A DNA stretch of 64,000 nucleotides from Novosphingobium sediminicola (GTDB lineage Bacteria > Pseudomonadota > Alphaproteobacteria > Sphingomonadales > Sphingomonadaceae), in contig NZ_JACIDX010000016.1 of assembly GCF_014196525.1 (NCBI RefSeq), forward strand, positions 1 through 64,000, read 5' to 3'. Of the stretch, positions 1 to 64,000 are shown one piece after another (the first letter of the stretch is position 1; every line of letters starts with the position of its first letter). The position numbers and the translations under genes are program-made. Under the pieces are notes generated by a model. It did not search any database. It saw nothing but the letters and a program-made list of their open reading frames with translations, and had not been told where the DNA came from.

Positions 1-95
1 CTCAGTTCGCTGTTCTCTTCGGCGATCGTTTCGTTCGGGCCATGGCGGCCTGATGTTCAACCGCCGCCCCGTACACGGAATTCCTGACACTCCCC
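1..95 (-). mobile_element. Foreign sequence interrupting the integrase, possible IS end
   Basis: Integrase homology stops near position 96. The minus strand then continues with unrelated sequence that begins around GGGGAGTGTCAGGAATTCCG and runs off the window. From memory, and unverified, this start resembles terminal sequences of mutator-type (IS256-like) insertion sequences. No transposase can be recognised in the short stretch available, so this could equally be a recombination junction. Confidence 0.25.
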
Positions 96-725
96 TTCCG
101 GTTCCAGCAAGGCGGCATGATGTTTGGTCTTGGGAGTAATGAGCGCACCGCGCAGAACCGATGTCGGATCAGTCTCGGCGCGTCCCGTGGCCACTGCATA
201 GCGAAAGACGCGACTGGCAAAGGATCGGCACCGGCGAGCCGTCTCATGTTTCCCATGGGCTTCTATGCGCTTCAGCGCGGCCAGAACATCAATAGGCTTC
301 AGGTCGGCAACTGCATTCCTCGCGATGGGAGACAATTGCTCCAGCAACCAATTGGCTTTGGTGGCCGTTGTATCGGCCCGACCTTCGACAACCATCTTGT
401 CGATATATTCCTTGGCGACATCGCTGAAGGTGTTGGCCGCCTTGTAGACCGCAACCAGCTTGTTGTGCTTACGCTCGGCGACCGGATCAATGCCGTCATG
501 AAGTTTTCTACGGGCGTCATCGCGTTTGCGGCGAGCTTCGGCCAAGCCTACATCGGGATAGCGTCCCAAGGCGATCCGCTTGTCTTTGCCGAGATGGCTG
601 AACTTGTATCGCCACAGCTTGGAGCCATTGGGATGGACCTCGACATAGAGGCCGTTGCTGTCCGTGCATTTGTAAACGCGGTCGCCGGGCTTCAGCGCGC
701 GAATCTCGACATCCTTGAGGGCCAT
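57..725 (-). pseudogene. Truncated tyrosine-type integrase (DUF4102 arm-binding type)
   Basis: This is the N-terminal half of a P4-like site-specific integrase, which would catalyse integration of a genomic island. Residues about 10-80 form the DUF4102 arm-type DNA-binding domain (SNGLYVEV, GRYPDVGLAEARRKRDDAR). Residues about 95-205 match the core-binding domain (FSDVAKEYI through ETDPTSVLRGAL). Family members are about 400 residues long. Here homology ends at KTKHHAALLEPE and a 12-residue unrelated tail runs to a stop, so the catalytic R-H-R-Y domain is absent and the gene cannot be functional. The ATG at 725 was chosen because it gives the normal family N-terminus (MALKDVEIRAL). The gene lies next to the 3' end of tRNA-Leu, the usual target of such integrases. 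Confidence 0.85.
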
Positions 726-813
726 CACCGTTCCTTTCTTCGGATCGGTTCTGGCCCGGAAAGCGCCTGCGGAAACCCGCATGGATGACCCCCAAAAAGG
801 GTGGGCCATCGGC

Positions 814-867
814 AAACGGGCCATGAGATTGAAGCGGGCCATCGGTGGCCCACTTCATGGCCCGTTT
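814..867. repeat. Nested inverted repeat between integrase and tRNA-Leu
   Basis: The outer arms AAACGGGCCATGA (814-826) and TCATGGCCCGTTT (855-867) are perfect inverted repeats. They enclose a second hairpin with GGGCCA at 836-841 and TGGCCC at 846-851, flanked by GAAG/CTTC. The position, between the integrase start and the putative attachment site, suggests arm-type integrase or excisionase binding sites, or an autoregulatory operator. The structure is read directly and the role is inferred. Confidence 0.6.
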
Positions 868-978
868 TGCTCTGAGATGTGGTGAGATACGAAGACACAT
901 CCCGGGACAGAACCGAGAAGAAAGTGCCATATTTCAGGGGTTTTATCGATCCTCCCGGCCGCTGGCCGGGAGTGCAAA

Positions 979-1065
979 TGGTGCCCAGGAGAGGACTCGA
1001 ACCTCCACGCCCTTGCGAGCGCTAGCACCTGAAGCTAGTGCGTCTACCAATTCCGCCACCTGGGC
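979..1065 (-). tRNA. tRNA-Leu (anticodon CAG)
   Basis: The minus strand folds as a class II tRNA. The acceptor stem is GCCCAGG/CCTGGGC with discriminator A and an encoded CCA at 979-981. The D-arm GGCGGAATTGGTAGACGC is typical of leucine tRNAs. The anticodon stem is CTAGC/GCTAG with loop TTCAGGT, giving anticodon CAG. There is a long variable arm, and the T-arm has GGTTCGAGTCC. The 3' end faces the broken integrase, so this gene is the likely attachment site of the element to the left. No second copy of the 3' end was seen within the window. Confidence 0.97.
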
Positions 1066-1131
1066 ACATTTGCTTTTTGGCGCCGAGGCTTAGCGTCCTT
1101 TCGGTTGCTGCCCGCGCCGGGTAGGACCGCG

Positions 1132-1160
1132 CCTCTAAGCGGACCTTCGAATCCTGTCAA
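1132..1160 (-). promoter_or_regulatory. Possible promoter of tRNA-Leu
   Basis: On the minus strand TTGACA (1160-1155) is followed after 16-17 bases by TTAGAG/TAGAGG. The -35 hexamer is a perfect sigma-70-type match and the -10 is weak. It lies about 70 bases upstream of the tRNA 5' end. Confidence 0.4.
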
Positions 1161-1291
1161 CGCAAAAAGGACATTTTTTTCGCGAAACTGAAAAGTTTTT
1201 TTGCGCGCCCCCGATTTGCCCCTCTGGCCCGATTGCATCGGATGGTCCGCCATACCATGTTGAGCCCGCACAATTGCTGGGGAGAGCGAGC

Positions 1292-2209
1292 ATGAGTGAC
1301 CTTTTGCGCGATGCCCTGGTGGTGGTCACGGGGGGGAGCGGATTTGTCGGCGGGCATCTGGCCCATGCTTTGCTGCGCAGCGGGGCGCGTTTGCGAATCG
1401 TCAGCCGCCACCCGGAAAAGGCATGGATGATTCGAGGACTGGGCGATCCGGGGCAGGTCGAATTTGCCCGTGCCGACCTGCGCGATGGGGCCGCCGTTGC
1501 GCGGGCGCTGTCGGGGGCGGACGCGGTGGTCAATCTGGTAGGGCTGTTTTACGGGCCTCTGGATGCGGTACAGGGGCGCGGGGTGGAAAGCCTCGCCCGC
1601 GCGGCGCATCAGGCCGGAGCGCGCGCCTTCGTCCATATTTCGGCCATTGGCGCGGATGCTGCCTCAAGCGTGTCCTATGCCAGCAGCAAGGCGGCGGGCG
1701 AGGAGGCTGTGCGCCAAGGCTTTGCGGGGGCCACGATCCTGCGGCCCAGCGTGATCTTTGGTCAGGACGACAATTTCCTCAACATGTTCGCGCGGATGAT
1801 GCGGATGGTGAAGGCTTTGCCCTTGCCCGCGCTGTTGCCGGTGTTTGTGCCTGATGGGCTGTTGCAGCCGGTGCTGGTCGATGATGTGGCGCGCGCGATT
1901 GTCGCCGCGCTGGCCGATCCGGGGCGTCATGGCGGGCAGACCTATGAGCTGGGCGGGCCGGAGGTGGTGTCCATGCTGGAGCTGAACCAGCGGATCGCGC
2001 GGGCGGTGGGCGGCGGCATTCACCTGCTGCCGATGCCCGATCTGGCGGCGCGGATCTTTGCCGCGCTGCCCGGCACGCCGATTTCGGCCGATCAAATCGC
2101 CCTGCTCAAGGCGGGCAGCGTGGTGGGTGATGGCGCGCAGGGTTTTGCCGCGCTGGGTCTCACCCCACGCCCCATGGGCCTCTATCTCGACCGCTGGTTC
2201 AGGTCATAG
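1292..2209 (+). CDS. NAD(P)H-binding complex I NDUFA9-like / SDR epimerase-family protein
   Basis: This is an atypical extended short-chain dehydrogenase with an N-terminal Rossmann fold. The nucleotide-binding motif TGGSGFVGGH lies near residue 13, followed by DAVVNLVG and a Y-x3-K-like SYASSKAAGE segment. Length and motifs fit the NDUFA9-like complex I assembly/accessory family found in alphaproteobacteria. The ATG at 1292 was chosen because GGGGAGAG lies 5-12 bases upstream; an in-frame TTG at 1274 is less likely. Its 3' end overlaps the convergent M23 peptidase gene by 11 bases. The substrate is not deducible from sequence. Confidence 0.8.
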   Translation: MSDLLRDALVVVTGGSGFVGGHLAHALLRSGARLRIVSRHPEKAWMIRGLGDPGQVEFARADLRDGAAVARALSGADAVVNLVGLFYGPLDAVQGRGVESLARAAHQAGARAFVHISAIGADAASSVSYASSKAAGEEAVRQGFAGATILRPSVIFGQDDNFLNMFARMMRMVKALPLPALLPVFVPDGLLQPVLVDDVARAIVAALADPGRHGGQTYELGGPEVVSMLELNQRIARAVGGGIHLLPMPDLAARIFAALPGTPISADQIALLKAGSVVGDGAQGFAALGLTPRPMGLYLDRWFRS

Positions 2210-3035
2210 GTCCGGCAAACAGCATCGGGTCCAACCGCGCCTCGCGCCAGCGCATGCCCCAGTGCAGATGCGGCCCCGTCGCGCGCCCGGTCATGCCGAC
2301 CTTGCCGATGGGCTGGGTCTGGCTCACCCGCTCGCCCTCGCGCACCAGCAAGGCGCTGGAATGGAGGAACGCGCTGACCAGCCCCATGCCGTGGTCAATC
2401 ATCAACAGATGGCCCTCCAGCGTGAAGGGTTTTTCTGCGGCCAGCACCACCACCCCATCGGCGGGGGCCAGATAGGGCGTGCCAGCGGGCATGGCGACAT
2501 CGCTGCCCGAATGATAGGCGCCCGGCGTGCCGCGATAGACGCGCTGTGATCCGAACAGGCCCGAAATCCGCCCCTTGACCGGCCAGATGAATTGTTGCTG
2601 CCAACCCTCGGACAAAGCCCCTGCGCGGCGCGCGGCGTCGATGCGCGCCACTTCCTCGGCGCGGATGCGGGCATATTCGCCTTCGGGAATTGCGGGTGGG
2701 CGAAAGGGGGCGTTGATCTGTTCGATGCGCCATGCGCGCGGGGCAATGTCCAGCCCCAGCACCGCCTGCGTCCCACCCGGCGCCGATGCGGTCAGTTTGG
2801 CCACCGGCCCCGCATCGCGATCAAACGCAATCAGAAAGCGCCCCAGCGGATCGGTGGTCAGCGCCGCGCCATCGAGCGCGATCTGCCACCCCTTGGGCGC
2901 CTGTCCCTGCGCCCAGCCGCCTTGCGTGGTTTCGCCGCGCGGAAAGGTGATCGGGCCAACGTCGAGCGAAAAGCCATAAGCCGCCGCCGGGGCCAGCGAG
3001 GCCAGCCCACCCAGCACTACGCGGCGTGTTATCAC
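2199..3035 (-). CDS. M23 family metallopeptidase (LytM-type)
   Basis: This is a predicted exported peptidoglycan endopeptidase of 278 residues. The N-terminus MITRRVVLGGLASLAPAAA is a signal sequence with a twin-arginine-like R-R-V-V-L. The C-terminal LytM domain keeps the zinc ligands: HSGSD (His175, Asp179) and HLHWG (His256, His258). The GTG at 3035 was chosen because it overlaps the stop codon of the upstream DUF2093 gene (GTGA), which implies translational coupling. The central region (residues 20-145) is not recognised. It probably acts on periplasmic murein. Confidence 0.88.
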   Translation of the reverse strand: MITRRVVLGGLASLAPAAAYGFSLDVGPITFPRGETTQGGWAQGQAPKGWQIALDGAALTTDPLGRFLIAFDRDAGPVAKLTASAPGGTQAVLGLDIAPRAWRIEQINAPFRPPAIPEGEYARIRAEEVARIDAARRAGALSEGWQQQFIWPVKGRISGLFGSQRVYRGTPGAYHSGSDVAMPAGTPYLAPADGVVVLAAEKPFTLEGHLLMIDHGMGLVSAFLHSSALLVREGERVSQTQPIGKVGMTGRATGPHLHWGMRWREARLDPMLFAGPMT

Positions 3036-3232
3036 TGGCCCAGTAAACGCTTCGTTGCCAGTTCGGGCGTGGCATAGGCCTCCTGATGCTCGACGCTCCA
3101 ATAGCGCAGCGACTCAAGCGCAATCGCCTCGCCCGATACGGCGCAAACGACATGGTTGCCGCGCGAAAGCATAGTGAAACCATTGGGTTCATAGCGCAGC
3201 ACCGCCGCGCGATCCGGGGAGTTCATCAACAT
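3032..3232 (-). CDS. DUF2093 domain-containing protein
   Basis: This 66-residue protein matches the small alphaproteobacterial DUF2093 family, with hallmark segments HVVCAVSGEAIALESLRYWSVEHQEAYA. Function is unknown. The CAVSG-x-I-x-L-x-x-LRYW core looks like a compact domain with no membrane segment. A GAAAG ribosome-binding site precedes the first ATG. It lies 18 bases downstream of xseA and overlaps the start of the M23 peptidase by four bases, so the three are likely co-transcribed. Confidence 0.9.
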   Translation of the reverse strand: MLMNSPDRAAVLRYEPNGFTMLSRGNHVVCAVSGEAIALESLRYWSVEHQEAYATPELATKRLLGQ

Positions 3233-3250
3233 GGACTTTCTATAGCACGA

Positions 3251-4738
3251 TCAGCCGAACAAATCATCCTGCGCGGATGGCGGCGATTTGGCGCGAGGCG
3301 CGGGGGCGGGGCGTTTTGCCGCAGGTTCCGGCGCGGGGGTCGGTGCGTCGCCGGGCGCGACCTCCAGCAGGCCATCGCGGAAATGCAGCGTCAGATGGCT
3401 TTCCCCCGCCGCCGCGCTGCGGTTGGTCAGGGTGCGGCCATCGGGCGCAGTGACGCGGACATAGCCACGCGCCAGCACATTGTCGGGGTTCAAACTGGCC
3501 ATGATCCGCGCCACGCCATCCAGCCTTTGCCGGTCATGGCGCAGACGCTGGGCCAGCAGGGCAGGGTTCAGCCGCTGGGCCGACAGACGCGCCTCGGCAT
3601 GGCGCAGGCGGGCTTGCAATAGGCCCGGCGTCAGCGGTCCGGCGGCGCGCTGCAACCGCATCCCCGCCTTTTGCGCCACATTGCCCAAGGCGCGGCGCAG
3701 GCGTTCGCTCGCCTCGTCCAAAGCCTGCGCCTTGGCCGCAATCAGTTCTTCGGGCGTGGGCAATCGCTGCGCCCGCGCCTCCAGCCTTTCGCGGCCCAGC
3801 ACCACCGGGCGCACCACCGCGCGGCGCGAACGCAGCCCCAGATCGCCGACAAAGGCGCGCAATTCCTCGCGCACCGGCACTGCCATTTCGGCCGCCGCCG
3901 TGGGTGTGGGCGCGCGCATATCGGCGGCGAAATCGGCCAGCGTGGTGTCCGTTTCATGCCCAACGGCGGAAATCACCGGAATCGAACATTCCGCAATCGC
4001 ACGGACCACGATTTCCTCGTTAAACGACCACAGATCTTCGATCGACCCGCCCCCGCGCCCGACGATCAGGACATCGGGGCGCGGGATCGGCCCATCGGGG
4101 GCCAGCTCCGAAAAACCGCGCACCGCCGCCGCCACCTGTTCGGCCGCGCCATTGCCCTGCACCAGCACCGGCCAGAGGATCACGCGGGACGGAAAGCGGT
4201 CGGCCAGACGGTGCAGAATGTCGCGAATCACCGCGCCCGTGGGCGAAGTGACCACCCCGATCACGCGGGGCAAAAACGGCAACCGGCGCTTGCGGCGCGG
4301 ATCAAACAGGCCCTCGGCCTCCAGCCGCGCCTTGGTTTTCTCCAAAAGCGCCAGCAAGGCGCCTTCGCCCGCGATCTCCATGCGGTCGATCACGATCTGA
4401 TAATTGGATCGCCCCGGATAGGTGGTCAGCTTGCCGGTGGCGATGACTTCCACCCCATCCTCAGGCCGGAAACCCAGCCGGGCAACGCTGCCCTTCCACA
4501 TCACGCCGTCCAACCGCGCGCCCTCGTCCTTTAACGAGAGGTAGAGGTGGCCCGATGCCGCGCGCTTTACCCCCGACAATTCGCCCCGCACGCGCACGAA
4601 AGCAAAGCGATCTTCGACCGTTCGCTTCAAAATCGCAGAAATCTCGCTGATCGAGAGGGGTTCCGCGTTGTCGCCGCGCGCGGCTTTCGCTACGAGCGCG
4701 CCGGAGAGATCATCATCGGAATCGAAAGAGGCAGGCAT
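3251..4738 (-). CDS. xseA: Exodeoxyribonuclease VII large subunit
   Basis: This is the catalytic subunit of ExoVII, which degrades single-stranded DNA to oligonucleotides with the small subunit XseB (not in this window). At 495 residues it is of normal length. The N-terminal OB-fold spans about residues 27-125 ([27 protein letters not shown]). It is followed by the core with [16 protein letters not shown] and [17 protein letters not shown][11 protein letters not shown], then a coiled-coil arm region. The C-terminus ends in a Pro/Ala-rich tail. The start ATG at 4738 is preceded by AAAGGA and overlaps the divergent purD start codon. Confidence 0.96.
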
Positions 4739-6017
4739 GAATATCCTTTTGCTGGGTTCGGGCGGGCGTGAACATGCTCTGGCGTGGCGTCTATCGCAAT
4801 CCTCGCTTCTGGCAAACGGTGGAAAGCTTTTTGCCGCGCCGGGCAATCCGGGCATTGGCGAACATGCCGATCTGATTTCGCTGGATGCGGGCGATCATGA
4901 CGCTGTGCTGGCTTTCTGTGAAGAATATCAGATCGGTTTCGTCGTGGTCGGGCCGGAGGCGCCGCTGGTCGACGGGCTGGGCGATGCGCTGCGCGGGGCG
5001 GGCGTGCCGGTGTTCGGGCCGAACAAGGATGCGGCCCAGTTGGAAGGTTCCAAGGGCTTCACCAAGGATCTGTGCGCGCGGGCCAATATCCCCACCGCCG
5101 GATACCAGCGCGTGACCTCGCTCGAACAGGCGCTGAGCGTTCTGGATCAGTTCGGCGCGCCGGTGGTGGTCAAGGCCGACGGTCTGGCCGCGGGCAAGGG
5201 CGTGACCGTGGCCATGACCATGGACGAGGCGCAGGACGCCGTGCGCGATATTTTCGCCGGGCGTTTCGGGGATGCCGAGGCCGTGATCGAGGAATTCATG
5301 GAGGGCGAGGAGGCCTCCTTCTTTGCTCTCACCGATGGCGCGACCATCGTGCCTTTCGCATCCGCGCAGGATCACAAGCGCGTGGGCGATGGCGACACCG
5401 GGCCGAACACCGGCGGCATGGGCGCCTATTCGCCCGCCTCGGTGCTGACCGCCAAGCTTCAGGCCGAGGTGATGACCCGCATCATCGCCCCCACGGTCAA
5501 GACGCTGGCGGATGAGGGTATGGCCTATTCGGGCGTGCTGTTCGCAGGCCTGATGCTGACGCGCGAAGGGCCCAAGCTGATCGAATATAACGCCCGCTTT
5601 GGCGATCCGGAATGCCAGGTCATGCTCTCGCGCCTGACCAGCGACCTTGGCGAATTGCTGTTCGCCTGCGCCACGGATCGGCTGGGCAGCATTCCTGCGC
5701 CGCAATTTTCCGATGATACCGCGCTGACCGTGGTGATGGCTGCCGATGGCTATCCCGGCACGCCGAAAAAGGGCGGTACGATTGAAGGGATCGAGGCGGC
5801 GCAGGCCAATGGCGCAAAGGTGTTCCATGCGGGCACGGCGATGGCCGATGGCGCGCTGGTGGCCGCCGGTGGGCGCGTTTTGAACGTGACGGCGCGCGGG
5901 GCGAATGTGACCGCCGCGCAGGCTGCCGCCTATGCCGCCGTGGATGCGATCAAGGCGCCCGAACTGTTCTGCCGCCGCGACATTGGCTGGCGCGAAGTGG
6001 CGCGCGAGGCCGAATAA
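4737..6017 (+). CDS. purD: Phosphoribosylamine--glycine ligase (GAR synthetase)
   Basis: This enzyme catalyses ATP-dependent joining of phosphoribosylamine and glycine in purine biosynthesis. It has 426 residues, normal for PurD. Visible motifs are [11 protein letters not shown] near the N-terminus, the ATP-grasp lysine segment [27 protein letters not shown], and the metal-binding [11 protein letters not shown]. The ATG at 4737 has AGAGG upstream. The start codon shares bases with that of the divergent xseA, so its promoter must lie inside the xseA coding region or be shared. The gene ends before a hairpin at 6027-6050. Confidence 0.97.
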
Positions 6018-6026
6018 GGCGCTTTG

Positions 6027-6050
6027 CCGGGAGCGTTACGGCGCTCCCGG
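6027..6050. terminator. Hairpin between purD and a convergent small gene
   Basis: CCGGGAGCG and CGCTCCCGG form a perfect 9-bp stem with a 6-base loop, 9 bases after the purD stop. It has no strong T-tract. Its position between converging genes suggests a bidirectional terminator. Confidence 0.5.
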
Positions 6051-6057
6051 CGCGGAT

Positions 6058-6234
6058 TTACGCATAGACCGAGAAAGTTGCGCCTGACGGGCCGCTGGGA
6101 GGCGGCGTGGGGGCGCCGCTGCCGCCATTGGCCTGTCCGGTGGCGATGGCGGCCGATGCGGCGGCCACGGCGGCCTGCGCCGCATTGTTGGCGGCCACAG
6201 CCGGGGCGGCGGGGCTGGAAATGCTCATGGTCAT
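6058..6234 (-). CDS. Small Ala-rich protein ending in FSVYA
   Basis: This is a 58-residue product, MTMSISSPAAP at the start, then an Ala-rich helical segment (residues 10-33), a Gly/Pro-rich linker and the C-terminus TFSVYA. No signal peptide or membrane span is visible. A good ribosome-binding site, GAGAGGA, precedes the first ATG by 7 bases. It lies 18 bases downstream of another small gene whose product ends FSTYA, which supports both being real. Function is unknown. Amyloid-like, secreted-peptide or interaction-tag roles are all speculative. Confidence 0.65.
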   Translation of the reverse strand: MTMSISSPAAPAVAANNAAQAAVAAASAAIATGQANGGSGAPTPPPSGPSGATFSVYA

Positions 6235-6252
6235 GGGGTCGTCCTCTCGATT

Positions 6253-6456
6253 TTAAGCGTAGGTGCTGAAACCGGTGAAGCCATCATTGGGCTGGCGCGG
6301 CGTGGTCTGGCTGGGGTCGGTGACGCTGGGCGGTTCGGCCTTGGTCATCGCGGTCGCCTTTTCGACAGCCGGGGTCAGCGGGGTCGCTTCATACACCGTC
6401 CGACTGGCCGGGGTGCCGTGTACAACGGGAGAAACGGGCGATACTCCTGCGGTCAT
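6253..6456 (-). CDS. Small Pro/Thr-rich protein ending in FSTYA
   Basis: This is a 67-residue product rich in Thr, Pro and Val, starting MTAGVSPVSP and ending DGFTGFSTYA. A ribosome-binding site (AGGACGAAAG) lies just upstream of the ATG at 6456; an in-frame upstream start at 6516 is less well supported. The body shares little with the next gene, yet both end in F-S-x-Y-A, suggesting a conserved C-terminal function such as recognition or anchoring. No domain is recognised. Confidence 0.6.
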   Translation of the reverse strand: MTAGVSPVSPVVHGTPASRTVYEATPLTPAVEKATAMTKAEPPSVTDPSQTTPRQPNDGFTGFSTYA

Positions 6457-6570
6457 TGCTTTCGTCCTGTTGAGGCCGGAACGATACCGGCTTGTCCCAA
6501 TCGCGCAGAAGATCATGACCGGATTGCCCCATCCCGGCCGGATCTTTGGCGCGCATACGACAGAACGAAA

Positions 6571-6608
6571 ACCGCCGGGCCTTTTTAAGCCCGGCGGTCA
6601 GATTTTTT
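6571..6608. terminator. Strong intrinsic terminator downstream of adenosine kinase
   Basis: ACCGCCGGGC (6571-6580) and GCCCGGCGGT (6589-6598) form a perfect 10-bp stem. A T-run follows on the + strand (6602-6608), and TTTTC follows on the minus strand. It lies between the kinase gene and the small-gene pair, so it should separate their transcription. Confidence 0.8.
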
Positions 6609-6630
6609 AGCAGCTATGCGCGGTGGCGTT

Positions 6631-7626
6631 TTACGCGACTGCGTCGGCCACCAGCGCCTTCAGGTCAGCCTCAGGCCGCGCGCCATAATGCGAGATGATT
6701 TCCGCCGCGCAGATCGCGCCCAGCGTCAGGCAGGTGTCCAGCGCCATGCCGCGCACATGGCCGAACAGGAAACCGGCGGCGAACAGATCGCCCGCGCCCG
6801 TGGTGTCGACCACCTTGTCGATCGGCTGGGCCGGAACATGGGCGACCTCGCCCCGGCGCACGGCATGGGCGCCCTTTTCGCTGCGGGTGACCACAACGCA
6901 GGGCACCTTGGCGGCCAGTTGGTCCAGACCTTCGTGGAAATCCTCAAGACCGGTCAGCGCGGCCAGTTCGTGTTCGTTGGCGAACAGGATGTCGATCTGG
7001 CCTTCCTCGATCAGCGCGCGGAAATCGTCGCCATGGCGGGCGATGACAAAGGCGTCCGACATGGTGAAGGCCACCTCGCGGCCCGCCCCGCGCGCGGCGG
7101 AAATGGCGCGGCGCATTGCGCGGCGCGGTTCTTCCGGGTCCCACAGATAGCCTTCGAGATAGAGCACCTTGGCCGAGGCGATCACGCTTTCATCCAGCGC
7201 GTCGGCGGGCAGGAACTGGCTGGCGCCAAGGAAGGTGTTCATCGTGCGCTGGCCATCGGGGGTGACGAAGATCAGGCATTGCGCGGTGGCCGGTTCGCCA
7301 TTGCGCACGGGCGTATCGAAACCGATGCCCCCGGCGCGGATGTCATGGGCAAAGACATGGCCGAACTGATCGTCGGCCACCTGGCCGATAAAGGCGCATT
7401 GTGCGCCAAGCTGGGCCAGACCCGCCAGCGTGTTGGCCGCGCTGCCGCCCGAAATCTCACGCGCGGGGCCCATGGCGGCGTAAAGTTCACGCGCACGGTC
7501 GGGCTCCACCAGCGTCATCCCGCCTTTGGCCAGACCCAGAGCCGCGATCTGTTCCTCGGATGCGGGGGCCAGAACATCGACAATGGCGTTGCCGATGGCG
7601 ATGACGTCGATGGTGGGCTCGGACAT
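6631..7626 (-). CDS. PfkB-family carbohydrate kinase, probable adenosine kinase
   Basis: This is a ribokinase-fold sugar/nucleoside kinase of 331 residues. The substrate-side motif GGSAANTLAGLAQLGA and the C-terminal PfkB signature DTTGAGDLFAAGF (catalytic Asp280) are intact. Sequence style (IDVIAIGNAIVDVLA at the N-terminus) matches alphaproteobacterial adenosine kinases that convert adenosine to AMP; exact substrate is inferred. The ATG at 7626 matches the family N-terminus. It is divergent from the lipoprotein gene at 7736 and monocistronic, ending at a strong terminator. Confidence 0.88.
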   Translation of the reverse strand: MSEPTIDVIAIGNAIVDVLAPASEEQIAALGLAKGGMTLVEPDRARELYAAMGPAREISGGSAANTLAGLAQLGAQCAFIGQVADDQFGHVFAHDIRAGGIGFDTPVRNGEPATAQCLIFVTPDGQRTMNTFLGASQFLPADALDESVIASAKVLYLEGYLWDPEEPRRAMRRAISAARGAGREVAFTMSDAFVIARHGDDFRALIEEGQIDILFANEHELAALTGLEDFHEGLDQLAAKVPCVVVTRSEKGAHAVRRGEVAHVPAQPIDKVVDTTGAGDLFAAGFLFGHVRGMALDTCLTLGAICAAEIISHYGARPEADLKALVADAVA

Positions 7627-7735
7627 GGGTGTGGGCTGCTTCCTGCTGTGTGATTGAACGCCTTGCCCTAGCGGCGGCGGGCTTTGACCGCAACCGGCAT
7701 TGACAGGGGCCTTGGCCGTGGCATGAGCAGGCGCC

Positions 7736-8146
7736 ATGCGCTTTTTCCTCCTGCCCCTGCTGCTCGTCCCGCTGATCGCCGCTTGCGGAGAGCAGGGGCC
7801 GGTGGCCAGCACGCCGCGCGCGCCTGTCAGGCCTTCACAGGTTCCCGTCGCCCCGCGCCGTCAGCCTGTGCCCGCGCCGGTGGTGCATAGCGCGCCGGGG
7901 CTGGAGGGGGTGATCGGCGCACGCGCGGCCGATCTTGCGCGATTGTTCGGTCCGCCGCGTCTGGATGTGCAGGAAGGCGATGCACGCAAGCTGCAATTCG
8001 TCGGGCCTGCCTGCGTGCTGGATGTCTATCTCTATCCGCAGGCGGGCGGGGGTGAGGCGCATGCCACCTATGTCGACGCGCGGCGCAGCACCGACGCCAA
8101 GGATGTGGACCGGGCTGCCTGCGTGGCGGCCTTGCGGCGCAAATAA
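7736..8146 (+). CDS. Hypothetical lipoprotein
   Basis: This is a 136-residue protein with a lipoprotein signal peptide: MRFFLLPLLLVPLIAAC gives a lipobox LIAAC with the modified Cys at residue 17. A Pro/Ala/Val-rich linker (residues 20-50) is followed by a small domain containing GARAADLARLFGPPRLD and CVLDVYLYP, seen in uncharacterised sphingomonad lipoproteins (recalled, not searched). It is likely membrane-anchored in the periplasm. The divergent kinase starts 110 bases upstream. Confidence 0.75.
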   Translation: MRFFLLPLLLVPLIAACGEQGPVASTPRAPVRPSQVPVAPRRQPVPAPVVHSAPGLEGVIGARAADLARLFGPPRLDVQEGDARKLQFVGPACVLDVYLYPQAGGGEAHATYVDARRSTDAKDVDRAACVAALRRK

Positions 8147-8239
8147 CGCTTTATCGCTTCTGACAATTTGGTTCATTGGGCGGCAAGGCGCGGTTCGTCA
8201 TTTCGGCTTTGGGGGCGCAAACCGAAAGGAATGCTCCAA

Positions 8240-8596
8240 ATGTCGAACTCGTCTAACGACTTTCATGGCAGCGATCTGCCCGGCTATCATCCGGCCCGAC
8301 TGAACCCGGATGATGCCGAAGCACTGCTGGCGATCAACGCGCATCTTCGTTCGCCCTCGCCCGAATGGGTGAGTTTTATTGGGGAGACGCTCTCGCACTG
8401 GCTGGTGGAGCAGCGCGTTCCGCATGGCGTGGTCGATGACGCCAAGGCGATGTGGCTGATCGAGCGGATCGACGAGGGGGGCGAGGTCAATTCGCCCGCC
8501 GCCCTCAACCTGTTGCAGCGCTGCTGTGTCAAAGCCCAGCGCGTGCCGCAGCGCCTGATGCAATATCTGCAGGTGCAGGAGGCGAGAATGGCTTGA
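8240..8596 (+). CDS. Conserved hypothetical protein
   Basis: This is a soluble protein of 118 residues, with segments HPARLNPDDAEALLAINAHL and SPEWVSFIGETLSHWLVEQRVPHG, and a helical C-terminus. The ATG at 8240 was chosen because AAAGGA lies 10 bases upstream, whereas the ATG at 8231 is too close to it. No known domain is recognised. It is convergent with the suf operon and shares the hairpin at 8603-8628. Confidence 0.75.
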   Translation: MSNSSNDFHGSDLPGYHPARLNPDDAEALLAINAHLRSPSPEWVSFIGETLSHWLVEQRVPHGVVDDAKAMWLIERIDEGGEVNSPAALNLLQRCCVKAQRVPQRLMQYLQVQEARMA

Positions 8597-8602
8597 AAAA
8601 CC

Positions 8603-8628
8603 CCGGAGGCCCATGAGGGGGCCTCCGG
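8603..8628 (-). terminator. Terminator of the suf operon
   Basis: CCGGAGGCCC and GGGCCTCCGG form a 10-bp stem. On the minus strand it is followed by GGGGTTTTTC, a short T-tract, which makes it an intrinsic terminator for the suf operon ending at 8640. It may also stop the + strand gene that ends at 8596. Confidence 0.75.
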
Positions 8629-8639
8629 ATCTGGTGTGT

Positions 8640-8996
8640 TTAGACCGTAAAGCTCTCGCCGCAGCCGCAGGTGCCTTTGGCATTGGGGTTGGCGAAGACG
8701 AAGCCTGCGGTGAAATCATCCTCCACCCAGTCCATCGTGCTGCCGATCAGGTAAAGCACGCTGGCGCTGTCGATGAAGAACAGCCCGCCGGGCGTCTCGA
8801 TCTTTTCATCCAGCGGACCGGCTTCGTTGATGTAATCGACCGAATAGGCCAGACCCGAACAGCCCCGACGCGGGGTGGACAGCTTGACGCCGATCGCGCC
8901 CTCGGGCGCTTCGCTCATCAGCTTGGCCACGCGCGCTTCTGCGTTCGGCGTCAGCAGGACGGCGGCGGGGCGAGGTTTGCGCATGGTTGTTGTCAT
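8640..8996 (-). CDS. sufA: Iron-sulfur cluster carrier, A-type scaffold
   Basis: This A-type carrier receives Fe-S clusters from SufBCD and delivers them to client proteins. It has 118 residues with the three conserved cysteines: Cys46 in RRGCSGL, and Cys110 and Cys112 in GTCGCGESF. The ATG at 8996 follows the sufT stop codon after one base, so translation is probably coupled. It is the last gene of the suf operon. HscB/IscA paralogues cannot be excluded from sequence alone, but the context makes SufA the natural name. Confidence 0.93.
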   Translation of the reverse strand: MTTTMRKPRPAAVLLTPNAEARVAKLMSEAPEGAIGVKLSTPRRGCSGLAYSVDYINEAGPLDEKIETPGGLFFIDSASVLYLIGSTMDWVEDDFTAGFVFANPNAKGTCGCGESFTV

Positions 8997-8997
8997 C

Positions 8998-9531
8998 TTA
9001 CAGCATCCCCAGTTCGAGGCGGGCTTCATCGCTCATCTTGGCCGGGTCCCATGGCGGATCCCAGACGAGGGCCACTTCGGCGTCGCGGATGCCGGGCACC
9101 GCCGAGACGCGCAATTCGACCTCGCCGGGCATCGATTCGGCCACCGGGCAATGCGGCGTGGTCAGCGTCATGGTGATGCTGGCCGAACCTTCCTCCGTGA
9201 TTTCCACGCCGTAAATCAGGCCCAGTTCGTAGATATTGACCGGGATTTCGGGGTCGAAGATCTCTTTGAGAGCGTTGATCACGCCCTCATACAGTTCGCC
9301 GCCCGGCTCATGCGGGGTCAAGCCGGTGGGCTGCTGCGAGAGGAAGCCTTCGAGGTAGTCGGCCTTGCGCGCAACCTTGTCGGCGATCTTTTCGATCTCG
9401 CCATCAGCGCCCAGCGCCGGGGCGCCGGGAATCTGGGCCGACACATCCACCCGCGCGCGCGGCGGGGTGGGGGCATCGCTCACTTCTTCCACGGTGAAGC
9501 GGGGGGTGTCATCGGAAGTCGTGTCAGTCAT
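8998..9531 (-). CDS. sufT: SUF system assembly protein, MIP18/DUF59 family
   Basis: This auxiliary Fe-S maturation factor has 177 residues. The DUF59 domain occupies roughly residues 80-175, with DPEIPVNIYELGLIYGV and TLTTPHCPVAESMP (conserved Cys). An acidic/proline-rich N-terminal extension precedes it. The family is commonly encoded in suf operons, where it aids cluster transfer. The start ATG overlaps the sufS stop (TGATG). Confidence 0.92.
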   Translation of the reverse strand: MTDTTSDDTPRFTVEEVSDAPTPPRARVDVSAQIPGAPALGADGEIEKIADKVARKADYLEGFLSQQPTGLTPHEPGGELYEGVINALKEIFDPEIPVNIYELGLIYGVEITEEGSASITMTLTTPHCPVAESMPGEVELRVSAVPGIRDAEVALVWDPPWDPAKMSDEARLELGML

Positions 9532-10760
9532 CAGCCGAAGATCCTCTTCGTGCGTTCAATGCCGGCGATCAGCGCGGCAATATCGCTTTCGTCGCTATAC
9601 AGGCCAAAGCTGGCGCGGGCGGTGGCGGGCACGCCAAGATGGTCCATCAAAGGTTGGGCGCAGTGATGCCCCGCGCGGATGGCCACGCTTTGATGTTTTG
9701 GGCCCGCCTCGTCCAGAATCGTGCCCAGATCATGGGGATGCACCCCGTCGATCACAAAGCTGACGATCCCGGCGCTGTCCTCGGGGCCGAACACGGTCAC
9801 ATCGTTCATCGCCTGAAGCGCGCCGCGCAGGGTTTTGACCAACCCGGCCTCATGCGCATGGATGGCGGAAAGGCCGATGCTCTGCACATAATCGACGGCG
9901 GCGGCAAAGCCGATGGCCTCGATGATGGCCGGAGTGCCCGCCTCAAAACGAGTCGGGGCGGGGGCCCATGTGGTCTTTTCAAAGGTGACGCGGTCGATCA
10001 TCGACCCGCCGCCCTGCCATGGTGGCATGGCGTCAAGAATCTCGGCCCGCGCCCAGAGCGCGCCGATGCCGGTCGGCCCATAGAGCTTATGCGCGGAAAA
10101 GGCGTAGAAATCGACGCCTAGCGCGGCCACATCAACGGGCAGGCGCGGCACGGCCTGACAGCCGTCGATCAGGATCTTGGCCCCTACGCCATGCGCCAGC
10201 GCAACGGCGCGTTCGACATCCAGCACGCTGCCCAGCACGTTCGACACATGGGCCAGCGCGACCAGCTTGTGCGCGGGCGTCAGGATGCGCTGCGCCGCGT
10301 AGAGGTCGATCCGGCCATCGGCGGTCAGCGGGCAAACGTCGATTTCGACGCCCACCCGGTCGCGCAGCAATTGCCAGGGCACGATGTTCGAGTGATGCTC
10401 AAGGGTCGAAATCAGAATGCGGTCGCCCGCCTTCAGATTCGCCCCGCCCCAGCTCTGCGCGACAAGGTTGATCGCCTCGGTCGCGCCGCGCGTGAACACG
10501 ATCTCGCCTTCCAGTCCGCCGATGAATGCAGCCACCTTGCGGCGCGCCTCTTCATAGGCCAGCGTCATATTGGCGCTGCGGGCGTAAACGCCGCGATGCA
10601 CGGTGGCATAGTCGCGGCCCATGGCGTTGACCGTGGCGTCGATCACGGATTGCGGCTTTTGCGCGGTGGCGCCGGAATCAAGGTAATGCCAGCCACCAGC
10701 CAGCCCCGGAAAATCGGCGCGGATTTTGGCCAGATCCAAGGTGAGGGTTTCCACGCTCAT
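9531..10760 (-). CDS. sufS: Cysteine desulfurase
   Basis: This is a group II PLP-dependent desulfurase that releases sulfur from L-cysteine as an enzyme persulfide for the SufBCD scaffold. It has 409 residues. The PLP lysine is in SAHKLYGPTGIG (Lys225), HHSN lies at 122-125, and the catalytic cysteine is Cys367 in RAGHHCAQPL. Group II enzymes normally need a SufE or SufU partner; neither is encoded in this operon. Its ATG overlaps the sufD stop by four bases. Confidence 0.96.
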   Translation of the reverse strand: MSVETLTLDLAKIRADFPGLAGGWHYLDSGATAQKPQSVIDATVNAMGRDYATVHRGVYARSANMTLAYEEARRKVAAFIGGLEGEIVFTRGATEAINLVAQSWGGANLKAGDRILISTLEHHSNIVPWQLLRDRVGVEIDVCPLTADGRIDLYAAQRILTPAHKLVALAHVSNVLGSVLDVERAVALAHGVGAKILIDGCQAVPRLPVDVAALGVDFYAFSAHKLYGPTGIGALWARAEILDAMPPWQGGGSMIDRVTFEKTTWAPAPTRFEAGTPAIIEAIGFAAAVDYVQSIGLSAIHAHEAGLVKTLRGALQAMNDVTVFGPEDSAGIVSFVIDGVHPHDLGTILDEAGPKHQSVAIRAGHHCAQPLMDHLGVPATARASFGLYSDESDIAALIAGIERTKRIFG

Positions 10761-11479
10761 AGCAAAGCCTCCAAAGCGGCCTGCGCGGCGGCCTGCAGAT
10801 TGTCCTCTTCCTCTGCCCCGTCAAAGGCTTCGGCGATAAAGGCCTGCAGCATCAGCGCCTTGGCCCGCGCCGGTTCGATCCCGCGCGCGGCCAGATAGAA
10901 CAGGCCATTGGCATCCAGCTCGCCAATCGCGCAGCCATGGGCGCATTTGACATCGTCGGCATAGATTTCCAGCTCGGGCCGCGCATTGGCCTGCGCCGTG
11001 CGGTCCAGCAGCATCGCGCGCACCGATTGCGATCCATCGGTGCCATCCGCGCCCTTGGCCACATAGACCTTGCCCAGCACGCTGGCGGTTGATGTGCCGC
11101 CCGCAACGGAGCGGATCATCTGGTGGCTGCGCGCATTGGGTTCGATATGGCGCACGGTCGTCACGATTTCGGCGGTCTGATCGCCGCTGCTCAATTGCAC
11201 GCCGCCCAGATGGAAATCCGCGCCCTCATGCAGGGTGGCCTCGATCTCGATGCGCGCATAGGTGTCGGCGGTGTTGAGCACATGGACGGCGGCCTTGGCC
11301 CCGGCCTCCAGCACCAGCGAGAGGCGCACCACGCCGCCCTTGTTCACAATCGCGCGCGCAAATTCGCCGCCCGCCGCAACGGTGACGCTTTCCGCATCGG
11401 GCAAGGGCCAGAGCGTTTCCAGCGCGCCGAGGTCGGCATAGCGCCATTCCTCGGCCTTTCTGGTGGGCAAGGTCGTCAT
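10757..11479 (-). CDS. sufD: SufD subunit of the Fe-S scaffold complex
   Basis: This beta-helix scaffold subunit forms SufBC2D. It has 240 residues, much shorter than the E. coli protein (about 420), because it lacks most of the N-terminal helical region; short SufD forms are usual in sphingomonads (recalled). It starts RKAEEWRYADLGAL and has a C-terminal segment CAHGCAIGELDANGLFYLAARGI typical of SufB/SufD. The start overlaps the sufC stop by four bases. Confidence 0.92.
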   Translation of the reverse strand: MTTLPTRKAEEWRYADLGALETLWPLPDAESVTVAAGGEFARAIVNKGGVVRLSLVLEAGAKAAVHVLNTADTYARIEIEATLHEGADFHLGGVQLSSGDQTAEIVTTVRHIEPNARSHQMIRSVAGGTSTASVLGKVYVAKGADGTDGSQSVRAMLLDRTAQANARPELEIYADDVKCAHGCAIGELDANGLFYLAARGIEPARAKALMLQAFIAEAFDGAEEEDNLQAAAQAALEALL

Positions 11480-12225
11480 GCCGCGACGCCTTCGTAGCCG
11501 CCTTCTTCCAGCGCCAGCGCCAGTTCCGGCCCGCCCGATTTGACGATGCGGCCACCGGCCAGCACATGCACGAAATCGGGCTTCACATAGTCGAGCAGGC
11601 GCTGATAGTGGGTGATCAGCAGCACGGCCTTGTCGGGCTTGCGCATGATCGCATTGATGCCCTCGCCGCAGATGCGCAGCGCGTCAATGTCGAGGCCTGA
11701 GTCCGTCTCGTCCAGAATCGCCAGCTTGGGGTCGAGGATGCCCATCTGCACCATCTCGGCGCGCTTCTTCTCGCCGCCCGAGAAACCCACGTTGACCGGG
11801 CGCTTCAGCATGTCCATGTCCATCCGCAGCAGCGCGGCCTTTTCCTTGGCCAGCTTCATGAACTCGCCGCCCGACAGCGGGGGCAGGTCATGGAACTTGC
11901 GCTGGCTGTTCAAAGCCTCGCGCAGGAATTGCAGGTTGGACACGCCGGGGATTTCAACCGGATACTGGAAACCCAGAAACAGGCCCGATGCCGCACGCTC
12001 ATGCGGGTCCAGCGCGAAGAGGTCCTGCCCGTTGAACGTGGCCGAGCCCTCGGTCACTTCATAGCCCGGACGCCCGCCCAGCACATAGCCGGTGGTCGAT
12101 TTGCCCGCGCCATTCGGCCCCATGATTGCGTGCACCTCGCCCGCGTTGATGGTTAGGTTCAGACCCTTGAGGATCGGCTTGTCCGCAACAGAGGCGTGGA
12201 GGTTTTCAATGGTCAGCATGGTCAT
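11476..12225 (-). CDS. sufC: Fe-S assembly ABC-type ATPase
   Basis: This cytosolic ABC ATPase of the SufBCD scaffold has 249 residues. Walker A is GPNGAGKST at 36-44, the signature is SGGEKKR at 149-155, and Walker B is LAILDE at 168-173 followed by TDSGLDIDAL, characteristic of SufC. No membrane domain is associated. An extra small gene separates it from sufB, an unusual arrangement for this operon. Confidence 0.97.
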   Translation of the reverse strand: MTMLTIENLHASVADKPILKGLNLTINAGEVHAIMGPNGAGKSTTGYVLGGRPGYEVTEGSATFNGQDLFALDPHERAASGLFLGFQYPVEIPGVSNLQFLREALNSQRKFHDLPPLSGGEFMKLAKEKAALLRMDMDMLKRPVNVGFSGGEKKRAEMVQMGILDPKLAILDETDSGLDIDALRICGEGINAIMRKPDKAVLLITHYQRLLDYVKPDFVHVLAGGRIVKSGGPELALALEEGGYEGVAA

Positions 12226-12226
12226 T

Positions 12227-12564
12227 TCACTTCTTCCCGCAACGCGTCAGGCGGACGATACGATTGTCTGAATTGGTATAGGCAAGGGTCTTGCTATCTT
12301 TGGACAGGCGAAGGTTGAGGCGGCCTTTGGAGGTTTCGCCTTCGTCATAGAACTCGCCTGTGGCCGTCCAGTTGGTCTGTTCGGCCACCACGATCCGCTT
12401 GGGCGTGAACACGGTTTCGCCGAAGGCCACCTCGCCCTTGCGAACAACGGCGCGTGAATCACTCTCTTCGCCGGGCATTTTGCAATGGCTGGGCAAATCC
12501 CAATCGCCACGCATCGCGACCGGCATGGTCAACGGCACAGAAGCGGCAAGCGCCAGCGTGAGCA

Positions 12565-12565
<1 letters not shown>
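12227..12565 (-). CDS. Small exported protein inside the suf operon
   Basis: This is a 112-residue protein with a predicted N-terminal signal peptide (MLTLALAASVPLTMPVAM). The mature part is charged, with GDWDLPSHCKMPGEES, TNWTATGEFYDEGE and C-terminal VRLTRCGKK, leaving two cysteines that could form a disulfide. The start overlaps the sufB stop (TGATG), and a GTG three bases earlier is an alternative. GGGAG lies upstream. It ends one base before sufC begins. No family is recognised. An exported protein translated between cytosolic SufB and SufC is unexpected. Confidence 0.75.
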
Positions 12566-14042
<1,477 letters not shown>

Positions 14043-14046
<4 letters not shown>

Positions 14047-14495
14047 TGCACCATATCCACATCGTCCTGCGGCGTCATCAACCGGGTCAGGGGAACCCCC
14101 GACAAGGCCAGACGCAACGCCTCATTCACCACCGGCCAATGCGGCCGCACGCTGCAACCCAGACCCGGCGCGCAATCATGGCTGATCCCTTCAACGCAAG
14201 GGGTCAGCGCAATCGGCCCTTCGACCGCTTCGACAATATCTGCAAGGCTGATGTCATGGGCGTCGCGGGCAAGAGCCAATCCGCCGCCCGCGCCCCGCGC
14301 CGATGTCAAAAGCCCCGCCGCGACCAGTCGGCTGACCAGCTTTTGCACCGTGGGCGCGGGCAGGCCCGTTTCCAGCGCCAGTTGCCCGGCATTCGCGCGC
14401 GCGCGCGCATCGCCATCGGCGCCCGCTGTCGGGCACTGGCGCGCCGCCGCCACCATCGCCACCACGGCGTAATCGGCCATGCTTGACAAGCGCAT
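14043..14495 (-). CDS. Rrf2-family Fe-S-responsive regulator of the suf operon
   Basis: This is a winged-helix Rrf2 regulator of 150 residues, similar to the SUF-system regulator subfamily. The N-terminal HTH covers about 1-70 ([19 protein letters not shown]). Three cysteines, Cys100, Cys108 and Cys114, in TPC-x7-C-x5-C form the likely Fe-S ligation site. As first gene of the operon it probably autoregulates by sensing cluster status. A dyad-symmetric sequence at 14533-14554 is a candidate operator. Confidence 0.92.
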
Positions 14496-14532
14496 CGCGC
14501 GAATCCCTTTCGTCAGCCATCGATACTCAAGA

Positions 14533-14554
14533 CGGTCAGATTAAAATAAGACCG
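14533..14554. promoter_or_regulatory. Candidate operator upstream of the suf operon
   Basis: A 22-base imperfect palindrome has CGGTC at one end and GACCG at the other, with ATT/AAT symmetry inside (16 of 22 positions symmetric). It lies 38-59 bases upstream of the Rrf2 start in an AT-rich stretch. Length and AT-rich centre are like known Rrf2/IscR sites, but no match to a defined consensus is claimed. Confidence 0.45.
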
Positions 14555-14646
14555 AATCAATCCGATTTAAAGGCCCCTAAGGCTTTGCCCTCGCGCGGGC
14601 AAGGGGGGCAGGCGGAATCGGGCGGTGGCGGAAATGCGCAGCGCAT

Positions 14647-14760
14647 AAAAAAACGGCTCCCCCGTCGCCAAGGGAGCCGCTTGAGTTTCGAGAACTCTGT
14701 GGTGAAAACCACGAGCCCTTCGGGTCGCAAGGAGGCGGATAAAGCATTGCGGGGGAAGAT
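14647..14760 (-). ncRNA. Candidate structured small RNA with intrinsic terminator
   Basis: The minus strand carries consecutive hairpins: a GAAG-capped stem near 14712-14730, GTGGT/ACCAC (14699-14712), GAGTT/AACTC (14683-14697), and a final stem CGGCTCCC/GGGAGCCG (14654-14679) followed by seven Ts. No protein gene lies upstream on this strand to need the terminator, since pyrD and the suf operon diverge here. The 5' end is uncertain and no clear promoter was found. An untranslated leader or attenuator is the alternative. Confidence 0.45.
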
Positions 14761-14994
14761 AATTGTAAGATTGCGTCAAACCGCAGGAGCGTTTTCAAGT
14801 AGTTTTACCTATTACGGGGTCATGCAAAGGATTTCATAGACCTCCGTCATGCAGCCCTTACATCATGGCCGGGCGTCGCACCGCATGGGCGCCCAAGAAT
14901 CGAACAGATATTCGGGAATCACGCAGAAATCCGCGAATCGCAGGGGCGGCAGGCAATCGACAAGTCCCCCGCTTCTTGCCATAGGCCTGTTCCC

Positions 14995-16044
14995 ATGACC
15001 TATGCCCTGATCCGCAAAGCCCTGTTCCGTCTGGATGCCGAAACCGCCCATGGGATGGCGCTGGCCGCGCTCAAATATCTGCCCATCGCCGGCGCCCCTG
15101 TCGCGCCCGGCGGGCCGCTGACCAGCACGGTGGCGGGCCTGACCTTGCCGACGCCCGTGGGCATGGCGGCCGGATTCGACAAGGATGGCGAAGTGCCCGA
15201 CGCGCTGCTCGGCCTCGGCTTCGGTTTTGCCGAGGTCGGCTCGATCACGCCCTTGCCGCAATCGGGCAATCCCAAGCCGCGCCTGTTCCGGCTGGAGGAG
15301 GACCGCGCCGTCATCAACCGCATGGGCTTTAACAATGGCGGCGCGGATGAGGCGGAAAAGCGCCTTCGCGCGCGGCTGACGCGCGGCGGAATCGTGGGCA
15401 TCAACATCGGCGCCAATAAAGACGCCACTGATCGCATCGCCGATTATGCCTATGGCGCGCGGGTGTTCGCCCCGCTGGCCTCCTATCTGGCGGTCAATGT
15501 GTCGAGCCCCAACACGCCGGGCCTGCGCGCGCTTCAGGACGAATCGGCGCTGACCGAATTGCTCGACGGGGTGATTGCCGCGCGCGACGAGACGGGACAT
15601 CGCCCGCCGGTCTTCCTGAAAGTCGCGCCCGATCTGGAACCGGCCGATATCGAGGCGATCGCCCGCATCGCCATCTCGCGCCGTCTGGGGGCGCTGATCG
15701 TCAGCAACACGACGATCAGCCGACCCTCGCTGCAAAGCCGCCACGCGGGCGAGACGGGCGGCCTGTCTGGCGCGCCCTTACGCGATCTGGCGCAACAGCG
15801 CATGATCGATTTCCGCCGCGCCACCGGAGGACAGATCCCCCTGATCGGCGTGGGCGGCATCGCCAATGCGGACGATGCCTATGCCCGCATCCGCGCCGGG
15901 GCCAGCCTGGTGCAGCTCTATTCCGCCATGGTTTACGAAGGCCATGCCATTGCCGAGAAGATCGGGGCCGGGCTTGCCCGCCTGCTGGCGCGCGATGGTT
16001 TTGCCAATGTGGCCGAAGCGGTCGGGGCCGATGTCCCGCTCTGA
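14995..16044 (+). CDS. pyrD: Dihydroorotate dehydrogenase (quinone), class 2
   Basis: This membrane-associated flavoenzyme oxidises dihydroorotate to orotate with ubiquinone in pyrimidine synthesis. It has 349 residues. The N-terminal helix region (residues 1-35) is typical of class 2 enzymes. Motifs are NRMGFNNGGAD, LAVNVSSPNTPGLRALQ (catalytic-serine region), FLKVAPDL, ETGGLSGAPL, and the FMN phosphate site LIGVGGI...QLYSAMVYEG. Start ATG at 14995. Confidence 0.96.
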   Translation: MTYALIRKALFRLDAETAHGMALAALKYLPIAGAPVAPGGPLTSTVAGLTLPTPVGMAAGFDKDGEVPDALLGLGFGFAEVGSITPLPQSGNPKPRLFRLEEDRAVINRMGFNNGGADEAEKRLRARLTRGGIVGINIGANKDATDRIADYAYGARVFAPLASYLAVNVSSPNTPGLRALQDESALTELLDGVIAARDETGHRPPVFLKVAPDLEPADIEAIARIAISRRLGALIVSNTTISRPSLQSRHAGETGGLSGAPLRDLAQQRMIDFRRATGGQIPLIGVGGIANADDAYARIRAGASLVQLYSAMVYEGHAIAEKIGAGLARLLARDGFANVAEAVGADVPL

Positions 16045-16145
16045 GGCGGTCGGGCCGCTTCCTCCCCTTGCGAGAGCCCCGGCCAAAGCCTAAATCGGGC
16101 GTAACAAAAGCCTAATGCACTTTTCCGGGCAGAGGACATAATTCC

Positions 16146-17966
16146 TTGCGCATCCTCGATATTGAAACCAGCCCCAATCTGGTCACGCTGTTTCTGGCGC
16201 GCGCTGATTTGCTGGCCGATCGCCCCTTTCTCCATGCCAAGACCGATCAGGGATGGCAGGCGATAACATGGGCCGAGGCTGCGCGGCGGGTGGTGGTGCT
16301 GGCGCAAAATCTGGTGCGGCTGGGTTATACGCGGGGCGAGCGGATCATGCTGGTGTCGGAAAACCGGCCCGAATGGTGCATCGCCGATCTGGCGATCATG
16401 GCGGCCGGCTGCATCACCGTCCCGGCCTATACGACCAACACCGAGCGTGACCATCTGCATATTCTGGAAAATTCCGGATCACGCGGGGTGATCGTCTCCA
16501 CCGCCAAACTGGCCAAGCCGCTGCTGCCCGCCGTCATGCGCTCGGGCGGGGCCAACCATCTGATCGCGATGGAGCCGCTGGGCATGGCGCAGGCCAGCAC
16601 GGTGGAATATCACGACTGGGATGCGATGCTGGAGGGCGATGCGGTGGCCGCCCGCGCGGCGGTCGAGGCGCGGATGAGCGGCATTTCGCGCAATGACACG
16701 GCCTGCCTGATCTATACCAGCGGCACAGGCGGCGCGCCGCGCGGGGTGATGCAGCATCATGGCGCGATCCTGCACAATGTTGCGGGCGCGGCCCATGTCA
16801 TCGTCGAGGATTTCGGCTGGAACCCGAGCGGCGCCGAGCCGGAGGTTTTCCTCAGCTTCCTGCCGCTCAGCCATGCCTATGAGCATTCGGCGGGGCAATT
16901 CTTCCCCATCGGCCTTGGCGGCCAGATCTGGTATGCCGAGGGTCTGGACAAGCTGGGCAGCAATATTGAAGAGGTGCGCCCGACGATCATGGTCGTGGTG
17001 CCGCGCCTGTTCGAGGTGCTGCGCACGCGGATCATGAAGCAGGTGGAAAAGCAGGGCAAACTGGCCTCGGGCCTGCTGAGCAGCGCGGTGGCGCTGGCGG
17101 CGCGGCGCGGGGCGGGCAAGGGCAAGCTGCTCGACTGGCCGCTGGACAAGGTGCTGGAAAAGCTGTTGCGCCCCAAGATCCGCGCGCGTTTCGGCGGGCG
17201 GGTCAAGGCGCTGGTGTCGGGCGGGGCGCCGCTGAACCCGGAAATCGGCTTGTTTTTCCAAGGCGTTGGGCTAACGTTGCTGCAAGGCTATGGCCAGACC
17301 GAAAGCGGCCCCATCGCCAGCGTCAACCGCCCCAAAACCGGGATCAAAATGGACACGGTGGGCACGCCCCTCCACGCCACCGAGGTGCGCATCGCGGCGG
17401 ATGGCGAAATCCTGCTGCGCGGCGAACTGGTGATGCATGGCTATTGGCGCAACGAGGCCGAGACGGCGCGCGTGCTCAAGGATGGCTGGCTGCACACCGG
17501 CGACATCGGCCATATTGACGCGGCGGGGCGAATCGTCATCACCGACCGTAAAAAAGATATGATCGTCAACGACAAGGGCGACAACATCTCACCTCAGAAG
17601 CTGGAAGGTATGCTGACCCTCCAGCCGGAAATCGCGCAGGCGATGGTGTTTGGCGACAAGCGGCCCTACATCGTCGGCCTGGTCGTGCCGGATGCCGAAT
17701 GGTCGCGCGAATGGGCGGTGGTCAATGGCCATCACGGCGCCGATGTGCGCGCGCTTCAGGAACTGCCCAGTTTTCGCGGGGCGATCCGTGAGGCGGTCGA
17801 CCGGGTGAACCGCGACCTCTCGGTGATCGAAAAGGTCCGCCAGTTTACCTTTGCCGATGAGCCTTTTGCCATCGATAATGAGGAAATGACGCCTTCTTTG
17901 AAAATCCGTCGGCATAAGCTGAAGGAACGGTATGGGGCGCGGTTGGAAGGGTTGTATAAGGGGTAA
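16146..17966 (+). CDS. AMP-dependent acyl-CoA synthetase (long-chain type)
   Basis: This ANL-superfamily enzyme has 606 residues and should activate a fatty acid to acyl-CoA via acyl-AMP. The P-loop motif YTSGTGGAPRG lies at 190-200 (usual TGxPKG altered to GGAPRG). Later motifs are GYGQTESGP, GWLHTGDIGHID, GRIVITDRKKDMIVNDKGDNISPQ. The predicted start is TTG at 16146, supported by AGAGGA eight bases upstream and by no better ATG. Organisation resembles FadD15-type ligases; chain-length specificity cannot be read. A repeat element begins eight bases after its stop. Confidence 0.9.
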   Translation: MRILDIETSPNLVTLFLARADLLADRPFLHAKTDQGWQAITWAEAARRVVVLAQNLVRLGYTRGERIMLVSENRPEWCIADLAIMAAGCITVPAYTTNTERDHLHILENSGSRGVIVSTAKLAKPLLPAVMRSGGANHLIAMEPLGMAQASTVEYHDWDAMLEGDAVAARAAVEARMSGISRNDTACLIYTSGTGGAPRGVMQHHGAILHNVAGAAHVIVEDFGWNPSGAEPEVFLSFLPLSHAYEHSAGQFFPIGLGGQIWYAEGLDKLGSNIEEVRPTIMVVVPRLFEVLRTRIMKQVEKQGKLASGLLSSAVALAARRGAGKGKLLDWPLDKVLEKLLRPKIRARFGGRVKALVSGGAPLNPEIGLFFQGVGLTLLQGYGQTESGPIASVNRPKTGIKMDTVGTPLHATEVRIAADGEILLRGELVMHGYWRNEAETARVLKDGWLHTGDIGHIDAAGRIVITDRKKDMIVNDKGDNISPQKLEGMLTLQPEIAQAMVFGDKRPYIVGLVVPDAEWSREWAVVNGHHGADVRALQELPSFRGAIREAVDRVNRDLSVIEKVRQFTFADEPFAIDNEEMTPSLKIRRHKLKERYGARLEGLYKG

Positions 17967-17973
17967 AAGGGTT

Positions 17974-18175
17974 TGCCTCCGGCGGGCAAAGGGCGGGGGT
18001 CCTTTGCAATCCCGTTAATGGGGTGGTGGGAGGTTGGCGGCGTGGTGATTGGGGTTATCGTTTTATAGCCTGCGGCGCGGAAAGGTTGCGTCCGACACCC
18101 ATTGGCCGAACCCATTGCACCACGCAGAGAGTAATGGGAGCGCGAAGGGCCAACCGATTTGTCTCGACAAATCGG
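17974..18175 (+). repeat. Modular intergenic repeat, copy 1 (A-to-D orientation)
   Basis: Contains the A block (GCCTCCGGCGGGCAAAGGG then CCTTTGCAATCCCG and TAATGGGG), a half B block (GCCTGCGGCGCGG at 18068), the C block (CGTCCGACACCCATTGGCCG) and the start of the D block (TAATGGGAGCGCGA). The usual D palindrome is replaced by a different hairpin, CCGATTTGT/ACAAATCGG (18154-18175). It lies between two convergent genes. Five more copies occur in the window. Confidence 0.85.
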
Positions 18176-18225
18176 CTATCTAAAAGCCATCCCTCGCATC
18201 TTAACCTTCCTGATCCCTAAACGAG

Positions 18226-18253
18226 AAAAAGCGGCAGTTTCCCGCCGCTTTTT
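18226..18253. terminator. Bidirectional intrinsic terminator
   Basis: AAAAAGCGGC (18226-18235) and GCCGCTTTTT (18244-18253) form a perfect 10-bp stem with A-run and T-run on either side, giving termination on both strands. It separates the acyl-CoA synthetase region from the convergent M23 peptidase. Confidence 0.85.
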
Positions 18254-18348
18254 CCGCATCCTCTCCAAGATGCTAATGCCTGTTGGGCTTGTTTTCCGCC
18301 CTTCTTTCTCAGGCTTGGTTATCTCGCTTCAGACTCAACTTGTGTGAG

Positions 18349-19077
18349 TTATTCGCCGTCCTCATCACCTTTATCGTGATGAGCGATAGAAGCAAGCGCC
18401 AATTGCGGGTTGCCCTCACCCTGAAGGTAGGGAACCGGGTTGACGGCCACGCCATCGACGCGGACTTCATAATGGAGGTGGGGGCCGGTCGAGCGGCCGG
18501 TGGTGCCGACAAAGCCGATCAGGTCGCCCTTGTGGACCATATCGCCCGCGGCCACGTTCAGGCGCGACAGGTGGCCATAGCGGGTTTGCATTTCGCCGCC
18601 ATGTTCGATCGAGATGTAAAGGCCATACGAGCTGAACCAGTCGGCGCGGCTGATGACACCGTCGGCGGTGGCATAGACGGGGGTGCCGGTGGGGCTGGAC
18701 AGGTCGATGCCCTTGTGCATCCGCATGCCGCCCAGCACGGGGTGGCTGCGCATGCCGAAATCGCTGCTCATGCGCAGGCCTTCGATGGGCGAGCGCGAGG
18801 GGACCGACATGGCGCGGTTGACGATGCCGGCAACGCCGCCATTGTTGCCGATGGTGGCGTTAACCAGCTTGTTGCCGGTGCCTTCCATCGAACGCCAGGA
18901 CGAGAAGAGCTGACGGAAATTCTGATCGCCATTGTCCTGCGAGATCGGCGCGGCTTGGGCGGCGCGCAGCGGGGCGGCGATATCGGCGTTGGCGGCACTG
19001 TTGGCCAGCGCGGGCTGGGCGACAACAGCGGCAAGGGCGCCGAGAAGAAACTTGGTAGAAATACGAAGCGCGACCAC
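18349..19077 (-). CDS. M23 family metallopeptidase (LytM-type)
   Basis: This is an exported murein endopeptidase of 242 residues. The signal peptide ends near residue 25 (PALANS). The LytM domain has HPVLGGMRMHKGID (His121, Asp125), RYGHL and HLHYEV (His201, His203), so all zinc ligands are present. The GTG at 19077 is supported by AAGG nine bases upstream. It acts in periplasmic cell-wall remodelling. It is distinct from the other M23 protein at 2199 in its N-terminal half. Confidence 0.9.
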   Translation of the reverse strand: MVALRISTKFLLGALAAVVAQPALANSAANADIAAPLRAAQAAPISQDNGDQNFRQLFSSWRSMEGTGNKLVNATIGNNGGVAGIVNRAMSVPSRSPIEGLRMSSDFGMRSHPVLGGMRMHKGIDLSSPTGTPVYATADGVISRADWFSSYGLYISIEHGGEMQTRYGHLSRLNVAAGDMVHKGDLIGFVGTTGRSTGPHLHYEVRVDGVAVNPVPYLQGEGNPQLALASIAHHDKGDEDGE

Positions 19078-19222
19078 TCCAAAACACCTTTATTCTTGCG
19101 CCCTTCAGCCCCCCAAATGGCCGTTGGACATGGGAAATGACACCTGCGGATTTCCCGCAGGCAGGAAATTGTTGGAGATGGTCGGAACCCCCCGCCGTCT
19201 CGTTGGTTTCTGCTATCCCAGG

Positions 19223-20020
19223 TCAGGCGCGGCTGGCAAGCGCCTCATACGCCATGCGCGATAGACCGGCAGACTCGCGCGCTGAGTCGTTGAATGGCGG
19301 CTTAACGTTGCCCCTGAAATAACGCGTAACCAACATTTGCCAGAGTTTTTCCGCAGAATCACCAAGTTCGTTCGCTACCTTGGCGAAGTGATCGCAACCA
19401 TAGCGCACATGGCGGATTTCATCGGCCAGAATCCTTTCCAGAATGCGCGCGCCGGCCTCATCTCCGCTGGCGCGAACACGGTCCAAAGTGGCGGGCGTCA
19501 CGTCCAATCCGCGCGCCTCCAGCACCATCGGCACAATGGCCAGACGCGCCCCCACATCATGCGCGGTTTCTTCGGCCGATTGCCACAATCCGTCATGCGC
19601 GGGCAGATCGCCATAGGCCGCCCCCATCCGCGCCAGATGTCGCGCGATAATTGCATAATGCATCGCCTCGTCGGCGGCCACGGTCAGGAAATCGTCGACA
19701 AACTGACGCCCGCGCTGCGCCCCGAACCGCCCGGCCATGTCCAGCGCCAGATCGATCGCGACAAATTCGATATGGGCCAGCGCGTGCCACAGCGCGATGC
19801 GTGCTCGCTCCGACCCGCCGCGCCCGCGCTTGGGCATCCGGTTGGGGGGCAGAAGTTCGGGCTTTTCCGGGCGCGCGGGCCGGTCGGGCATCGCCGCGCT
19901 GAAATCCCATGCCAGCCTGCCCAGCCGCCAGTCGCGCACCAGTTTGCGGGCGGCCATCGCCTTTTCGCGCGGATCGGCGGTCAGCAGGGCGGTGCGGATG
20001 GATTCGGAGAGGGATTGCAT
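19223..20020 (-). CDS. DUF455 family ferritin-like protein
   Basis: This protein of 265 residues has the ferritin-like di-iron pattern of the DUF455 family: ALAHIEFVAIDLALD, VAADEAMHYAIIARHL, PMVLEARGLDVTPATL and ERILADEIRHVRYG supply Glu/His ligands on four helices. The reaction is unknown; hydroxylase or rubrerythrin-like roles are possible. A copy of the intergenic repeat begins 30 bases upstream of the start codon. Confidence 0.88.
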   Translation of the reverse strand: MQSLSESIRTALLTADPREKAMAARKLVRDWRLGRLAWDFSAAMPDRPARPEKPELLPPNRMPKRGRGGSERARIALWHALAHIEFVAIDLALDMAGRFGAQRGRQFVDDFLTVAADEAMHYAIIARHLARMGAAYGDLPAHDGLWQSAEETAHDVGARLAIVPMVLEARGLDVTPATLDRVRASGDEAGARILERILADEIRHVRYGCDHFAKVANELGDSAEKLWQMLVTRYFRGNVKPPFNDSARESAGLSRMAYEALASRA

Positions 20021-20050
20021 TTGGGGGCGTTAGAAGAAGGAAGGGGAAAA

Positions 20051-20182
20051 TGCGAGGGTCTAGACCCTCGCGCTCCCATTACTGTCTGTGTGGCGCCCGG
20101 GTTTCGACCAAAAGTGTCGGACGCAATATTTGAAAGCCTGCGGCGCGGACAGGCACGAGTCCCTTTGCTCGCCGGAGGCAAG
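20051..20182 (-). repeat. Modular intergenic repeat, copy 2 (short, D-to-A orientation)
   Basis: Begins with the perfect palindrome TGCGAGGGTCTAGACCCTCG followed by CGCTCCCATTACTGTCTG (D block), then AGTGTCGGACGC (C block), a half B block GCCTGCGGCGCGG, and the end of the A block (CCCTTTGCTCGCCGGAGGC). It is about 90 bases shorter than the full copies because the second B arm and part of A are missing. Its A end is 5 bases from the bcp stop codon. Confidence 0.85.
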
Positions 20183-20187
20183 CCCTT

Positions 20188-20658
20188 TTACCCCTTAACT
20201 ACCCCCAACACCTCCTGCGCATGGCCCTTAACCTTCACCTTTTCCCAGATCCGCTCGATCACGCCCTCTGCGCTAACCAGATAGGTGCTGCGTTCCATGC
20301 CCATATAGGTGCGGCCATACATGGACTTTTCCTTCCACACGCCCAGCGCGTCCGACAGGCCGCCTTCATCGGCGTCCGAGGCGAGGGGGGCGGTCAGCGC
20401 GTGCTTTTCGATAAATTTGGCGTGCTTTTTCGGCGGGTCTTTCGAAACGCCCAGCAGCGCCGCGCCGGCGGCCTCAAACTCGCCCGCCAGCGCCGAAAAG
20501 TCCTTGTTTTCGGTGGTGCAGCCGGGGGTGTCATCCTTGGGATAGAAAAAGATCACCAGCCGCCGCCCCGCAAAATCGGAAGGCTTGACCGCGCTGCCGT
20601 CGGTGGCGGTCATGGCGATGTCGGGGATCTTGTCGCCCACGCCGGGAAAGGTGCTCAT
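20188..20658 (-). CDS. bcp: Thioredoxin-dependent peroxiredoxin (BCP/PrxQ)
   Basis: This thiol peroxidase of 156 residues reduces hydrogen and organic peroxides. The peroxidatic cysteine is Cys47 in YPKDDTPGCTTENKDF. No second cysteine is present in the usual resolving position, so it would act as a 1-Cys type. The ATG at 20658 overlaps the glnE stop by four bases, indicating an operon with glnE. Confidence 0.93.
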   Translation of the reverse strand: MSTFPGVGDKIPDIAMTATDGSAVKPSDFAGRRLVIFFYPKDDTPGCTTENKDFSALAGEFEAAGAALLGVSKDPPKKHAKFIEKHALTAPLASDADEGGLSDALGVWKEKSMYGRTYMGMERSTYLVSAEGVIERIWEKVKVKGHAQEVLGVVKG

Positions 20659-23366
20659 GCTTGCATCTCCAATTGCTGGCCGAAGGTGGCGGTCCATTGG
20701 CGGGCGATGGCGGCGCGCGCGGCCTCCATCGCATCGATCATCGCATTCCAATCGCCAAAGCCGCATGTTTTGGCAAGACTGGCACAAGGTGCAGATTCGG
20801 GCAGGATGCCGTCAGGAGCCAGCAACCGCGCCGCCACCAGCACGCGCGAGAGCAGATCAAACGCACCCGGTACATCGCCCGCGATCAGCCCCGCCGCGGC
20901 CAGTTCGCCCAGCGCGCCCGCCATATCGGGCCGCACGCCCGCGCGCTCGCGCAATTGCAGGGCGTGGGCGATGAATTCGGCATCCACCAGCCCCCCGCGC
21001 AGCAATTTCACGTCCAACACGCCCTTGGCAGGCTTATGTGCGGCCATCTTGTCGCGCATCTCCTGCACTTCGGCGGTGACCTTGGCCTTATCGCGCTCGG
21101 CCCCCAGCACGCCGCCGATGATCGCGTCCAGTTCGGCCCGCGCCGCATCCGATCCGAACAACACCCGCGCCCGGATCAGCGCCATATGCTCCCAGGTCCA
21201 GGCCTCCTCGCGCTGATAGCGGGCGAAGCTCTCGAAACCCACCGCCAGCGGGCCTTGGGTGCCTTGCGGGCGCAGGCGGGTGTCGACCTCATAAAGCGCG
21301 CCCTCGGCCGTGGGCACCGACAGCGCGGCGGAAACCCGCTGGGCCAGACGGTTGAAATAGAGCGTGGCGCCCAGCGGCCTGCGCCCATCGCTCTCGGCGG
21401 CAAAATCCCCGGTGAACAGGTAAACCAGATCCAGATCGCTGGCATGGGTCAGCATCCCGCCGCCCAGCCGCCCAAGGCCCAGAATGACCAGCTCGCCGCC
21501 CGGAATGCGGCCATGGGTGGCCTCGAATTCGGCAATCGTCGCGCGGGCCAGCACGTCCAGCGCCGCCTCGGCCACGCGGCACAGGCCCGCCGAAATGTCG
21601 AGCGGGTCCTGCGCCCCCTCGATCAATTGCACGCCAAGGGCAAAGCGCTTCTCGCCCACCTGTCGCCGCACGCGGTCGAGCAGGCGTTGGTAATCGTCCC
21701 CCGCCTCGGTCGTGCCAAATTCGCGGGCCAGATCCGCCACGCTGCCCGGTAGGGCAAAGGCGGTGGCGTCGATCAACGCATCGAGCAGATCCGCCCGCCG
21801 CGCCAGCGCATCGGCCAGCGGCGGGGCCAGTGACAGTACCCGCACCAGCACCTCCAGCAAACCGGGCCGGGCCTCCAGCAGGCGGAACAGGTTCACCGCG
21901 CTGGGCAAGCGGGCGATCATCTGTTCCCAGCGCACCATCGCGCGGTCCGGCTCGGGCGCGGCGGCCAGCGCGGCCAGCAGCGCAGGCTGCACCGCATCGA
22001 GCGCCGCGAGCGCCGCGCCCGAACGCAGGCATCGCACGCTGCCCGAGCGCCAGCCCTGAATCCGCCCGGCCAATTCCGCCGGTTTGGCAAAGCCCAGATG
22101 CTCCAGCTCGGCGGCCAGATCGTCGCCCTCATGCTGGTTGGGCACGGCAACGCTGGTGCCTTCGCCCGCGCTGGCCGCGATCAGGCGGTCATAGCGCGCG
22201 CCCACGCGGGAGGTGATCGCCTCCAGCTCCTCGATCAGCGCCGCGCCATTGGGCAGGCCATCCAGCGCGGCGACATTGTCGATGCCTTCCATGTCACGCG
22301 GCAGCTTGTGGGTCTGCAGGTCGGACACCTGCTGAAGCCGATGCTCGATCTGGCGCAGGCGGTCATAGCTCTCGCCCAGCATCACCGCGTCCGCCGGGTC
22401 GATCAGCCCCTCGGCGGCCAGCGCATCGAGCGTGGCCCGCGTGCCGCGCAGGCGCAGCGCCGGTTTGCGCCCGCCGTGGATCAATTGATGGACCTGGGCA
22501 AAGAATTCCACCTCGCGGATGCCGCCGCGCCCGCGTTTGACATCGAAACCGGGACCGACGGCCTCGACCTTGCCATGATGGGCGCGGATGCGGCGGGTCA
22601 GCCGCCCGATCTCGGCAATCGCGCCGAAATCCAAGGATTTGCGCCACACAAAAGGCCGGATCGCATGGAGGAAATGATCCCCCATCGCCACATCCCCTGC
22701 CGCCGCCCGCGCGCGGATAAAGGCGGCGCGTTCCCATGCCAGAGCGCTGGATTCATAATGTGTCAGCGCGGCGTCGATGGGCAGGGCCAGCGGGCTGATC
22801 TCGCTGGCCGGGCGCAGGCGCAGATCGACGCGGAACACATAGCCCTCGCCATCAGCCTGCGAAACCAGCCGCAAAACCGTGCGCGCGATATGGAGCGCGG
22901 CTTCCTCCGGCTCATCACGGGCGCGGCGGGGCAATGTGGCCGGATCGTAGATCAGGATCGGGTCAATGTCGGAGGAATAGTTCAATTCCCGCGCGCCATG
23001 CTTGCCCAGCGCCAGCGCGGTGAAACCGACAGCTTCCGCATCGGGCGCACGGCTGCGGATGCCATGGGCGATGGCGGCATCCACCGCCCGGTCGGCCAGA
23101 TCGGACAATTCGCCCGTTACCCGCGCCAGATCAAACGCCCCCGCCAAATCGCCCACGCCCAGCGCCAGCGCCAGCGCCAGTTTCTCGCGCCGCAGGGCCA
23201 CGCCAAGGTCGGCCACCCCTTCGCCCGCGCGGCGCGCATGGGCCAGCGCCGCATCCCCATCGCCCGAGGCCAGCACCGCCACCAGATCGGGCAAACGCCC
23301 CATCGCCCGCGACAAAAAGGGCGAATGTGCCTCGGCCCGCGCCAGAGCCGATTGCCAGTCAGTCAT
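20655..23366 (-). CDS. glnE: Bifunctional glutamine synthetase adenylyltransferase / adenylyl-removing enzyme
   Basis: This enzyme adenylylates and deadenylylates glutamine synthetase in response to PII and glutamine, setting nitrogen assimilation. It has 903 residues. The two nucleotidyltransferase domains are visible: the N-terminal one with LGKHGARELNYSSDIDPILIYD, the C-terminal one with LGRLGGGMLTHASDLDLVYLF, joined by a helical linker. Its coupling to bcp is an operon arrangement without obvious functional logic. It is divergent from the agmatine-deiminase-like gene 81 bases away. Confidence 0.95.
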   Translation of the reverse strand: MTDWQSALARAEAHSPFLSRAMGRLPDLVAVLASGDGDAALAHARRAGEGVADLGVALRREKLALALALGVGDLAGAFDLARVTGELSDLADRAVDAAIAHGIRSRAPDAEAVGFTALALGKHGARELNYSSDIDPILIYDPATLPRRARDEPEEAALHIARTVLRLVSQADGEGYVFRVDLRLRPASEISPLALPIDAALTHYESSALAWERAAFIRARAAAGDVAMGDHFLHAIRPFVWRKSLDFGAIAEIGRLTRRIRAHHGKVEAVGPGFDVKRGRGGIREVEFFAQVHQLIHGGRKPALRLRGTRATLDALAAEGLIDPADAVMLGESYDRLRQIEHRLQQVSDLQTHKLPRDMEGIDNVAALDGLPNGAALIEELEAITSRVGARYDRLIAASAGEGTSVAVPNQHEGDDLAAELEHLGFAKPAELAGRIQGWRSGSVRCLRSGAALAALDAVQPALLAALAAAPEPDRAMVRWEQMIARLPSAVNLFRLLEARPGLLEVLVRVLSLAPPLADALARRADLLDALIDATAFALPGSVADLAREFGTTEAGDDYQRLLDRVRRQVGEKRFALGVQLIEGAQDPLDISAGLCRVAEAALDVLARATIAEFEATHGRIPGGELVILGLGRLGGGMLTHASDLDLVYLFTGDFAAESDGRRPLGATLYFNRLAQRVSAALSVPTAEGALYEVDTRLRPQGTQGPLAVGFESFARYQREEAWTWEHMALIRARVLFGSDAARAELDAIIGGVLGAERDKAKVTAEVQEMRDKMAAHKPAKGVLDVKLLRGGLVDAEFIAHALQLRERAGVRPDMAGALGELAAAGLIAGDVPGAFDLLSRVLVAARLLAPDGILPESAPCASLAKTCGFGDWNAMIDAMEAARAAIARQWTATFGQQLEMQA

Positions 23367-23447
23367 AAAAACTCCTCACTCTCCATGCCACTCATGGCCT
23401 GTATCCGCCCCTTTTCGCAAGGGAGGTTAGACGCTAAAGGCCCGACC

Positions 23448-24446
23448 ATGACGAACCTGACCCCCAACTGGCGCTTCCCCCCCGAATGGCATCCGCAGGA
23501 CTGGCTGTGGATCGGTTTCCCCCATGATGGCGAGGAATGGCCCGGCTTCCTTGAGGCCGCGCAGGAACAGATGGCCGCCTTTGCCAATGCCGTGGCCGAG
23601 AGCGGGCAGGAGGTGCGCCTGATCGTGCGCAACGAGGCCAATGAGGCCCGCGCCCGCGCTCTGTGCAGCGAAAAGGTCGTGATCGAGCGGCGCGTCTATG
23701 GCGATGTGTGGTTGCGTGATACCGGGCCGCTGGTGGTGCTGGACGGGCATGGCGGGCGTGCGGCGCGGCGCTTTGGCTTTAACGGCTGGGGCGGCAAATA
23801 TCTGATGGAGGGCGACCAGACCATCGGCGCGGAAATCGCCCGCGACGCCGGGCTGGAGATCACCACCAGCGACTGGATCATCGAGGGCGGCGCTCTGGAT
23901 TGCGACGGCACCGGATTGGTGGCGACGACCGAACAGGTGCTGCTCAACCCCAACCGCAACCCGCATCTGTCGCGCGCCGATCAGGAAATGCGGCTGAAGC
24001 GCGATCTGGGCTTCGACCGGGTGCTGTGGCTGGGCGACGGGCTGATCAATGACCACACCGATGGCCATGTCGATAACCTCGCGCGCTTTGTGGCCGACAA
24101 TGTGCTGGCGCTGCCCATGGCGACCGGGGCCGATGATCCCAATGCCGCGATCTATGCCGATGCCAAGGCGCGGGCAGAGGCGGCGGGCGTGATCGTGCGC
24201 AACGTGCCCTCGCCCGGGCGGGTGGAGCGCGATGGGCGGATCGAACCGGCCTCCTACATGAATTTTGCCATCACCTCGAAGCTGGTCGTCGTGCCGATCT
24301 ATGGCACCGCGCATGATGCCGATGGCGTGGCCGCGATTGCCGAGTTGTTCCCGGATCGCGAAACCGTGGGCATTATGGCGGATGCGATTCTGGCCGGGGG
24401 CGGGTCGTTCCATTGTTCCAGCCAGCAGATGCCATCGGCAATTTAA
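23448..24446 (+). CDS. Agmatine deiminase-family (PAD-porph) protein
   Basis: This guanidino-group hydrolase of the agmatine/peptidyl-arginine deiminase family has 332 residues. Motifs are VWLRDTGP, WIIEGGALDCDG, INDHTDGHVDN and the catalytic cysteine Cys323 in GGGSFHCSSQQMP. It probably converts agmatine to N-carbamoylputrescine, but no aguB-type partner is adjacent, so the substrate is uncertain. The ATG at 23448 gives the typical N-terminus (NWRFPPEWHPQDWLW). Confidence 0.9.
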   Translation: MTNLTPNWRFPPEWHPQDWLWIGFPHDGEEWPGFLEAAQEQMAAFANAVAESGQEVRLIVRNEANEARARALCSEKVVIERRVYGDVWLRDTGPLVVLDGHGGRAARRFGFNGWGGKYLMEGDQTIGAEIARDAGLEITTSDWIIEGGALDCDGTGLVATTEQVLLNPNRNPHLSRADQEMRLKRDLGFDRVLWLGDGLINDHTDGHVDNLARFVADNVLALPMATGADDPNAAIYADAKARAEAAGVIVRNVPSPGRVERDGRIEPASYMNFAITSKLVVVPIYGTAHDADGVAAIAELFPDRETVGIMADAILAGGGSFHCSSQQMPSAI

Positions 24447-24480
24447 GGATTCGGTGAGGTTTTGGGCGCAGGGTTGGCCG

Positions 24481-24585
24481 ATGAGCAAAACCCGCGCCCT
24501 TATTCTCGATCATGGTTTGGAAGCAGTGCGCCTGCTTCTGGTGGTGGGCTGCGCCTTGGCGTTGATTTTGGCAGGAAGAATTTAA
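24481..24585 (+). CDS. Possible small membrane peptide
   Basis: This is an open frame of 34 codons, MSKTRALILDHGLEAVRLLL and onward, with one hydrophobic segment (about residues 16-31) ending in Arg-Ile. A weak CAGGG lies 8 bases upstream. It sits between the deiminase gene and a repeat element that starts 10 bases after its stop. Size and shape fit a single-span small protein. Coding status is uncertain. Confidence 0.4.
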   Translation: MSKTRALILDHGLEAVRLLLVVGCALALILAGRI

Positions 24586-24594
24586 GGGACGATA

Positions 24595-24817
24595 TGCGAG
24601 GGTCTAGACCCTCGCGCTCCCATTACTGTCTGCGTTGCGTTAAGGGTTCGGCCGAAAGTGTCGGACGCGAGGCTTGAATGTTCAAGCCTGCGGCGCGTCT
24701 TGCGCAACCTCCCCGCGCCGCAGGCTTTCAAACATAGCGGCGGACGCATCGCCGCAAACCTCCCCCCACCCCATTAACGGGATTGCAAAGGGTCGAGACC
24801 CTTTGCCCGCCGGAGGC
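24595..24817 (-). repeat. Modular intergenic repeat, copy 3 (full, D-to-A orientation)
   Basis: Contains all blocks: the D palindrome TGCGAGGGTCTAGACCCTCG, the C block (GGCCGAAAGTGTCGGACGC), a complete B hairpin between GCCTGCGGCGCG (24687) and CGCGCCGCAGGC (24714), and the A block with CAAAGGGTCGAGACCCTTTG then CCCGCCGGAGGC. It lies between co-directional genes; dcd starts 62 bases beyond the A end. This is the one A block not placed just after a stop codon. Confidence 0.88.
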
Positions 24818-24879
24818 ATAACCCTACTACCTCTCAAAATCATTGCCCCGAACCCATCCATCCGCCATGAAGCCACGCT

Positions 24880-25434
24880 ATGGCGATACTTTCAGACAAA
24901 TGGATCCGCGAAGCGGCGCAGACGCAGGGGATGATCGAGCCGTTTTTGGAGCGGCAGCACCGTGATGGCGTGATCTCCTACGGGCTCTCCTCTTATGGCT
25001 ATGACGCGCGCGTGGCCGATGAGTTCAAGATTTTCACCAATGTCGATTCGGCGGTGGTGGACCCCAAGGATTTTGCCGCGAACAGCTTTGTGGACCGCAA
25101 GACCGATGTCTGCGTGATCCCGCCCAACAGTTTCGCGCTGGCCCGCACGGTGGAATATTTCCGCATTCCGCGCGATGTGCTGGTGATCTGTTTGGGCAAG
25201 AGCACCTATGCGCGCTGCGGCATCATTGTGAACGTGACCCCGCTGGAGCCGGGCTGGGAAGGCCATGTGACGCTGGAGTTCAGCAATACCACGCCTTTGC
25301 CCGCCAAGATTTACGCCAATGAGGGCGCCTGCCAGTTCCTGTTCCTCAAGGGCAATGAGCCTTGCGAGGTGTCTTATGCCGACCGCGCGGGCAAATATAT
25401 GGGCCAGCGCGGCGTAACCCTGCCCAAACTCTGA
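24880..25434 (+). CDS. dcd: dCTP deaminase
   Basis: This enzyme deaminates dCTP to dUTP for thymidylate synthesis. It has 184 residues, normal length, and belongs to the trimeric dUTPase fold family. Motifs are [63 protein letters not shown] and [13 protein letters not shown]. The ATG at 24880 starts the standard N-terminus ([10 protein letters not shown]). A VOC protein gene follows after 19 bases. Confidence 0.96.
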
Positions 25435-25453
25435 TCAAAAGGAAAGGCAAGCC

Positions 25454-25831
25454 ATGTTCAGCCACATCTTCGTCGGATCCACCGATCTGGCCCGCTCAAA
25501 GACCTTTTATGATGCGCTGTTTGCGGCCGTAGGCGGGCCGGAAGGCGTGGTTGACGCGGCCAAGAACCGTCTGGTCTATGTGCATAAGGGCGCGGCCTTC
25601 ATCGTTGCCATTCCGATCAATGGCGAAGCCGCCTGTGTCGCCAATGGCGGGACCATCGGCTTTGCTCTCGATAATGAGGCGCAGGTCGACGCATGGCATG
25701 CGGCCGGCGTGGCCCATGGCGGCACCACCTGCGAAGATCCGCCGGGCCTGCGCGAGGCGGCCAATCTTTATCTGGCCTATCTGCGCGATCCCGATGGTCA
25801 CAAGCTTTGCGCGCTTTATCGTCCGGCCTGA
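25454..25831 (+). CDS. VOC family (glyoxalase/bleomycin-resistance-like) protein
   Basis: This is a single vicinal-oxygen-chelate domain of 125 residues, with FSHIFVGSTDLARSKTFYDALFAAVGG at the N-terminus and NLYLAYLRDPDGHKLCALYRP at the C-terminus. The metal-ligand His and Glu pattern is only partly evident, so enzymatic activity is unclear. AAAGGAAAGG precedes the ATG. The position between dcd and fdhD, with short gaps, suggests a common transcript. Confidence 0.88.
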   Translation: MFSHIFVGSTDLARSKTFYDALFAAVGGPEGVVDAAKNRLVYVHKGAAFIVAIPINGEAACVANGGTIGFALDNEAQVDAWHAAGVAHGGTTCEDPPGLREAANLYLAYLRDPDGHKLCALYRPA

Positions 25832-25837
25832 TGTGAC

Positions 25838-26641
25838 ATGATCCCCGCGCCCGAACCCTTGCCCTTTTCGCTCGACAGCGGGGGAAAAGTGTACGGGCGC
25901 GATGGATCGGTGGCCTATGCCGGGCGCCTGTGGGTGCCCGAGGCGCCGGTGGCGCTGGAATTCAATGGCCTTGCCTATGCGGTGATGATGGCCACCCCGT
26001 CCGATCTGATCGATTACGCCACCGGCTTTGCGCTGGCCGAGGGGCTGATTTCGGACGCCGCGCAGATGGGCGAGATCGGCGTGGCGCATCTCGACATCGG
26101 CTGGATTTTGCGGGCGCAGATCGACGGGTTGGACGCGGCGAAATTGTCCGAGCGCGTGCGGGCGCGGGTGGCGGAAAGCTCTTGCGGATTGTGCGGGATG
26201 GAGAATCTGGAGGTCGTGGCCCGGCCCCTGCCGCAGGTCGCGCCCCATGCCGCGATCACCCCGGAGGCTATATTCGAGGCGGGCGAGGAATTGCGCGAGC
26301 ATCAGGCGCTGGGCCGCGCCACATCGGCCGCCCATGCCGCCGCCTTTTGTGCGCCGGATGGCGCTATTCTTGCCTGTCGCGAGGATGTCGGGCGGCATAA
26401 TGCGGTGGACAAGCTGGTGGGCGCGGTGGCGCGGGCGGGTGTCTCGCTGGGCGATGGCTTCCTGTTTTCCACCGCGCGATGTTCGTATGAAATCGTTGAA
26501 AAGGCGGTCAAGGCCGGGGCGATGACTCTGGTGACCATTTCGCTGCCCACCTCTTTGGCGGTGGCGCGTGCGCGCGATGCGGGGCTCTCGCTATGGGTTC
26601 TGGCGCGGAACGATAGTGTGATTTGCGTCACCTCGCGATAG
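25838..26641 (+). CDS. fdhD: Formate dehydrogenase accessory sulfurtransferase
   Basis: FdhD transfers sulfur from a cysteine desulfurase to the molybdenum cofactor of formate dehydrogenase. It has 267 residues. The sulfur-carrying CGLCG lies at Cys116/Cys119, and the cofactor-binding region reads TSAAHAAAFCAPDGAILACREDVGRHNAVDKLVG. The start is 6 bases after the VOC stop. No formate dehydrogenase gene is in the window, so its client must be encoded elsewhere. Confidence 0.93.
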   Translation: MIPAPEPLPFSLDSGGKVYGRDGSVAYAGRLWVPEAPVALEFNGLAYAVMMATPSDLIDYATGFALAEGLISDAAQMGEIGVAHLDIGWILRAQIDGLDAAKLSERVRARVAESSCGLCGMENLEVVARPLPQVAPHAAITPEAIFEAGEELREHQALGRATSAAHAAAFCAPDGAILACREDVGRHNAVDKLVGAVARAGVSLGDGFLFSTARCSYEIVEKAVKAGAMTLVTISLPTSLAVARARDAGLSLWVLARNDSVICVTSR

Positions 26642-26716
26642 TTTGAGCGCTTATCCGGGTCAAAATCGGCGCGCTCTCTTGCGGTATGCCCATCCGATGG
26701 GGCAAGGGAATGGTCC

Positions 26717-27388
26717 ATGTGGCGCCTTTATCAATTTCCGCTCTGTCCTTTCTCCCGCAAGGTCCGTCTCGTCATGGGCGAGAAGGGGATTGCCTATGAG
26801 CTGTGGCGCGAAAATCCGTGGGACATGCGCGACGAGTTTCTGAACCTGAACCCGGCGGGGCGCACCCCGGTGCTTCAGGACCCGGAAAAAGGGCTGGCCC
26901 TGTCGGATAGCCGGGCGATCTGTGAATATCTGGAAGAAACCGTCGAGCGCAGCCCGCTGATCATTGGCACGGCGGCGGCGCGGGCGGAAATCCGTCGGCT
27001 TGTCGCGATGTTCGACGAGAAATTCTTTGCCGATGTCACCGGGCCTCTGTTGCAGGAACGGATGATGAAGCGGCTGGTGCTGCGCCAGTCTCCCGACTCG
27101 CGGGTGCTGCGCGAGGCGATGCGGCTGGCCCACGATCACCTCTATTACATCGATTATCTGGTCGATACGCGGCCATGGCTGGGCGGGGCGACACTGTCGC
27201 TGGCCGATCTGGCCGCGGCGGCGCAGATTTCGGTCTGCGACTATCTGGGCGGGCTGGACTGGAGCGGGCATGAGCAGGCCCGCACATGGTATTCGGTGTT
27301 CAAAAGCCGCCCCAGTTTCCGCCCCCTGCTGGCCGAACGGATGGAAGTGATCCAGCCGCCCAGCCATTATGCGGATCTCAATGCCTGA
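26717..27388 (+). CDS. Glutathione S-transferase family protein
   Basis: This protein has 223 residues: an N-terminal thioredoxin-like domain (residues 1-75) with PLCPFSRKVRLVMGEKGI, then NPAGRTPVLQDPEKGLALSDSRAICEYLEE, and a helical C-terminal domain containing LGGATLSLADLAAAAQISVCDYLGGLDW. The CPFS motif at the active-site position is like omega or beta-class enzymes. The substrate is unknown. It appears to be monocistronic. Confidence 0.9.
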   Translation: MWRLYQFPLCPFSRKVRLVMGEKGIAYELWRENPWDMRDEFLNLNPAGRTPVLQDPEKGLALSDSRAICEYLEETVERSPLIIGTAAARAEIRRLVAMFDEKFFADVTGPLLQERMMKRLVLRQSPDSRVLREAMRLAHDHLYYIDYLVDTRPWLGGATLSLADLAAAAQISVCDYLGGLDWSGHEQARTWYSVFKSRPSFRPLLAERMEVIQPPSHYADLNA

Positions 27389-27680
27389 TCGCTGATCGGG
27401 CCGGATCTGAGACAGGTCCGGGCGACAGCTCCGGGGCATCCTTATCTCTGAATGCTGCATAAAATCAGGCGACCGCTTTTCATTTGGCGGGGCGACGATT
27501 TGCGCCGCCTGATCCTGTGGCAGGAGGGCGGCCTGCCCAATTGCTTTGTTGCAAAGCCGAAACATACGGACTGGCCCTTATCCGGCGCGATTTTTGCCCG
27601 TCCGAGGCCGCATTTGTCTGATTTGCAGGTTTGTTTCTCAAGTATGCATCTATTGATATGGAATGCGCCATAAACAGCGT

Positions 27681-27697
27681 ATAAAATGGCATTTTAT
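27681..27697. promoter_or_regulatory. Perfect 17-base palindrome, candidate operator
   Basis: ATAAAATG-G-CATTTTAT is a perfect inverted repeat with a one-base centre, in the AT-rich region about 300 bases upstream of the TonB-dependent receptor start. Such a dyad is typical of dimeric repressor or activator binding. The regulator is unknown, and no regulator gene is adjacent. Confidence 0.5.
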
Positions 27698-27783
27698 TTC
27701 ATGTACTTGCAACTATCGGTCTTTGCGCCCGCTGCTTTGATGCAACAAATGTGACTGAATTGCAACATTGGCGCAATATTTAA

Positions 27784-27799
27784 CTGACAGAAGTGTCAG
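27784..27799. promoter_or_regulatory. Inverted repeat CTGACA/TGTCAG
   Basis: CTGACA-GAAG-TGTCAG is a perfect 6-bp inverted repeat with a 4-base spacer, about 190 bases upstream of the receptor start. It could be an operator or a transcript-end hairpin in the leader. Confidence 0.35.
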
Positions 27800-27987
27800 C
27801 TTCTTTACCCCGGCCCGCCACAGCGGCAAGACAGCGCCATTGCTCTGTCACCGTGCGGGGGCGCGCCATGCAAACTTCCGGGGCATCAGGAAGTCGGGCC
27901 TCAACGCTTGCCGAACGAACGGAGCTTTGTCCGGGCCAATCCTTGGCGGCTGGCCGCACGCGCAGCGCGCGTAACAAAGGGGTGAAC

Positions 27988-30900
27988 ATGAAAACGAACC
28001 TTGCAAACGCACTGAGGCATGGCGCCGCGCCGCTGGTGATGAGCATCGCGATGCTGGCCGGTCCCGCCTATGCCCAACAGGCTTCGATCGTCGATGGTCC
28101 GCCGCCGGCCCCCGCCGCGCCGGTCGACACTTCGGCCACCATCGTGGTGACGGGCACGCGCATCGTCAATCCGAACCTCAAGTCAGCCGCTCCGATCACC
28201 ACCGTGTCGGCGCTTGACCTGAAAGTGGCGGGCACGACCCGTACGGAAGACATCCTCAACCAGTTGCCGCAGGTCTTTGCCGCGCAATCCTCGACGCTGG
28301 CCAATGGCGCGAGCGGCACGGCCGAAGTCGACCTTCGCGGTCTTGGTCCCAAGCGCACGCTGGTGCTGATCAACGGCCGCCGCCTGATGGCGGGCGATCC
28401 CAGCCCGACCAGCAGCTCGGCGGCTGACCTTAACTTCATCCCCGCCTCGCTGATCAAGCGCGTCGACGTGCTGACCGGCGGCGCATCGGCCACCTATGGC
28501 GCAGACGCGGTGGCGGGCGTGGTCAACTTTGTCATGGACAAGGACCTCAACGGCCTGCGCATCGACGTCAACGATGGCCTGTATCAGCACAACAATGGCT
28601 CGACCATGGTGCAGGGCCTGCTGAACGCGCGAACGGCCGCGGGGCTGTCGGGTTTTGACTATCCCACGGGCAACACCTGGGGCGGCAACAATGTCGACGC
28701 CACGATTTCCTATGGCACCAAGTTTGCCGATGGCGCGGGCCATGTGATGGCCTATTTCGGCTATCGCCAGAGCAATGCGCTGCTTCAGTCCGCGCGCGAC
28801 TTTTCCAAGTGCACGGTCCAGAACGTGCCCGGCAGCGCTTCAAATCTGCGGTGCGGCGGTTCGTCGATCTCGGCAAATGGCAATGCGGTTTATTACGCCA
28901 ATGATGGCAAGGGCAATGTGTCCTCGACGGTCGGCACCCTGGGCAATGGTACGTTTGGCGGGGCCCCTACGCGCTACAACTTTGCCCCGCTCAATTACTT
29001 CCAGCGTCCTGACCAGCGCTATACCGCCGGTCTGTTCGCCGATTATGAAGTGAATTCGGCGCTGCATCCCTATCTTGAATTCATGTTCATGGACGATCAC
29101 ACCGTGGCCCAGATCGCCCCCTCGGGTGACTTTGGCAACACGCTGACGATCAACTGCGACAATCCGTTGATGAGCGCGGCGCAGCATAATGCGATCTGTA
29201 CGTCCGACAATATGGTCAACCACTATCTGGGCACGTTCCCGCTGGTGGATTCGGTCTATAACGGGCTGTCTCCTGCCACGCAGGCCCAGGCGACGCTGGC
29301 CCCCAACAATTACACGGCCTTCTTCCAGTTGCTGCGCCGCAACGTCGAAGGCGGCGCCCGTGTCAGCGATCTTCAGCATACCTCGTTCCGTACGGTGGTC
29401 GGCTCGAAGGGCGAACTGGGCCATGGCTGGGCTTATGACGCCTATTTCCAGTATGGGCGGACCAATTATAATCAGGTCTATTCGAACGAATTTTCGGCCC
29501 AGCGTCTGGGTTATGCGCTTGATGTCGTGACCGGCCCTTCGGGCACGCCGGTGTGCCGCATTTCGCTCACCTATCCTTCGTCGGGCTGCGTTCCCTATAA
29601 CATCTGGTCGGGATCGCCTTCGGCTGCCTCGCTGGCCTATCTCAATGCCACCGGATTCCAGAACGGCTATACCAGCCAGACGGTGATCTCCGGCACGCTG
29701 ACGGGCGACCTTGGCACCTATGGCCTGAAATCGCCGCTGGCCAGCGATGGCGTGAACATCGCGCTGGGCATCGAGCGCCGCACCGAAAAGCTGGTGCTCA
29801 ATACCGACAATGCGTTCCAGTCGGGCGATCTGACCGGCCAGGGCGCGCCGACCCTGCCGATCAACGGCGGCTATCACGTCACCGAGTTCCTTGGCGAAAT
29901 AGCGGTGCCGGTGATCGACCGGATGCTGACCTTCAACGGCGGTTTCCGTTATTCGGATTATGCGATCAACAACGGTAAGGGTTACAAGACCGGCACCTAC
30001 AAGCTGGAACTGGACTTTACGCCGATCGAGGATATCCGCATCCGCGCCAGCCTTAACCGCGCGGTGCGTGCGCCCAACATTCAGGAGCTGTTCCGCGCCA
30101 ACTATGTCGGCCTTGACGGCGTGACCGATCCTTGTGCCGGCACGGCGATTACCGCCGCCGACACGGGCTGTCTGGCCCAGGGCCTGCGTGTGGGGCAGAC
30201 TGTGGCTTCGAATCCGGCGGCGCAATATAACGGCTATCTGGGCGGCAATGCCAACCTGCGCCCGGAAAAGGCCACGACCAAGACCGTGGGCGTGGTCATC
30301 ACCCCGCATCAGGTGCCGGGCCTGTCGATGAGCGTCGATTATTTCGACATCAAGATCAATCAGGCCATTCAGGCCTATGGCGCCGACGCCATCCTGGGTG
30401 CGTGCAACTCGGGCAGCGCACTGGCCTGCGGTCTGATCAAGCGTAATGCGGCTGGTTCGCTGTGGCTGTCGCCCGATGGCTATGTCACCGATCTTGATAA
30501 CAATGTGGGCTGGGTGAAGACGGCCGGCTTTGAAGTCAATACAAGCTATTCAAAGAACCTTGGCGTCTGGGGCCGCCTTAACGCCAGCCTGACGGGTACG
30601 GCGTTGAGCGAAAAGTCCACCTATAATGGCTTGTCGCCGGCCTATGACTGCGCAGGCTATTATGGCAGCACCTGCGGGGTTCCGGCGCCCAACTGGCGCC
30701 ACAAGGCCCGCCTTACCTGGTCGACGCCCAAGAACATCGATGTGTCGCTGACCTGGCGCTATGTCGGTTCGGCCAAGGTCGAATATACGAACCCCTCGCC
30801 CACGCTCGCGGCAACGGACTACAGCACCTATAACGCGAAGCTTCCGGCCATGAGCTATTTCGACCTGTTCGTGACGGGCAAGGTGGGCAAAAACCTGTCG

Positions 30901-31077
30901 GTCCGTGCCGGTGTGAACAACATCTTTGACAAGGATCCGCCGCTGGTTTCCTCGGGCGCCTCGGACGGTTCCATTCTTAGCTCCTGCCAGTCGGTCTATT
31001 GCAATGGCAATACCTATCCGGGCGTGTATGACTCGCTGGGTCGCTATCTGTTCGTTGGCGCGACGGTCAACTTCTGA
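27988..31077 (+). CDS. TonB-dependent outer-membrane receptor
   Basis: This is a large TonB-dependent receptor of 1029 residues for import of a scarce substrate across the outer membrane. The signal peptide ends near Ala29 (GPAYA-Q), and a TonB box-like TIVVTGTR lies at 51-58. The plug domain follows (LNQLPQVFAAQSS, VDLRGLGPKRTLVLINGRRL, GASATYGADAVAGVVNFVM). The rest is the 22-strand beta-barrel, ending in the aromatic terminus GATVNF. The ATG at 27988 has AAAGGGG upstream. Size and plug sequence match the sphingomonad/Caulobacter receptor class often linked to peptides or plant-derived compounds. The downstream hydroxylase, sulfotransferase and peptidases favour a peptide, by inference. Confidence 0.95.
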   Translation: MKTNLANALRHGAAPLVMSIAMLAGPAYAQQASIVDGPPPAPAAPVDTSATIVVTGTRIVNPNLKSAAPITTVSALDLKVAGTTRTEDILNQLPQVFAAQSSTLANGASGTAEVDLRGLGPKRTLVLINGRRLMAGDPSPTSSSAADLNFIPASLIKRVDVLTGGASATYGADAVAGVVNFVMDKDLNGLRIDVNDGLYQHNNGSTMVQGLLNARTAAGLSGFDYPTGNTWGGNNVDATISYGTKFADGAGHVMAYFGYRQSNALLQSARDFSKCTVQNVPGSASNLRCGGSSISANGNAVYYANDGKGNVSSTVGTLGNGTFGGAPTRYNFAPLNYFQRPDQRYTAGLFADYEVNSALHPYLEFMFMDDHTVAQIAPSGDFGNTLTINCDNPLMSAAQHNAICTSDNMVNHYLGTFPLVDSVYNGLSPATQAQATLAPNNYTAFFQLLRRNVEGGARVSDLQHTSFRTVVGSKGELGHGWAYDAYFQYGRTNYNQVYSNEFSAQRLGYALDVVTGPSGTPVCRISLTYPSSGCVPYNIWSGSPSAASLAYLNATGFQNGYTSQTVISGTLTGDLGTYGLKSPLASDGVNIALGIERRTEKLVLNTDNAFQSGDLTGQGAPTLPINGGYHVTEFLGEIAVPVIDRMLTFNGGFRYSDYAINNGKGYKTGTYKLELDFTPIEDIRIRASLNRAVRAPNIQELFRANYVGLDGVTDPCAGTAITAADTGCLAQGLRVGQTVASNPAAQYNGYLGGNANLRPEKATTKTVGVVITPHQVPGLSMSVDYFDIKINQAIQAYGADAILGACNSGSALACGLIKRNAAGSLWLSPDGYVTDLDNNVGWVKTAGFEVNTSYSKNLGVWGRLNASLTGTALSEKSTYNGLSPAYDCAGYYGSTCGVPAPNWRHKARLTWSTPKNIDVSLTWRYVGSAKVEYTNPSPTLAATDYSTYNAKLPAMSYFDLFVTGKVGKNLSVRAGVNNIFDKDPPLVSSGASDGSILSSCQSVYCNGNTYPGVYDSLGRYLFVGATVNF

Positions 31078-31102
31078 CCCTTTGCGCATAATGTGATCGG
31101 CA

Positions 31103-31136
31103 GCGGCGGCTTCTCCCTCGGGAGGGGCCGCCGTTT
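31103..31136 (+). terminator. Hairpin after the TonB receptor gene
   Basis: GCGGCGGC and GCCGCCG with an inner stem CTCCC/GGGAG form an extended hairpin followed by GTTTGCTT, 26 bases after the receptor stop. It probably acts as a partial terminator or a stabilising 3' structure, allowing the receptor to be made in excess over the downstream genes. Confidence 0.6.
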
Positions 31137-31160
31137 GCTTATGATAGAAGGGGAATTTTC

Positions 31161-33191
31161 GTGAGCCTTGACGCTGGCGGGATGACACAGGCCGACGAGC
31201 AGGAGGCGATTGCGCAGATTGTCGCCCTTGCGCGCGGCAGGCGTATGGACGAGGCGGCGGTTGCGGTGCGCCGCGCGGCCGCGCGCGGGGCGGGCGGGCC
31301 GGTGTTTGCTGCGCTGGCCGGGGCGGTAGAGTTTCATCGCGGGCAATTTGCCGATGCCATCCCCCATCTGCGCTTTGCCCATAGCGCTCAGCCCGCCGAC
31401 AATACGGTTCGCGCCAATCTGGCCGAGGCGCTGTATCGCACCGGGGCCGGGGATGCGGCGCTGGCGCTGTGCGAAGAGGATGCGGCACGGGCGGACCGGT
31501 CCTTGCGCCTGGCGCGGATCGGCGGCCATCTGGCGCAGGAGGCGGGGGAATTCGCCCGCGCCGCCGCGCTTTACCGCATCGCTCTGGATGGCGATGCGCG
31601 GGATTGGTCGGGGTGGAACAATCTGGGCAATGCGCTTGGCGCGCTGGAGGATTGGGATGAGGCGGTGTCGGCGCTGCGCCGGGCGGCGGCGCTGGCGCCC
31701 GATTCCGCGCCGGTGCGGCTCAATCTGGGCAAGACGCTGATCGAGGCCGGGCGGGGCGAGGAAGGCGAGGCTTTGCTGCGCGCGCTGGTCCGCGAATTTC
31801 CGCAGGAGGCAGCCACACATTACGCGATGTTTGACGTGCTGCGCGGGGCGGGCGATGCCGATGGGGCGCATCAGGCGATTTCCACCGCGGCGCGTCTGGC
31901 CCCCGATGATGCGCAGATTCAGGCCGATTGGGGCCAGCATTGCGCCATGATGGGTCTGTTCGACGAGGTGGAGGCGCCGCTTCGCAAGGCTTTGGCGATC
32001 GACCCCTCGATTGCCCCGGCGTGGGTCGGCCTGGCCAGCCTGCTGGAACGATTGAACCGCGAGGATGAGATCGAGCCTTTGCGCGCCGAGGCGGTGGCCC
32101 ATGTCGATGCCGCCTCGCTCTCCTTCATCGATGCGCTGCGCCATAAACGCGCCCATCGCTATGACGAGGCGCTGGCCGCGCTGGAGGCGGCGGGCGAGCA
32201 AACGGTGACGGCGGGGCAGCGCCATCACTTGCGCGGGGTACTGCTCGACCGACTGGGGCGCTATGATGAGGCCTTTGCCAGTTTTGCTGCGATGAATGCC
32301 GAATTTGCCACCGACCCCACCGATCCGCGCGGGCGCGGGGCGCGCTATCGGGCGGAAATCGAGGCGGGCGCAGCTTTGCTGACCCCGGCATGGCGGGCGG
32401 GGTGGGGCGCGTTTACGCCCTCGCGCGCGCGGCCCGCGCCGATCTTCCTGCTGGGCTTTCCGCGTTCGGGCACAACGCTGCTCGACACGATGCTGATGGC
32501 CGAGCCGCGCGTGCGCGTGCTGGAGGAAGCGCCGATCATAGCCGAGATCGAGGCGCAATTGGGGGGCATCGCCGCCCTGCCGGGATTGAGCGCGGATCAG
32601 ATCAAGGAGGCCCGCGCGCTCTATTTCGCCCGTGCCGGTGAACTGGCCGATCTGGGCCCCGACAGCATCGTGCTGGACAAGCATCCGATGCATCTGCGCC
32701 ATGCGCCCACCATCGCTCGCCTGTTTCCCGAAAGCCGGTTTATCCTTGCCCTGCGCCACCCCTGCGATGTGGTGCTGTCCTGCTGGCTGACCAATTTCCG
32801 GCTGAACAATGCGATGGCCAGCTTCCTCGATCTGGAGGATGCTGCCGCGCTGTATGAAGCCGCCTTTGGCCAGTGGGAAAAGGCGCGGGCGCTGCTCGAT
32901 CTGCCCGTGGGCGAGGTGGTCTATGAACGCCTTGTCGAGGATAAAGACGCCGAATTGCGGCCCTTGTTCGACTGGCTGGGGCTGGATTGGCCCGATGGCG
33001 GGGTGGATCACCGCGAGGCCGCCCGCGCGCGCGGCACCGTCATCACCGCCAGCTATGCCCAGGTGACCGAGCCGATCTATCAGCGCGCCGCCGGGCGGTG
33101 GCGGCACTATCAGGCGCATCTGGCCCCGGTGGCCGCGCGCCTTGCGGGCTGGATCGAACGTTTTGGCTATGGTGAGGGGCCGCAGGCATGA
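31161..33191 (+). CDS. TPR-repeat sulfotransferase family protein
   Basis: This is a two-part protein of 676 residues. Residues about 15-410 are tandem tetratricopeptide repeats (for example GWNNLGNALGALEDWDEAVSALRRAAALAP). Residues 425-676 are a PAPS-dependent sulfotransferase domain: the 5'-phosphosulfate loop is GFPRSGTT at 432-439, and ALRHPCDVVLSCW supplies the 3'-phosphate site. The predicted start is GTG at 31161, with GAAGGGGAA upstream. The TPR array probably selects a protein or peptide acceptor. It overlaps the following hydroxylase gene by four bases. No signal peptide is present, so it acts in the cytoplasm. Confidence 0.9.
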   Translation: MSLDAGGMTQADEQEAIAQIVALARGRRMDEAAVAVRRAAARGAGGPVFAALAGAVEFHRGQFADAIPHLRFAHSAQPADNTVRANLAEALYRTGAGDAALALCEEDAARADRSLRLARIGGHLAQEAGEFARAAALYRIALDGDARDWSGWNNLGNALGALEDWDEAVSALRRAAALAPDSAPVRLNLGKTLIEAGRGEEGEALLRALVREFPQEAATHYAMFDVLRGAGDADGAHQAISTAARLAPDDAQIQADWGQHCAMMGLFDEVEAPLRKALAIDPSIAPAWVGLASLLERLNREDEIEPLRAEAVAHVDAASLSFIDALRHKRAHRYDEALAALEAAGEQTVTAGQRHHLRGVLLDRLGRYDEAFASFAAMNAEFATDPTDPRGRGARYRAEIEAGAALLTPAWRAGWGAFTPSRARPAPIFLLGFPRSGTTLLDTMLMAEPRVRVLEEAPIIAEIEAQLGGIAALPGLSADQIKEARALYFARAGELADLGPDSIVLDKHPMHLRHAPTIARLFPESRFILALRHPCDVVLSCWLTNFRLNNAMASFLDLEDAAALYEAAFGQWEKARALLDLPVGEVVYERLVEDKDAELRPLFDWLGLDWPDGGVDHREAARARGTVITASYAQVTEPIYQRAAGRWRHYQAHLAPVAARLAGWIERFGYGEGPQA

Positions 33192-34315
33192 GCGCTGTCG
33201 AGGCCATGGTTCGCGCGGGCGATCTGGCCGGGGCGGCGGAGCAGTTGGAGCAGGCGTTAGGCGAGGAGCCAAGCCTGACGCGCTATCTGCAACTGGCGGG
33301 CCTGCGCCGCGCTTTGCGCCAACCGCACCGGGCCCTGCGCGCGGTGGAGGCGGGACTGGCGCTGGCGCCGCTTGATTTTATGGCATTATGTATGCGCGCC
33401 GGATTGCTGGAGGGCATCGGCGATCCCGGCGTGGGCCGCGCGTGGGACGAGGCGCTGGCGCAAAGGCCGGAGGGCGATCTGCCGCCGCCGCTGCTGGCCG
33501 CGATGGCCCATGGCGAAGCGTTGCGCGATCAATGGCGCGCCGCGCGCGCCGCGCAGATGGCGCAGGCCACGCAGGCCAGCGAAGCGGTGGGGGGCGATGA
33601 GGCATGGCGCATCGCCCGTTTCCGCAGCAACACCTTGCGCCAGACCCGTCCCTATTATTCCGAGCCGACCCATTTCTTCTATCCCGGCCTGAGCATGCGC
33701 GAATATCACCCGGCCGAGCGCTTCCCATGGCTGGCTGATCTTGCCGCCGCGACCGAGGCGATCCGCGACGAGATGCTGGCCGTGATGCGTTCTGACCGCG
33801 CCGAACTGGCCCCCTATATCCAATATGCCGAGCATCAGGCGCTGCGCCAGTGGCAGCCGTTGAACCACAATCCCGACTGGACCGCGATCCACCTGATCCG
33901 CCGGGGCGAGATGGTTTCGGCCAATGCCGCGCAATGTCCGGTCACGATGGAATTGCTCTCGCGCATGCCCCAGCCCGATATTCCGGGCGCTTCGGCCAAT
34001 GCGCTGTTTTCCCTGTTGGCGCCCCATACGGCGATCCCGCCTCATGTGGGGGTCAATAATGCGCGGCTGCTGTGCCATGTGCCGCTGGTGGTGCCCGATG
34101 GCTGCTGGTTCCGGGTGGGGGCCGAAACGCGGATGTGGCGCGAGGGAGAGCCTTTCGTGTTCGACGATACGATCGAGCATGAGGCAATGAACCCGAGCGA
34201 CCATCTGCGCGTGGTGATGATTTTCGACATCTGGCACCCGGATCTGACGCCGGGGGAACGCGACGCCGTGCGCGCCATCGTGGCGCAGGAAACGGCTGCC
34301 GGAAATCTGGGTTAA
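33188..34315 (+). CDS. TPR-containing aspartyl/asparaginyl beta-hydroxylase family protein
   Basis: This protein of 375 residues has an N-terminal short TPR-like helical region (1-130) and a C-terminal AspH-type Fe(II)/2-oxoglutarate oxygenase domain (about 170-355). Likely metal ligands are His286 (AIPPHVGVNN) and His331 (DDTIEHEAMN), with Arg341 for 2-oxoglutarate; AspH enzymes typically use two histidines. Translation is coupled to the sulfotransferase by a four-base overlap, so both probably modify the same target. The target is not identifiable from sequence. Confidence 0.9.
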   Translation: MSAVEAMVRAGDLAGAAEQLEQALGEEPSLTRYLQLAGLRRALRQPHRALRAVEAGLALAPLDFMALCMRAGLLEGIGDPGVGRAWDEALAQRPEGDLPPPLLAAMAHGEALRDQWRAARAAQMAQATQASEAVGGDEAWRIARFRSNTLRQTRPYYSEPTHFFYPGLSMREYHPAERFPWLADLAAATEAIRDEMLAVMRSDRAELAPYIQYAEHQALRQWQPLNHNPDWTAIHLIRRGEMVSANAAQCPVTMELLSRMPQPDIPGASANALFSLLAPHTAIPPHVGVNNARLLCHVPLVVPDGCWFRVGAETRMWREGEPFVFDDTIEHEAMNPSDHLRVVMIFDIWHPDLTPGERDAVRAIVAQETAAGNLG

Positions 34316-34330
34316 ACAAGGAGCAGTTTG

Positions 34331-36433
34331 ATGAAGCATCGTTTGATGGTGATGGCGGCGTCTTTGGCGATGATTCCCGCGGCATCGGGGGCGCAGACGG
34401 TGTTTGATGCGCCTTCGCCTTTGCCGTTCCACGCGCCCGATTTTTCGCGCATCAAGGACGCTGATTTCCAGCCCGCCATCGAACGCGGCATCGCGCTGCA
34501 ACGGGCCGAGATCGATGCCATTGCCGCCAATCCTGCCGCCCCGACCTTTGCCAACACCATCGAGGCGATGGAGCGTGCGGGCCAGATGCTCGACCGTGTG
34601 AATCAGGTGTTTTCCGCGCTGACCAGCGCCAACACCAATGACACGCTGGACGGGGTGGACCGGGTCACGGCGCCCAAGCTGGCGGCGCTCAATGATGAAG
34701 TGTCGCTCAATGCGAAGCTCTTCGCCCGCATCAAGGTGCTGCATGAGAAGGCGGCCAGCCTTAAGCTCTCGCCCGTCCAGCGTCGCCTGCTCGACCGCAC
34801 CTATGAGAGCTTTACCCATAGCGGCGCGCTGCTGGACGAGGCGGGCAAGACCCAGCTGAAAGCGATCAACCAGCGCCTTGCCAGCCTGTCGACCGAATTT
34901 TCGCAGCAATTGACCGCAGGCACGCGTGATGCTGCGCTGGTGGTGAAGGATAAGGCGGCGCTGGCGGGCCTGTCGGAGGGCGAGATTGCGGCGGCGGCCA
35001 AGGCGGCCGAGGGCAAGAAGCTGCCCGCGGGCACCTATGTGCTGCCCTTGCAGAACACGACGCAGCAGCCGCAACTGGAAAGCCTGTCCGATTCCGCGAC
35101 GCGCAAGGCCTTGTTCGAGGCGAGCTGGACCCGCAGCGAGCGCGGCGATGCCCATGACACGCGCGCGATGATCACCGAAATGGCGCAGTTGCGCGCCGAA
35201 AAGGCCAAGCTGCTGGGCTACAAGAATTTTTCCGACTATCAGCTCTATGACCAGATGGCCAAGAACGGCGCCAACGCCCGCGCCTTCATGGCCAAGCTGG
35301 CCCCCGCGCTGAAGGCCGCGCAGGAGCGGCAGGTCAAGGAACTGGCGGCGCTGATCGCCAAGGACGGGGGCGACACCAGCGTCAAGCCGTGGGACTGGCA
35401 GAAATACGCCGGGCAAAGCCTGAAGGCCAAGCTCTCCTTCGATCCCGCCTCGGCCAAGCCCTATTTCGAGATCAACAAGGTGATGGAGGATGGCGTTTTC
35501 TACGCCGCCAACCAGCTTTACGGCATCAGCTTCAAACGCCGCACCGATCTGCCCGTCTATCAGGAAGATGTGCGCACCTACACCGTCTATGACAAGGGCG
35601 GCAAGGAGCTGGGCCTGTTCTATTGGGACCCGTGGAAGCGGGACAACAAGCAGGGCGGCGCATGGATGAGCAATTTCGTCGGCCAGTCAGGGATGATGGG
35701 CACCAAACCGGTCATCTATAATGTCGAAAATTTCGCCAAACCGGCGGCAGGAGAGCCGCTGCTGGTCAGTTTCGACGATGTGATCACCATGTTCCACGAA
35801 TTTGGCCATGCGCTGCACGGCCTGTTCTCGGACCAGTATTACCCCAGCATGTCGGGCGCCAACACCGCGCGCGATTTCGTCGAATTCCCCAGCCAGTTCA
35901 ATGAGAACTGGGCCACCGATCCCAAGGTTCTGGCCCATTATGCACGCCATTATCAGACCGGCGCGCCCATGCCCCCGGCCATGGTGGAAAAATTGAAAGA
36001 CCTGCGCCGCATCGATCAGGGCTATGATCTGGGCGAGGTGGTGGCCGCCGCGATGCTGGATATGGACTGGCACGCGCTGTCTGCCGATGCGCCGCGTCAG
36101 GATGTCGATGCGTTCGAGGCCAAGGCGCTGGCCGCCACGGGGCTGGACACCGCCCATGTCCCGCCGCGCTATCGTTCCAGCTATTTCCGCCACATCTGGG
36201 CCAATGGTTATGCCAGCGCCTATTACGCCTATCTGTGGACCCAGATGCTCGACCATGACGCCTATGACTGGTTCGTCCACCATGGCGGCCTGAGCCGCGC
36301 CAATGGCGAGCGTTTCCGCGCATTGGTGCTCTCGCGCGGGTCGTCGCTGGATTATGCGGCCATGTACAAAGGCTTCACCGGGCGCGATCCCTCGGTCACG
36401 CCGATGCTGCGCGCCAAGGGCCTGATCGACTGA
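34331..36433 (+). CDS. M3 family metallopeptidase (peptidyl-dipeptidase Dcp-like), exported
   Basis: This is a zinc oligopeptidase of 700 residues with a signal peptide (MVMAASLAMIPAASGAQ). The HEFGH zinc motif is at 489-493, followed by the family's ALHGLFSDQYYPSMSGANTARDFVEFPSQ. The C-terminal YRSSYFRHIWANGYASAYYAYLWTQMLDHD is also typical. It should release dipeptides or cut short peptides in the periplasm. AAGGAG precedes the ATG at 34331. It is 15 bases after the hydroxylase gene, consistent with one transcript. Confidence 0.93.
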   Translation: MKHRLMVMAASLAMIPAASGAQTVFDAPSPLPFHAPDFSRIKDADFQPAIERGIALQRAEIDAIAANPAAPTFANTIEAMERAGQMLDRVNQVFSALTSANTNDTLDGVDRVTAPKLAALNDEVSLNAKLFARIKVLHEKAASLKLSPVQRRLLDRTYESFTHSGALLDEAGKTQLKAINQRLASLSTEFSQQLTAGTRDAALVVKDKAALAGLSEGEIAAAAKAAEGKKLPAGTYVLPLQNTTQQPQLESLSDSATRKALFEASWTRSERGDAHDTRAMITEMAQLRAEKAKLLGYKNFSDYQLYDQMAKNGANARAFMAKLAPALKAAQERQVKELAALIAKDGGDTSVKPWDWQKYAGQSLKAKLSFDPASAKPYFEINKVMEDGVFYAANQLYGISFKRRTDLPVYQEDVRTYTVYDKGGKELGLFYWDPWKRDNKQGGAWMSNFVGQSGMMGTKPVIYNVENFAKPAAGEPLLVSFDDVITMFHEFGHALHGLFSDQYYPSMSGANTARDFVEFPSQFNENWATDPKVLAHYARHYQTGAPMPPAMVEKLKDLRRIDQGYDLGEVVAAAMLDMDWHALSADAPRQDVDAFEAKALAATGLDTAHVPPRYRSSYFRHIWANGYASAYYAYLWTQMLDHDAYDWFVHHGGLSRANGERFRALVLSRGSSLDYAAMYKGFTGRDPSVTPMLRAKGLID

Positions 36434-36460
36434 AATTCCCCCTATCAGAAGGTTTGAGAC

Positions 36461-38104
36461 ATGAAATATTCGCCCTTGCTGGCCGCTTTTCTGCTGGGCG
36501 CGGCTGCGCCTGCCTTGGCGGCGTCTCCTGCGATCAAGGTGCCGCCGATTGACGTGGCGCTGATGAAAGACACGGTCAAAACCCTCTCGGCCGATGATAT
36601 GGAAGGGCGTGGCCCCTCCACCGCCGTTGAGCCGAAAGTTTTGGATGCGATCATTGCGCGTTTCAAGGCAGCCGGGCTGAAGCCCGGCGGCGAAAAGGGC
36701 GGGTGGCTGCAAACCGTGCCCACCGTCGAAATGACCATGGCGCAAAGCAGCCCGCTGACCATCGGCGGCGTCGGCTTTGTCCGGGGCAGCGATTTTGTCG
36801 CCACCAGTTTCCGCCATGTGCCCCATACCGAGATCAAGGACAGCGATCTGGTCTTTGTCGGCTATGGCATCAACGCGCCCGAATTGGGGTGGAACGATTA
36901 TGCCGGGGTGGACATGCACGGCAAGGTGGCCGTGATCCTGATCAACGATCCCGATTATGCCGCCAAGGACGAGGTGGGCCTCTTCAAGGGCCGCCGCATG
37001 ACCTATTACGGGCGCTGGACCTATAAATACGAAGAGGCGGCCCGGCAGGGCGCGCGCGCGGCGCTGATCGTGCATGACACCTATCCCGCCGCCTATGGCT
37101 GGAATGTGGTGCAGTCGAGCTGGTCGGGCTCGGAATATTATGTGGCGCGGCCCGACAATGCGATGGACCAGACCGAGGCCAATGGCTGGATCCAGATGGG
37201 CGTGGCGAAAAAGGTCTTTGCCGCGGCGGGCAAGGATTTCGCGGCACTGTCCGAGGCGGCCAAGCAGAAGGGCTTTAAGGCCGTGCCGCTGGGGCTGAAG
37301 GCCAGCCTGTCGTTTGACAGCACGCTGCGCCGGGCCGAATCGCACAATGTCGTGGGGCTTCAAAAGGGGCGGGTGAAGCCCGATGAGGTGGTGCTCTATT
37401 CGGCGCACTGGGATCATCTTGGGCACTGCGAAAAGGATGCCAAGGGCGATGGCATCTGTAACGGCGCGGTGGATAATGCGACCGGTGTGGGCGCGCTGGT
37501 GGCGCTGGCCAAGGCCAATGTGAAGGCTGGCCCCGCTCGGCGCAGTCAGGTGTTTGTCGCGCTCACGCTGGAGGAATCGGGCCTGCTGGGCAGCGAATTC
37601 TATGGCCAGAACCCGCTCTATCCGCTGGCCAAAACGGTGGGTGGGGTGAATATGGACGCGCTGGCCCCGATCGGCCGCGCGCGCAATTACGCCATCACCG
37701 GGGGCGACAAATCCGACCTCACCGGCATTTTCCGCGCCGTGCTGAAGCAGGAAGGCCTGTATGAAAGCCCCGAGGACCATTCCGAACGCGGCCACTACTA
37801 CCGCTCGGACCACTTCAGCCTCGCCAAGCGCGGCGTGCCCATGTTCGACATCGCGCGCGGGCAGGACCTGTTTGCAGGCGGCGCCAAGGCGGGCGCATTG
37901 GCCACCGAGGATTATGTCGAGCACCGCTATCACCAGCCGTCGGACGAATATTCGGATAGCTGGGACTGGTCGGGCATCACGCAGGACGTGAAGGTCTTTT
38001 ATAAGTTGGGGCGGATTCTGGCTGATGGGGCGATGTGGCCCAACTGGCACAAGAGTGATGAGTTTCGCGGGATTCGCGATGCGAGTTTGAAAAGCGGGAA
38101 GTAG
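36461..38104 (+). CDS. M28 family peptidase with PA domain, exported
   Basis: This aminopeptidase-type zinc enzyme has 547 residues. The signal peptide ends near residue 20 (PALAAS). A PA insertion domain occupies about residues 100-260. The co-catalytic zinc site shows SAHWDHLG (His316), GAVDNATG (Asp338), TLEESG (Glu371/Glu372) and RSDHFSLAKRGVP. It lies 27 bases after the M3 gene. With the M3 peptidase it would hydrolyse imported peptides to amino acids in the periplasm. A repeat element begins two bases after its stop. Confidence 0.92.
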   Translation: MKYSPLLAAFLLGAAAPALAASPAIKVPPIDVALMKDTVKTLSADDMEGRGPSTAVEPKVLDAIIARFKAAGLKPGGEKGGWLQTVPTVEMTMAQSSPLTIGGVGFVRGSDFVATSFRHVPHTEIKDSDLVFVGYGINAPELGWNDYAGVDMHGKVAVILINDPDYAAKDEVGLFKGRRMTYYGRWTYKYEEAARQGARAALIVHDTYPAAYGWNVVQSSWSGSEYYVARPDNAMDQTEANGWIQMGVAKKVFAAAGKDFAALSEAAKQKGFKAVPLGLKASLSFDSTLRRAESHNVVGLQKGRVKPDEVVLYSAHWDHLGHCEKDAKGDGICNGAVDNATGVGALVALAKANVKAGPARRSQVFVALTLEESGLLGSEFYGQNPLYPLAKTVGGVNMDALAPIGRARNYAITGGDKSDLTGIFRAVLKQEGLYESPEDHSERGHYYRSDHFSLAKRGVPMFDIARGQDLFAGGAKAGALATEDYVEHRYHQPSDEYSDSWDWSGITQDVKVFYKLGRILADGAMWPNWHKSDEFRGIRDASLKSGK

Positions 38105-38106
38105 GG

Positions 38107-38332
38107 GCCTCCGGCGGGCAAAGGGACTCGGTCCCTTTGCAATCCCGGTAATGGGGTTGGGGAAGGTTGGCCACGGGGTGTTTGGGGCTGGTGTTTAAGG
38201 CCTGCGGCGCTGCAAAGGCATCGCTGTCCGCGCCGCAGGCTTTATTCCTGAAACGCTGCGTCCGACACCCCTTGGCCGAACCCATGGTGCGACAAAGACA
38301 TTAATGGGAGCGCGAGGGTTTAGACCCTCGCA
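38107..38332 (+). repeat. Modular intergenic repeat, copy 4 (full, A-to-D orientation)
   Basis: Full-length copy: the A block (GCCTCCGGCGGGCAAAGGG, CCCTTTGCAATCCCGG, TAATGGGG), the B hairpin between GCCTGCGGCGC (38200) and GCGCCGCAGGC (38230), the C block (CGTCCGACACCCCTTGGCCG) and the D block ending in CGAGGGTTTAGACCCTCG. It fills the space between the converging M28 peptidase and rpmB genes. Confidence 0.9.
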
Positions 38333-38361
38333 TCTTCAACTTTCCTTCAAATCTCAGACAC

Positions 38362-38399
38362 GAAAAAGCCCGGCGGAGAATCCCCCACCGGGCTTTTTC
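38362..38399. terminator. Terminator between converging genes, serves rpmB
   Basis: GAAAAAGCCCGG and CCGGGCTTTTTC form a 12-bp stem with A-run and T-run flanks, giving an intrinsic terminator in both directions. It lies 24 bases past the rpmB stop codon. Confidence 0.85.
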
Positions 38400-38422
38400 A
38401 CATCAACCCCAAAGGGGAAGAA

Positions 38423-38713
38423 TCAGGCGGCGACAGCGGCCTTCTTGGCCAGCTCGCGCTTCACCTTGACGGCGCGCGGGCTGAGCTTGTCGTCGGCGCT
38501 CTTGAGCAGCCAGTTGTCGAGGCCGCCCACGTGTTCCACCGAGCGGAGGCCGTGGGTCGAGACGCGGAACTTGAAGCTGCGGTCAAGACCTTCCGACAGA
38601 AGCGTGACGTTCTGCAGGTTGGGCAGGAACACGCGCTTGGTCTTGTTGTTGGCGTGGCTGACGTTGTGGCCGACCTGGCGGCCTTTGCCAGTCAGTTCGC
38701 AAATACGGGACAT
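38423..38713 (-). CDS. rpmB: 50S ribosomal protein L28
   Basis: This large-subunit ribosomal protein has 96 residues. The sequence [27 protein letters not shown] followed by [10 protein letters not shown] is standard for alphaproteobacterial L28. It lacks the CxxC pairs of the zinc-binding form. It is a single gene with its own terminator, divergent from tadA. Confidence 0.97.
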
Positions 38714-38839
38714 GGGTGCTACTCGCTTAAGAAAGAATCCGATGACCCGCATAAAAGGCGGGTGAGGGGGCGCGCATAACGATTCGTGTGGAAAAGGTCA
38801 AGTTGCCTTGGACCTTTCGCTGCGCTAGCCCTTGCCTTT

Positions 38840-39295
38840 ATGACGCGATGGCCACTTCCCGCCCCCATGCGCCGGGCTTTTGACGAGGCGCGGGCGGCTG
38901 CGGGCGCCGGAGAAGTGCCGATTGGCGCGGTGGTCGTCAAGGATGGCGTGATTATTTCATCCGCGCATAACCTGCCGCGCACCCGATGCGACCCCACCGC
39001 CCATGCCGAGGTGCTGGCGATTCGCGAGGCGGCGCGGGCGCTGGGCAACGAACGACTCGATGGCTGCGACTTGTGGGTCTCTCTGGAGCCCTGCGCGATG
39101 TGTGCGGGTGCGATCGTCCATGCCCGCATCGGCCGGCTCTATTATGCCGCCGCCGACCCCAAGGGCGGCGCTGTGGCGCATGGCGGGCGGATCTTTGACC
39201 AACCCACCTGTCTGCACCGCCCCGAGGTCTATTCCGGGATGGGCGAGGATGAGGCGGCCCAGATGCTGCGGGATTTTTTTGCAGCCCGCCGTTAA
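38840..39295 (+). CDS. tadA: tRNA-specific adenosine-34 deaminase
   Basis: This enzyme deaminates the wobble adenosine of tRNA-Arg(ACG) to inosine. It has 151 residues of the cytidine-deaminase fold. Zinc and catalytic motifs are TAHAEVLAIREA (His55, Glu57) and SLEPCAMCAGAI (Cys85, Cys88), with GRIFDQP and EVYSGM at the C-terminus. An ATG at 38867 is an alternative start. Its last four bases overlap the convergent RNase T2 gene. Confidence 0.93.
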   Translation: MTRWPLPAPMRRAFDEARAAAGAGEVPIGAVVVKDGVIISSAHNLPRTRCDPTAHAEVLAIREAARALGNERLDGCDLWVSLEPCAMCAGAIVHARIGRLYYAAADPKGGAVAHGGRIFDQPTCLHRPEVYSGMGEDEAAQMLRDFFAARR

Positions 39296-40071
39296 GCGGG
39301 TTTGCGCAGCGTCGGGATGATGAACAGGTCGCTGCTCGACGGCGCGGGGCAGGCCTTGGGCACAAAGCTGCCCTTCTCGATATCTTTGGGCTCAAAGCAC
39401 AGATGGACCTGCTTCAGCCACACTTTGCCCGAGCCGTCGGCGGCTGGCATGGTCTGGACCTGAATGGCCTTTTCATGGTCCTTGAACATCGGGTTGGCGT
39501 CCACAAAGGCATGGACCACCGCGTCCGACACCATCCGCCCGTCCTTGGCCAGCTTGTAGAGGTCGGGCTTTTTCAGCTTGGCATAAAGCCGCGCCACGCT
39601 CTGCCAATAGGCGCCGCCGCTGGTCCAAGGGCCGCAGGCGCCGTGCTTTTTCCACTCATGCATCTGCGTTGCGGCCGAGGGCATGATGCAAAGATGCTTC
39701 TGCAATTGCGGCAAAGTGGGCGCGGGGGCCTTGGTCGCGCACCATTGCGGCCAGCTGGTCCCATCCGTTTCGCCCCAGAGGCCATGGACGACGAGGCCGA
39801 AGGGCGGCTTGTCCTGACCGCATTGCAGCTTGTCGCCCGGATCTTTCAGCGGCCCTTTCAGACCGGCGCAATAGGACGGGGTCCAGCTCATCACGAAGCT
39901 GTAGACATTGATGGGATGCTTCGCCACCGGCTTGACCGGTTCGGCAGCGGGGCGCGAGATCTTGGGCAAGGCGTCCACCTGGGCTGCAACGCATTGCTGC
40001 GCCATGGCCTGTGCTGGGATCAGGGCTGCGGGGATCAGCGAAAGGGCAAGCGTGGTCAGGATCAGACGCAT
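39292..40071 (-). CDS. RNase T2 family ribonuclease, exported
   Basis: This endoribonuclease of 259 residues has a signal peptide ending near residue 25 (AQAMAQ). Both catalytic segments are present: FGLVVHGLWGETDG (CAS-1, active His) and HEWKKHGACG (CAS-2, active His/Glu). Six or more cysteines suggest disulfides. It probably degrades RNA non-specifically in the periplasm for nutrient recovery. Its ATG directly follows the nadC stop (TAAATG), so the two are coupled. Confidence 0.92.
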   Translation of the reverse strand: MRLILTTLALSLIPAALIPAQAMAQQCVAAQVDALPKISRPAAEPVKPVAKHPINVYSFVMSWTPSYCAGLKGPLKDPGDKLQCGQDKPPFGLVVHGLWGETDGTSWPQWCATKAPAPTLPQLQKHLCIMPSAATQMHEWKKHGACGPWTSGGAYWQSVARLYAKLKKPDLYKLAKDGRMVSDAVVHAFVDANPMFKDHEKAIQVQTMPAADGSGKVWLKQVHLCFEPKDIEKGSFVPKACPAPSSSDLFIIPTLRKPA

Positions 40072-40932
40072 TTACACCTCCTCAAAATCAAGGCCGATGT
40101 CCGCCGCAGGCGCGCTTTGCGTCAACCGGCCCACCGAGACGTAATCCACACCCGAAGCGGCAATCGCCCCGATCGTGTCGAGCCGCACCCCGCCGCTGGC
40201 CTCGCAAGGCGCACGGCCGGAAACCTGCTCGACGGCGCGCGCCAGCATCTCGGGCCCCATATTGTCGAGCAGCAGATGGGTCGCGCCAGCCTCCAGCGCC
40301 GGTTCGATCTGGTTGAGGTGATCGACCTCGCAAATGATGTTGGCGATGCCCGCCGCCTTGGCGCGGGCGACCGCAGGGCCGACCCCGCCCGCGATGGCGA
40401 CATGGTTGTCCTTGATCATCGCCGCGTCCCACAGGCCCATGCGGTGATTGGTGGCCCCGCCCATGCGTGTCGCGTATTTCTCCAGCACGCGCAGGCCCGG
40501 AATGGTCTTGCGCGTGTCGAGCAGGGTCGCGCCGGTATTCCCCATGGCGTCCACATATTCGCGCGTCATGGTGGCGATGCCCGACAAATGCTGCACCGTG
40601 TTCAAGGCGCTGCGCTCCGCGGTCAGCAGGGCGCGGCCCATGCCGGTGATGCGCATCAGATGGGTGCCGGGGGCCACGCGGTCGCCGTCCTGCACCAGCA
40701 GTTCGATTTCCGCTTCAGGGTCGAGATGACGGAAAAACGCTGCCGCAATCGGCAGGCCCGCCACGGTGATGGCATCGCGGCTGTCCATCACGCCGATAAA
40801 GCGGGCCTCAGCGGGGATCACGCTCTCGCTGGTCACATCATGCCCGCCGCCGGGCCAGCCTTCGCCAAGATCCTCGGCGAGGGTGGAGTGGATGAAGGCG
40901 GGCAGGTCAAAGCCTTGGAGCGTGAAGGTCAT
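40072..40932 (-). CDS. nadC: Nicotinate-nucleotide pyrophosphorylase (carboxylating)
   Basis: This enzyme converts quinolinate and PRPP to nicotinate mononucleotide in NAD synthesis. It has 286 residues. Motifs are LAEDLGEGWPGGGHDVTSE, LLTAERSALNTVQHLSGIAT, TRKTIPGLRVLEKYATRMGG, NHRMGLWDAAMIKDNH and EVDHLNQI. The ATG at 40932 lacks a strong ribosome-binding site, and a repeat element starts 26 bases upstream. nadA and nadB are not nearby. Confidence 0.95.
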   Translation of the reverse strand: MTFTLQGFDLPAFIHSTLAEDLGEGWPGGGHDVTSESVIPAEARFIGVMDSRDAITVAGLPIAAAFFRHLDPEAEIELLVQDGDRVAPGTHLMRITGMGRALLTAERSALNTVQHLSGIATMTREYVDAMGNTGATLLDTRKTIPGLRVLEKYATRMGGATNHRMGLWDAAMIKDNHVAIAGGVGPAVARAKAAGIANIICEVDHLNQIEPALEAGATHLLLDNMGPEMLARAVEQVSGRAPCEASGGVRLDTIGAIAASGVDYVSVGRLTQSAPAADIGLDFEEV

Positions 40933-40957
40933 GCAAGAGGCTATAGAAGATGGATGA

Positions 40958-41166
40958 TGCGAGGGTCTAGACCCTCGCGCTCCCATTACTGTCTTTGTCG
41001 CGCGATAGGGGCGACGTTGGGTATCGGACGCGGCAAAGACTGCGGCGCCGATCAGCACGAGGCCCCCGCGCCGCAGGCTTTAAAGCCGATCACGCTTCGC
41101 CGCCAACCAAGCGCCACCCCCATTACCGGGATTGCAAAGGGACAAGTCCCTTTGCCCGCCGGAGGC
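40958..41166 (-). repeat. Modular intergenic repeat, copy 5 (D-to-A orientation)
   Basis: Starts with the D palindrome TGCGAGGGTCTAGACCCTCG and CGCTCCCATTACTGTCTT, then a shortened C block (GGGTATCGGACGC), the B hairpin between CTGCGGCGCC and GCGCCGCAGGC, and the A block (CATTACCGGGATTGCAAAGG, CCCTTTGCCCGCCGGAGGC). The A end is 22 bases from the stop of the LytTR regulator. Its D end would form the leader of nadC if transcription starts upstream. Confidence 0.88.
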
Positions 41167-41188
41167 AAAACCCCTTAAAACCCATCAA

Positions 41189-41989
41189 TCAATGCACAAA
41201 CCGCGCCACCACATCCCTGTACGAGCGTGAAACCTTCACATCCGCCCCGGATTCCAGCACGAGGAAGCATTCTCCATTGGTATGGGGCTTCACCTGACGG
41301 ACAAGGTTCAAATTCACGATCCACGAGCGATGCACCCGCTGGAACACGCGCGGGTCGAGTCGGCGTTCGAGGTCTTTCATGGTTTCGCGCAGGATCATCG
41401 AATTGTCGGCGGTATAGATGACCATATAGTCGCCCGCGGCCTCGATGCGCTCGATCGTGTCGACATCGACGCGGAAGATCTGGCCGCGATCCTTGATGTT
41501 GAGCAGCTTTTCATAGCGGTCCGCGCCCGTATCGACGGGTTCGTCCTCCATGGCGTCCATCGCATCGGGGGCGACCTCGGCCAGCACGCTTTTCAGCTTT
41601 TCAGCTTCCTCGGACGAGCGCTTGTCGGCAAGGCGCTGGCGCACGCGGTCGAGCGTATCGGCAAGGCGATCTTCGTCCACCGGTTTCATCAGGTAATTCA
41701 CCGCGTTGGCCTCAAAGGCGCGCACGGCATGTTCCTGATAGGCGGTGACGAAAACGAAGAGCGGCGGTTCGATTTCCATCACGCCCTTGACCACGGCAAA
41801 GCCGTCGAAGCCGGGCATCTGGATGTCGAGGAAAACGAGGTCCGGTTTTTCGGTCTTGATCTTGCGGATCGCCTCGCGGCCATTGTTGCAGGTGTCGATG
41901 ATTTCCACGTCGGGAAATTTTTGAAGCCGCAGTTGCAGGCCCTGGATGGCCAGCTTTTCGTCATCGACGAGAATGGTGCGGATGGTCAT
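41189..41989 (-). CDS. LytTR-family response regulator
   Basis: This two-component response regulator has 266 residues. The receiver domain (1-120) has the phosphorylatable Asp55 in LVFLDIQMPG, acidic residues DDE at 9-11 and a conserved Lys in MKPVDEDRL. The C-terminal LytTR DNA-binding domain (about 165-266) contains RVDVDTIERIEAAGDYMVIYT and FQRVHRSWIVNLNLV. It lies 62 bases after the histidine kinase gene and is its obvious partner. The target genes are not known. Confidence 0.93.
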   Translation of the reverse strand: MTIRTILVDDEKLAIQGLQLRLQKFPDVEIIDTCNNGREAIRKIKTEKPDLVFLDIQMPGFDGFAVVKGVMEIEPPLFVFVTAYQEHAVRAFEANAVNYLMKPVDEDRLADTLDRVRQRLADKRSSEEAEKLKSVLAEVAPDAMDAMEDEPVDTGADRYEKLLNIKDRGQIFRVDVDTIERIEAAGDYMVIYTADNSMILRETMKDLERRLDPRVFQRVHRSWIVNLNLVRQVKPHTNGECFLVLESGADVKVSRSYRDVVARFVH

Positions 41990-42051
41990 GCAATGGGATC
42001 CTGCTTGTTGCCGCATTTTGCGGATCGGGAGTCGTTGTAACTCCTTTTCCT

Positions 42052-43212
42052 TCACACCGCCAAGGCTGAACGTGGGGTGACCGATGCGGGCGCACTCGAC
42101 GACTGGCGCTTTTCGAACGGTATTTCGATGGTGACGGCAAATCCGCCCTCGGGCGGTTCGTACATATCGAAGCGGTGGCTGGTGCCATAGGCCTGCACCA
42201 GACGGTCGCGGATATTGGCAAGGCCCACCCCGGTCGAGACCTGTTCGCGCCCGTCATAGGTGATGCCGCTGGACCGGTTTTCGGCATTTTGCGCGGTCAT
42301 GCCCGGCCCGGTGTCGGACACGGTGATGCGCAGATTTTGCCCCAGCAGGCCCGCCGCGATGGTGATCTCGGCGCCCGACTCCTGCGGGCTGACGGCATAT
42401 TTGATCGCATTTTCAACCAGAGGCTGCAGCAGGAGCGAGGGCAGCAGCCCGTCCTTGCAGGATTCGTCGATGCGGAAGGTGGTGCGCAGCCTTTCCTCAA
42501 ACCGCATCCGCTCGATGTCCAGATAGAGTTTGAGCGTCTCGACCTCCTGCGCGACAGTGACGCGGCCCGTGGGCGGGTTGATCAGCGTATAGCGCAGGAA
42601 GGAGGACAGCCGTGTGAGCATCGCATTGGCCTGATCGGTCTGTTTGAGCAGGACCAGCGTGGAGATCGAATTCAACGTATTGAACAGGAAATGCGGGTTG
42701 AGCTGATAGCGCAGCATCGCCAGTTGCGCGCTGGTCGCCTGATTTTCCAGCCGCATCAACTGGTCGTTCTGCTCCTCGATCCGCAGGAAGAAGTTGATCG
42801 CGTAATAGAGCGCCGACCAAGCGCCGAGCAGCGTGGCGTCCAGATAGAACACGCCGATGAACAATTGCGCGAAACTGGCGATGCTGTCGGGCCGATAGAG
42901 CGCGATCACCCAGCCATCCATGAAGGCATAGAGCGACACCGCAAAAGGCAGCACCACCATCGTCACGCCCCATGTCATCAGCGGCCTTTGACCGATCAGT
43001 TGATGATAGACCACCGCCAGCAGCAGCGAGATCGAAAAGCCCGTGATCGTGGCGATCAGCACCAGCACCAGAAAGCTGGCGGGTTGGTTGTTGGCCAGGC
43101 TGGACATCGCGCGAAGCAGCATCGCGCCTGACCAGCCCAGCATTTGCAATCGCCAGAACGCCTTGTTCTTATTGGCAAAGAAGGGTGAGGGACGAAAGGG
43201 AAGCACGGCCAT
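42052..43212 (-). CDS. LytS/YehU-type sensor histidine kinase
   Basis: This membrane kinase has 386 residues. The N-terminal half (about 25-145) contains four to five hydrophobic segments and no obvious periplasmic sensor domain. The His_kinase domain has the phospho-acceptor His174 in YQLNPHFLFNTLNSIS, and the ATPase shows LLLQPLVENAIKYAV, SDTGPGM and GVGLANIRDRL. It phosphorylates the LytTR regulator encoded just downstream. The signal is unknown. Confidence 0.93.
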   Translation of the reverse strand: MAVLPFRPSPFFANKNKAFWRLQMLGWSGAMLLRAMSSLANNQPASFLVLVLIATITGFSISLLLAVVYHQLIGQRPLMTWGVTMVVLPFAVSLYAFMDGWVIALYRPDSIASFAQLFIGVFYLDATLLGAWSALYYAINFFLRIEEQNDQLMRLENQATSAQLAMLRYQLNPHFLFNTLNSISTLVLLKQTDQANAMLTRLSSFLRYTLINPPTGRVTVAQEVETLKLYLDIERMRFEERLRTTFRIDESCKDGLLPSLLLQPLVENAIKYAVSPQESGAEITIAAGLLGQNLRITVSDTGPGMTAQNAENRSSGITYDGREQVSTGVGLANIRDRLVQAYGTSHRFDMYEPPEGGFAVTIEIPFEKRQSSSAPASVTPRSALAV

Positions 43213-43262
43213 GATGCGCGTTTATCGCAGAAGCCGCGCCCAAGGGAAAGGGGCCGGAAAAA

Positions 43263-43967
43263 TCAGCCCTTGATGGCGGCTGCCAGCGCGTCATAGCCCA
43301 CCGCCCCGCCAAGGATCTTGCCGCCCGCGATCCAGCTTGGCGTGCCGCCAAGGCCCAGATGGCGGGCAAGGGCCAGATTGGCCTCGATTTCGGCCTGCGT
43401 GGCGGGGTCGGCGATCACCTTTTGCGCGGCGGCCATGTCGAGCGCGGCGGTTTGGGCCGACGCCGCAATGGTCTGCGCATTGGGGCGCCCGGCGGCAAAC
43501 ATCGCCTTGTGGAAGGCGGCATATTTGCCCTGCTTGGCGGCTGCCAGCGCCATCTTGGCCGCATCCACGCTCTCGGGCGTCAGGATCGGCAATTGGCGGA
43601 TCACCACCTGCGCCTGCGGATCGGCGGCGACCAGCTTGGCCACATCCTCCTCGCTGGCCCGGCAATAGCCGCAGGCGTAATCCATGAATTCGACCAGCAC
43701 ATGCTTGCCCTGCGGATTGCCGATCACTGCGCCGGGCCATGCTTTCAACGCCTGCGGGGCCACCTGCGCCAGTTGCTTTTCCGCCTCGCCCGATTTCAGC
43801 TTCTCGGCCGCCTCGCTCAGGATTTCGGGGCGTTCGAGCAGCGCCTCACGCACCGCCTTGACCTGTCCGGCATGGCCAAAGGGCAGCATCGGAGCGATGG
43901 ACGCGCCCACCAGACCGCCCGCCAGTCCGAACAGCGAGGCAAGGGCGATGGTGCGGAACTGAGACAT
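43263..43967 (-). CDS. DsbA-family thiol oxidoreductase, exported
   Basis: This thioredoxin-fold protein of 234 residues has an N-terminal signal or anchor segment (ALASLFGLAGGLVGASIAPM). The redox motif is CGYC at Cys99/Cys102 (FMDYACGYCRASEEDV), and the cis-proline loop is GGTPSWIAGG. An insertion rich in helix lies between. It catalyses disulfide formation or exchange in the periplasm. It follows the M48 gene by 33 bases, and both are envelope quality-control genes. Confidence 0.9.
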   Translation of the reverse strand: MSQFRTIALASLFGLAGGLVGASIAPMLPFGHAGQVKAVREALLERPEILSEAAEKLKSGEAEKQLAQVAPQALKAWPGAVIGNPQGKHVLVEFMDYACGYCRASEEDVAKLVAADPQAQVVIRQLPILTPESVDAAKMALAAAKQGKYAAFHKAMFAAGRPNAQTIAASAQTAALDMAAAQKVIADPATQAEIEANLALARHLGLGGTPSWIAGGKILGGAVGYDALAAAIKG

Positions 43968-44000
43968 GGAAAATCCTTATATCGGGAGGCCTAGCCGCCC

Positions 44001-45383
44001 TTATTTCCGTTTCTTCGATTTCGCCAGATAGCTTCTGGCCTCCATCGCAATATCCTCGGCGCGGATGGCGTCGGGCGAACCCACCGCCAGCCCGTTCTTG
44101 GCCGCTTCGGCATTGACCAGCGCCCCGCCCCAATTGCCCGACAGCGAGGCCTGTTCGGCGCTGGCCAGACGTGCGCGGGGCAGATCGCCATTCTTGGCAT
44201 AGATGATGCCCAGCACATACCACGCGAAGGGATTTTCCCGGTCGCGCGCCAAAGCGGCTTTCAGCACCTTCTGCGCCTCGTCCAGATGGTCGCGCGAATT
44301 GACCAGATCGTCCTGCGCGATCAGCGCATGGCCAAAGGTGGTGGCGATCAGCGGCTGGTTGCCGGTCAGGGCTGTGGCCTGACGCAGGGGCGCAATCGCC
44401 TCGGCAGGCTTGCCCGCCTCCAGCAGGATCTGCCCCTTCAGCTCAAGGAAATAGGGATCGCGCGGGTCGCCTGCCAGCAGCTTGTCGGTTTCCGTGGTGG
44501 CCTTATCCAGAAAGCCTTCCTTGTGATAGGCATAGGCTCTGGCATAGAGCGCGGGCACATTGTTCATGTACTCGGGAAAGGCCTGAAACGTGCTGGGCGG
44601 TTCGGCCAGATAGCCGTAGAGCTTGGCCTTCACCCGTTGGAACCGTTCCTCCAGCGCGGGATTGCTGGGCGCATTCCACGCCGGGTCTTTCTTGTAGATG
44701 TCTTCCAGATAGGCGATGCGCTCATCGGTCAGCGGGTGGGTGGACCAGAAGCTCGCCTCGTCGCTATGGGTCATGCCATAGCGGTTTTCCATCACCAGCA
44801 GCTTGTGAAAAAACTCCAGCGAGCCGCGCCCGGACATGCCCGCCTTGGACAGGAAAGACGCGCCCGCCGCGTCGGCGGCCTCTTCCTCGCCGCGCGTATA
44901 GGCCAGGAATTTGCCCATCGCCATCTGCTGCCCGGCCATGAACACGCCCATCGCCGCCGCGCCCCCGCCCGCCGCCGCCGCCGCCGCGCCCAGCAAGAGC
45001 GAGAGGATCGAGATATTGCCCGCCATCTTGGCCCCGCGATCATCAATCGCATGGCCGCCGACAACGTGGCCCAATTCGTGGGCAATCACGCCCTGAACTT
45101 CGAGCGCGGAGGAAGCCTCGTTGATCAGGCCCGAATGGATATAGACCGCCTGACCCCCGGCCACGAAGGCGTTGATTGAGGAATCATTGACCAGCACGAT
45201 ATCGACATTCTTGGGGTCCAGCCCCGCCGCGCGCACCAGAGGCGCGGCCATATCGCGAAACAGCGCCTCGGTTTCCGCGTCGCGCAGCACCGATTGCGCC
45301 GCCGCAGGCGTCGCGGCCAACAGGCATACGGCAACCGTAGCCATGGAGCGGAGGGCAGAGGCGAGCGCGGAACGAACTGACAT
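44001..45383 (-). CDS. M48 family metalloprotease with TPR repeats (BepA-like)
   Basis: This periplasmic zinc protease has 460 residues. The signal peptide ends near residue 30 (TPAAAQ). The M48 domain has HELGH at 102-106 with GGHA after it, and the third ligand region is GEEEAADAAG. A glycine/alanine-rich stretch (LLLGAAAAAAGGGAAAMG) follows the helix. The C-terminal part (about 250-440) contains TPR repeats, as in BepA, which oversees outer-membrane protein assembly. The ATG at 45383 gives a proper signal peptide. Confidence 0.92.
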   Translation of the reverse strand: MSVRSALASALRSMATVAVCLLAATPAAAQSVLRDAETEALFRDMAAPLVRAAGLDPKNVDIVLVNDSSINAFVAGGQAVYIHSGLINEASSALEVQGVIAHELGHVVGGHAIDDRGAKMAGNISILSLLLGAAAAAAGGGAAAMGVFMAGQQMAMGKFLAYTRGEEEAADAAGASFLSKAGMSGRGSLEFFHKLLVMENRYGMTHSDEASFWSTHPLTDERIAYLEDIYKKDPAWNAPSNPALEERFQRVKAKLYGYLAEPPSTFQAFPEYMNNVPALYARAYAYHKEGFLDKATTETDKLLAGDPRDPYFLELKGQILLEAGKPAEAIAPLRQATALTGNQPLIATTFGHALIAQDDLVNSRDHLDEAQKVLKAALARDRENPFAWYVLGIIYAKNGDLPRARLASAEQASLSGNWGGALVNAEAAKNGLAVGSPDAIRAEDIAMEARSYLAKSKKRK

Positions 45384-45430
45384 GCTGGGGCCAGACCTAA
45401 CACGTTTCGCACTGAACCGCGCCTGAAGAA

Positions 45431-46768
45431 TCACTCGGGCGTCAGCAGCCTTGTCGCCCGCGTCATCAGCGCCGGATCATCGCCCAGATCGCCCAGCAGC
45501 GCGATGGTCCCATCCGCCATCCGCCGCACCAGCACGACCGCATATTCCGGCCCCTTGGCGCTCAGCGAGGCCAGAGGGCGAGGGGTCAGGCGGTCGAGCG
45601 GATTGTCACTCTCTGCCTCGCTGGCGCTTTCATCGCGGCGCAACCGGCGCTCCTGCGCCACCACGCCTTTCAGGCCCCCGCTGGCCTGCGCCAGATGATC
45701 GGCCATTGCGCCCTGCGGCAGGCCCAGCCGAATTCCATGCGCGAGCGCGGTGGCATATTCGGTCAGGCGCGTCTTGTCATAATCGGCGCCGAACACCAGC
45801 TTGACGATGGGCACCAGCGGCGCGCGCGGCTGGCCTACAAGGCCTGCCTCCACCATCAGTTCGTGGAGTTCGCCCGGCTTGTCCCGCGCCATCAGCGCGA
45901 AATCATAGGCTCGGCCGATGGCCTCATACAGCGCCTGACGCGGGCGATCCTGCGTGATGCCGGCGGCATAGGCCAGATCGCGCGCGCTGCGCAGCCAGTC
46001 GGCCAGATCGCGCGCCGGGGCGGCGTCCATCCCGGCTTGCGGCCCATCGGCCCCGGCCGCTTGCGGCCCTTCGGCCCCGGCCGCTTGCGGCCCATCGGCC
46101 CACGCGGCCCATTGCGCCACGGTCTGTTCGGGGCTGAGGCGTGCGGGGCCTGCATCGCCATCCTCGTGAAACGAAGCGTTGAATTCGCGCGCCAGTTGCT
46201 CGCTCAGCGATGCATCGGCCGCTTCCTTCCAGTTGACCACGCCCAGCACATAGCGGATCGGCCCGCCCGCTTCCTCGGCAAAGGGCAGCAGCATGCCGCG
46301 ATAGGCGATTATCGCCCCGCGCGCGTTCAGGAATTCTTCTTCAAAGCCGATGGGCGCCTGATTGGCGATGATCTGCATATATTGCCCGGTCAGGCGCGCC
46401 AGCATCGAATGTTCGGGCACCTGGTCCAGACGGGTGATGTCGCGCCCGACATTGCATTCCTGCGCCAGCATCTCGCCGACAAAGCTGATGCGCGGGTCGG
46501 CGGCGCTGTCGGCAAAATCGATCAGCACCGCATGTTGGGCGATATTGCCGATCTGGTCCAGTTTCAGATCCGCGATCAGCGGCATGGCCTTGGTGCCCAG
46601 CAACCGGGTCCAATGGTCATAGGCGCGGATCTGCAACCGGCGCTCGCCTTCGGCCACCACCACGGGGGGCAGATCGGGCGAGGCGTCCTCGTCCTCGTCC
46701 GACACCGGATTGGGGGCGATCGAACCGGTTCCGGCATTGCGTTCAAAAAAGCTCCGGGCGCCGTCCAT
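45431..46768 (-). CDS. PAS-domain (PAS_5-like) regulatory protein
   Basis: This cytoplasmic protein has 445 residues. Residues about 45-205 resemble the alphaproteobacterial PAS_5 domain (YDHWTRLLGTKAMPLIADLKL through GGPIRYVLGVVNW), with a predicted ligand-sensing fold. A low-complexity repeat (GPQAAGAE units, near residue 225-245) separates it from a C-terminal helical region with no recognised output domain. Upstream and downstream genes give no hint of its pathway. It starts 47 bases upstream of the M48 gene region and may be co-transcribed. Confidence 0.75.
   Translation of the reverse strand: MDGARSFFERNAGTGSIAPNPVSDEDEDASPDLPPVVVAEGERRLQIRAYDHWTRLLGTKAMPLIADLKLDQIGNIAQHAVLIDFADSAADPRISFVGEMLAQECNVGRDITRLDQVPEHSMLARLTGQYMQIIANQAPIGFEEEFLNARGAIIAYRGMLLPFAEEAGGPIRYVLGVVNWKEAADASLSEQLAREFNASFHEDGDAGPARLSPEQTVAQWAAWADGPQAAGAEGPQAAGADGPQAGMDAAPARDLADWLRSARDLAYAAGITQDRPRQALYEAIGRAYDFALMARDKPGELHELMVEAGLVGQPRAPLVPIVKLVFGADYDKTRLTEYATALAHGIRLGLPQGAMADHLAQASGGLKGVVAQERRLRRDESASEAESDNPLDRLTPRPLASLSAKGPEYAVVLVRRMADGTIALLGDLGDDPALMTRATRLLTPE
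46035..46102 (-). repeat. In-frame 24-base minisatellite inside the PAS gene
   Basis: The unit GCTTGCGGCCCATCGGCCCC plus GGCC is repeated about 2.8 times (starting 46035, 46059, 46083) with one substitution. It encodes 8-residue repeats of the GPQAAGAE/GPQAAGAD type. Because the period is a multiple of three, unit gain or loss would keep the frame. Confidence 0.85.
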
Positions 46769-46854
46769 CTCGTGTCTCCCGCCATGTTTCCAACGGGCCA
46801 ACTTTCGCGCAACAGGGTAAAATTCCGGTTAAGTTGCGCCATTCGGTGATGCGT

Positions 46855-47589
46855 CTATCGGGGTGAAAATTCTCCCAGCCCCTTGTCGGTTCCGCAAACT
46901 TTGTCCCAAAAGCGGAAATAGAGGCCGAAATTGGCGCGATAGATGTCGTGATGGCGCTGATGATGGGTGGCGGTGATGATCCATTGCCCGACTCGCCCAT
47001 GGACGATTCCGTGCGGAAAAATCTCCCAGCCCATGTGATTGGTCACGCCCATCACCGTCATCACAGTCAACACCACGCCCAGCGCGCCCACGTGAATCGG
47101 CACAAAAAACACCAGCAGCGGGATAACAAAGGCCTGCGTCAGCGCCTCGGTGGGATGAAAGGCCATCGCGGCCCAGGCGGTGGGCGGGCGGCTGGCATGG
47201 TGGACGGCGTGAAAGATGCGGAACACGCGCGGGGCGTGCATCCAGCGGTGGCTCCAATAGAACCATGTGTCGTGGATCGTCAGATAGATCAGGATCGAGA
47301 GCGGCCAGTACCACAGGGGCATGGCGTGAACGTCTTCATAGATCCGTGTCCAACCATGCGCGCGCCACCCCCATGCGACAATGCCCGCCGGAATGCCAAA
47401 GATCGCGCAGGAGAGCAGCGACCATGCGATTTCAGAGCGAATCTGGCGCGTCAGGGGGGCATAGAGGCCGGGCTGGCGAACCCGCGTGGCCCATGCAAAA
47501 CCGCCGCTGGACAACAGATAGCGCAGCGAGACGATGGCGGTCATCGCCAAGGCGGAGATCAGGGCGGAGAGCAAGGTTGGGTCGGACAT
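46855..47589 (-). CDS. Sterol desaturase / fatty acid hydroxylase family protein
   Basis: This integral membrane di-iron enzyme has 244 residues. Histidine clusters are HDTWFYWSHRWMH, HAVHHASRPP and THHQRHHDIY, as in the fatty-acid hydroxylase superfamily. Hydrophobic segments surround these clusters. It could hydroxylate or desaturate a lipid, carotenoid or hopanoid-type substrate, which sequence alone does not decide. No carotenoid or sterol gene is nearby. Confidence 0.9.
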   Translation of the reverse strand: MSDPTLLSALISALAMTAIVSLRYLLSSGGFAWATRVRQPGLYAPLTRQIRSEIAWSLLSCAIFGIPAGIVAWGWRAHGWTRIYEDVHAMPLWYWPLSILIYLTIHDTWFYWSHRWMHAPRVFRIFHAVHHASRPPTAWAAMAFHPTEALTQAFVIPLLVFFVPIHVGALGVVLTVMTVMGVTNHMGWEIFPHGIVHGRVGQWIITATHHQRHHDIYRANFGLYFRFWDKVCGTDKGLGEFSPR

Positions 47590-47625
47590 CGGCCGCCCTT
47601 ATGCCGCGTTTGCCGATAAGGGGAA

Positions 47626-47662
47626 ATGGGGCGCAAGGGGCAAAGCGTGCCTCGCGCCCCAT
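47626..47662 (-). terminator. Terminator downstream of fabI
   Basis: ATGGGGCGC and GCGCCCCAT form a 9-bp stem beginning just past the fabI stop. On the minus strand it is followed by a short T-containing stretch. Confidence 0.55.
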
Positions 47663-47667
47663 GGGAT

Positions 47668-48471
47668 TTAGCTCAGCGCAATATCGGGCGCATCTTCCTG
47701 CTTCATGCCCACGACATTGTAACCGGCGTCCACATGGTGGATCTCGCCCGTCACGCCGCTGGCCAAATCGGAGAGCAGATAGAGGCCCGCGCCGCCCACA
47801 TCGTCGATGGTGACATTGCGGCGCAGCGGCGAATTCAGCTCGTTCCACTTCAGGATATAGCGGAAATCGCCGATCCCGCTGGCGGCCAGCGTCTTGATCG
47901 GGCCTGCCGAAATGGCGTTAACGCGGATATTGTCCGGGCCGCAGTCATTGGCCAGATATTTGACGCTGGTTTCCAGCGCCGCCTTGGCCACGCCCATCAC
48001 ATTGTAATGGGGCACGACCTTTTCCGCGCCATAATAGCTTAGCGTCAGGATCGAGCCGCCGTTGGGCATCATCGCCTGCGCGCGCTTGGTCACGGCCACC
48101 AGGCTGTAGGCCGAGATGTTCATGGTCATCAGGAAATTGTCGAGCGTGGTGTCGTAATAGCGGCCACGCAGCTGAGTCTTGTCCGAATAACCGATGGCAT
48201 GGACGACAAAGTCGATCGTTTCCCAGCGCTCCTTGAGCGCGTCAAAGGCCGCGTCCAGCGCGTCCATGTCCGACACATCGCAATCGATCAGAAAATCGCT
48301 GCCCAGACTCTCGGCCAGCGGGCCGACGCGCTTTTTCAGCGCTTCGCCCTGATAGGAAAAGGCCAGCTCCGCGCCATGTTCGTGCAATTTCTGGGCAATG
48401 CCCCATGCCAGCGACTTATCGTTTGCCAGCCCCATGATCAGGCCACGCTTGCCCTGCATCAGTCCGGTCAT
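47668..48471 (-). CDS. fabI: Enoyl-[acyl-carrier-protein] reductase (NADH)
   Basis: This SDR enzyme carries out the last reduction of type II fatty acid synthesis and is the triclosan target. It has 267 residues. The start KRGLIMGLANDKSLAWGIA is the FabI nucleotide-binding motif. The active site has Tyr146 and Tyr156 with Lys163 (SYYGAE, YNVMGVAK). Its ATG overlaps the upstream brkB gene by four bases, so it is translated from the dnaJ-brkB-fabI transcript. Confidence 0.96.
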   Translation of the reverse strand: MTGLMQGKRGLIMGLANDKSLAWGIAQKLHEHGAELAFSYQGEALKKRVGPLAESLGSDFLIDCDVSDMDALDAAFDALKERWETIDFVVHAIGYSDKTQLRGRYYDTTLDNFLMTMNISAYSLVAVTKRAQAMMPNGGSILTLSYYGAEKVVPHYNVMGVAKAALETSVKYLANDCGPDNIRVNAISAGPIKTLAASGIGDFRYILKWNELNSPLRRNVTIDDVGGAGLYLLSDLASGVTGEIHHVDAGYNVVGMKQEDAPDIALS

Positions 48472-49517
48472 TCGTAATCATCCCTCATGTTTTCGGAGGC
48501 GCGGTTATCCGCCTGCCCTAACCAGTCGCGTTCTTCGGGCGTCACCGCCAGAGCCGCATTCAATTCCGCGCCTGTAACCAGTCCTAGCCCGACAAGCCAG
48601 AAAAAGAACAACGCAATCATGGCGCCGGCAAGGCTGCCATAGGTCAGATCGTATAAAAAAAGCCAGCGCAGCAGCCATGGCAGCACGAGGCTGACCAGCG
48701 CCCACCACAGCGTGACCAACAGCGCGCCGGGCCATTTGGGATAGGCAGGTACGCGATAAGTGCTTGGCGTCAAAATAAAAAACAACAAATAGAGCGAGGC
48801 GAACAGCACCACCATCGGCACCAGCCGCGACAGGCTGAGATTGGCCACCATGGCCTGTTCGCGAATCGTGCGGATCGGAATCAGCTGCAGGGTCGTGCTG
48901 ATCGCCACCTGCATATAAAGCGAGATCAGCAGCAGCACCACCGCCACCATCACCAGCCCCGTGCCGATCAGCCGCCGCCGCCAGAAGCTCTTGTGCCGCA
49001 CAGGCGTCCCATAGGCGCGGCGCAGAATATCGCGCACCGTCTCGATCAGGCTGGAGACCGTCCACAATCCCGCCGCCATACCCGCCCACAGCAGCCAGCC
49101 ATGGCGCATCACCACCACATCGCGCGCCACCGGCTCCAGCACAGCGGCCACCACGCGCGGCGTAATGCGCAAAAAGGCATGGACCAGATCGGCCCGCTCG
49201 CTTGCCTCGCCCACCAGCGAGAACAGGCCGCCCGCCACGATGAAAAAGGGAAAGATCGCCAGCACCGCCATATAGGCCAGATTGCCCGCATGGATGAACC
49301 CGTCGCGCCATACGCCCGTCACCACGCGCTGGATCACGGTAAAACCGCGATGGCCCAGTTGCTCGCGTAGCCGGTCGGCCAGATCGCCATCAAGGCGCGC
49401 AACGCGCCGCCGCCGCGCCTCGGGCGTCAGATCGTGCAGTTTGGTGTTGAGGATGAACCCGCCGGGCAAGGAGGAAGAAGCCTTTGCCTCCCCCTCCCGT
49501 TTGCCCGCGTCCTGCAC
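48468..49517 (-). CDS. YihY/BrkB family inner-membrane protein
   Basis: This multispan membrane protein of 349 residues (six predicted helices) has the family segments GFIHAGNLAYMAVLAIFPFFIVAGGLFSL and FFFWLVGLGLVTGAELNAAL. An N-terminal cytosolic stretch of about 60 residues and a charged C-terminus flank the helices. Its biochemical role is unknown despite the old RNase BN label. A GTG at 49517, four bases after the dnaJ stop, is the predicted start. Confidence 0.9.
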   Translation of the reverse strand: MQDAGKREGEAKASSSLPGGFILNTKLHDLTPEARRRRVARLDGDLADRLREQLGHRGFTVIQRVVTGVWRDGFIHAGNLAYMAVLAIFPFFIVAGGLFSLVGEASERADLVHAFLRITPRVVAAVLEPVARDVVVMRHGWLLWAGMAAGLWTVSSLIETVRDILRRAYGTPVRHKSFWRRRLIGTGLVMVAVVLLLISLYMQVAISTTLQLIPIRTIREQAMVANLSLSRLVPMVVLFASLYLLFFILTPSTYRVPAYPKWPGALLVTLWWALVSLVLPWLLRWLFLYDLTYGSLAGAMIALFFFWLVGLGLVTGAELNAALAVTPEERDWLGQADNRASENMRDDYE

Positions 49518-49521
49518 GGAC

Positions 49522-50442
49522 TTATCCGAATTTCGCGCGCAGATCGCGCGTGTCGCGCCAACCTTCGAGTCGCTGCGCCAGATCCGAGTCGCCCTCGGGC
49601 AGCGCGATTTCCAGCGTGACGAACTGATCGCCGCGCGTGCCGTCCTTGCGGGTAAAGCCGCGACCCTTGATGCGCAAAGTCTTGCCGCTCGAACTGCCCG
49701 GCGCCACGGTCAGCATCACCGCGCCATCGGCGGTGGGTACCTTGACCTTGCCGCCAAACACCGCCTCGTTCAGCGAGACGGGGATATCGACGCGGATATC
49801 GTCGCCATCGCGGCGGAAATAGGGGTGGGGCTGGATGGCGATGGTGATCATCGCATCGCCCGCGCCGCCGGGGCCCGGTTCGCCCTTGCCCGCCAGACGG
49901 ATCTGCATCCCGTCCTCGACGCCCTTGGGCAGTTTGACATCAATCGTCTTGCCATCGGCCAGCGTGATGCGCTGGCTGGCGCAGAGCGCGGCATCGGGCA
50001 GCGATACGGCAAGGCGATAGGCGCGGTTGGCGCCCTTGGGCGGGGCCTGACGGCCAAAACCGCCGCCGCCGAAACCGCCGCTGCGCCCGCCAAAGATGCC
50101 TTCGAAAATATCGCCGAAATCCATGCCTTCCGGCCCGGCCCCGCCTGCACCGCCAAAGCCGCGCTGGCCTCCGCCGAAACCGCTCCCGCCGAAACCGCCG
50201 CCGCCAAATCCGGCCGGATTGCCCTCGCCATCGATCTCGCCCCGGTCGAACTGGGCGCGCTTGTCCTTGTCGGTCAACAGGTCATAGGCGCGCGTCACCT
50301 CGCTGAAACGCTCGGCGGCCTTGGGGTTGTCCTTGTTGTGGTCAGGGTGCAATTCCTTGGCCAGTTTGCGATAGGCGGACTTGATGTCCTTCTCGCTTGC
50401 GCCGCGTGATACGCCCAGAATTGCATAAGGATCTTGTGCCAT
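49522..50442 (-). CDS. DnaJ-class co-chaperone without zinc finger (CbpA/DjlA-like type B)
   Basis: This J-domain protein of 306 residues has residues 1-70 as the J domain with the HPD motif at 32-34 that stimulates DnaK. A Gly/Phe-rich linker (about 73-130) follows, then two DnaJ C-terminal substrate-binding domains. No cysteine-rich zinc finger is present, as in CbpA. It is divergent from pdxH and leads the fabI transcript. Confidence 0.93.
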   Translation of the reverse strand: MAQDPYAILGVSRGASEKDIKSAYRKLAKELHPDHNKDNPKAAERFSEVTRAYDLLTDKDKRAQFDRGEIDGEGNPAGFGGGGFGGSGFGGGQRGFGGAGGAGPEGMDFGDIFEGIFGGRSGGFGGGGFGRQAPPKGANRAYRLAVSLPDAALCASQRITLADGKTIDVKLPKGVEDGMQIRLAGKGEPGPGGAGDAMITIAIQPHPYFRRDGDDIRVDIPVSLNEAVFGGKVKVPTADGAVMLTVAPGSSSGKTLRIKGRGFTRKDGTRGDQFVTLEIALPEGDSDLAQRLEGWRDTRDLRAKFG

Positions 50443-50579
50443 GGCTGCCTAGCTAGGGTGAGACAAGCCGCGCTGCAAGGTATCAGATCAAATGCCTGAT
50501 GCCCTTTTCGCCGCTTTCGTGATCGGGCAAACTGGCCTAACGGCGCAGACAGGCGCAATTCTCACGGGAATCAACGGAT

Positions 50580-51200
50580 ATGAGTTCGGAATCAGACGCG
50601 ATTGTCGGCGGTGATCCTTTCGCCCTGTTCGACGCATGGTTTGCCGAGGCGAAGAAATCCGAGCCCAATGACCCCGAAGCGGTGGCGGTGGCCACGGCCA
50701 CGCCCGATGCCTTCCCCTCGGTGCGCATGGTGCTGATGAAGGATCACGGGCCGCAATTGCTCGGCCCCAAGGGTGGTTTCGTGTTTTATACCAACAGCCA
50801 CAGCCGCAAGGGCGGCGAATTGCTGGCCAATCCCAAGGCCGCGATGCTGTTTCACTGGAAGAGCCTGCGCCGCCAGATCCGCATTGAAGGCGCGATCCAT
50901 CAGGTGCCCGACGAGATGGCCGACGCCTATTTCGCCAGCCGCAGCCGCGATTCGCAACTGGGCGCCCATGCCAGCGACCAGTCCGCGCCGCTGTCCTCGC
51001 GCGGGGCCTTTATCGCCGATATCGCCCGCGTGACCGCGCGCCATCTGATCGGGCCGGTGCCGCGCCCGCCGCATTGGACGGGCTTCTGCCTTGTGCCCGA
51101 TGCGATGGAATTCTGGATGGATCGCGCCTTTCGCCTGCACGAACGCCGCCGCTTCATGCGGGAGGCGCAGGGCTGGACCAGCACCCTGCTTTACCCGTAA
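50580..51200 (+). CDS. pdxH: Pyridoxamine 5'-phosphate oxidase
   Basis: This FMN enzyme makes pyridoxal phosphate from pyridoxamine or pyridoxine phosphate. It has 206 residues, normal length. Motifs are PSVRMVLMKDHGP, FYTNSHSRKGGELLANP, RQIRIEGAIHQV, SRSRDSQLGAHASDQSAPL and the C-terminal WTSTLLYP. PLP is needed by SufS encoded elsewhere in this window. It is followed after 11 bases by a cation transporter gene. Confidence 0.95.
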   Translation: MSSESDAIVGGDPFALFDAWFAEAKKSEPNDPEAVAVATATPDAFPSVRMVLMKDHGPQLLGPKGGFVFYTNSHSRKGGELLANPKAAMLFHWKSLRRQIRIEGAIHQVPDEMADAYFASRSRDSQLGAHASDQSAPLSSRGAFIADIARVTARHLIGPVPRPPHWTGFCLVPDAMEFWMDRAFRLHERRRFMREAQGWTSTLLYP

Positions 51201-51211
51201 AAGGCATCATC

Positions 51212-52138
51212 ATGGCCCAACACGATCATTCCGCCTTAAACCGCAGCGCTGCCTATGCCAGCATTTCCATGGCCCTGCTGCTGGTGGGGCTGAAAGGCTG
51301 GGCGGCTTGGACCACCGGTTCGACCGCGATGCTGGGCAGCCTTGCCGACACGCTGCTCGATCTGGTGGCTTCGCTGGCCACGCTGGCCGGGGTCTGGGTG
51401 GCGGGGATGCCCGCCGATGACAATCACCGCTTTGGCCATGGCAAGGCCGAGGCGCTCTCCGCCATGTTTCAGGTGCTGCTGATCGGGGCCTCGGCGCTGG
51501 CGCTGGCGATCCATTCGGTCCAGCAACTGATGTCGGGCGAGCGCACCGGTTCGGCAGGCGATGGCATCCTCGTCTCGGTCATCGCGATCGCGGGCACGCT
51601 GGCGCTGCTGGCGTGGCAGCAATATGTGATCCGCCAGACGCGCTCGGTGGCGATTTCGACTGACCACCTCCATTACAAATCCGACCTGCTGCTCAATGTG
51701 GCGGTCATCATTGCGCTGCTGCTCGACCAGTATGCCGGGCTGACCCGCGCCGACCCGCTCTTTGGCTTTGGCATCGCGCTCTGGCTGGGCTGGGGCGCCT
51801 ATCACGCCAGCGAGGAAGCCATCGAGCAATTGATGGACCGCGAATGGCCCGAGGACAAGAAGGCCCGCTTCGTCGAAGTCCTTGGCCGCCACCCCGAACT
51901 GCGCGGCGTTCACGATCTGCGCACCCGCACCAGCGGCAACCGCGATTTCGTCCAGTTCCATGTCTGGGTCGACGGCAATATGACCGTGACGCAGGCCCAT
52001 CGCGTGATGGACGAAATCGAGGACAAGCTGCTGGCCGAATTTCCCGATGTGGAAATTTTGATTCATCCCGATCCCGAGGGCCATGTTGACGAGCGCGGTG
52101 TGGCGGGGCGGGATATTTTGCAGGATGGGGTGGTTTAA
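51212..52138 (+). CDS. Cation diffusion facilitator (FieF-like) transporter
   Basis: This CDF exporter of Zn/Fe/Mn-type cations has 308 residues. There are six membrane helices. Metal sites are seen in GSLADTLLDLVASL (TM2), HRFGHGKAEAL (loop) and DHLHYKSDLLLN (TM5). The C-terminal cytoplasmic domain (about 205-300) has HVWVDGNMTVTQAHRVMDEIE. ATG at 51212, 11 bases after pdxH. The exact metal is not determinable. A repeat element begins 12 bases after the stop. Confidence 0.92.
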   Translation: MAQHDHSALNRSAAYASISMALLLVGLKGWAAWTTGSTAMLGSLADTLLDLVASLATLAGVWVAGMPADDNHRFGHGKAEALSAMFQVLLIGASALALAIHSVQQLMSGERTGSAGDGILVSVIAIAGTLALLAWQQYVIRQTRSVAISTDHLHYKSDLLLNVAVIIALLLDQYAGLTRADPLFGFGIALWLGWGAYHASEEAIEQLMDREWPEDKKARFVEVLGRHPELRGVHDLRTRTSGNRDFVQFHVWVDGNMTVTQAHRVMDEIEDKLLAEFPDVEILIHPDPEGHVDERGVAGRDILQDGVV

Positions 52139-52149
52139 GGGTTTAAAAT

Positions 52150-52406
52150 GCCTCCGGCGGGCAAAGGGCGGGGGCCCTTTGCAATCCCGTTAATGGGTGG
52201 TGCTGGATGGCATCGTGGCGTTTGGCGACATGGTGATTAAAGCCTGCGGCGCGGCGAAGTTGGGCTGATTGGCGCCGCAGGCTTTTAATTTCGAACGCCG
52301 CCCATTTTGCACAACGCCGCCGCTGTGGCGCTACAAAGACAGTATGGGGATTGCAAAGGGTCGAGACCCTTTGCCCGCCGGAGGCATCTTAACCCCCGCC
52401 GGAGGC
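52150..52406 (+). repeat. Modular intergenic repeat, copy 6 (hybrid, A block at both ends)
   Basis: Begins with the A block (GCCTCCGGCGGGCAAAGGG, CCCTTTGCAATCCCGTTAAT), then the B hairpin between GCCTGCGGCGCGG (52242) and GGCGCCGCAGGC (52272). In place of the D block it ends with a second A block in reverse (GATTGCAAAGGGTCGAGACC, CTTTGCCCGCCGGAGGC), followed by a further CGCCGGAGGC. The A ends lie 12 bases after the transporter stop and 29 bases from the serine hydrolase stop. Confidence 0.88.
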
Positions 52407-52434
52407 AAAACCTTGCCCTCCCTCCCGCTAACCC

Positions 52435-53586
52435 TCAATCCTGATTATACAATTGCACAATATCGGCCAGCTTGCGCACCAGCGCGGGGCGCATGGCGTG
52501 GTCGGTCTTGCCCAGCCGGACCACGGTCAGCTCCTGATCGGGCGAGACGATGACATATTGGCCAAGGTGTCCGATGGCGGCGAAGATATTGGCTTTGCCG
52601 CGGCCGGGGAAGAGTTCTTCCTGCCCGCTGGGCTGGGGGCGGTTGAGCCAGACTTGCGCGCCATAGCCGGGATTGTGGGGCGCGGGGGCCAGCATGAAAC
52701 CGACCCAGTCGGAGGGCACGATGCGCACGCCGCCGATGGTGCCGTTGCTGCGCAGAAATTCGCCGAACCGGCCCCAGTCGCGGGCGGTGGCATGGATCAT
52801 GCTGCCGCCGATCATGGTTCCTGCGGCGTCGAATTCGGGGGTGGCGCTGGGCATGCCTGCGGGCATGAAGAGGCGGCTGCGCAGATAATCGCTGACGGCC
52901 TGTCGGCGCGCGGCCGGATCGCGGCTGTCGGTCAGCGCGCGCGCGGCGATGTCGGCGAGGATGACGCTGGTGGCGGTGGAATATTCCCAATGGCTGCCCG
53001 GTTCGCTGACCAGCGGCTGGGCCTCGGCATAGGCGGCCATATCGTCGCGCCCATCCAGCGCGAGCATGCGCACGGTGTCGGCATCGCCGGCGGGCGTGGT
53101 TGATTCTACATGGCGCAGGCCGGACCGCATTTGCAGCAACTGGCGCAGGGTGATCTCGCCGCGTGGGTCGCCGGGACGCTGCCACGAGGGGACCGGGGCC
53201 GATTCGTCGAGCGTCAGCCGCCCGTCGGAAATCAGCAGGCCGATCAGCACCCCGGTGATGGTCTTGGACATCGACCAGCCGATCAGCTTCGTGTCCGGGC
53301 CATATCCAGGAGCGTAACGTTCGGCCACGATTCGCCCGCGATGCATCACCACCAGCGCGCGCGTTTCGCCCAGCATCGGATCGGTGAACAATTCATCCAC
53401 TGCGCGGGCCAGAGCCTCACGCGGGGCGCCGGGGCGCTGGCCGATGGCGGCCATGGCCTGCGCCGAGAGGGGCGATTCGGCCTTTTCCCCGCCGCCGCAG
53501 CCCGCAAGCAGGGCGAGCGAAAGCGCCACCAGCGGGGTTGGCAAGCGGCGCTTGGGCGCGATAAGGGGGGGGCGGCGCGTGACCAT
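52435..53586 (-). CDS. Serine hydrolase, class C beta-lactamase family lipoprotein
   Basis: This enzyme has 383 residues. A lipobox LALLAGC gives lipidated Cys30. The catalytic SxxK motif is Ser105-Met-Ser-Lys108 in GWSMSKTITGV, and EYSTATS supplies the tyrosine-type second motif. The family includes esterases, D-aminopeptidases and 6-aminohexanoate-dimer hydrolases, and a true beta-lactamase role is not supported. The ATG at 53586 is preceded by GGAGG. The divergent gene starts 31 bases upstream. Confidence 0.9.
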   Translation of the reverse strand: MVTRRPPLIAPKRRLPTPLVALSLALLAGCGGGEKAESPLSAQAMAAIGQRPGAPREALARAVDELFTDPMLGETRALVVMHRGRIVAERYAPGYGPDTKLIGWSMSKTITGVLIGLLISDGRLTLDESAPVPSWQRPGDPRGEITLRQLLQMRSGLRHVESTTPAGDADTVRMLALDGRDDMAAYAEAQPLVSEPGSHWEYSTATSVILADIAARALTDSRDPAARRQAVSDYLRSRLFMPAGMPSATPEFDAAGTMIGGSMIHATARDWGRFGEFLRSNGTIGGVRIVPSDWVGFMLAPAPHNPGYGAQVWLNRPQPSGQEELFPGRGKANIFAAIGHLGQYVIVSPDQELTVVRLGKTDHAMRPALVRKLADIVQLYNQD

Positions 53587-53617
53587 CACGATGCCTCCAT
53601 GCGCAAGGTCGTTCCCG

Positions 53618-53992
53618 ATGGCAAGTTTCAAGCTCACATGGTTACGCGAAAGCGCGGCCCCCGGTCGCGGTGTCCGGCTGCGGATTGTGCTTGTGTTGCT
53701 GGGGCTTGGGGTGATCGCGGCGCTGGTGCTGGGCCTGTGGAAGGGGCCGCGGCTGGCCAAGGATGCGTTAACGGGCGCGGCCTTTGGCGCGCGCATCGCC
53801 TGCTCGTGCCGCTTTGTCGAAGGGCGTACTCTGGATCAGTGCAAGAGCGATTTCGAGCCGGGGATGAGCATGGTGATGCTCTCCGCCGATGAGGGCGCCA
53901 AGAGCGTCACCGCGCGCGTTCCCCTGATCGCGGCCCAGACCGCAACCTTTCGCCCCGGTGAAGGCTGCGTGCTGGAGAAATGGGAGCAGTAA
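53618..53992 (+). CDS. Small membrane-anchored protein with Cys-rich exported domain
   Basis: This protein of 124 residues has a single membrane span at about residues 20-42 (LRIVLVLLGLGVIAALVLGLW) and a C-terminal exported domain. Cysteines at ARIACSCRFVEGRTLDQCKSD and EGCVLEKW could form disulfides. No known domain is recognised. Divergent pairing with the serine hydrolase suggests a shared promoter region and perhaps a related role. AAGG lies upstream; an ATG at 53591 is an alternative. Confidence 0.7.
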   Translation: MASFKLTWLRESAAPGRGVRLRIVLVLLGLGVIAALVLGLWKGPRLAKDALTGAAFGARIACSCRFVEGRTLDQCKSDFEPGMSMVMLSADEGAKSVTARVPLIAAQTATFRPGEGCVLEKWEQ

Positions 53993-53995
53993 GGC

Positions 53996-55153
53996 TTACG
54001 CGGCAAAGGTTTCCTCTATCCAGCCGCCGCCGATCACCCGGTCGCCCGCATAGATCACCGCCGCTTGTCCCGGCGCCACGCCATATTCCGGGCTGGCAAA
54101 GCGGATCGTGGTATCGGCTCCATCGCCAAGCGGTCCGTCCAGCGTCACCGGCACCGGCTTGGCCAGCGAGCGCACCTTGGCGGTCAGCGCCGCGCCTTCG
54201 GGCACGGGCCCGATGCGGTTGGTTTCGACAATCCGCGCCGCCGAGACGGCCAGCATCGCGCGCGGCCCCACCAGCACCCGCGCGCCGGGCGCATCAATGC
54301 CCACCACATAGACCGGTTCGGGCAGGCCGCCGATTTCCAGACCCCGGCGCTGGCCCACCGTATAGTGGATCACGCCGCGATGATGGCCCAGGACCGCGCC
54401 GGTCTGGGCATGGACGATATCGCCGGGGCGCTCGCCCTCGGGGCGGATTTTGCGCACCACGCTGGCATAATCGCCCTCCGGCACGAAACAGATGTCCTGC
54501 GAATCGGGCTTGGCCGCGACCTTGAGGCCGAAATGGTCGGCCAGTTCGCGCACCAGCGGCTTGGGCATACCCCCAAGCGGGAAACGCAGGAAATCGAGCT
54601 GCGCCTCGGTGGTGGCGTAAAGGAAATAGGACTGGTCGCGCGCGGGGTCGAGCGCGCGGTGCAATTCAGGCCCTGCGGCTCCCATCACGCGCCGCACATA
54701 ATGCCCCGTGGCCAGACAATCGGCCCCCAGATCGCGCGCCATGGTCAAAAGGTCGGTGAACTTTGGCCCCATGTTGCAGCGGATGCAGGGGATCGGCGTG
54801 CGCCCGTTGAGGTAATCCTCGGCAAAGCGATCGACCACGCTTTCGCGAAATGCACTCTCATGGTCATAGACGTAATGCGCGATGCCCAGCCGGTCGGCCA
54901 CCTCGCGCGCGTCGCGAATGTCATCGCCAGCGCAGCACGCGCCCTTGCGCTTCACCGCCTCGCCATGATCGTAAAGCTGTAGCGTGATGCCGATGACCTC
55001 GGCCCCGCTGTGTGCAGCAAGGGCGGCCACCACGGATGAGTCTACGCCCCCCGACATGGCCACAACGATTCGACGCATTTTTACCATTTGTCCAAGATCG
55101 AACAGATCGAGGAGCGCGGCGGGTGTTAACACGGAGGGGGAATCATGGGCCAT
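53996..55153 (-). CDS. mnmA: tRNA 2-thiouridylase
   Basis: This enzyme thiolates U34 of tRNA-Lys, -Glu and -Gln, using sulfur relayed from a cysteine desulfurase. It has about 385 residues. The ATP-pyrophosphatase loop is SGGVDSS at 34-40. Catalytic cysteines are in [16 protein letters not shown] and [12 protein letters not shown]. The C-terminal domain contains [10 protein letters not shown]. The start is uncertain; ATGs at 55153, 55087 and 55078 are all in frame and none has a strong ribosome-binding site. It converges with the small membrane protein gene, three bases apart. Confidence 0.95.
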
Positions 55154-55252
55154 AACCGGCCCCATACACCCACCCGGCCCCAGCGCCAAATCGGCAGATT
55201 CTTGCCGCCTTGCGCGATTAGGGGGGGCGCCAGATGGCGCCGACCCCTAGGG

Positions 55253-55267
55253 TTAAATATGGTCAAC
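55253..55267. promoter_or_regulatory. Weak CtrA-like half-site pair
   Basis: TTAA-N7-CAAC resembles the CtrA consensus TTAA-N7-TTAAC at TTAA and three of four second-half positions. It lies about 60 bases upstream of the small gene that precedes sciP, a plausible place for CtrA control. The match is weak. Confidence 0.25.
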
Positions 55268-55324
55268 AAGTTGTAAACCCCGCCTTTACCCCCTCTTGAC
55301 CATGTTGCGCCTATAGCATGGGTA

Positions 55325-55675
55325 ATGGAACTGCGATTTGATCATGAAGACTGGCTGGCCCAGTCCTTTGCCACCGGCGCGAATGCCGATCGTCTGGCAA
55401 CGGACTGGCATGGGCTGGCCACAAGGCTGGCGGCCGCGCACGCCTTTCAGCGCGGTTGCGGCGAGGCTCCGGCCATGCTGGCAGGGGGCAGTTTTGACCC
55501 CCATGTGGCGCGGCTGGTCAATGATTATGCACCGGTTTGGGACGGCCTCAGTGCTTCCTGCAACAGGCCTTTCGATGATGTTAACCCTGTTCCTAGAGGG
55601 GTTCGAAAAACGATGTCTGGCATTGAATTCGGCGTTGCCGGTCCCCGTCATCCCGGCGATCGAGGAATGAAATGA
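55325..55675 (+). CDS. Hypothetical protein preceding sciP
   Basis: This frame has 116 residues, beginning MELRFDHEDWLAQSFATGANAD. The first 90 residues have ordinary protein composition, and the last 25 are less convincing. Its stop overlaps the sciP start in an ATGA arrangement, supporting translation. No domain is recognised. It may instead be a partly decayed gene or the sciP leader. Confidence 0.5.
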   Translation: MELRFDHEDWLAQSFATGANADRLATDWHGLATRLAAAHAFQRGCGEAPAMLAGGSFDPHVARLVNDYAPVWDGLSASCNRPFDDVNPVPRGVRKTMSGIEFGVAGPRHPGDRGMK

Positions 55676-55971
55676 TCGAGAACCAGAAAATCCGTCCGGC
55701 CATGGTCATTGGCCCGCTCGGCGAACCGCTCACGCTGGAATCGCTGCCGCCGCCCAACACCACGCGCTGGGTTGTGCGCCGCAAGGCCGAGGTGGTCGCA
55801 GCCGTCAATGGCGGCCTGCTGACCATCGATGAGGTCTGCGAGCGCTACAGCCTGACGCTGGAGGAATTCGCCTCGTGGCAACGCGCGGTGGATCGTTCGG
55901 GCATGCAGGGTCTGCGCGTCACGCGAATCCAGCATTACCGCGACCTTTATGAGCGTCAGCTAAAATATTGA
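55672..55971 (+). CDS. sciP: DUF1153 cell-cycle regulator (CtrA inhibitory protein)
   Basis: SciP represses CtrA-activated promoters in Caulobacter and relatives. It has 99 residues, matching the family throughout, with RPAMVIGPLGEPLTLESLPPPNTTRWVVRRKAEVVAAVNGGLLT and the helix-turn-helix DEVCERYSLTLEEFASWQRAVDRSG. This gene is characteristic of alphaproteobacteria. A terminator hairpin follows at 56012. Confidence 0.95.
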   Translation: MIENQKIRPAMVIGPLGEPLTLESLPPPNTTRWVVRRKAEVVAAVNGGLLTIDEVCERYSLTLEEFASWQRAVDRSGMQGLRVTRIQHYRDLYERQLKY

Positions 55972-56011
55972 TGGGTTGAAATACCTATTACCGGGCCCGG
56001 ATCAGGGCTTG

Positions 56012-56048
56012 AAAGGGCGCAGGAGCGGGGGGCTCCTTGCGCCCTTTT
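56012..56048 (+). terminator. Terminator downstream of sciP
   Basis: AAAGGGCGCAGGAGC and GCTCCTTGCGCCCTTT form a long stem with one bulge around a GGGG loop, followed by TTTTGCTT. It separates sciP from the RND efflux operon. Confidence 0.8.
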
Positions 56049-56170
56049 GCTTATATTCGGCCCGATTGCCCGAAAAGCCCGCTTGCCTGAGGTGATATAC
56101 ACGGGTAATACGCTTGCCGCATGATCCGGGCGCAGACCCGGTTCGTCATACTGATGGGGTGGTGAGCGAG

Positions 56171-57370
56171 ATGAATGTCGAGGCCAAGGTGAAGTCCGAT
56201 CCGGCGGCCCAGTCCTATGATGGGCCCTATGAAGGTGGGGACGCTCAGCCCTTCCCCCGCCGCAAGGTGTTGATCGGGGCCGGGGCGGCGCTTTTGGCCA
56301 TCGGCGGCATCTGGGCCTATACTCATCGCAACCCCGGCGGCGATGCCGCCCGCGCCAATCAGGCCCCTCTGGTCACCGTATCGGCCCCGGGCATCGCCAC
56401 GGTTGCCGGCACGATCAACGCCAGCGGCGTGCTGGCCGCGCGCCATGACATGCCCGTGGGCGTGGTGGGCGAAGGCGGCACCGTGGTGCAAGTGCTGGTC
56501 GAACCGGGCGCATGGGTCAAGCGCGGGCAATTGCTGGCCGTGATCGACCGTCAGGTGCAGAACCAGCAGCAGGCCAGCAGCAATGCCAATATCGGCGTGG
56601 CGCAGGCCGATGCGCGCATCGCGCAGGCCAATCTGGATCGCGGGCTGAAACTGGTGGCCAATGGGTTCATTTCCAATGCCGACATCGACAAGCTGACCGC
56701 CGTGCGCGATGCGGCCAATGCGCGGGTGCGCGTGGCGCAGGCGCAATCGGGCGAGATGCAGGCCAAGATCCGCCGGTTGAACATCGTTGCGCCCGCCGAT
56801 GGCCTCGTACTCGACCGCGCGCTGGAGGTGGGCCAGGTGGTCAGCCCCGGCAATGGCGTGCTGTTCCGCATTGCCGACAAGGGCGAGATGGAAATGCGCG
56901 CGCGCCTGTCCGAGAGCAATCTGGCGCATCTGGCGCTGGGGCAGGAGGTCAAGGTGCGGCCTGTGGGTTCGGAGCGTGAATTTGTCGGCCATGTCTGGCA
57001 GGTCTCGCCGGTGATTGATCCGGCCACGCGGCAGGGTGTGGCGCGCATCGCGCTGCCCTATGACCGCGACATCCGCCCCGGCGGCTTTGCCAGTGCGGAA
57101 ATCCGCAGCGGTTCGATGGCGGCGCCTTTGCTGCCCGAATCGGCGCTGCAGGCCGATGCACAGGGCAGCTATGTCTATGTCGTGACCGGCGACAACAAGG
57201 CGGTGCGCCGCCGGGTCAAAGTGGCGATGGTGACTGAAAAGGGCGTGGCCATTGCCTCGGGCCTTTCGGGCGTCGAGCGGGTGGTGCTGCGCGCGGGCGC
57301 GTTTCTGACCGAGGGCGAAACGGTTAATCCGCGCAGCCAGCCCCCCCAGTCATCGTCCAAGCAAAACTGA
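56171..57370 (+). CDS. RND efflux periplasmic adaptor (MFP/HlyD family)
   Basis: This adaptor has 399 residues. A cytoplasmic N-terminus of about 32 residues with many acidic groups precedes one membrane anchor (residues about 33-50). The lipoyl/hairpin regions are GVVGEGGTVVQVLVEPGAWVKRGQLLAVIDRQ and IVAPADGLVLDRALEVGQVVSPG, followed by beta-barrel and C-terminal domains. It is uncoupled from any outer-membrane channel gene here, so a TolC-type partner is encoded elsewhere. It starts the efflux operon. Confidence 0.92.
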   Translation: MNVEAKVKSDPAAQSYDGPYEGGDAQPFPRRKVLIGAGAALLAIGGIWAYTHRNPGGDAARANQAPLVTVSAPGIATVAGTINASGVLAARHDMPVGVVGEGGTVVQVLVEPGAWVKRGQLLAVIDRQVQNQQQASSNANIGVAQADARIAQANLDRGLKLVANGFISNADIDKLTAVRDAANARVRVAQAQSGEMQAKIRRLNIVAPADGLVLDRALEVGQVVSPGNGVLFRIADKGEMEMRARLSESNLAHLALGQEVKVRPVGSEREFVGHVWQVSPVIDPATRQGVARIALPYDRDIRPGGFASAEIRSGSMAAPLLPESALQADAQGSYVYVVTGDNKAVRRRVKVAMVTEKGVAIASGLSGVERVVLRAGAFLTEGETVNPRSQPPQSSSKQN

Positions 57371-57384
57371 GCGGGAGCGCCTCC

Positions 57385-60300
57385 ATGAACTTCCGCAATC
57401 TTTCGGCATGGTCGATCCGGCATCCGGTGGTGCCCATCGTGATCTTTGTGGCGATGATGCTGATGGGCGTTATCAGCTTTGCCCGGATGGAGGTCCAGGA
57501 CCAGCCCGACATCGAATTTCCCATCGTGGTGGTTTCGATCACCCAGCCGGGCGCGGCCCCGACCGAAATCGAAACCCAGATCACCCAGCGCATCGAAGGC
57601 GCGGTGCGCACGATCTCGGGCGTCTCCTCGATCAGCTCGACCGCATCGGAAGGCAACAGCCAGACGATGGTGGAATTCCAGTTGGGCGAAGACATTAACG
57701 CGGCGGTGGCCGAGGTGAAGAACGCGGTCGATCAGGCGCGCGGCAATCTGCCCGACGGCATCCTTGAGCCGCAGGTGTTCAAGGTGAACACGTCGACCAA
57801 CCCCATCGCCTATTTCGCGGTTTCCGCCGAGGACATGACCATCGAGCAGCTCTCGTGGTTCATTGACGATACGGTGGCGCGGCGCCTGCTGGGCGTGGAG
57901 GGCGTGGCCGAAATCAAGCGCAACGGGGGCGTGAACCGCGAGATTCTCGTCACGCTCGATCCGGCGCGGATGCAGGCCTTTGGCGTCACCGCGCCGCAGG
58001 TCAATGCGGCGCTGCGGGCGCTCAACCTGAACGCGGCAGGCGGCAAGGCGGAAATCGGCGGCACGCGCCAATCGGTGCGCGTGCTGGGCAATGCGCAGGA
58101 CGCCTTTGCGCTCAGCCAGGCCGATATTCCGGTGGCGGGGCGCGTGGTCAAACTGGCCGATATTGCCACGGTGCGCGACGCATGGGGCGAAATCACCTCG
58201 CTGGGCAAGGTCAACGGCAAGCAGGTCGTCACCTTCTCCATTGCCCGCGCGCGCGGGGCATCGGACGTGTCGGTCTATGACAAGTCGATGGTCGAATTGG
58301 CCAAGATCGCCAAGGAGCGGCCCGGCGTCCATTTCACCGAATTGTTCAATCAGGTTTCCTATACCAAGAAGCAATACGAATCCTCGATGGAATCCATGGT
58401 CGAAGGCGCCGTTCTGGCGGTGATCGTGGTGTTCTTCTTCCTGCGCGACTGGCGCGCCACGGTGGTTTCGGCCATCGCCATCCCGCTCTCGGCCATCCCC
58501 ACCTTCTGGTTTATGAAGGTGTGGTTCGGCTTTACGCTCAACACGATGAGCCTTTTGGCGCTGGGGTTGGTCGCGGGCGTGCTGGTGGATGATGCGATCG
58601 TGGAGATCGAGAATATCGTCCGGCATATGCGCATGGGCAAAACCGCCTATCAGGCCGCGATTGATGCCGCCGATGAAATCGGGCTGGCGGTGGTGGCCAC
58701 CACCTGTTCGATTGCGGCAGTGTTCCTGCCTGTTGGGCTGATGCCGGGCGTGTCGGGAGCGTTTTTCAAGAATTTCGGCCTGACGGTGGTAGTTTCGGTG
58801 CTGATGTCGCTGGCCGTGGCGCGAATGATCACGCCGATGGTGGCGGCCTATTTCCTCAAAAGCCATGGCACCGCCGAGCATGGCGGCGGGCGGATGATGG
58901 ATTTCTATCTGCGCGTGCTGCACTGGTCGCTTGATGTGTCGGGCGCGCGGGCGTTGCGGGCGCGGCTGTTGGCGGAAAAGGGGCATTTGTCGTGGCGCGA
59001 CCATCTGCGCGCCCGGCTGCGCGATCATCGCATCTGGATGATCGGCGTGGCGCTGGGCTGTTTCGCGCTGACCATCGTGCTGTTTATCGCCATGCCGACA
59101 TCCATGTTCCCTGACGAGAACAGTGATTTCACCCAGTTGCGCATCGAAATGGTCCCCGGCACCACGCTGGCCCAGACCGAGGCGGTGGCTGATCAGGTGG
59201 CCGCCATCGTGCGCCGTCGGCCCGAGGCCGATCAGGTGCTGGAACGGGTGAACGAGGGCAACGCCCGCGTCATGATCATGCTGAAAAAGGATCGCAAGAT
59301 CCACACCAAGCAGTTTGAGCGCGAAGTCACCCCCACGGTGCAGGGCATTGCGGATGCGCGCATCACCTTCCAGGCCAGCAACAACGGCGGTTCGTCCACC
59401 GGGCGCGGGCTGGAAATCATGCTGTCGAGTTCGGACCCGGCGCTGCTGGACAAGACGGCGGCGCAATTGGTCGAACAGATGAAGGGGATGCACGAGCTGG
59501 TCGCCCCGCGCATCAGCGGCGATATGCGACGCCCCGAAGTGGTGATCGTGCCGCATATGGATCTGGCCGCCAGCCTCGGCATCTCGACCTCCTCGCTGAG
59601 CCAGGCGATCCGCATCGCCACGATTGGCGAGATCGACCAGAACGCGGCCAAATTCTCGCTCTCCGACCGTCAGGTGCCGATCCGCGTGCGCCTGCCCGAA
59701 GAAGCGCGGCGCGATCTGTCGAACATCGCCAATCTGCCGGTGCCGACCGCCTCAGGCGGCTCGGTGCCTTTGAGCCGCGTGGCCGACATCACCTTCGGCT
59801 CCGGCCCCTCGACCATCCAGCGCTATAATCAGGAGCGCCGGACCTTCATCGGTGCGGATCTGGCGCCGGGTGTCATCAAGGGCGATGCGGAAAAGAAGGT
59901 CAAAGCGCTGCCGATCATGAAGAACCTGCCCGCGGGCGTGTCGAACACGGCCTATGGCGAGGCCAAGTGGCAGCAGGAGATGATCGTCAATCTGGCGCTG
60001 GCGGTGCCGGCGGGGATTGGGCTGGTGTTTGCGGTGCTGGTGCTGCTCTATCACCGGGTCGTCTCGCCGCTGGTCAATATGGCCTCGCTGTTTCTGGCGC
60101 CTTTGGGCGGGCTGCTCCTGCTGGCGCTGCTCGACATGCCGATCTCGATGCCGGTCTATATCGGCATATTGATGCTGTTCGGCATTGTGGCGAAAAACTC
60201 GATCCTGCTGATCGACTTTGCCATCGAGGAGATGCAGCGCGGCGCCTCCAAGTTCGAGGCGATCATCGAGGCGGGGCACAAGCGCGCCCAGCCCATCGTG

Positions 60301-60564
60301 ATGACCACGGTGGCGATGACGGCGGGGATGATCCCGGCGGCCATGTCGCTGTCGGGCGATGCGGCATTTCGCGCGCCGATGGGCGTGGTGGTGATCGGCG
60401 GGCTGACGCTTTCCACGGTGCTGACGCTGCTGATCGTGCCTGCCGCTTTCAGTCTGGCCGACGGGTTTGAGAAACGGATCGGCCCGAAATTGCGGCGCGG
60501 CTTGCTGACCTATGAACCGGAGCATGGACGCGATGCTCATGCTGGAGTAACCCCGGCCGAGTGA
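57385..60564 (+). CDS. RND efflux inner-membrane transporter (HAE1/AcrB-like)
   Basis: This proton-driven tripartite pump has 1059 residues. N-terminal WSIRHPVVPIVIFVAMMLMG and PTEIETQITQRIEGAVRTI are family marks. TM4 carries the proton-relay acidic pair in LVAGVLVDDAIVEIENIV, and the C-terminal half contains LFGIVAKNSILLIDFAIEEMQRG. Its sequence is closer to the multidrug/general RND class than to heavy-metal CusA types. It follows the adaptor by 14 bases and overlaps the DUF445 gene. Confidence 0.95.
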   Translation: MNFRNLSAWSIRHPVVPIVIFVAMMLMGVISFARMEVQDQPDIEFPIVVVSITQPGAAPTEIETQITQRIEGAVRTISGVSSISSTASEGNSQTMVEFQLGEDINAAVAEVKNAVDQARGNLPDGILEPQVFKVNTSTNPIAYFAVSAEDMTIEQLSWFIDDTVARRLLGVEGVAEIKRNGGVNREILVTLDPARMQAFGVTAPQVNAALRALNLNAAGGKAEIGGTRQSVRVLGNAQDAFALSQADIPVAGRVVKLADIATVRDAWGEITSLGKVNGKQVVTFSIARARGASDVSVYDKSMVELAKIAKERPGVHFTELFNQVSYTKKQYESSMESMVEGAVLAVIVVFFFLRDWRATVVSAIAIPLSAIPTFWFMKVWFGFTLNTMSLLALGLVAGVLVDDAIVEIENIVRHMRMGKTAYQAAIDAADEIGLAVVATTCSIAAVFLPVGLMPGVSGAFFKNFGLTVVVSVLMSLAVARMITPMVAAYFLKSHGTAEHGGGRMMDFYLRVLHWSLDVSGARALRARLLAEKGHLSWRDHLRARLRDHRIWMIGVALGCFALTIVLFIAMPTSMFPDENSDFTQLRIEMVPGTTLAQTEAVADQVAAIVRRRPEADQVLERVNEGNARVMIMLKKDRKIHTKQFEREVTPTVQGIADARITFQASNNGGSSTGRGLEIMLSSSDPALLDKTAAQLVEQMKGMHELVAPRISGDMRRPEVVIVPHMDLAASLGISTSSLSQAIRIATIGEIDQNAAKFSLSDRQVPIRVRLPEEARRDLSNIANLPVPTASGGSVPLSRVADITFGSGPSTIQRYNQERRTFIGADLAPGVIKGDAEKKVKALPIMKNLPAGVSNTAYGEAKWQQEMIVNLALAVPAGIGLVFAVLVLLYHRVVSPLVNMASLFLAPLGGLLLLALLDMPISMPVYIGILMLFGIVAKNSILLIDFAIEEMQRGASKFEAIIEAGHKRAQPIVMTTVAMTAGMIPAAMSLSGDAAFRAPMGVVVIGGLTLSTVLTLLIVPAAFSLADGFEKRIGPKLRRGLLTYEPEHGRDAHAGVTPAE

Positions 60565-61841
60565 GACAGGAACGCAGTTTATCGCGCTGGCTGGGCGTGG
60601 AGAGCGGGGCCGGAAACCGGCAGGCTGTTCGCGTGCGCTGGCTGGCGCATGGGTTGCTGGTGGGGATGGCGGGGCTTTACCTGCTGTCCCGCCATTTTGC
60701 GCCGCTCCATCCCGGCTGGGAATGGGCCAAGGCCTTTTCCGAAGCCGCCATGGTGGGCGCGCTGGCCGACTGGTTTGCGGTGACGGCGCTGTTTCGTCAT
60801 CCGATGGGGCTGCCCATCCCGCATACGGCGATAATCCCGGCCAAGAAGGACCAGATTGCCGAGAGCATGGCGGGCTTTCTGCGCGCCAATTTCCTTACGC
60901 CTCAGGTGGTGGCGCGGCGTTTGTCGGGGCTGGATGTGGCGGGGGCCCTGGGCGGTTTTCTGGCCGATCCGGGAGAAGGCGGAGAACCGCGCCTACGTCA
61001 GGGCGCGGCGGGCCTGCTGGGCGATATGTTGCAATCGCTGCCGGGCGAGCAATTGGGCGATATGCTCAAATCCACCGTGCGCGGGCAATTGGAACGGCTC
61101 GATCTGGCGCCCTTGCTGGGGCAATTGCTGGAAGGGGCGATGGCCGATGGCCGCCATCGTGGCGTGATCGAGGCCATGCTGCGCTGGACGGGGATCACGT
61201 TGGAGGCCAACGAAGACCTGCTGCGCAAGATGATCCATGACCGGGCACATACGCTGCTGCGCTGGACCGGGCTGGACGAGACGCTGGCCAATACGATCCT
61301 TGATGGCCTGTATAAGATGCTGGCCGAATGCATTGTCGATCCGCAGCATCCGTTGCGGACCAAGCTGGAGGATCTGTTGGCGGGTCTTGCCCATGATCTG
61401 CGCCATGATCCGGCGATGCAGGCCAAGGTGGCGCGGATGAAGGCCGAGATTTTGGCCAATCGCGCGATGGGCGCGTGGATCGATGGGCTGTGGGAGCGTG
61501 CGCGCGGCGCGGCGATTGAGGCGCTGAGCCATCCGGGCGGGTTGTTGCAGGGGCGGATGGGCGCGGGGCTGGCCGGGTTTGGCGCGGGCCTCCAGACCGA
61601 CGCGCGGCTGCGCCATCAGGTTAACCGATTCGCGCGCCGTTCGCTGGCCGGGCTGGCGGTGCGGCATGGGGCGGGCATTGTGAAACTGGTGTCGGACACG
61701 GTGCGCCGGTGGGATGCGCGTACCGTTTCGGAACGGATTGAGGGCGCGGTGGGGCGCGATCTGCAATTTATCCGCATCAATGGCACGCTGGTAGGTGGAA
61801 TCGTCGGATTGCTGCTTCACTCTATAGAGAAGCTATTATAG
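60561..61841 (+). CDS. DUF445 domain-containing membrane protein
   Basis: This protein has 426 residues, with one or two membrane helices at the N-terminus (WLAHGLLVGMAGLYLLS and AMVGALADWFAVTALF) and a long helical soluble region. The segment VGALADWFAVTALFRHPMGLPIPHTAIIPAKKDQIAESMAGFLRANFL is the DUF445 signature, and TLVGGIVGLLLHSIEKLL at the C-terminus also fits. The GTG at 60561 overlaps the RND stop (GTGA), so it is translated with the pump. Its function is unknown. Confidence 0.92.
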   Translation: MRQERSLSRWLGVESGAGNRQAVRVRWLAHGLLVGMAGLYLLSRHFAPLHPGWEWAKAFSEAAMVGALADWFAVTALFRHPMGLPIPHTAIIPAKKDQIAESMAGFLRANFLTPQVVARRLSGLDVAGALGGFLADPGEGGEPRLRQGAAGLLGDMLQSLPGEQLGDMLKSTVRGQLERLDLAPLLGQLLEGAMADGRHRGVIEAMLRWTGITLEANEDLLRKMIHDRAHTLLRWTGLDETLANTILDGLYKMLAECIVDPQHPLRTKLEDLLAGLAHDLRHDPAMQAKVARMKAEILANRAMGAWIDGLWERARGAAIEALSHPGGLLQGRMGAGLAGFGAGLQTDARLRHQVNRFARRSLAGLAVRHGAGIVKLVSDTVRRWDARTVSERIEGAVGRDLQFIRINGTLVGGIVGLLLHSIEKLL

Positions 61842-61890
61842 GAACAATTTCGCGCCTCATGCGTTGAGGGTTGCAATCTGTGATGCGCAG

Positions 61891-62232
61891 ATGAGCGGGA
61901 TTACAGTCAACATGATTAATTTTGACTTAAAAGATGTGCAGGCTACTGCTCAGGCCATCAACTGCGATTGTATGGGCGCATGCAAACGCGGCGATGCTGT
62001 TCAGTGCCTTTACAGTAAAACGCTCGATCTGCTCAGCCGCGAGGGTGAAGACTGGCGCGCGCGGGTGGACTTGCTGCGCCCGCTGGCCATGGTGGCGGGG
62101 TTTCAGAAAACCCGCGAAGGACAGAGCGAATGCGCCGCCTTTGCCGCCCATCTGGCCGCAGGCGATGAGCCGGGCGCGCTGGCGGCCTGTCGTCGCCTGA
62201 TCGAATTGGACGCCGAGCTTTCGGGCCAATAA
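61891..62232 (+). CDS. Small Cys-rich hypothetical protein
   Basis: This protein of about 113 residues contains NCDCMGACKRGDAVQC near the N-terminus, a clustered-cysteine motif that could bind metal or an Fe-S cluster, and a helical C-terminal half. ATGs at 61891 and 61912 are alternative starts without strong ribosome-binding sites. The first 70 bases are AT-rich compared with the neighbours. No family is recognised. It converges with pccA. Confidence 0.65.
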   Translation: MSGITVNMINFDLKDVQATAQAINCDCMGACKRGDAVQCLYSKTLDLLSREGEDWRARVDLLRPLAMVAGFQKTREGQSECAAFAAHLAAGDEPGALAACRRLIELDAELSGQ

Positions 62233-62233
62233 A

Positions 62234-62264
62234 CGGCGGGAAACCCTTTAAAGGTCCCCCGCCG
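62234..62264. terminator. Hairpin between converging genes
   Basis: CGGCGGG and CCCGCCG form a 7-bp GC stem with an inner CCTTTAAAGG palindrome, placed between the stop codons of the small Cys-rich gene and pccA. No clear T-tract is present. Confidence 0.5.
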
Positions 62265-62276
62265 CCTCGCCTTAAC

Positions 62277-64000
62277 TTATTCCAGTTCCAGAATGATGTA
62301 ATCGACCGGCAGGCTCTCGCCCGGCTTGGCGTTAATCTTGCCGATGGTGGCCGATTTTTCGGCGCGCAGGATGTTTTCCATCTTCATCGCCTCGACCACG
62401 GCCAGCGGCTGCCCCGCTTCGACCTTGTCGCCTTCCTTGACGCCCAGCGACACCAGCAGCCCCGGCATCGGACAGATCAGGAATTTCGACAGATCGGGCG
62501 GGATCTTTTCGATCATATGATCGGCCAGAGCCGCAACATGGGCGGGCAGAATCTCGACCTTGTGGATCGCGCCGCGCGTGGTCACTTTCAGCCCGGTGCG
62601 CGTCGGCTCGATTTTCAGCCCCAGCACTTCCTCGCCCACTTCGGCCACGATCAGGTGGTCGCCGGGCGTATATTCCATCGCCAGATCGACCTCTGCGCCA
62701 TTCACGCGCACGCTGTCGGTATCGACGCTGACGGCGAATTTCTCACCATCGAGGCGGACCACCCATTCCGAGGGCGGGGCCAGCACATGGGCCAGTTGCC
62801 CATCGACCTGACGCGCGCGGTCGGCCCGCGCGGTGGCGATAAAGCCCGAAACCGCCGCGATATGGGCCAGCGTCTGCGCGTCGGTCGCCGCGCCGTGGAA
62901 GCCCTCGGGATATTCCTCGGCGATGAAGCCCGTGGTCAGCTCGCCGCTGCGGAAGCGGGGGTGCTGCATGATGGCCGAAACGAAGTCGATGTTGTGGCCC
63001 AGCCCCTCGATCTCGAACTGGTCGAGCGCGGCGATCTGCTTGTCGGCGGCCTCGTCGCGGGTTTCGCCCCATGTGATCAGCTTGGCGATCATGGGATCAT
63101 AGAACATCGAAACTTCGCCGCCTTCATAGACGCCATCGTCGACGCGCACGCCGTCGATCCCCCGGCGGCCATTTTCCGCGCCATCGTCGGTCCATCCGTC
63201 TACCGGCGGGCGATAGCGCGAGAGGCGGCCCGTGCTGGGCAAAAATCCGCGATAGGGATCTTCGGCATAGACGCGGTTTTCAATCGCCCAGCCGTCGATC
63301 TTCACATCATCCTGCGTGATGGCCAGCTTTTCGCCATAGGCCACGCGGATCATCTGTTCGACCAGATCGATGCCGGTGATCGCCTCGGTGACCGGGTGTT
63401 CGACCTGAAGGCGGGTGTTCATTTCGAGGAAGTAGAAGCTCTCGCCGGTCTTGTCGGCGCCCGAAACGATCAGTTCGACCGTGCCCGCGCTGTAATAGCC
63501 CACCGCGCGGGACAGGGCGACGCATTGCTCGCCCATCGCCTTGCGCATCGCGGGGCTGACAAAGGGCGAGGGGGCTTCTTCCACCACCTTCTGGTGGCGG
63601 CGCTGGATCGAGCATTCGCGCTCGTTCAGGTAAAGGATATTGCCGTGCTGATCGCCCAGGATCTGGATCTCGATATGGCGCGGGTCCTGAATGAACTTTT
63701 CGATGAAGACGCGGTCATCGCCGAAGGAGTTCAGCCCCTCGCGCTTCACGCTTTCAAAGCCCTCGCGCACGTCCCTTTCGGAAAAGGCAAGGCGCATGCC
63801 CTTGCCGCCGCCGCCCGCGCTGGCTTTCATCATCACCGGATAGCCGATCTCATTGCTGATCTCGACGGCATGATCGGTGTCGCGGATTTCGCCGACAAAG
63901 CCGGGGACGACATTGACGCCCGCCGATTTGGCCAGCTTCTTCGATTCGATCTTGTCGCCCATCGCGGCAATCGCGCCCACAGGCGGGCCGATGAAGGCGA
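62277..64000 (-). CDS. pccA: Acetyl/propionyl-CoA carboxylase alpha subunit, partial at window edge
   Basis: This is the biotin-dependent carboxylase subunit that carboxylates biotin and carries it to the beta subunit; propionyl-CoA or a related acyl-CoA is the usual substrate in this group. The gene is cut at the right end, so the N-terminus of the biotin carboxylase domain is missing. The visible part starts in FIGPPVGAIAAMGDKIESKK. The ATP-grasp domain shows MKASAGGGGKGMRLA, ERECSIQRRHQKVVEEAPSP and EMNTRLQVEHPVTEAITGIDLVE. The C-terminal biotinyl domain has EAMKMEN with the biotinylated lysine. Confidence 0.93.
   Translation of the reverse strand, partial: AFIGPPVGAIAAMGDKIESKKLAKSAGVNVVPGFVGEIRDTDHAVEISNEIGYPVMMKASAGGGGKGMRLAFSERDVREGFESVKREGLNSFGDDRVFIEKFIQDPRHIEIQILGDQHGNILYLNERECSIQRRHQKVVEEAPSPFVSPAMRKAMGEQCVALSRAVGYYSAGTVELIVSGADKTGESFYFLEMNTRLQVEHPVTEAITGIDLVEQMIRVAYGEKLAITQDDVKIDGWAIENRVYAEDPYRGFLPSTGRLSRYRPPVDGWTDDGAENGRRGIDGVRVDDGVYEGGEVSMFYDPMIAKLITWGETRDEAADKQIAALDQFEIEGLGHNIDFVSAIMQHPRFRSGELTTGFIAEEYPEGFHGAATDAQTLAHIAAVSGFIATARADRARQVDGQLAHVLAPPSEWVVRLDGEKFAVSVDTDSVRVNGAEVDLAMEYTPGDHLIVAEVGEEVLGLKIEPTRTGLKVTTRGAIHKVEILPAHVAALADHMIEKIPPDLSKFLICPMPGLLVSLGVKEGDKVEAGQPLAVVEAMKMENILRAEKSATIGKINAKPGESLPVDYIILELE

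Follow-up and report, generated by a model that had tools for sequence, protein, structure and literature searches.

The locus lies between positions 27,681 and 38,104 of the window, the whole 64,000-nucleotide stretch of the Novosphingobium sediminicola genome that was analysed. Domain searches confirmed five plus-strand genes where a preliminary description had placed them (Table 1), with its spacing right within one base. The receptor gene is followed by a gap of 83 bases, the sulfotransferase and hydroxylase genes overlap by 4 bases, and gaps of 15 and 27 bases precede the two peptidase genes.

Table 1. Features of the receptor locus, numbered from the first nucleotide of the window
Feature	Position	Strand	Evidence or remark
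TonB-dependent receptor, 1029 aa	27988..31077	+	Pfam Plug 1.1e-21, barrel 9.5e-28
Terminator-like hairpin (31103-31134) and T-rich tail	31103..31142	+	In the gap ahead of the sulfotransferase gene
TPR-sulfotransferase, 676 aa, GTG start	31161..33191	+	PF13469 4.4e-32, TPR families
TPR-AspH-like 2OG hydroxylase, 375 aa	33188..34315	+	PF05118 2.7e-43
M3 (Dcp-like) peptidase, adjoining, probably outside the module	34331..36433	+	PF01432 2.8e-126
M28 peptidase, adjoining, probably outside the module	36461..38104	+	PF04389 2.4e-35

The receptor model (pLDDT 83.9) has PfeA, FepA and BtuB as its nearest solved folds, and its score against TIGR01782 (TonB-Xanth-Caul), 24.4 bits, lies below the curated cut-off of 310. 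A quick tree method placed the protein and the receptors of related loci in one clade (32 rows, SH-aLRT 99), into which no other receptor of the window's genome in the tree fell.

The sulfotransferase match spans the full Sulfotransfer_3 profile, and the protein carries the motifs PRSGTT and RHPxDVxxS, which we take to be those of the PAPS-binding loops. The nearest solved relative of its catalytic domain is human protein-tyrosine sulfotransferase 2 (TPST2; E about 1e-13), although the window's protein has a TPR arm fused in front and is not a Golgi enzyme; a specificity for tyrosine is putative. The genome also encodes an APS kinase, which could supply PAPS.

The hydroxylase scores 150.5 bits against PF05118 (cut-off 22.6) and is the only match to this family in the window's genome. 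Its nearest solved relative is human AspH, which is also its best full-length fold match (residues 1-366, VIA Z about 21-22) and has the same order of TPR and oxygenase domains. H286, H331 and R341 align with AspH H679, H725 and R735, and the two Fe-binding histidines are invariant in alignments of 21 and 43 sequences. R688 of AspH is replaced by L295, and therefore the active-site pocket differs. No TPR was matched by Pfam at E<=0.001, but a profile of the hydroxylase family matches TPR proteins, and in the model (pLDDT 95.1) residues 3-149 are helical and match TPR structures. The TPR regions claimed earlier for both modifying enzymes are thus upheld, by Pfam for the sulfotransferase and by family profile and model for the hydroxylase. 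By its PF05118 domain, Fe-binding His pair and TPR arm, sequence and model make this an AspH-type enzyme, putatively acting on Asp or Asn of a protein. Unlike human AspH it is bacterial, has no signal or membrane anchor by eye and adjoins a TonB receptor and a sulfotransferase. Both enzymes are presumably cytoplasmic, as no signal was seen by eye.

We compared the locus with its relatives across genomes. Of 80 named loci from alpha-, beta- and gammaproteobacteria, 64 have a clade-like receptor (tblastn, at least 350 bits) no more than 6 kb from the hydroxylase; among the 16 that lack one, 10 offer less than 5 kb of flanking sequence on one side. In 20 of the 80 the three genes lie on the same strand in precisely the order receptor-sulfotransferase-hydroxylase, and these counts bear out the earlier view of them as a conserved unit. 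Among the 67 clade-receptor loci of Sphingomonadaceae, a 2OG oxygenase or sulfotransferase-like gene is linked in 60 (58 when a sulfotransferase-like family recognised only by eye is excluded), and 7 have none of the enzymes nearby. Enzymes seen in relatives' loci include a TPR-2OG oxygenase or 2OG oxygenases of other kinds, together with additional sulfotransferase-like proteins; another 2OG oxygenase was present in 25 of the 39 Sphingomonadaceae clade-receptor loci without the hydroxylase. As a control we took 27 other receptors encoded in the window's genome (15 of them with 6 kb of flank on both sides), and none has a linked 2OG hydroxylase or sulfotransferase-like gene.

Genome content follows the same pattern. 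The hydroxylase is present in 33/38 genomes with a strong clade receptor versus 16/42 others (Fisher 8.5e-6), and in 46/67 genomes with any clade receptor versus 3/13 without (Fisher 0.004). All eight rows of the hydroxylase subclade holding the window's protein are receptor-linked, and their genomes, together with G111, make up a receptor subclade of nine. Two genomes (G001 and G095) have the hydroxylase beside a small two-Cys protein, away from the receptor, and in G001 a sulfotransferase-like gene is found there too. In the window's genome, receptors L106 and L108 adjoin a TPR-sulfotransferase, and receptor L303 adjoins a halogenase and a TPR-2OG oxygenase. These three receptors lie outside the clade or were not placed relative to it, so the association with such enzymes is not exclusive to the clade. 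The analysis shows linkage, enrichment at a single receptor clade, enzymes that replace one another and conserved iron-binding residues, and receptor, sulfotransferase and hydroxylase very probably form a conserved functional module.

The peptidases behaved differently. None was found in the operon among 147 other loci (E<=1e-10; at least three of these are the same locus entered twice): M3 occurs in one locus and M28 in six (26-31% identical), all outside the operon. Of 30 genomes, 20 gave M3 relatives, and the flanks of roughly 1.5 kb around these showed no M28 match in any of the 20. In G081 an M3 relative adjoins a clade receptor on the opposite strand, with no modifying enzyme, and in G091 one adjoins a 29% receptor match. 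The best NCBIfam model of the window's M3 protein is Dcp (833 bits, below the 944 cut-off); export of both peptidases was judged by eye from their N-termini. By the refuting condition set in the preliminary description, the receptor stays with the enzyme pair, and the peptidases drop out and are probably neighbours outside the module. With the peptidases outside the operon in relatives, the picture of peptide uptake and degradation loses its basis. The gaps of 15 and 27 bases make co-transcription of the peptidases with the hydroxylase possible in the window's genome, but a five-gene operon for peptide uptake and processing, as the preliminary description had it, is very improbable given these linkage counts and the terminator-like hairpin after the receptor.

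This hairpin was found by a purpose-made scan for a hairpin followed by T, and is absent from the preliminary description. The intergenic region 31078-31160 folds with -44.6 kcal/mol (z -4.8), and in the named loci a hairpin with T was present at 53 of 54 receptor-enzyme junctions versus 50 of 417 other same-strand junctions. A standard consensus scan of 27300-38800 gave 12 terminator-type sites against 10.3 expected and did not list this hairpin; nor did it give a promoter-like site ahead of receptor or sulfotransferase. Because of the hairpin a single transcript across the locus is in doubt. The arrangement would fit much receptor and little enzyme.

The nearest solved relatives of both enzymes are protein-modifying enzymes, and therefore a shared protein client, proposed earlier, is plausible. 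We tentatively favour the reading that the locus is a receptor-dedicated protein-modification module with an exported client, most likely the receptor itself. The AspH-like 2OG/Fe(II) hydroxylase and the TPST-like PAPS sulfotransferase, both encoded beside the receptor and presumably cytoplasmic, would use their TPR arms to hold an exported protein of the same system before or during export, and would add hydroxyl and sulfate groups to individual side chains of this protein. The favoured client would be the receptor, in its loops, with small exported partners as alternatives. The mark may adjust how the receptor binds its ligand or protect it from phages or bacteriocins, and would not be required for the receptor to exist. 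We infer the protein nature of the client, its identity as the receptor, which residues are modified and what the mark is for. A client from within this system, be it a protein or a peptide, is fairly likely, and the receptor in particular is a possible one that falls somewhat short of an even call. A receptor client has the difficulty that a cytosolic enzyme must reach a Sec-exported receptor before its departure. No receptor Asp or Asn column tracked hydroxylase presence at p<1e-6, and clade-invariant receptor residues were still invariant in four receptors without the hydroxylase.

Two small exported proteins in relatives' loci could instead receive the hydroxyl and sulfate groups and, once exported, be recognised by the receptor or dock on it. 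These are the two-Cys protein (motif C-x(15-16)-C-x-T-x2-[EQ]-W) and the c3 protein, found in 26 and 42 of the 67 clade-receptor loci. A genome-wide search of 36 genomes placed 22 of 50 two-Cys matches within 4 kb of module genes, as compared by hand (8 of the 36 matches outside the profile-building set), and the two-Cys protein stays with the hydroxylase where the receptor lies elsewhere (L052, L053). However, neither protein was detected in the window's genome (the c3 search with a positive control), and the operon there leaves no space for a precursor gene, although receptor and both enzymes are kept, a point we count for the module. No Asp, Asn, Tyr or Pro is invariant across the two-Cys alignment, and copies at a distance from the module resemble those linked to it. 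We consider such a client rather unlikely.

About equally unlikely is a role for the enzymes in tailoring a peptide product, ribosomal or other, that originates elsewhere in the genome, with the receptor taking this product or a related one back in. Receptors often take in peptide products. The passages of PMC10040529 on Pontixanthobacter/Allopontixanthobacter list lasso peptide B2, two sulfotransferases and an aspartyl beta-hydroxylase in near-consecutive clusters; these sphingomonads thus share both enzyme families, apparently in one neighbourhood, but with lasso-peptide enzymes and with adjacency deduced from cluster numbers only. Against this reading, inspection found no precursor-like ORF, as a RiPP biosynthetic cluster would have, in the window's operon or flanks, although small exported proteins do occur in relatives, and 40 clustered loci gave no constant precursor-like partner among ORFs of at least 60 aa, a limit that a short precursor could escape.

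It is improbable that the enzymes modify an imported nutrient or ligand in the cytoplasm as a first catabolic or detoxifying step. Such a role would be in keeping with how receptor-linked enzymes commonly work in uptake loci, and PAPS and 2-oxoglutarate are cytoplasmic, but no constant inner-membrane transporter or catabolic neighbour was seen (many neighbours are unnamed), the nearest solved relatives of both enzymes act on proteins, and TPR arms occur in both and in a third, the TPR-2OG oxygenase. Lipid modification in the manner of LpxO or OlsC, enzymes with the same Asp/Arg hydroxylase domain, can practically be set aside: the NCBIfam matches are weak (OlsC 76 versus 450 bits, LpxO 58 versus 500, both below the cut-offs), and the hydroxylase has a TPR arm and full-length AspH-like architecture. 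Known anti-phage defence was also considered; PADLOC gave no clear match for the five proteins scanned, with weak matches to PrimPol (sulfotransferase, E 1e-4) and a 2OG domain (3e-4).

Beta-hydroxylation of protein Asp/Asn and sulfation of tyrosine have been described mostly for secretory proteins of eukaryotes. Full-text literature searches found no description of the module or its function; so far as these go it is undescribed, and it is widely conserved. Among known systems, RaxST-RaxX tyrosine sulfation in Xanthomonas also employs a bacterial sulfotransferase, there acting on an exported peptide. Receptor-flavin halogenase loci (for example G000 C15, L303, in the window's genome) resemble the module in that a TonB receptor adjoins modifying enzymes, among them a TPR-2OG oxygenase from the family also seen in module relatives, but a halogenase replaces hydroxylase and sulfotransferase. 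The passages of PMC5945002 on the characterised halogenase BrvH give the natural substrate as not identified and do not mention TonB.

Enzymes of AspH- and TPST-like architecture thus lie beside one receptor clade in three proteobacterial classes. Returning to the favoured receptor client, it is conceivable, if still less certain, that this is a post-translational modification system for one outer-membrane receptor, in which cytosolic TPR-guided hydroxylases and sulfotransferases decorate side chains before export, the enzyme set is swapped between lineages, and ligand choice is perhaps altered or phages and bacteriocins evaded. The loci supply a short list of candidate clients, open to a direct mass-spectrometric test. 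Should the receptor prove to be the client, bacteria would chemically edit their outer-membrane gates, with a bearing on nutrient uptake, phage resistance and bacteriocin sensitivity.

We found all five plus-strand genes that the preliminary description had read as one locus, with modifying enzymes next to peptide uptake, and their spacing was as reported there. The contig measures 127,756 bases in a genome of 5.37 Mb. The gene upstream of the five has a GST fold and is closest to FzlA (252.8 bits against a model cut-off of 300); downstream are a small minus-strand ORF, identified by eye as rpmB, and a gene matching Pfam deaminase families, taken for tadA. An Rfam search of 26600-38800 returned no RNA family at gathering level. 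Genes were called with a simple script, so that gene starts are approximate and the calls incomplete, and the names purD, xseA, clpB, rpmB and tadA are our reading of the sequences.

The two peptidases did not hold as members of the module, by which we mean a receptor of the window's clade with its linked modifying enzymes. M3 and M28 genes were absent from the operon in every other locus examined, and we rejected them on linkage; the 147 loci of this count are not all distinct, because at least three (L152, L176, L177) duplicate loci already in the set. M3 relatives were seen about 0.8 Mb from the receptor in G111, a genome of the same genus (65% identical), about 2 kb from the receptor on the other strand in locus L239 (39%), and adjoining a second receptor copy (L256), again on the other strand, in genome G081.

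The hydroxylase was the sole PF05118 match in the genome. Its structure model (pLDDT 95.1) had human AspH as best fold match, covering the TPR arm as well as the oxygenase domain, and the family profile matched AspH in the PDB at 3.4e-47. Both Fe-binding His residues and R735 are conserved, while R688 is replaced by Leu (human numbering from PDB entry titles). For the sulfotransferase domain, the nearest solved relative was protein-tyrosine sulfotransferase 2, and an APS kinase is encoded in the genome. By eye, neither enzyme has an N-terminal signal. We rejected a lipid hydroxylase on NCBIfam scores and protein architecture, and a PADLOC scan gave no support to a defence system.

We searched genomes of the window's own family for relatives; those bearing names are sphingomonads. 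At E<=0.001, and counting weak or partial matches, 76 of the 149 genomes had a hydroxylase relative. Genes of the first 40 loci, selected for holding the hydroxylase, were clustered and laid out, giving as a frequent chromosomal order purD-xseA-M23 peptidase-c3-receptor-enzymes-clpB, where c3 is a small exported protein. The enzyme set comprised the TPR-sulfotransferase, a TPR-2OG oxygenase (PF13759) and further sulfotransferase-like proteins, which matched no Pfam family and resemble sulfotransferases by a P-loop noted on inspection. The module genes also included a small exported two-Cys protein.

We then examined 80 named loci, the best 80 from a set of at least 584 hydroxylase relatives, retrieved with a query in which receptor-linked hydroxylases predominated. 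A clade-like receptor lay no more than 6 kb from the hydroxylase in 64 of these best 80; at the same distance limit, 46 had a TPR-sulfotransferase, 45 a TPR-2OG oxygenase and 34 c3. The one-strand order receptor-sulfotransferase-hydroxylase was present in 20, and in 10 of the 16 loci missing the receptor the contig ran for under 5 kb on one side. Grouped by inspection, the receptor was linked in 35/41 Sphingomonadales, 4/7 Caulobacterales-type, 1/3 Rhodospirillales-type and 0/2 other alphaproteobacterial loci of the same 80, and in 10/12 gammaproteobacterial, 11/11 betaproteobacterial and 3/4 loci of uncertain class. Counts here, in the clade loci and in the control below rest on tblastn; the two-Cys protein was found by pattern.

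Several individual loci had features of their own (table). In three gammaproteobacterial loci (L181, L187, L200) the receptor-hydroxylase pair closely follows genes read by eye as ribosomal protein genes and rpoA, and in L181 and L200 a c3-like protein follows the hydroxylase. The long open frame in L070 could be an assembly artefact, a frame artefact or a giant fusion. Plasmid records gave one Niveispirillum match, to a record without annotation.

Coordinates of the genes in the window and of selected loci (L, fetched loci)
Feature	Location	Strand	Remarks
TonB receptor	window:27988-31077	+	
TPR-sulfotransferase	window:31161-33191	+	
AspH-like 2OG hydroxylase	window:33188-34315	+	
M3 peptidase	window:34331-36433	+	
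M28 peptidase	window:36461-38104	+	
Ribonuclease T2 family gene	window:39292-40071	minus	Pfam 6.7e-12; adjoins deaminase gene
Receptor of another type	L106:5770-10480 (window's genome)		adjoins TPR-sulfotransferase; closely related to that of L108
Receptor of another type	L108:9520-14130 (window's genome)		adjoins TPR-sulfotransferase; closely related to that of L106
TonB receptor	L303:9903-15437 (window's genome, G000 C15:92402-97936)		adjoins tryptophan halogenase (PF04820 3.5e-195) and TPR-2OG oxygenase
Receptor-hydroxylase pair, Paucibacter	L191:242-7758		TonB, ExbB and two ExbD downstream (all by eye)
Receptor-hydroxylase pair, Paucibacter	L205:5595-12173		TonB, ExbB (by eye) downstream
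Tandem extra 2OG oxygenases adjoining hydroxylase	L071:7283-10638		2OG-FeII_Oxy_4 type (by clustering); also a pair of 2OG-FeII_Oxy_5 type
Tandem extra 2OG oxygenases adjoining hydroxylase	L047:7962-10680		2OG-FeII_Oxy_4 type (by clustering)
Clade receptor within a 2604-aa open frame	L070:12085 (genome G020)		4173-codon open frame there in genome search

The link was also approached from the receptor side. In a tree made by a quick method, 32 receptors of these loci formed one clade (SH-aLRT 99), which excludes every other receptor of the window's genome put in the tree. The clade profile (A4), built mostly from hydroxylase-linked receptors and so favouring such receptors, matched 67 of 80 genomes (E<=1e-200) that we had chosen from the 149, hydroxylase-positive and -negative alike; the choice had first numbered 84, of which four were omitted. 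The 67 clade loci come from 66 of these 67 genomes: G110 is not included and G084 enters twice. A 2OG oxygenase was found no more than 6 kb from the receptor in 53/67 and a sulfotransferase-like gene in 34/67 (the TPR-sulfotransferase in 19), 15 of these 34 being called only by STlike4, a family with a P-loop seen by eye and no Pfam or NCBIfam match. One or other enzyme type was present in 60/67, or in 58/67 once the by-eye family is set aside; for G081 the receptor copy on contig C8 was counted, and taking the slightly higher-scoring C22 copy, which has no nearby enzyme, would make the total 59/67. Where the hydroxylase was absent, another 2OG oxygenase was found in 25 of 39 clade loci. As a control, none of a further 27 receptors in the window's genome had a linked enzyme (15 with full flanks, 12 with less than 6 kb on one side), against 60/67 in the clade (Fisher 2e-17, p-values treating related genomes as independent).

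Three further receptors of the window's genome (L106, L108, L303), found from the enzyme side and outside this control, do have such neighbours, and the TPR-2OG oxygenase of L303 is of the same family as in relatives of the module. Receptor-linked modifying enzymes are thus a wider theme, of which the window's receptor clade is the most regular case seen here.

The receptor and hydroxylase trees agreed well, with some discrepancy. The subclade that contains the window's hydroxylase has eight rows, all receptor-linked, and the corresponding receptor subclade of nine holds the same genomes plus G111; the row closest to the window is L039 in one tree and L040 in the other. Over the whole hydroxylase family, 28 of 43 rows were receptor-linked, spread over several patches of the tree.

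When folded, the 83-base spacer that separates the receptor and sulfotransferase genes gave an extended G+C-rich hairpin with a T-rich tail behind it. In the named loci, this arrangement was found at 53/54 receptor-enzyme junctions versus 50/417 other same-strand junctions, and at least five T in six at 48/54 versus 11/417. The window's own T run is interrupted (4 of 6), which makes read-through likely. A promoter and terminator consensus scan gave counts near chance, and the hairpin at 31103 was not among its sites. The likeliest meaning of the hairpin is much receptor and little enzyme; since a terminator behind a strongly expressed receptor gene is nothing unusual, it is no proof of an enzyme-client relation.

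The client that we favour is the receptor itself, which the enzymes would modify prior to export. Both enzymes depend on cofactors of the cytoplasm, each has a TPR arm, and their relatives of solved structure work on proteins. Across the loci the receptor is the component retained most consistently, with enzymes exchanged from one locus to another, and on these grounds we favour the receptor. Near-invariant residues specific to the clade include N1008, P1011, N336 and the C888-C896 pair, and by our placement from the structure model N1008 and P1011 would sit in an extracellular loop. These residues are also retained in four receptors that lack the hydroxylase. At p<1e-6, the only receptor columns tracking the hydroxylase were two Pro columns, with no Asp or Asn column among them, and no column tracked the TPR-sulfotransferase; the TPR-2OG and sulfotransferase-like families did give tracking columns, which may simply follow subclades. 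Foldseek matches listed for the receptor model included generic siderophore, cobalamin, haem and transferrin receptors and held no ligand clue. On these residue-level results, we put the receptor as client at somewhat short of an even chance.

Small exported partners are a serious rival as clients. In G111, the receptor, sulfotransferase, TPR-2OG oxygenase, two-Cys protein and c3 lie beside M23 and xseA, and a hydroxylase search gave no match. The clpB neighbourhood of the window's genome lacks a receptor; receptor, sulfotransferase and hydroxylase sit elsewhere. A c3 profile that detects c3 in 8 of 10 genomes (7 not used for building it) found none in the window's genome, and a partial two-Cys match on contig C28 was rejected, lying inside a longer gene in a different frame. 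This makes the small proteins weaker candidates for obligatory clients. A DPN-like motif ahead of the first Cys occurs in some two-Cys copies both near and far from the module and is not diagnostic. Copies in L085, L086 and L087 are flanked by a gene of about 242-270 aa on one side and one of 229-250 aa on the other, with no module genes nearby. Equally serious is a peptide product, on which the enzymes would act in place of the receptor.

The full-text literature searched, with most subscription journals outside it, held no description of the module locus. In the part of the main text covered of a sphingomonad TonB review (PMC7142613), the words sulfotransferase, hydroxylase and oxygenase do not occur, and two halogenase papers (PMC7336383, PMC8269204) do not mention TonB. 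The enzyme and receptor families are already known, and it is the conserved module that was not found described there. It falls among receptor loci with accessory enzymes, a known kind; if modification of the receptor were shown, the module would be categorically new.
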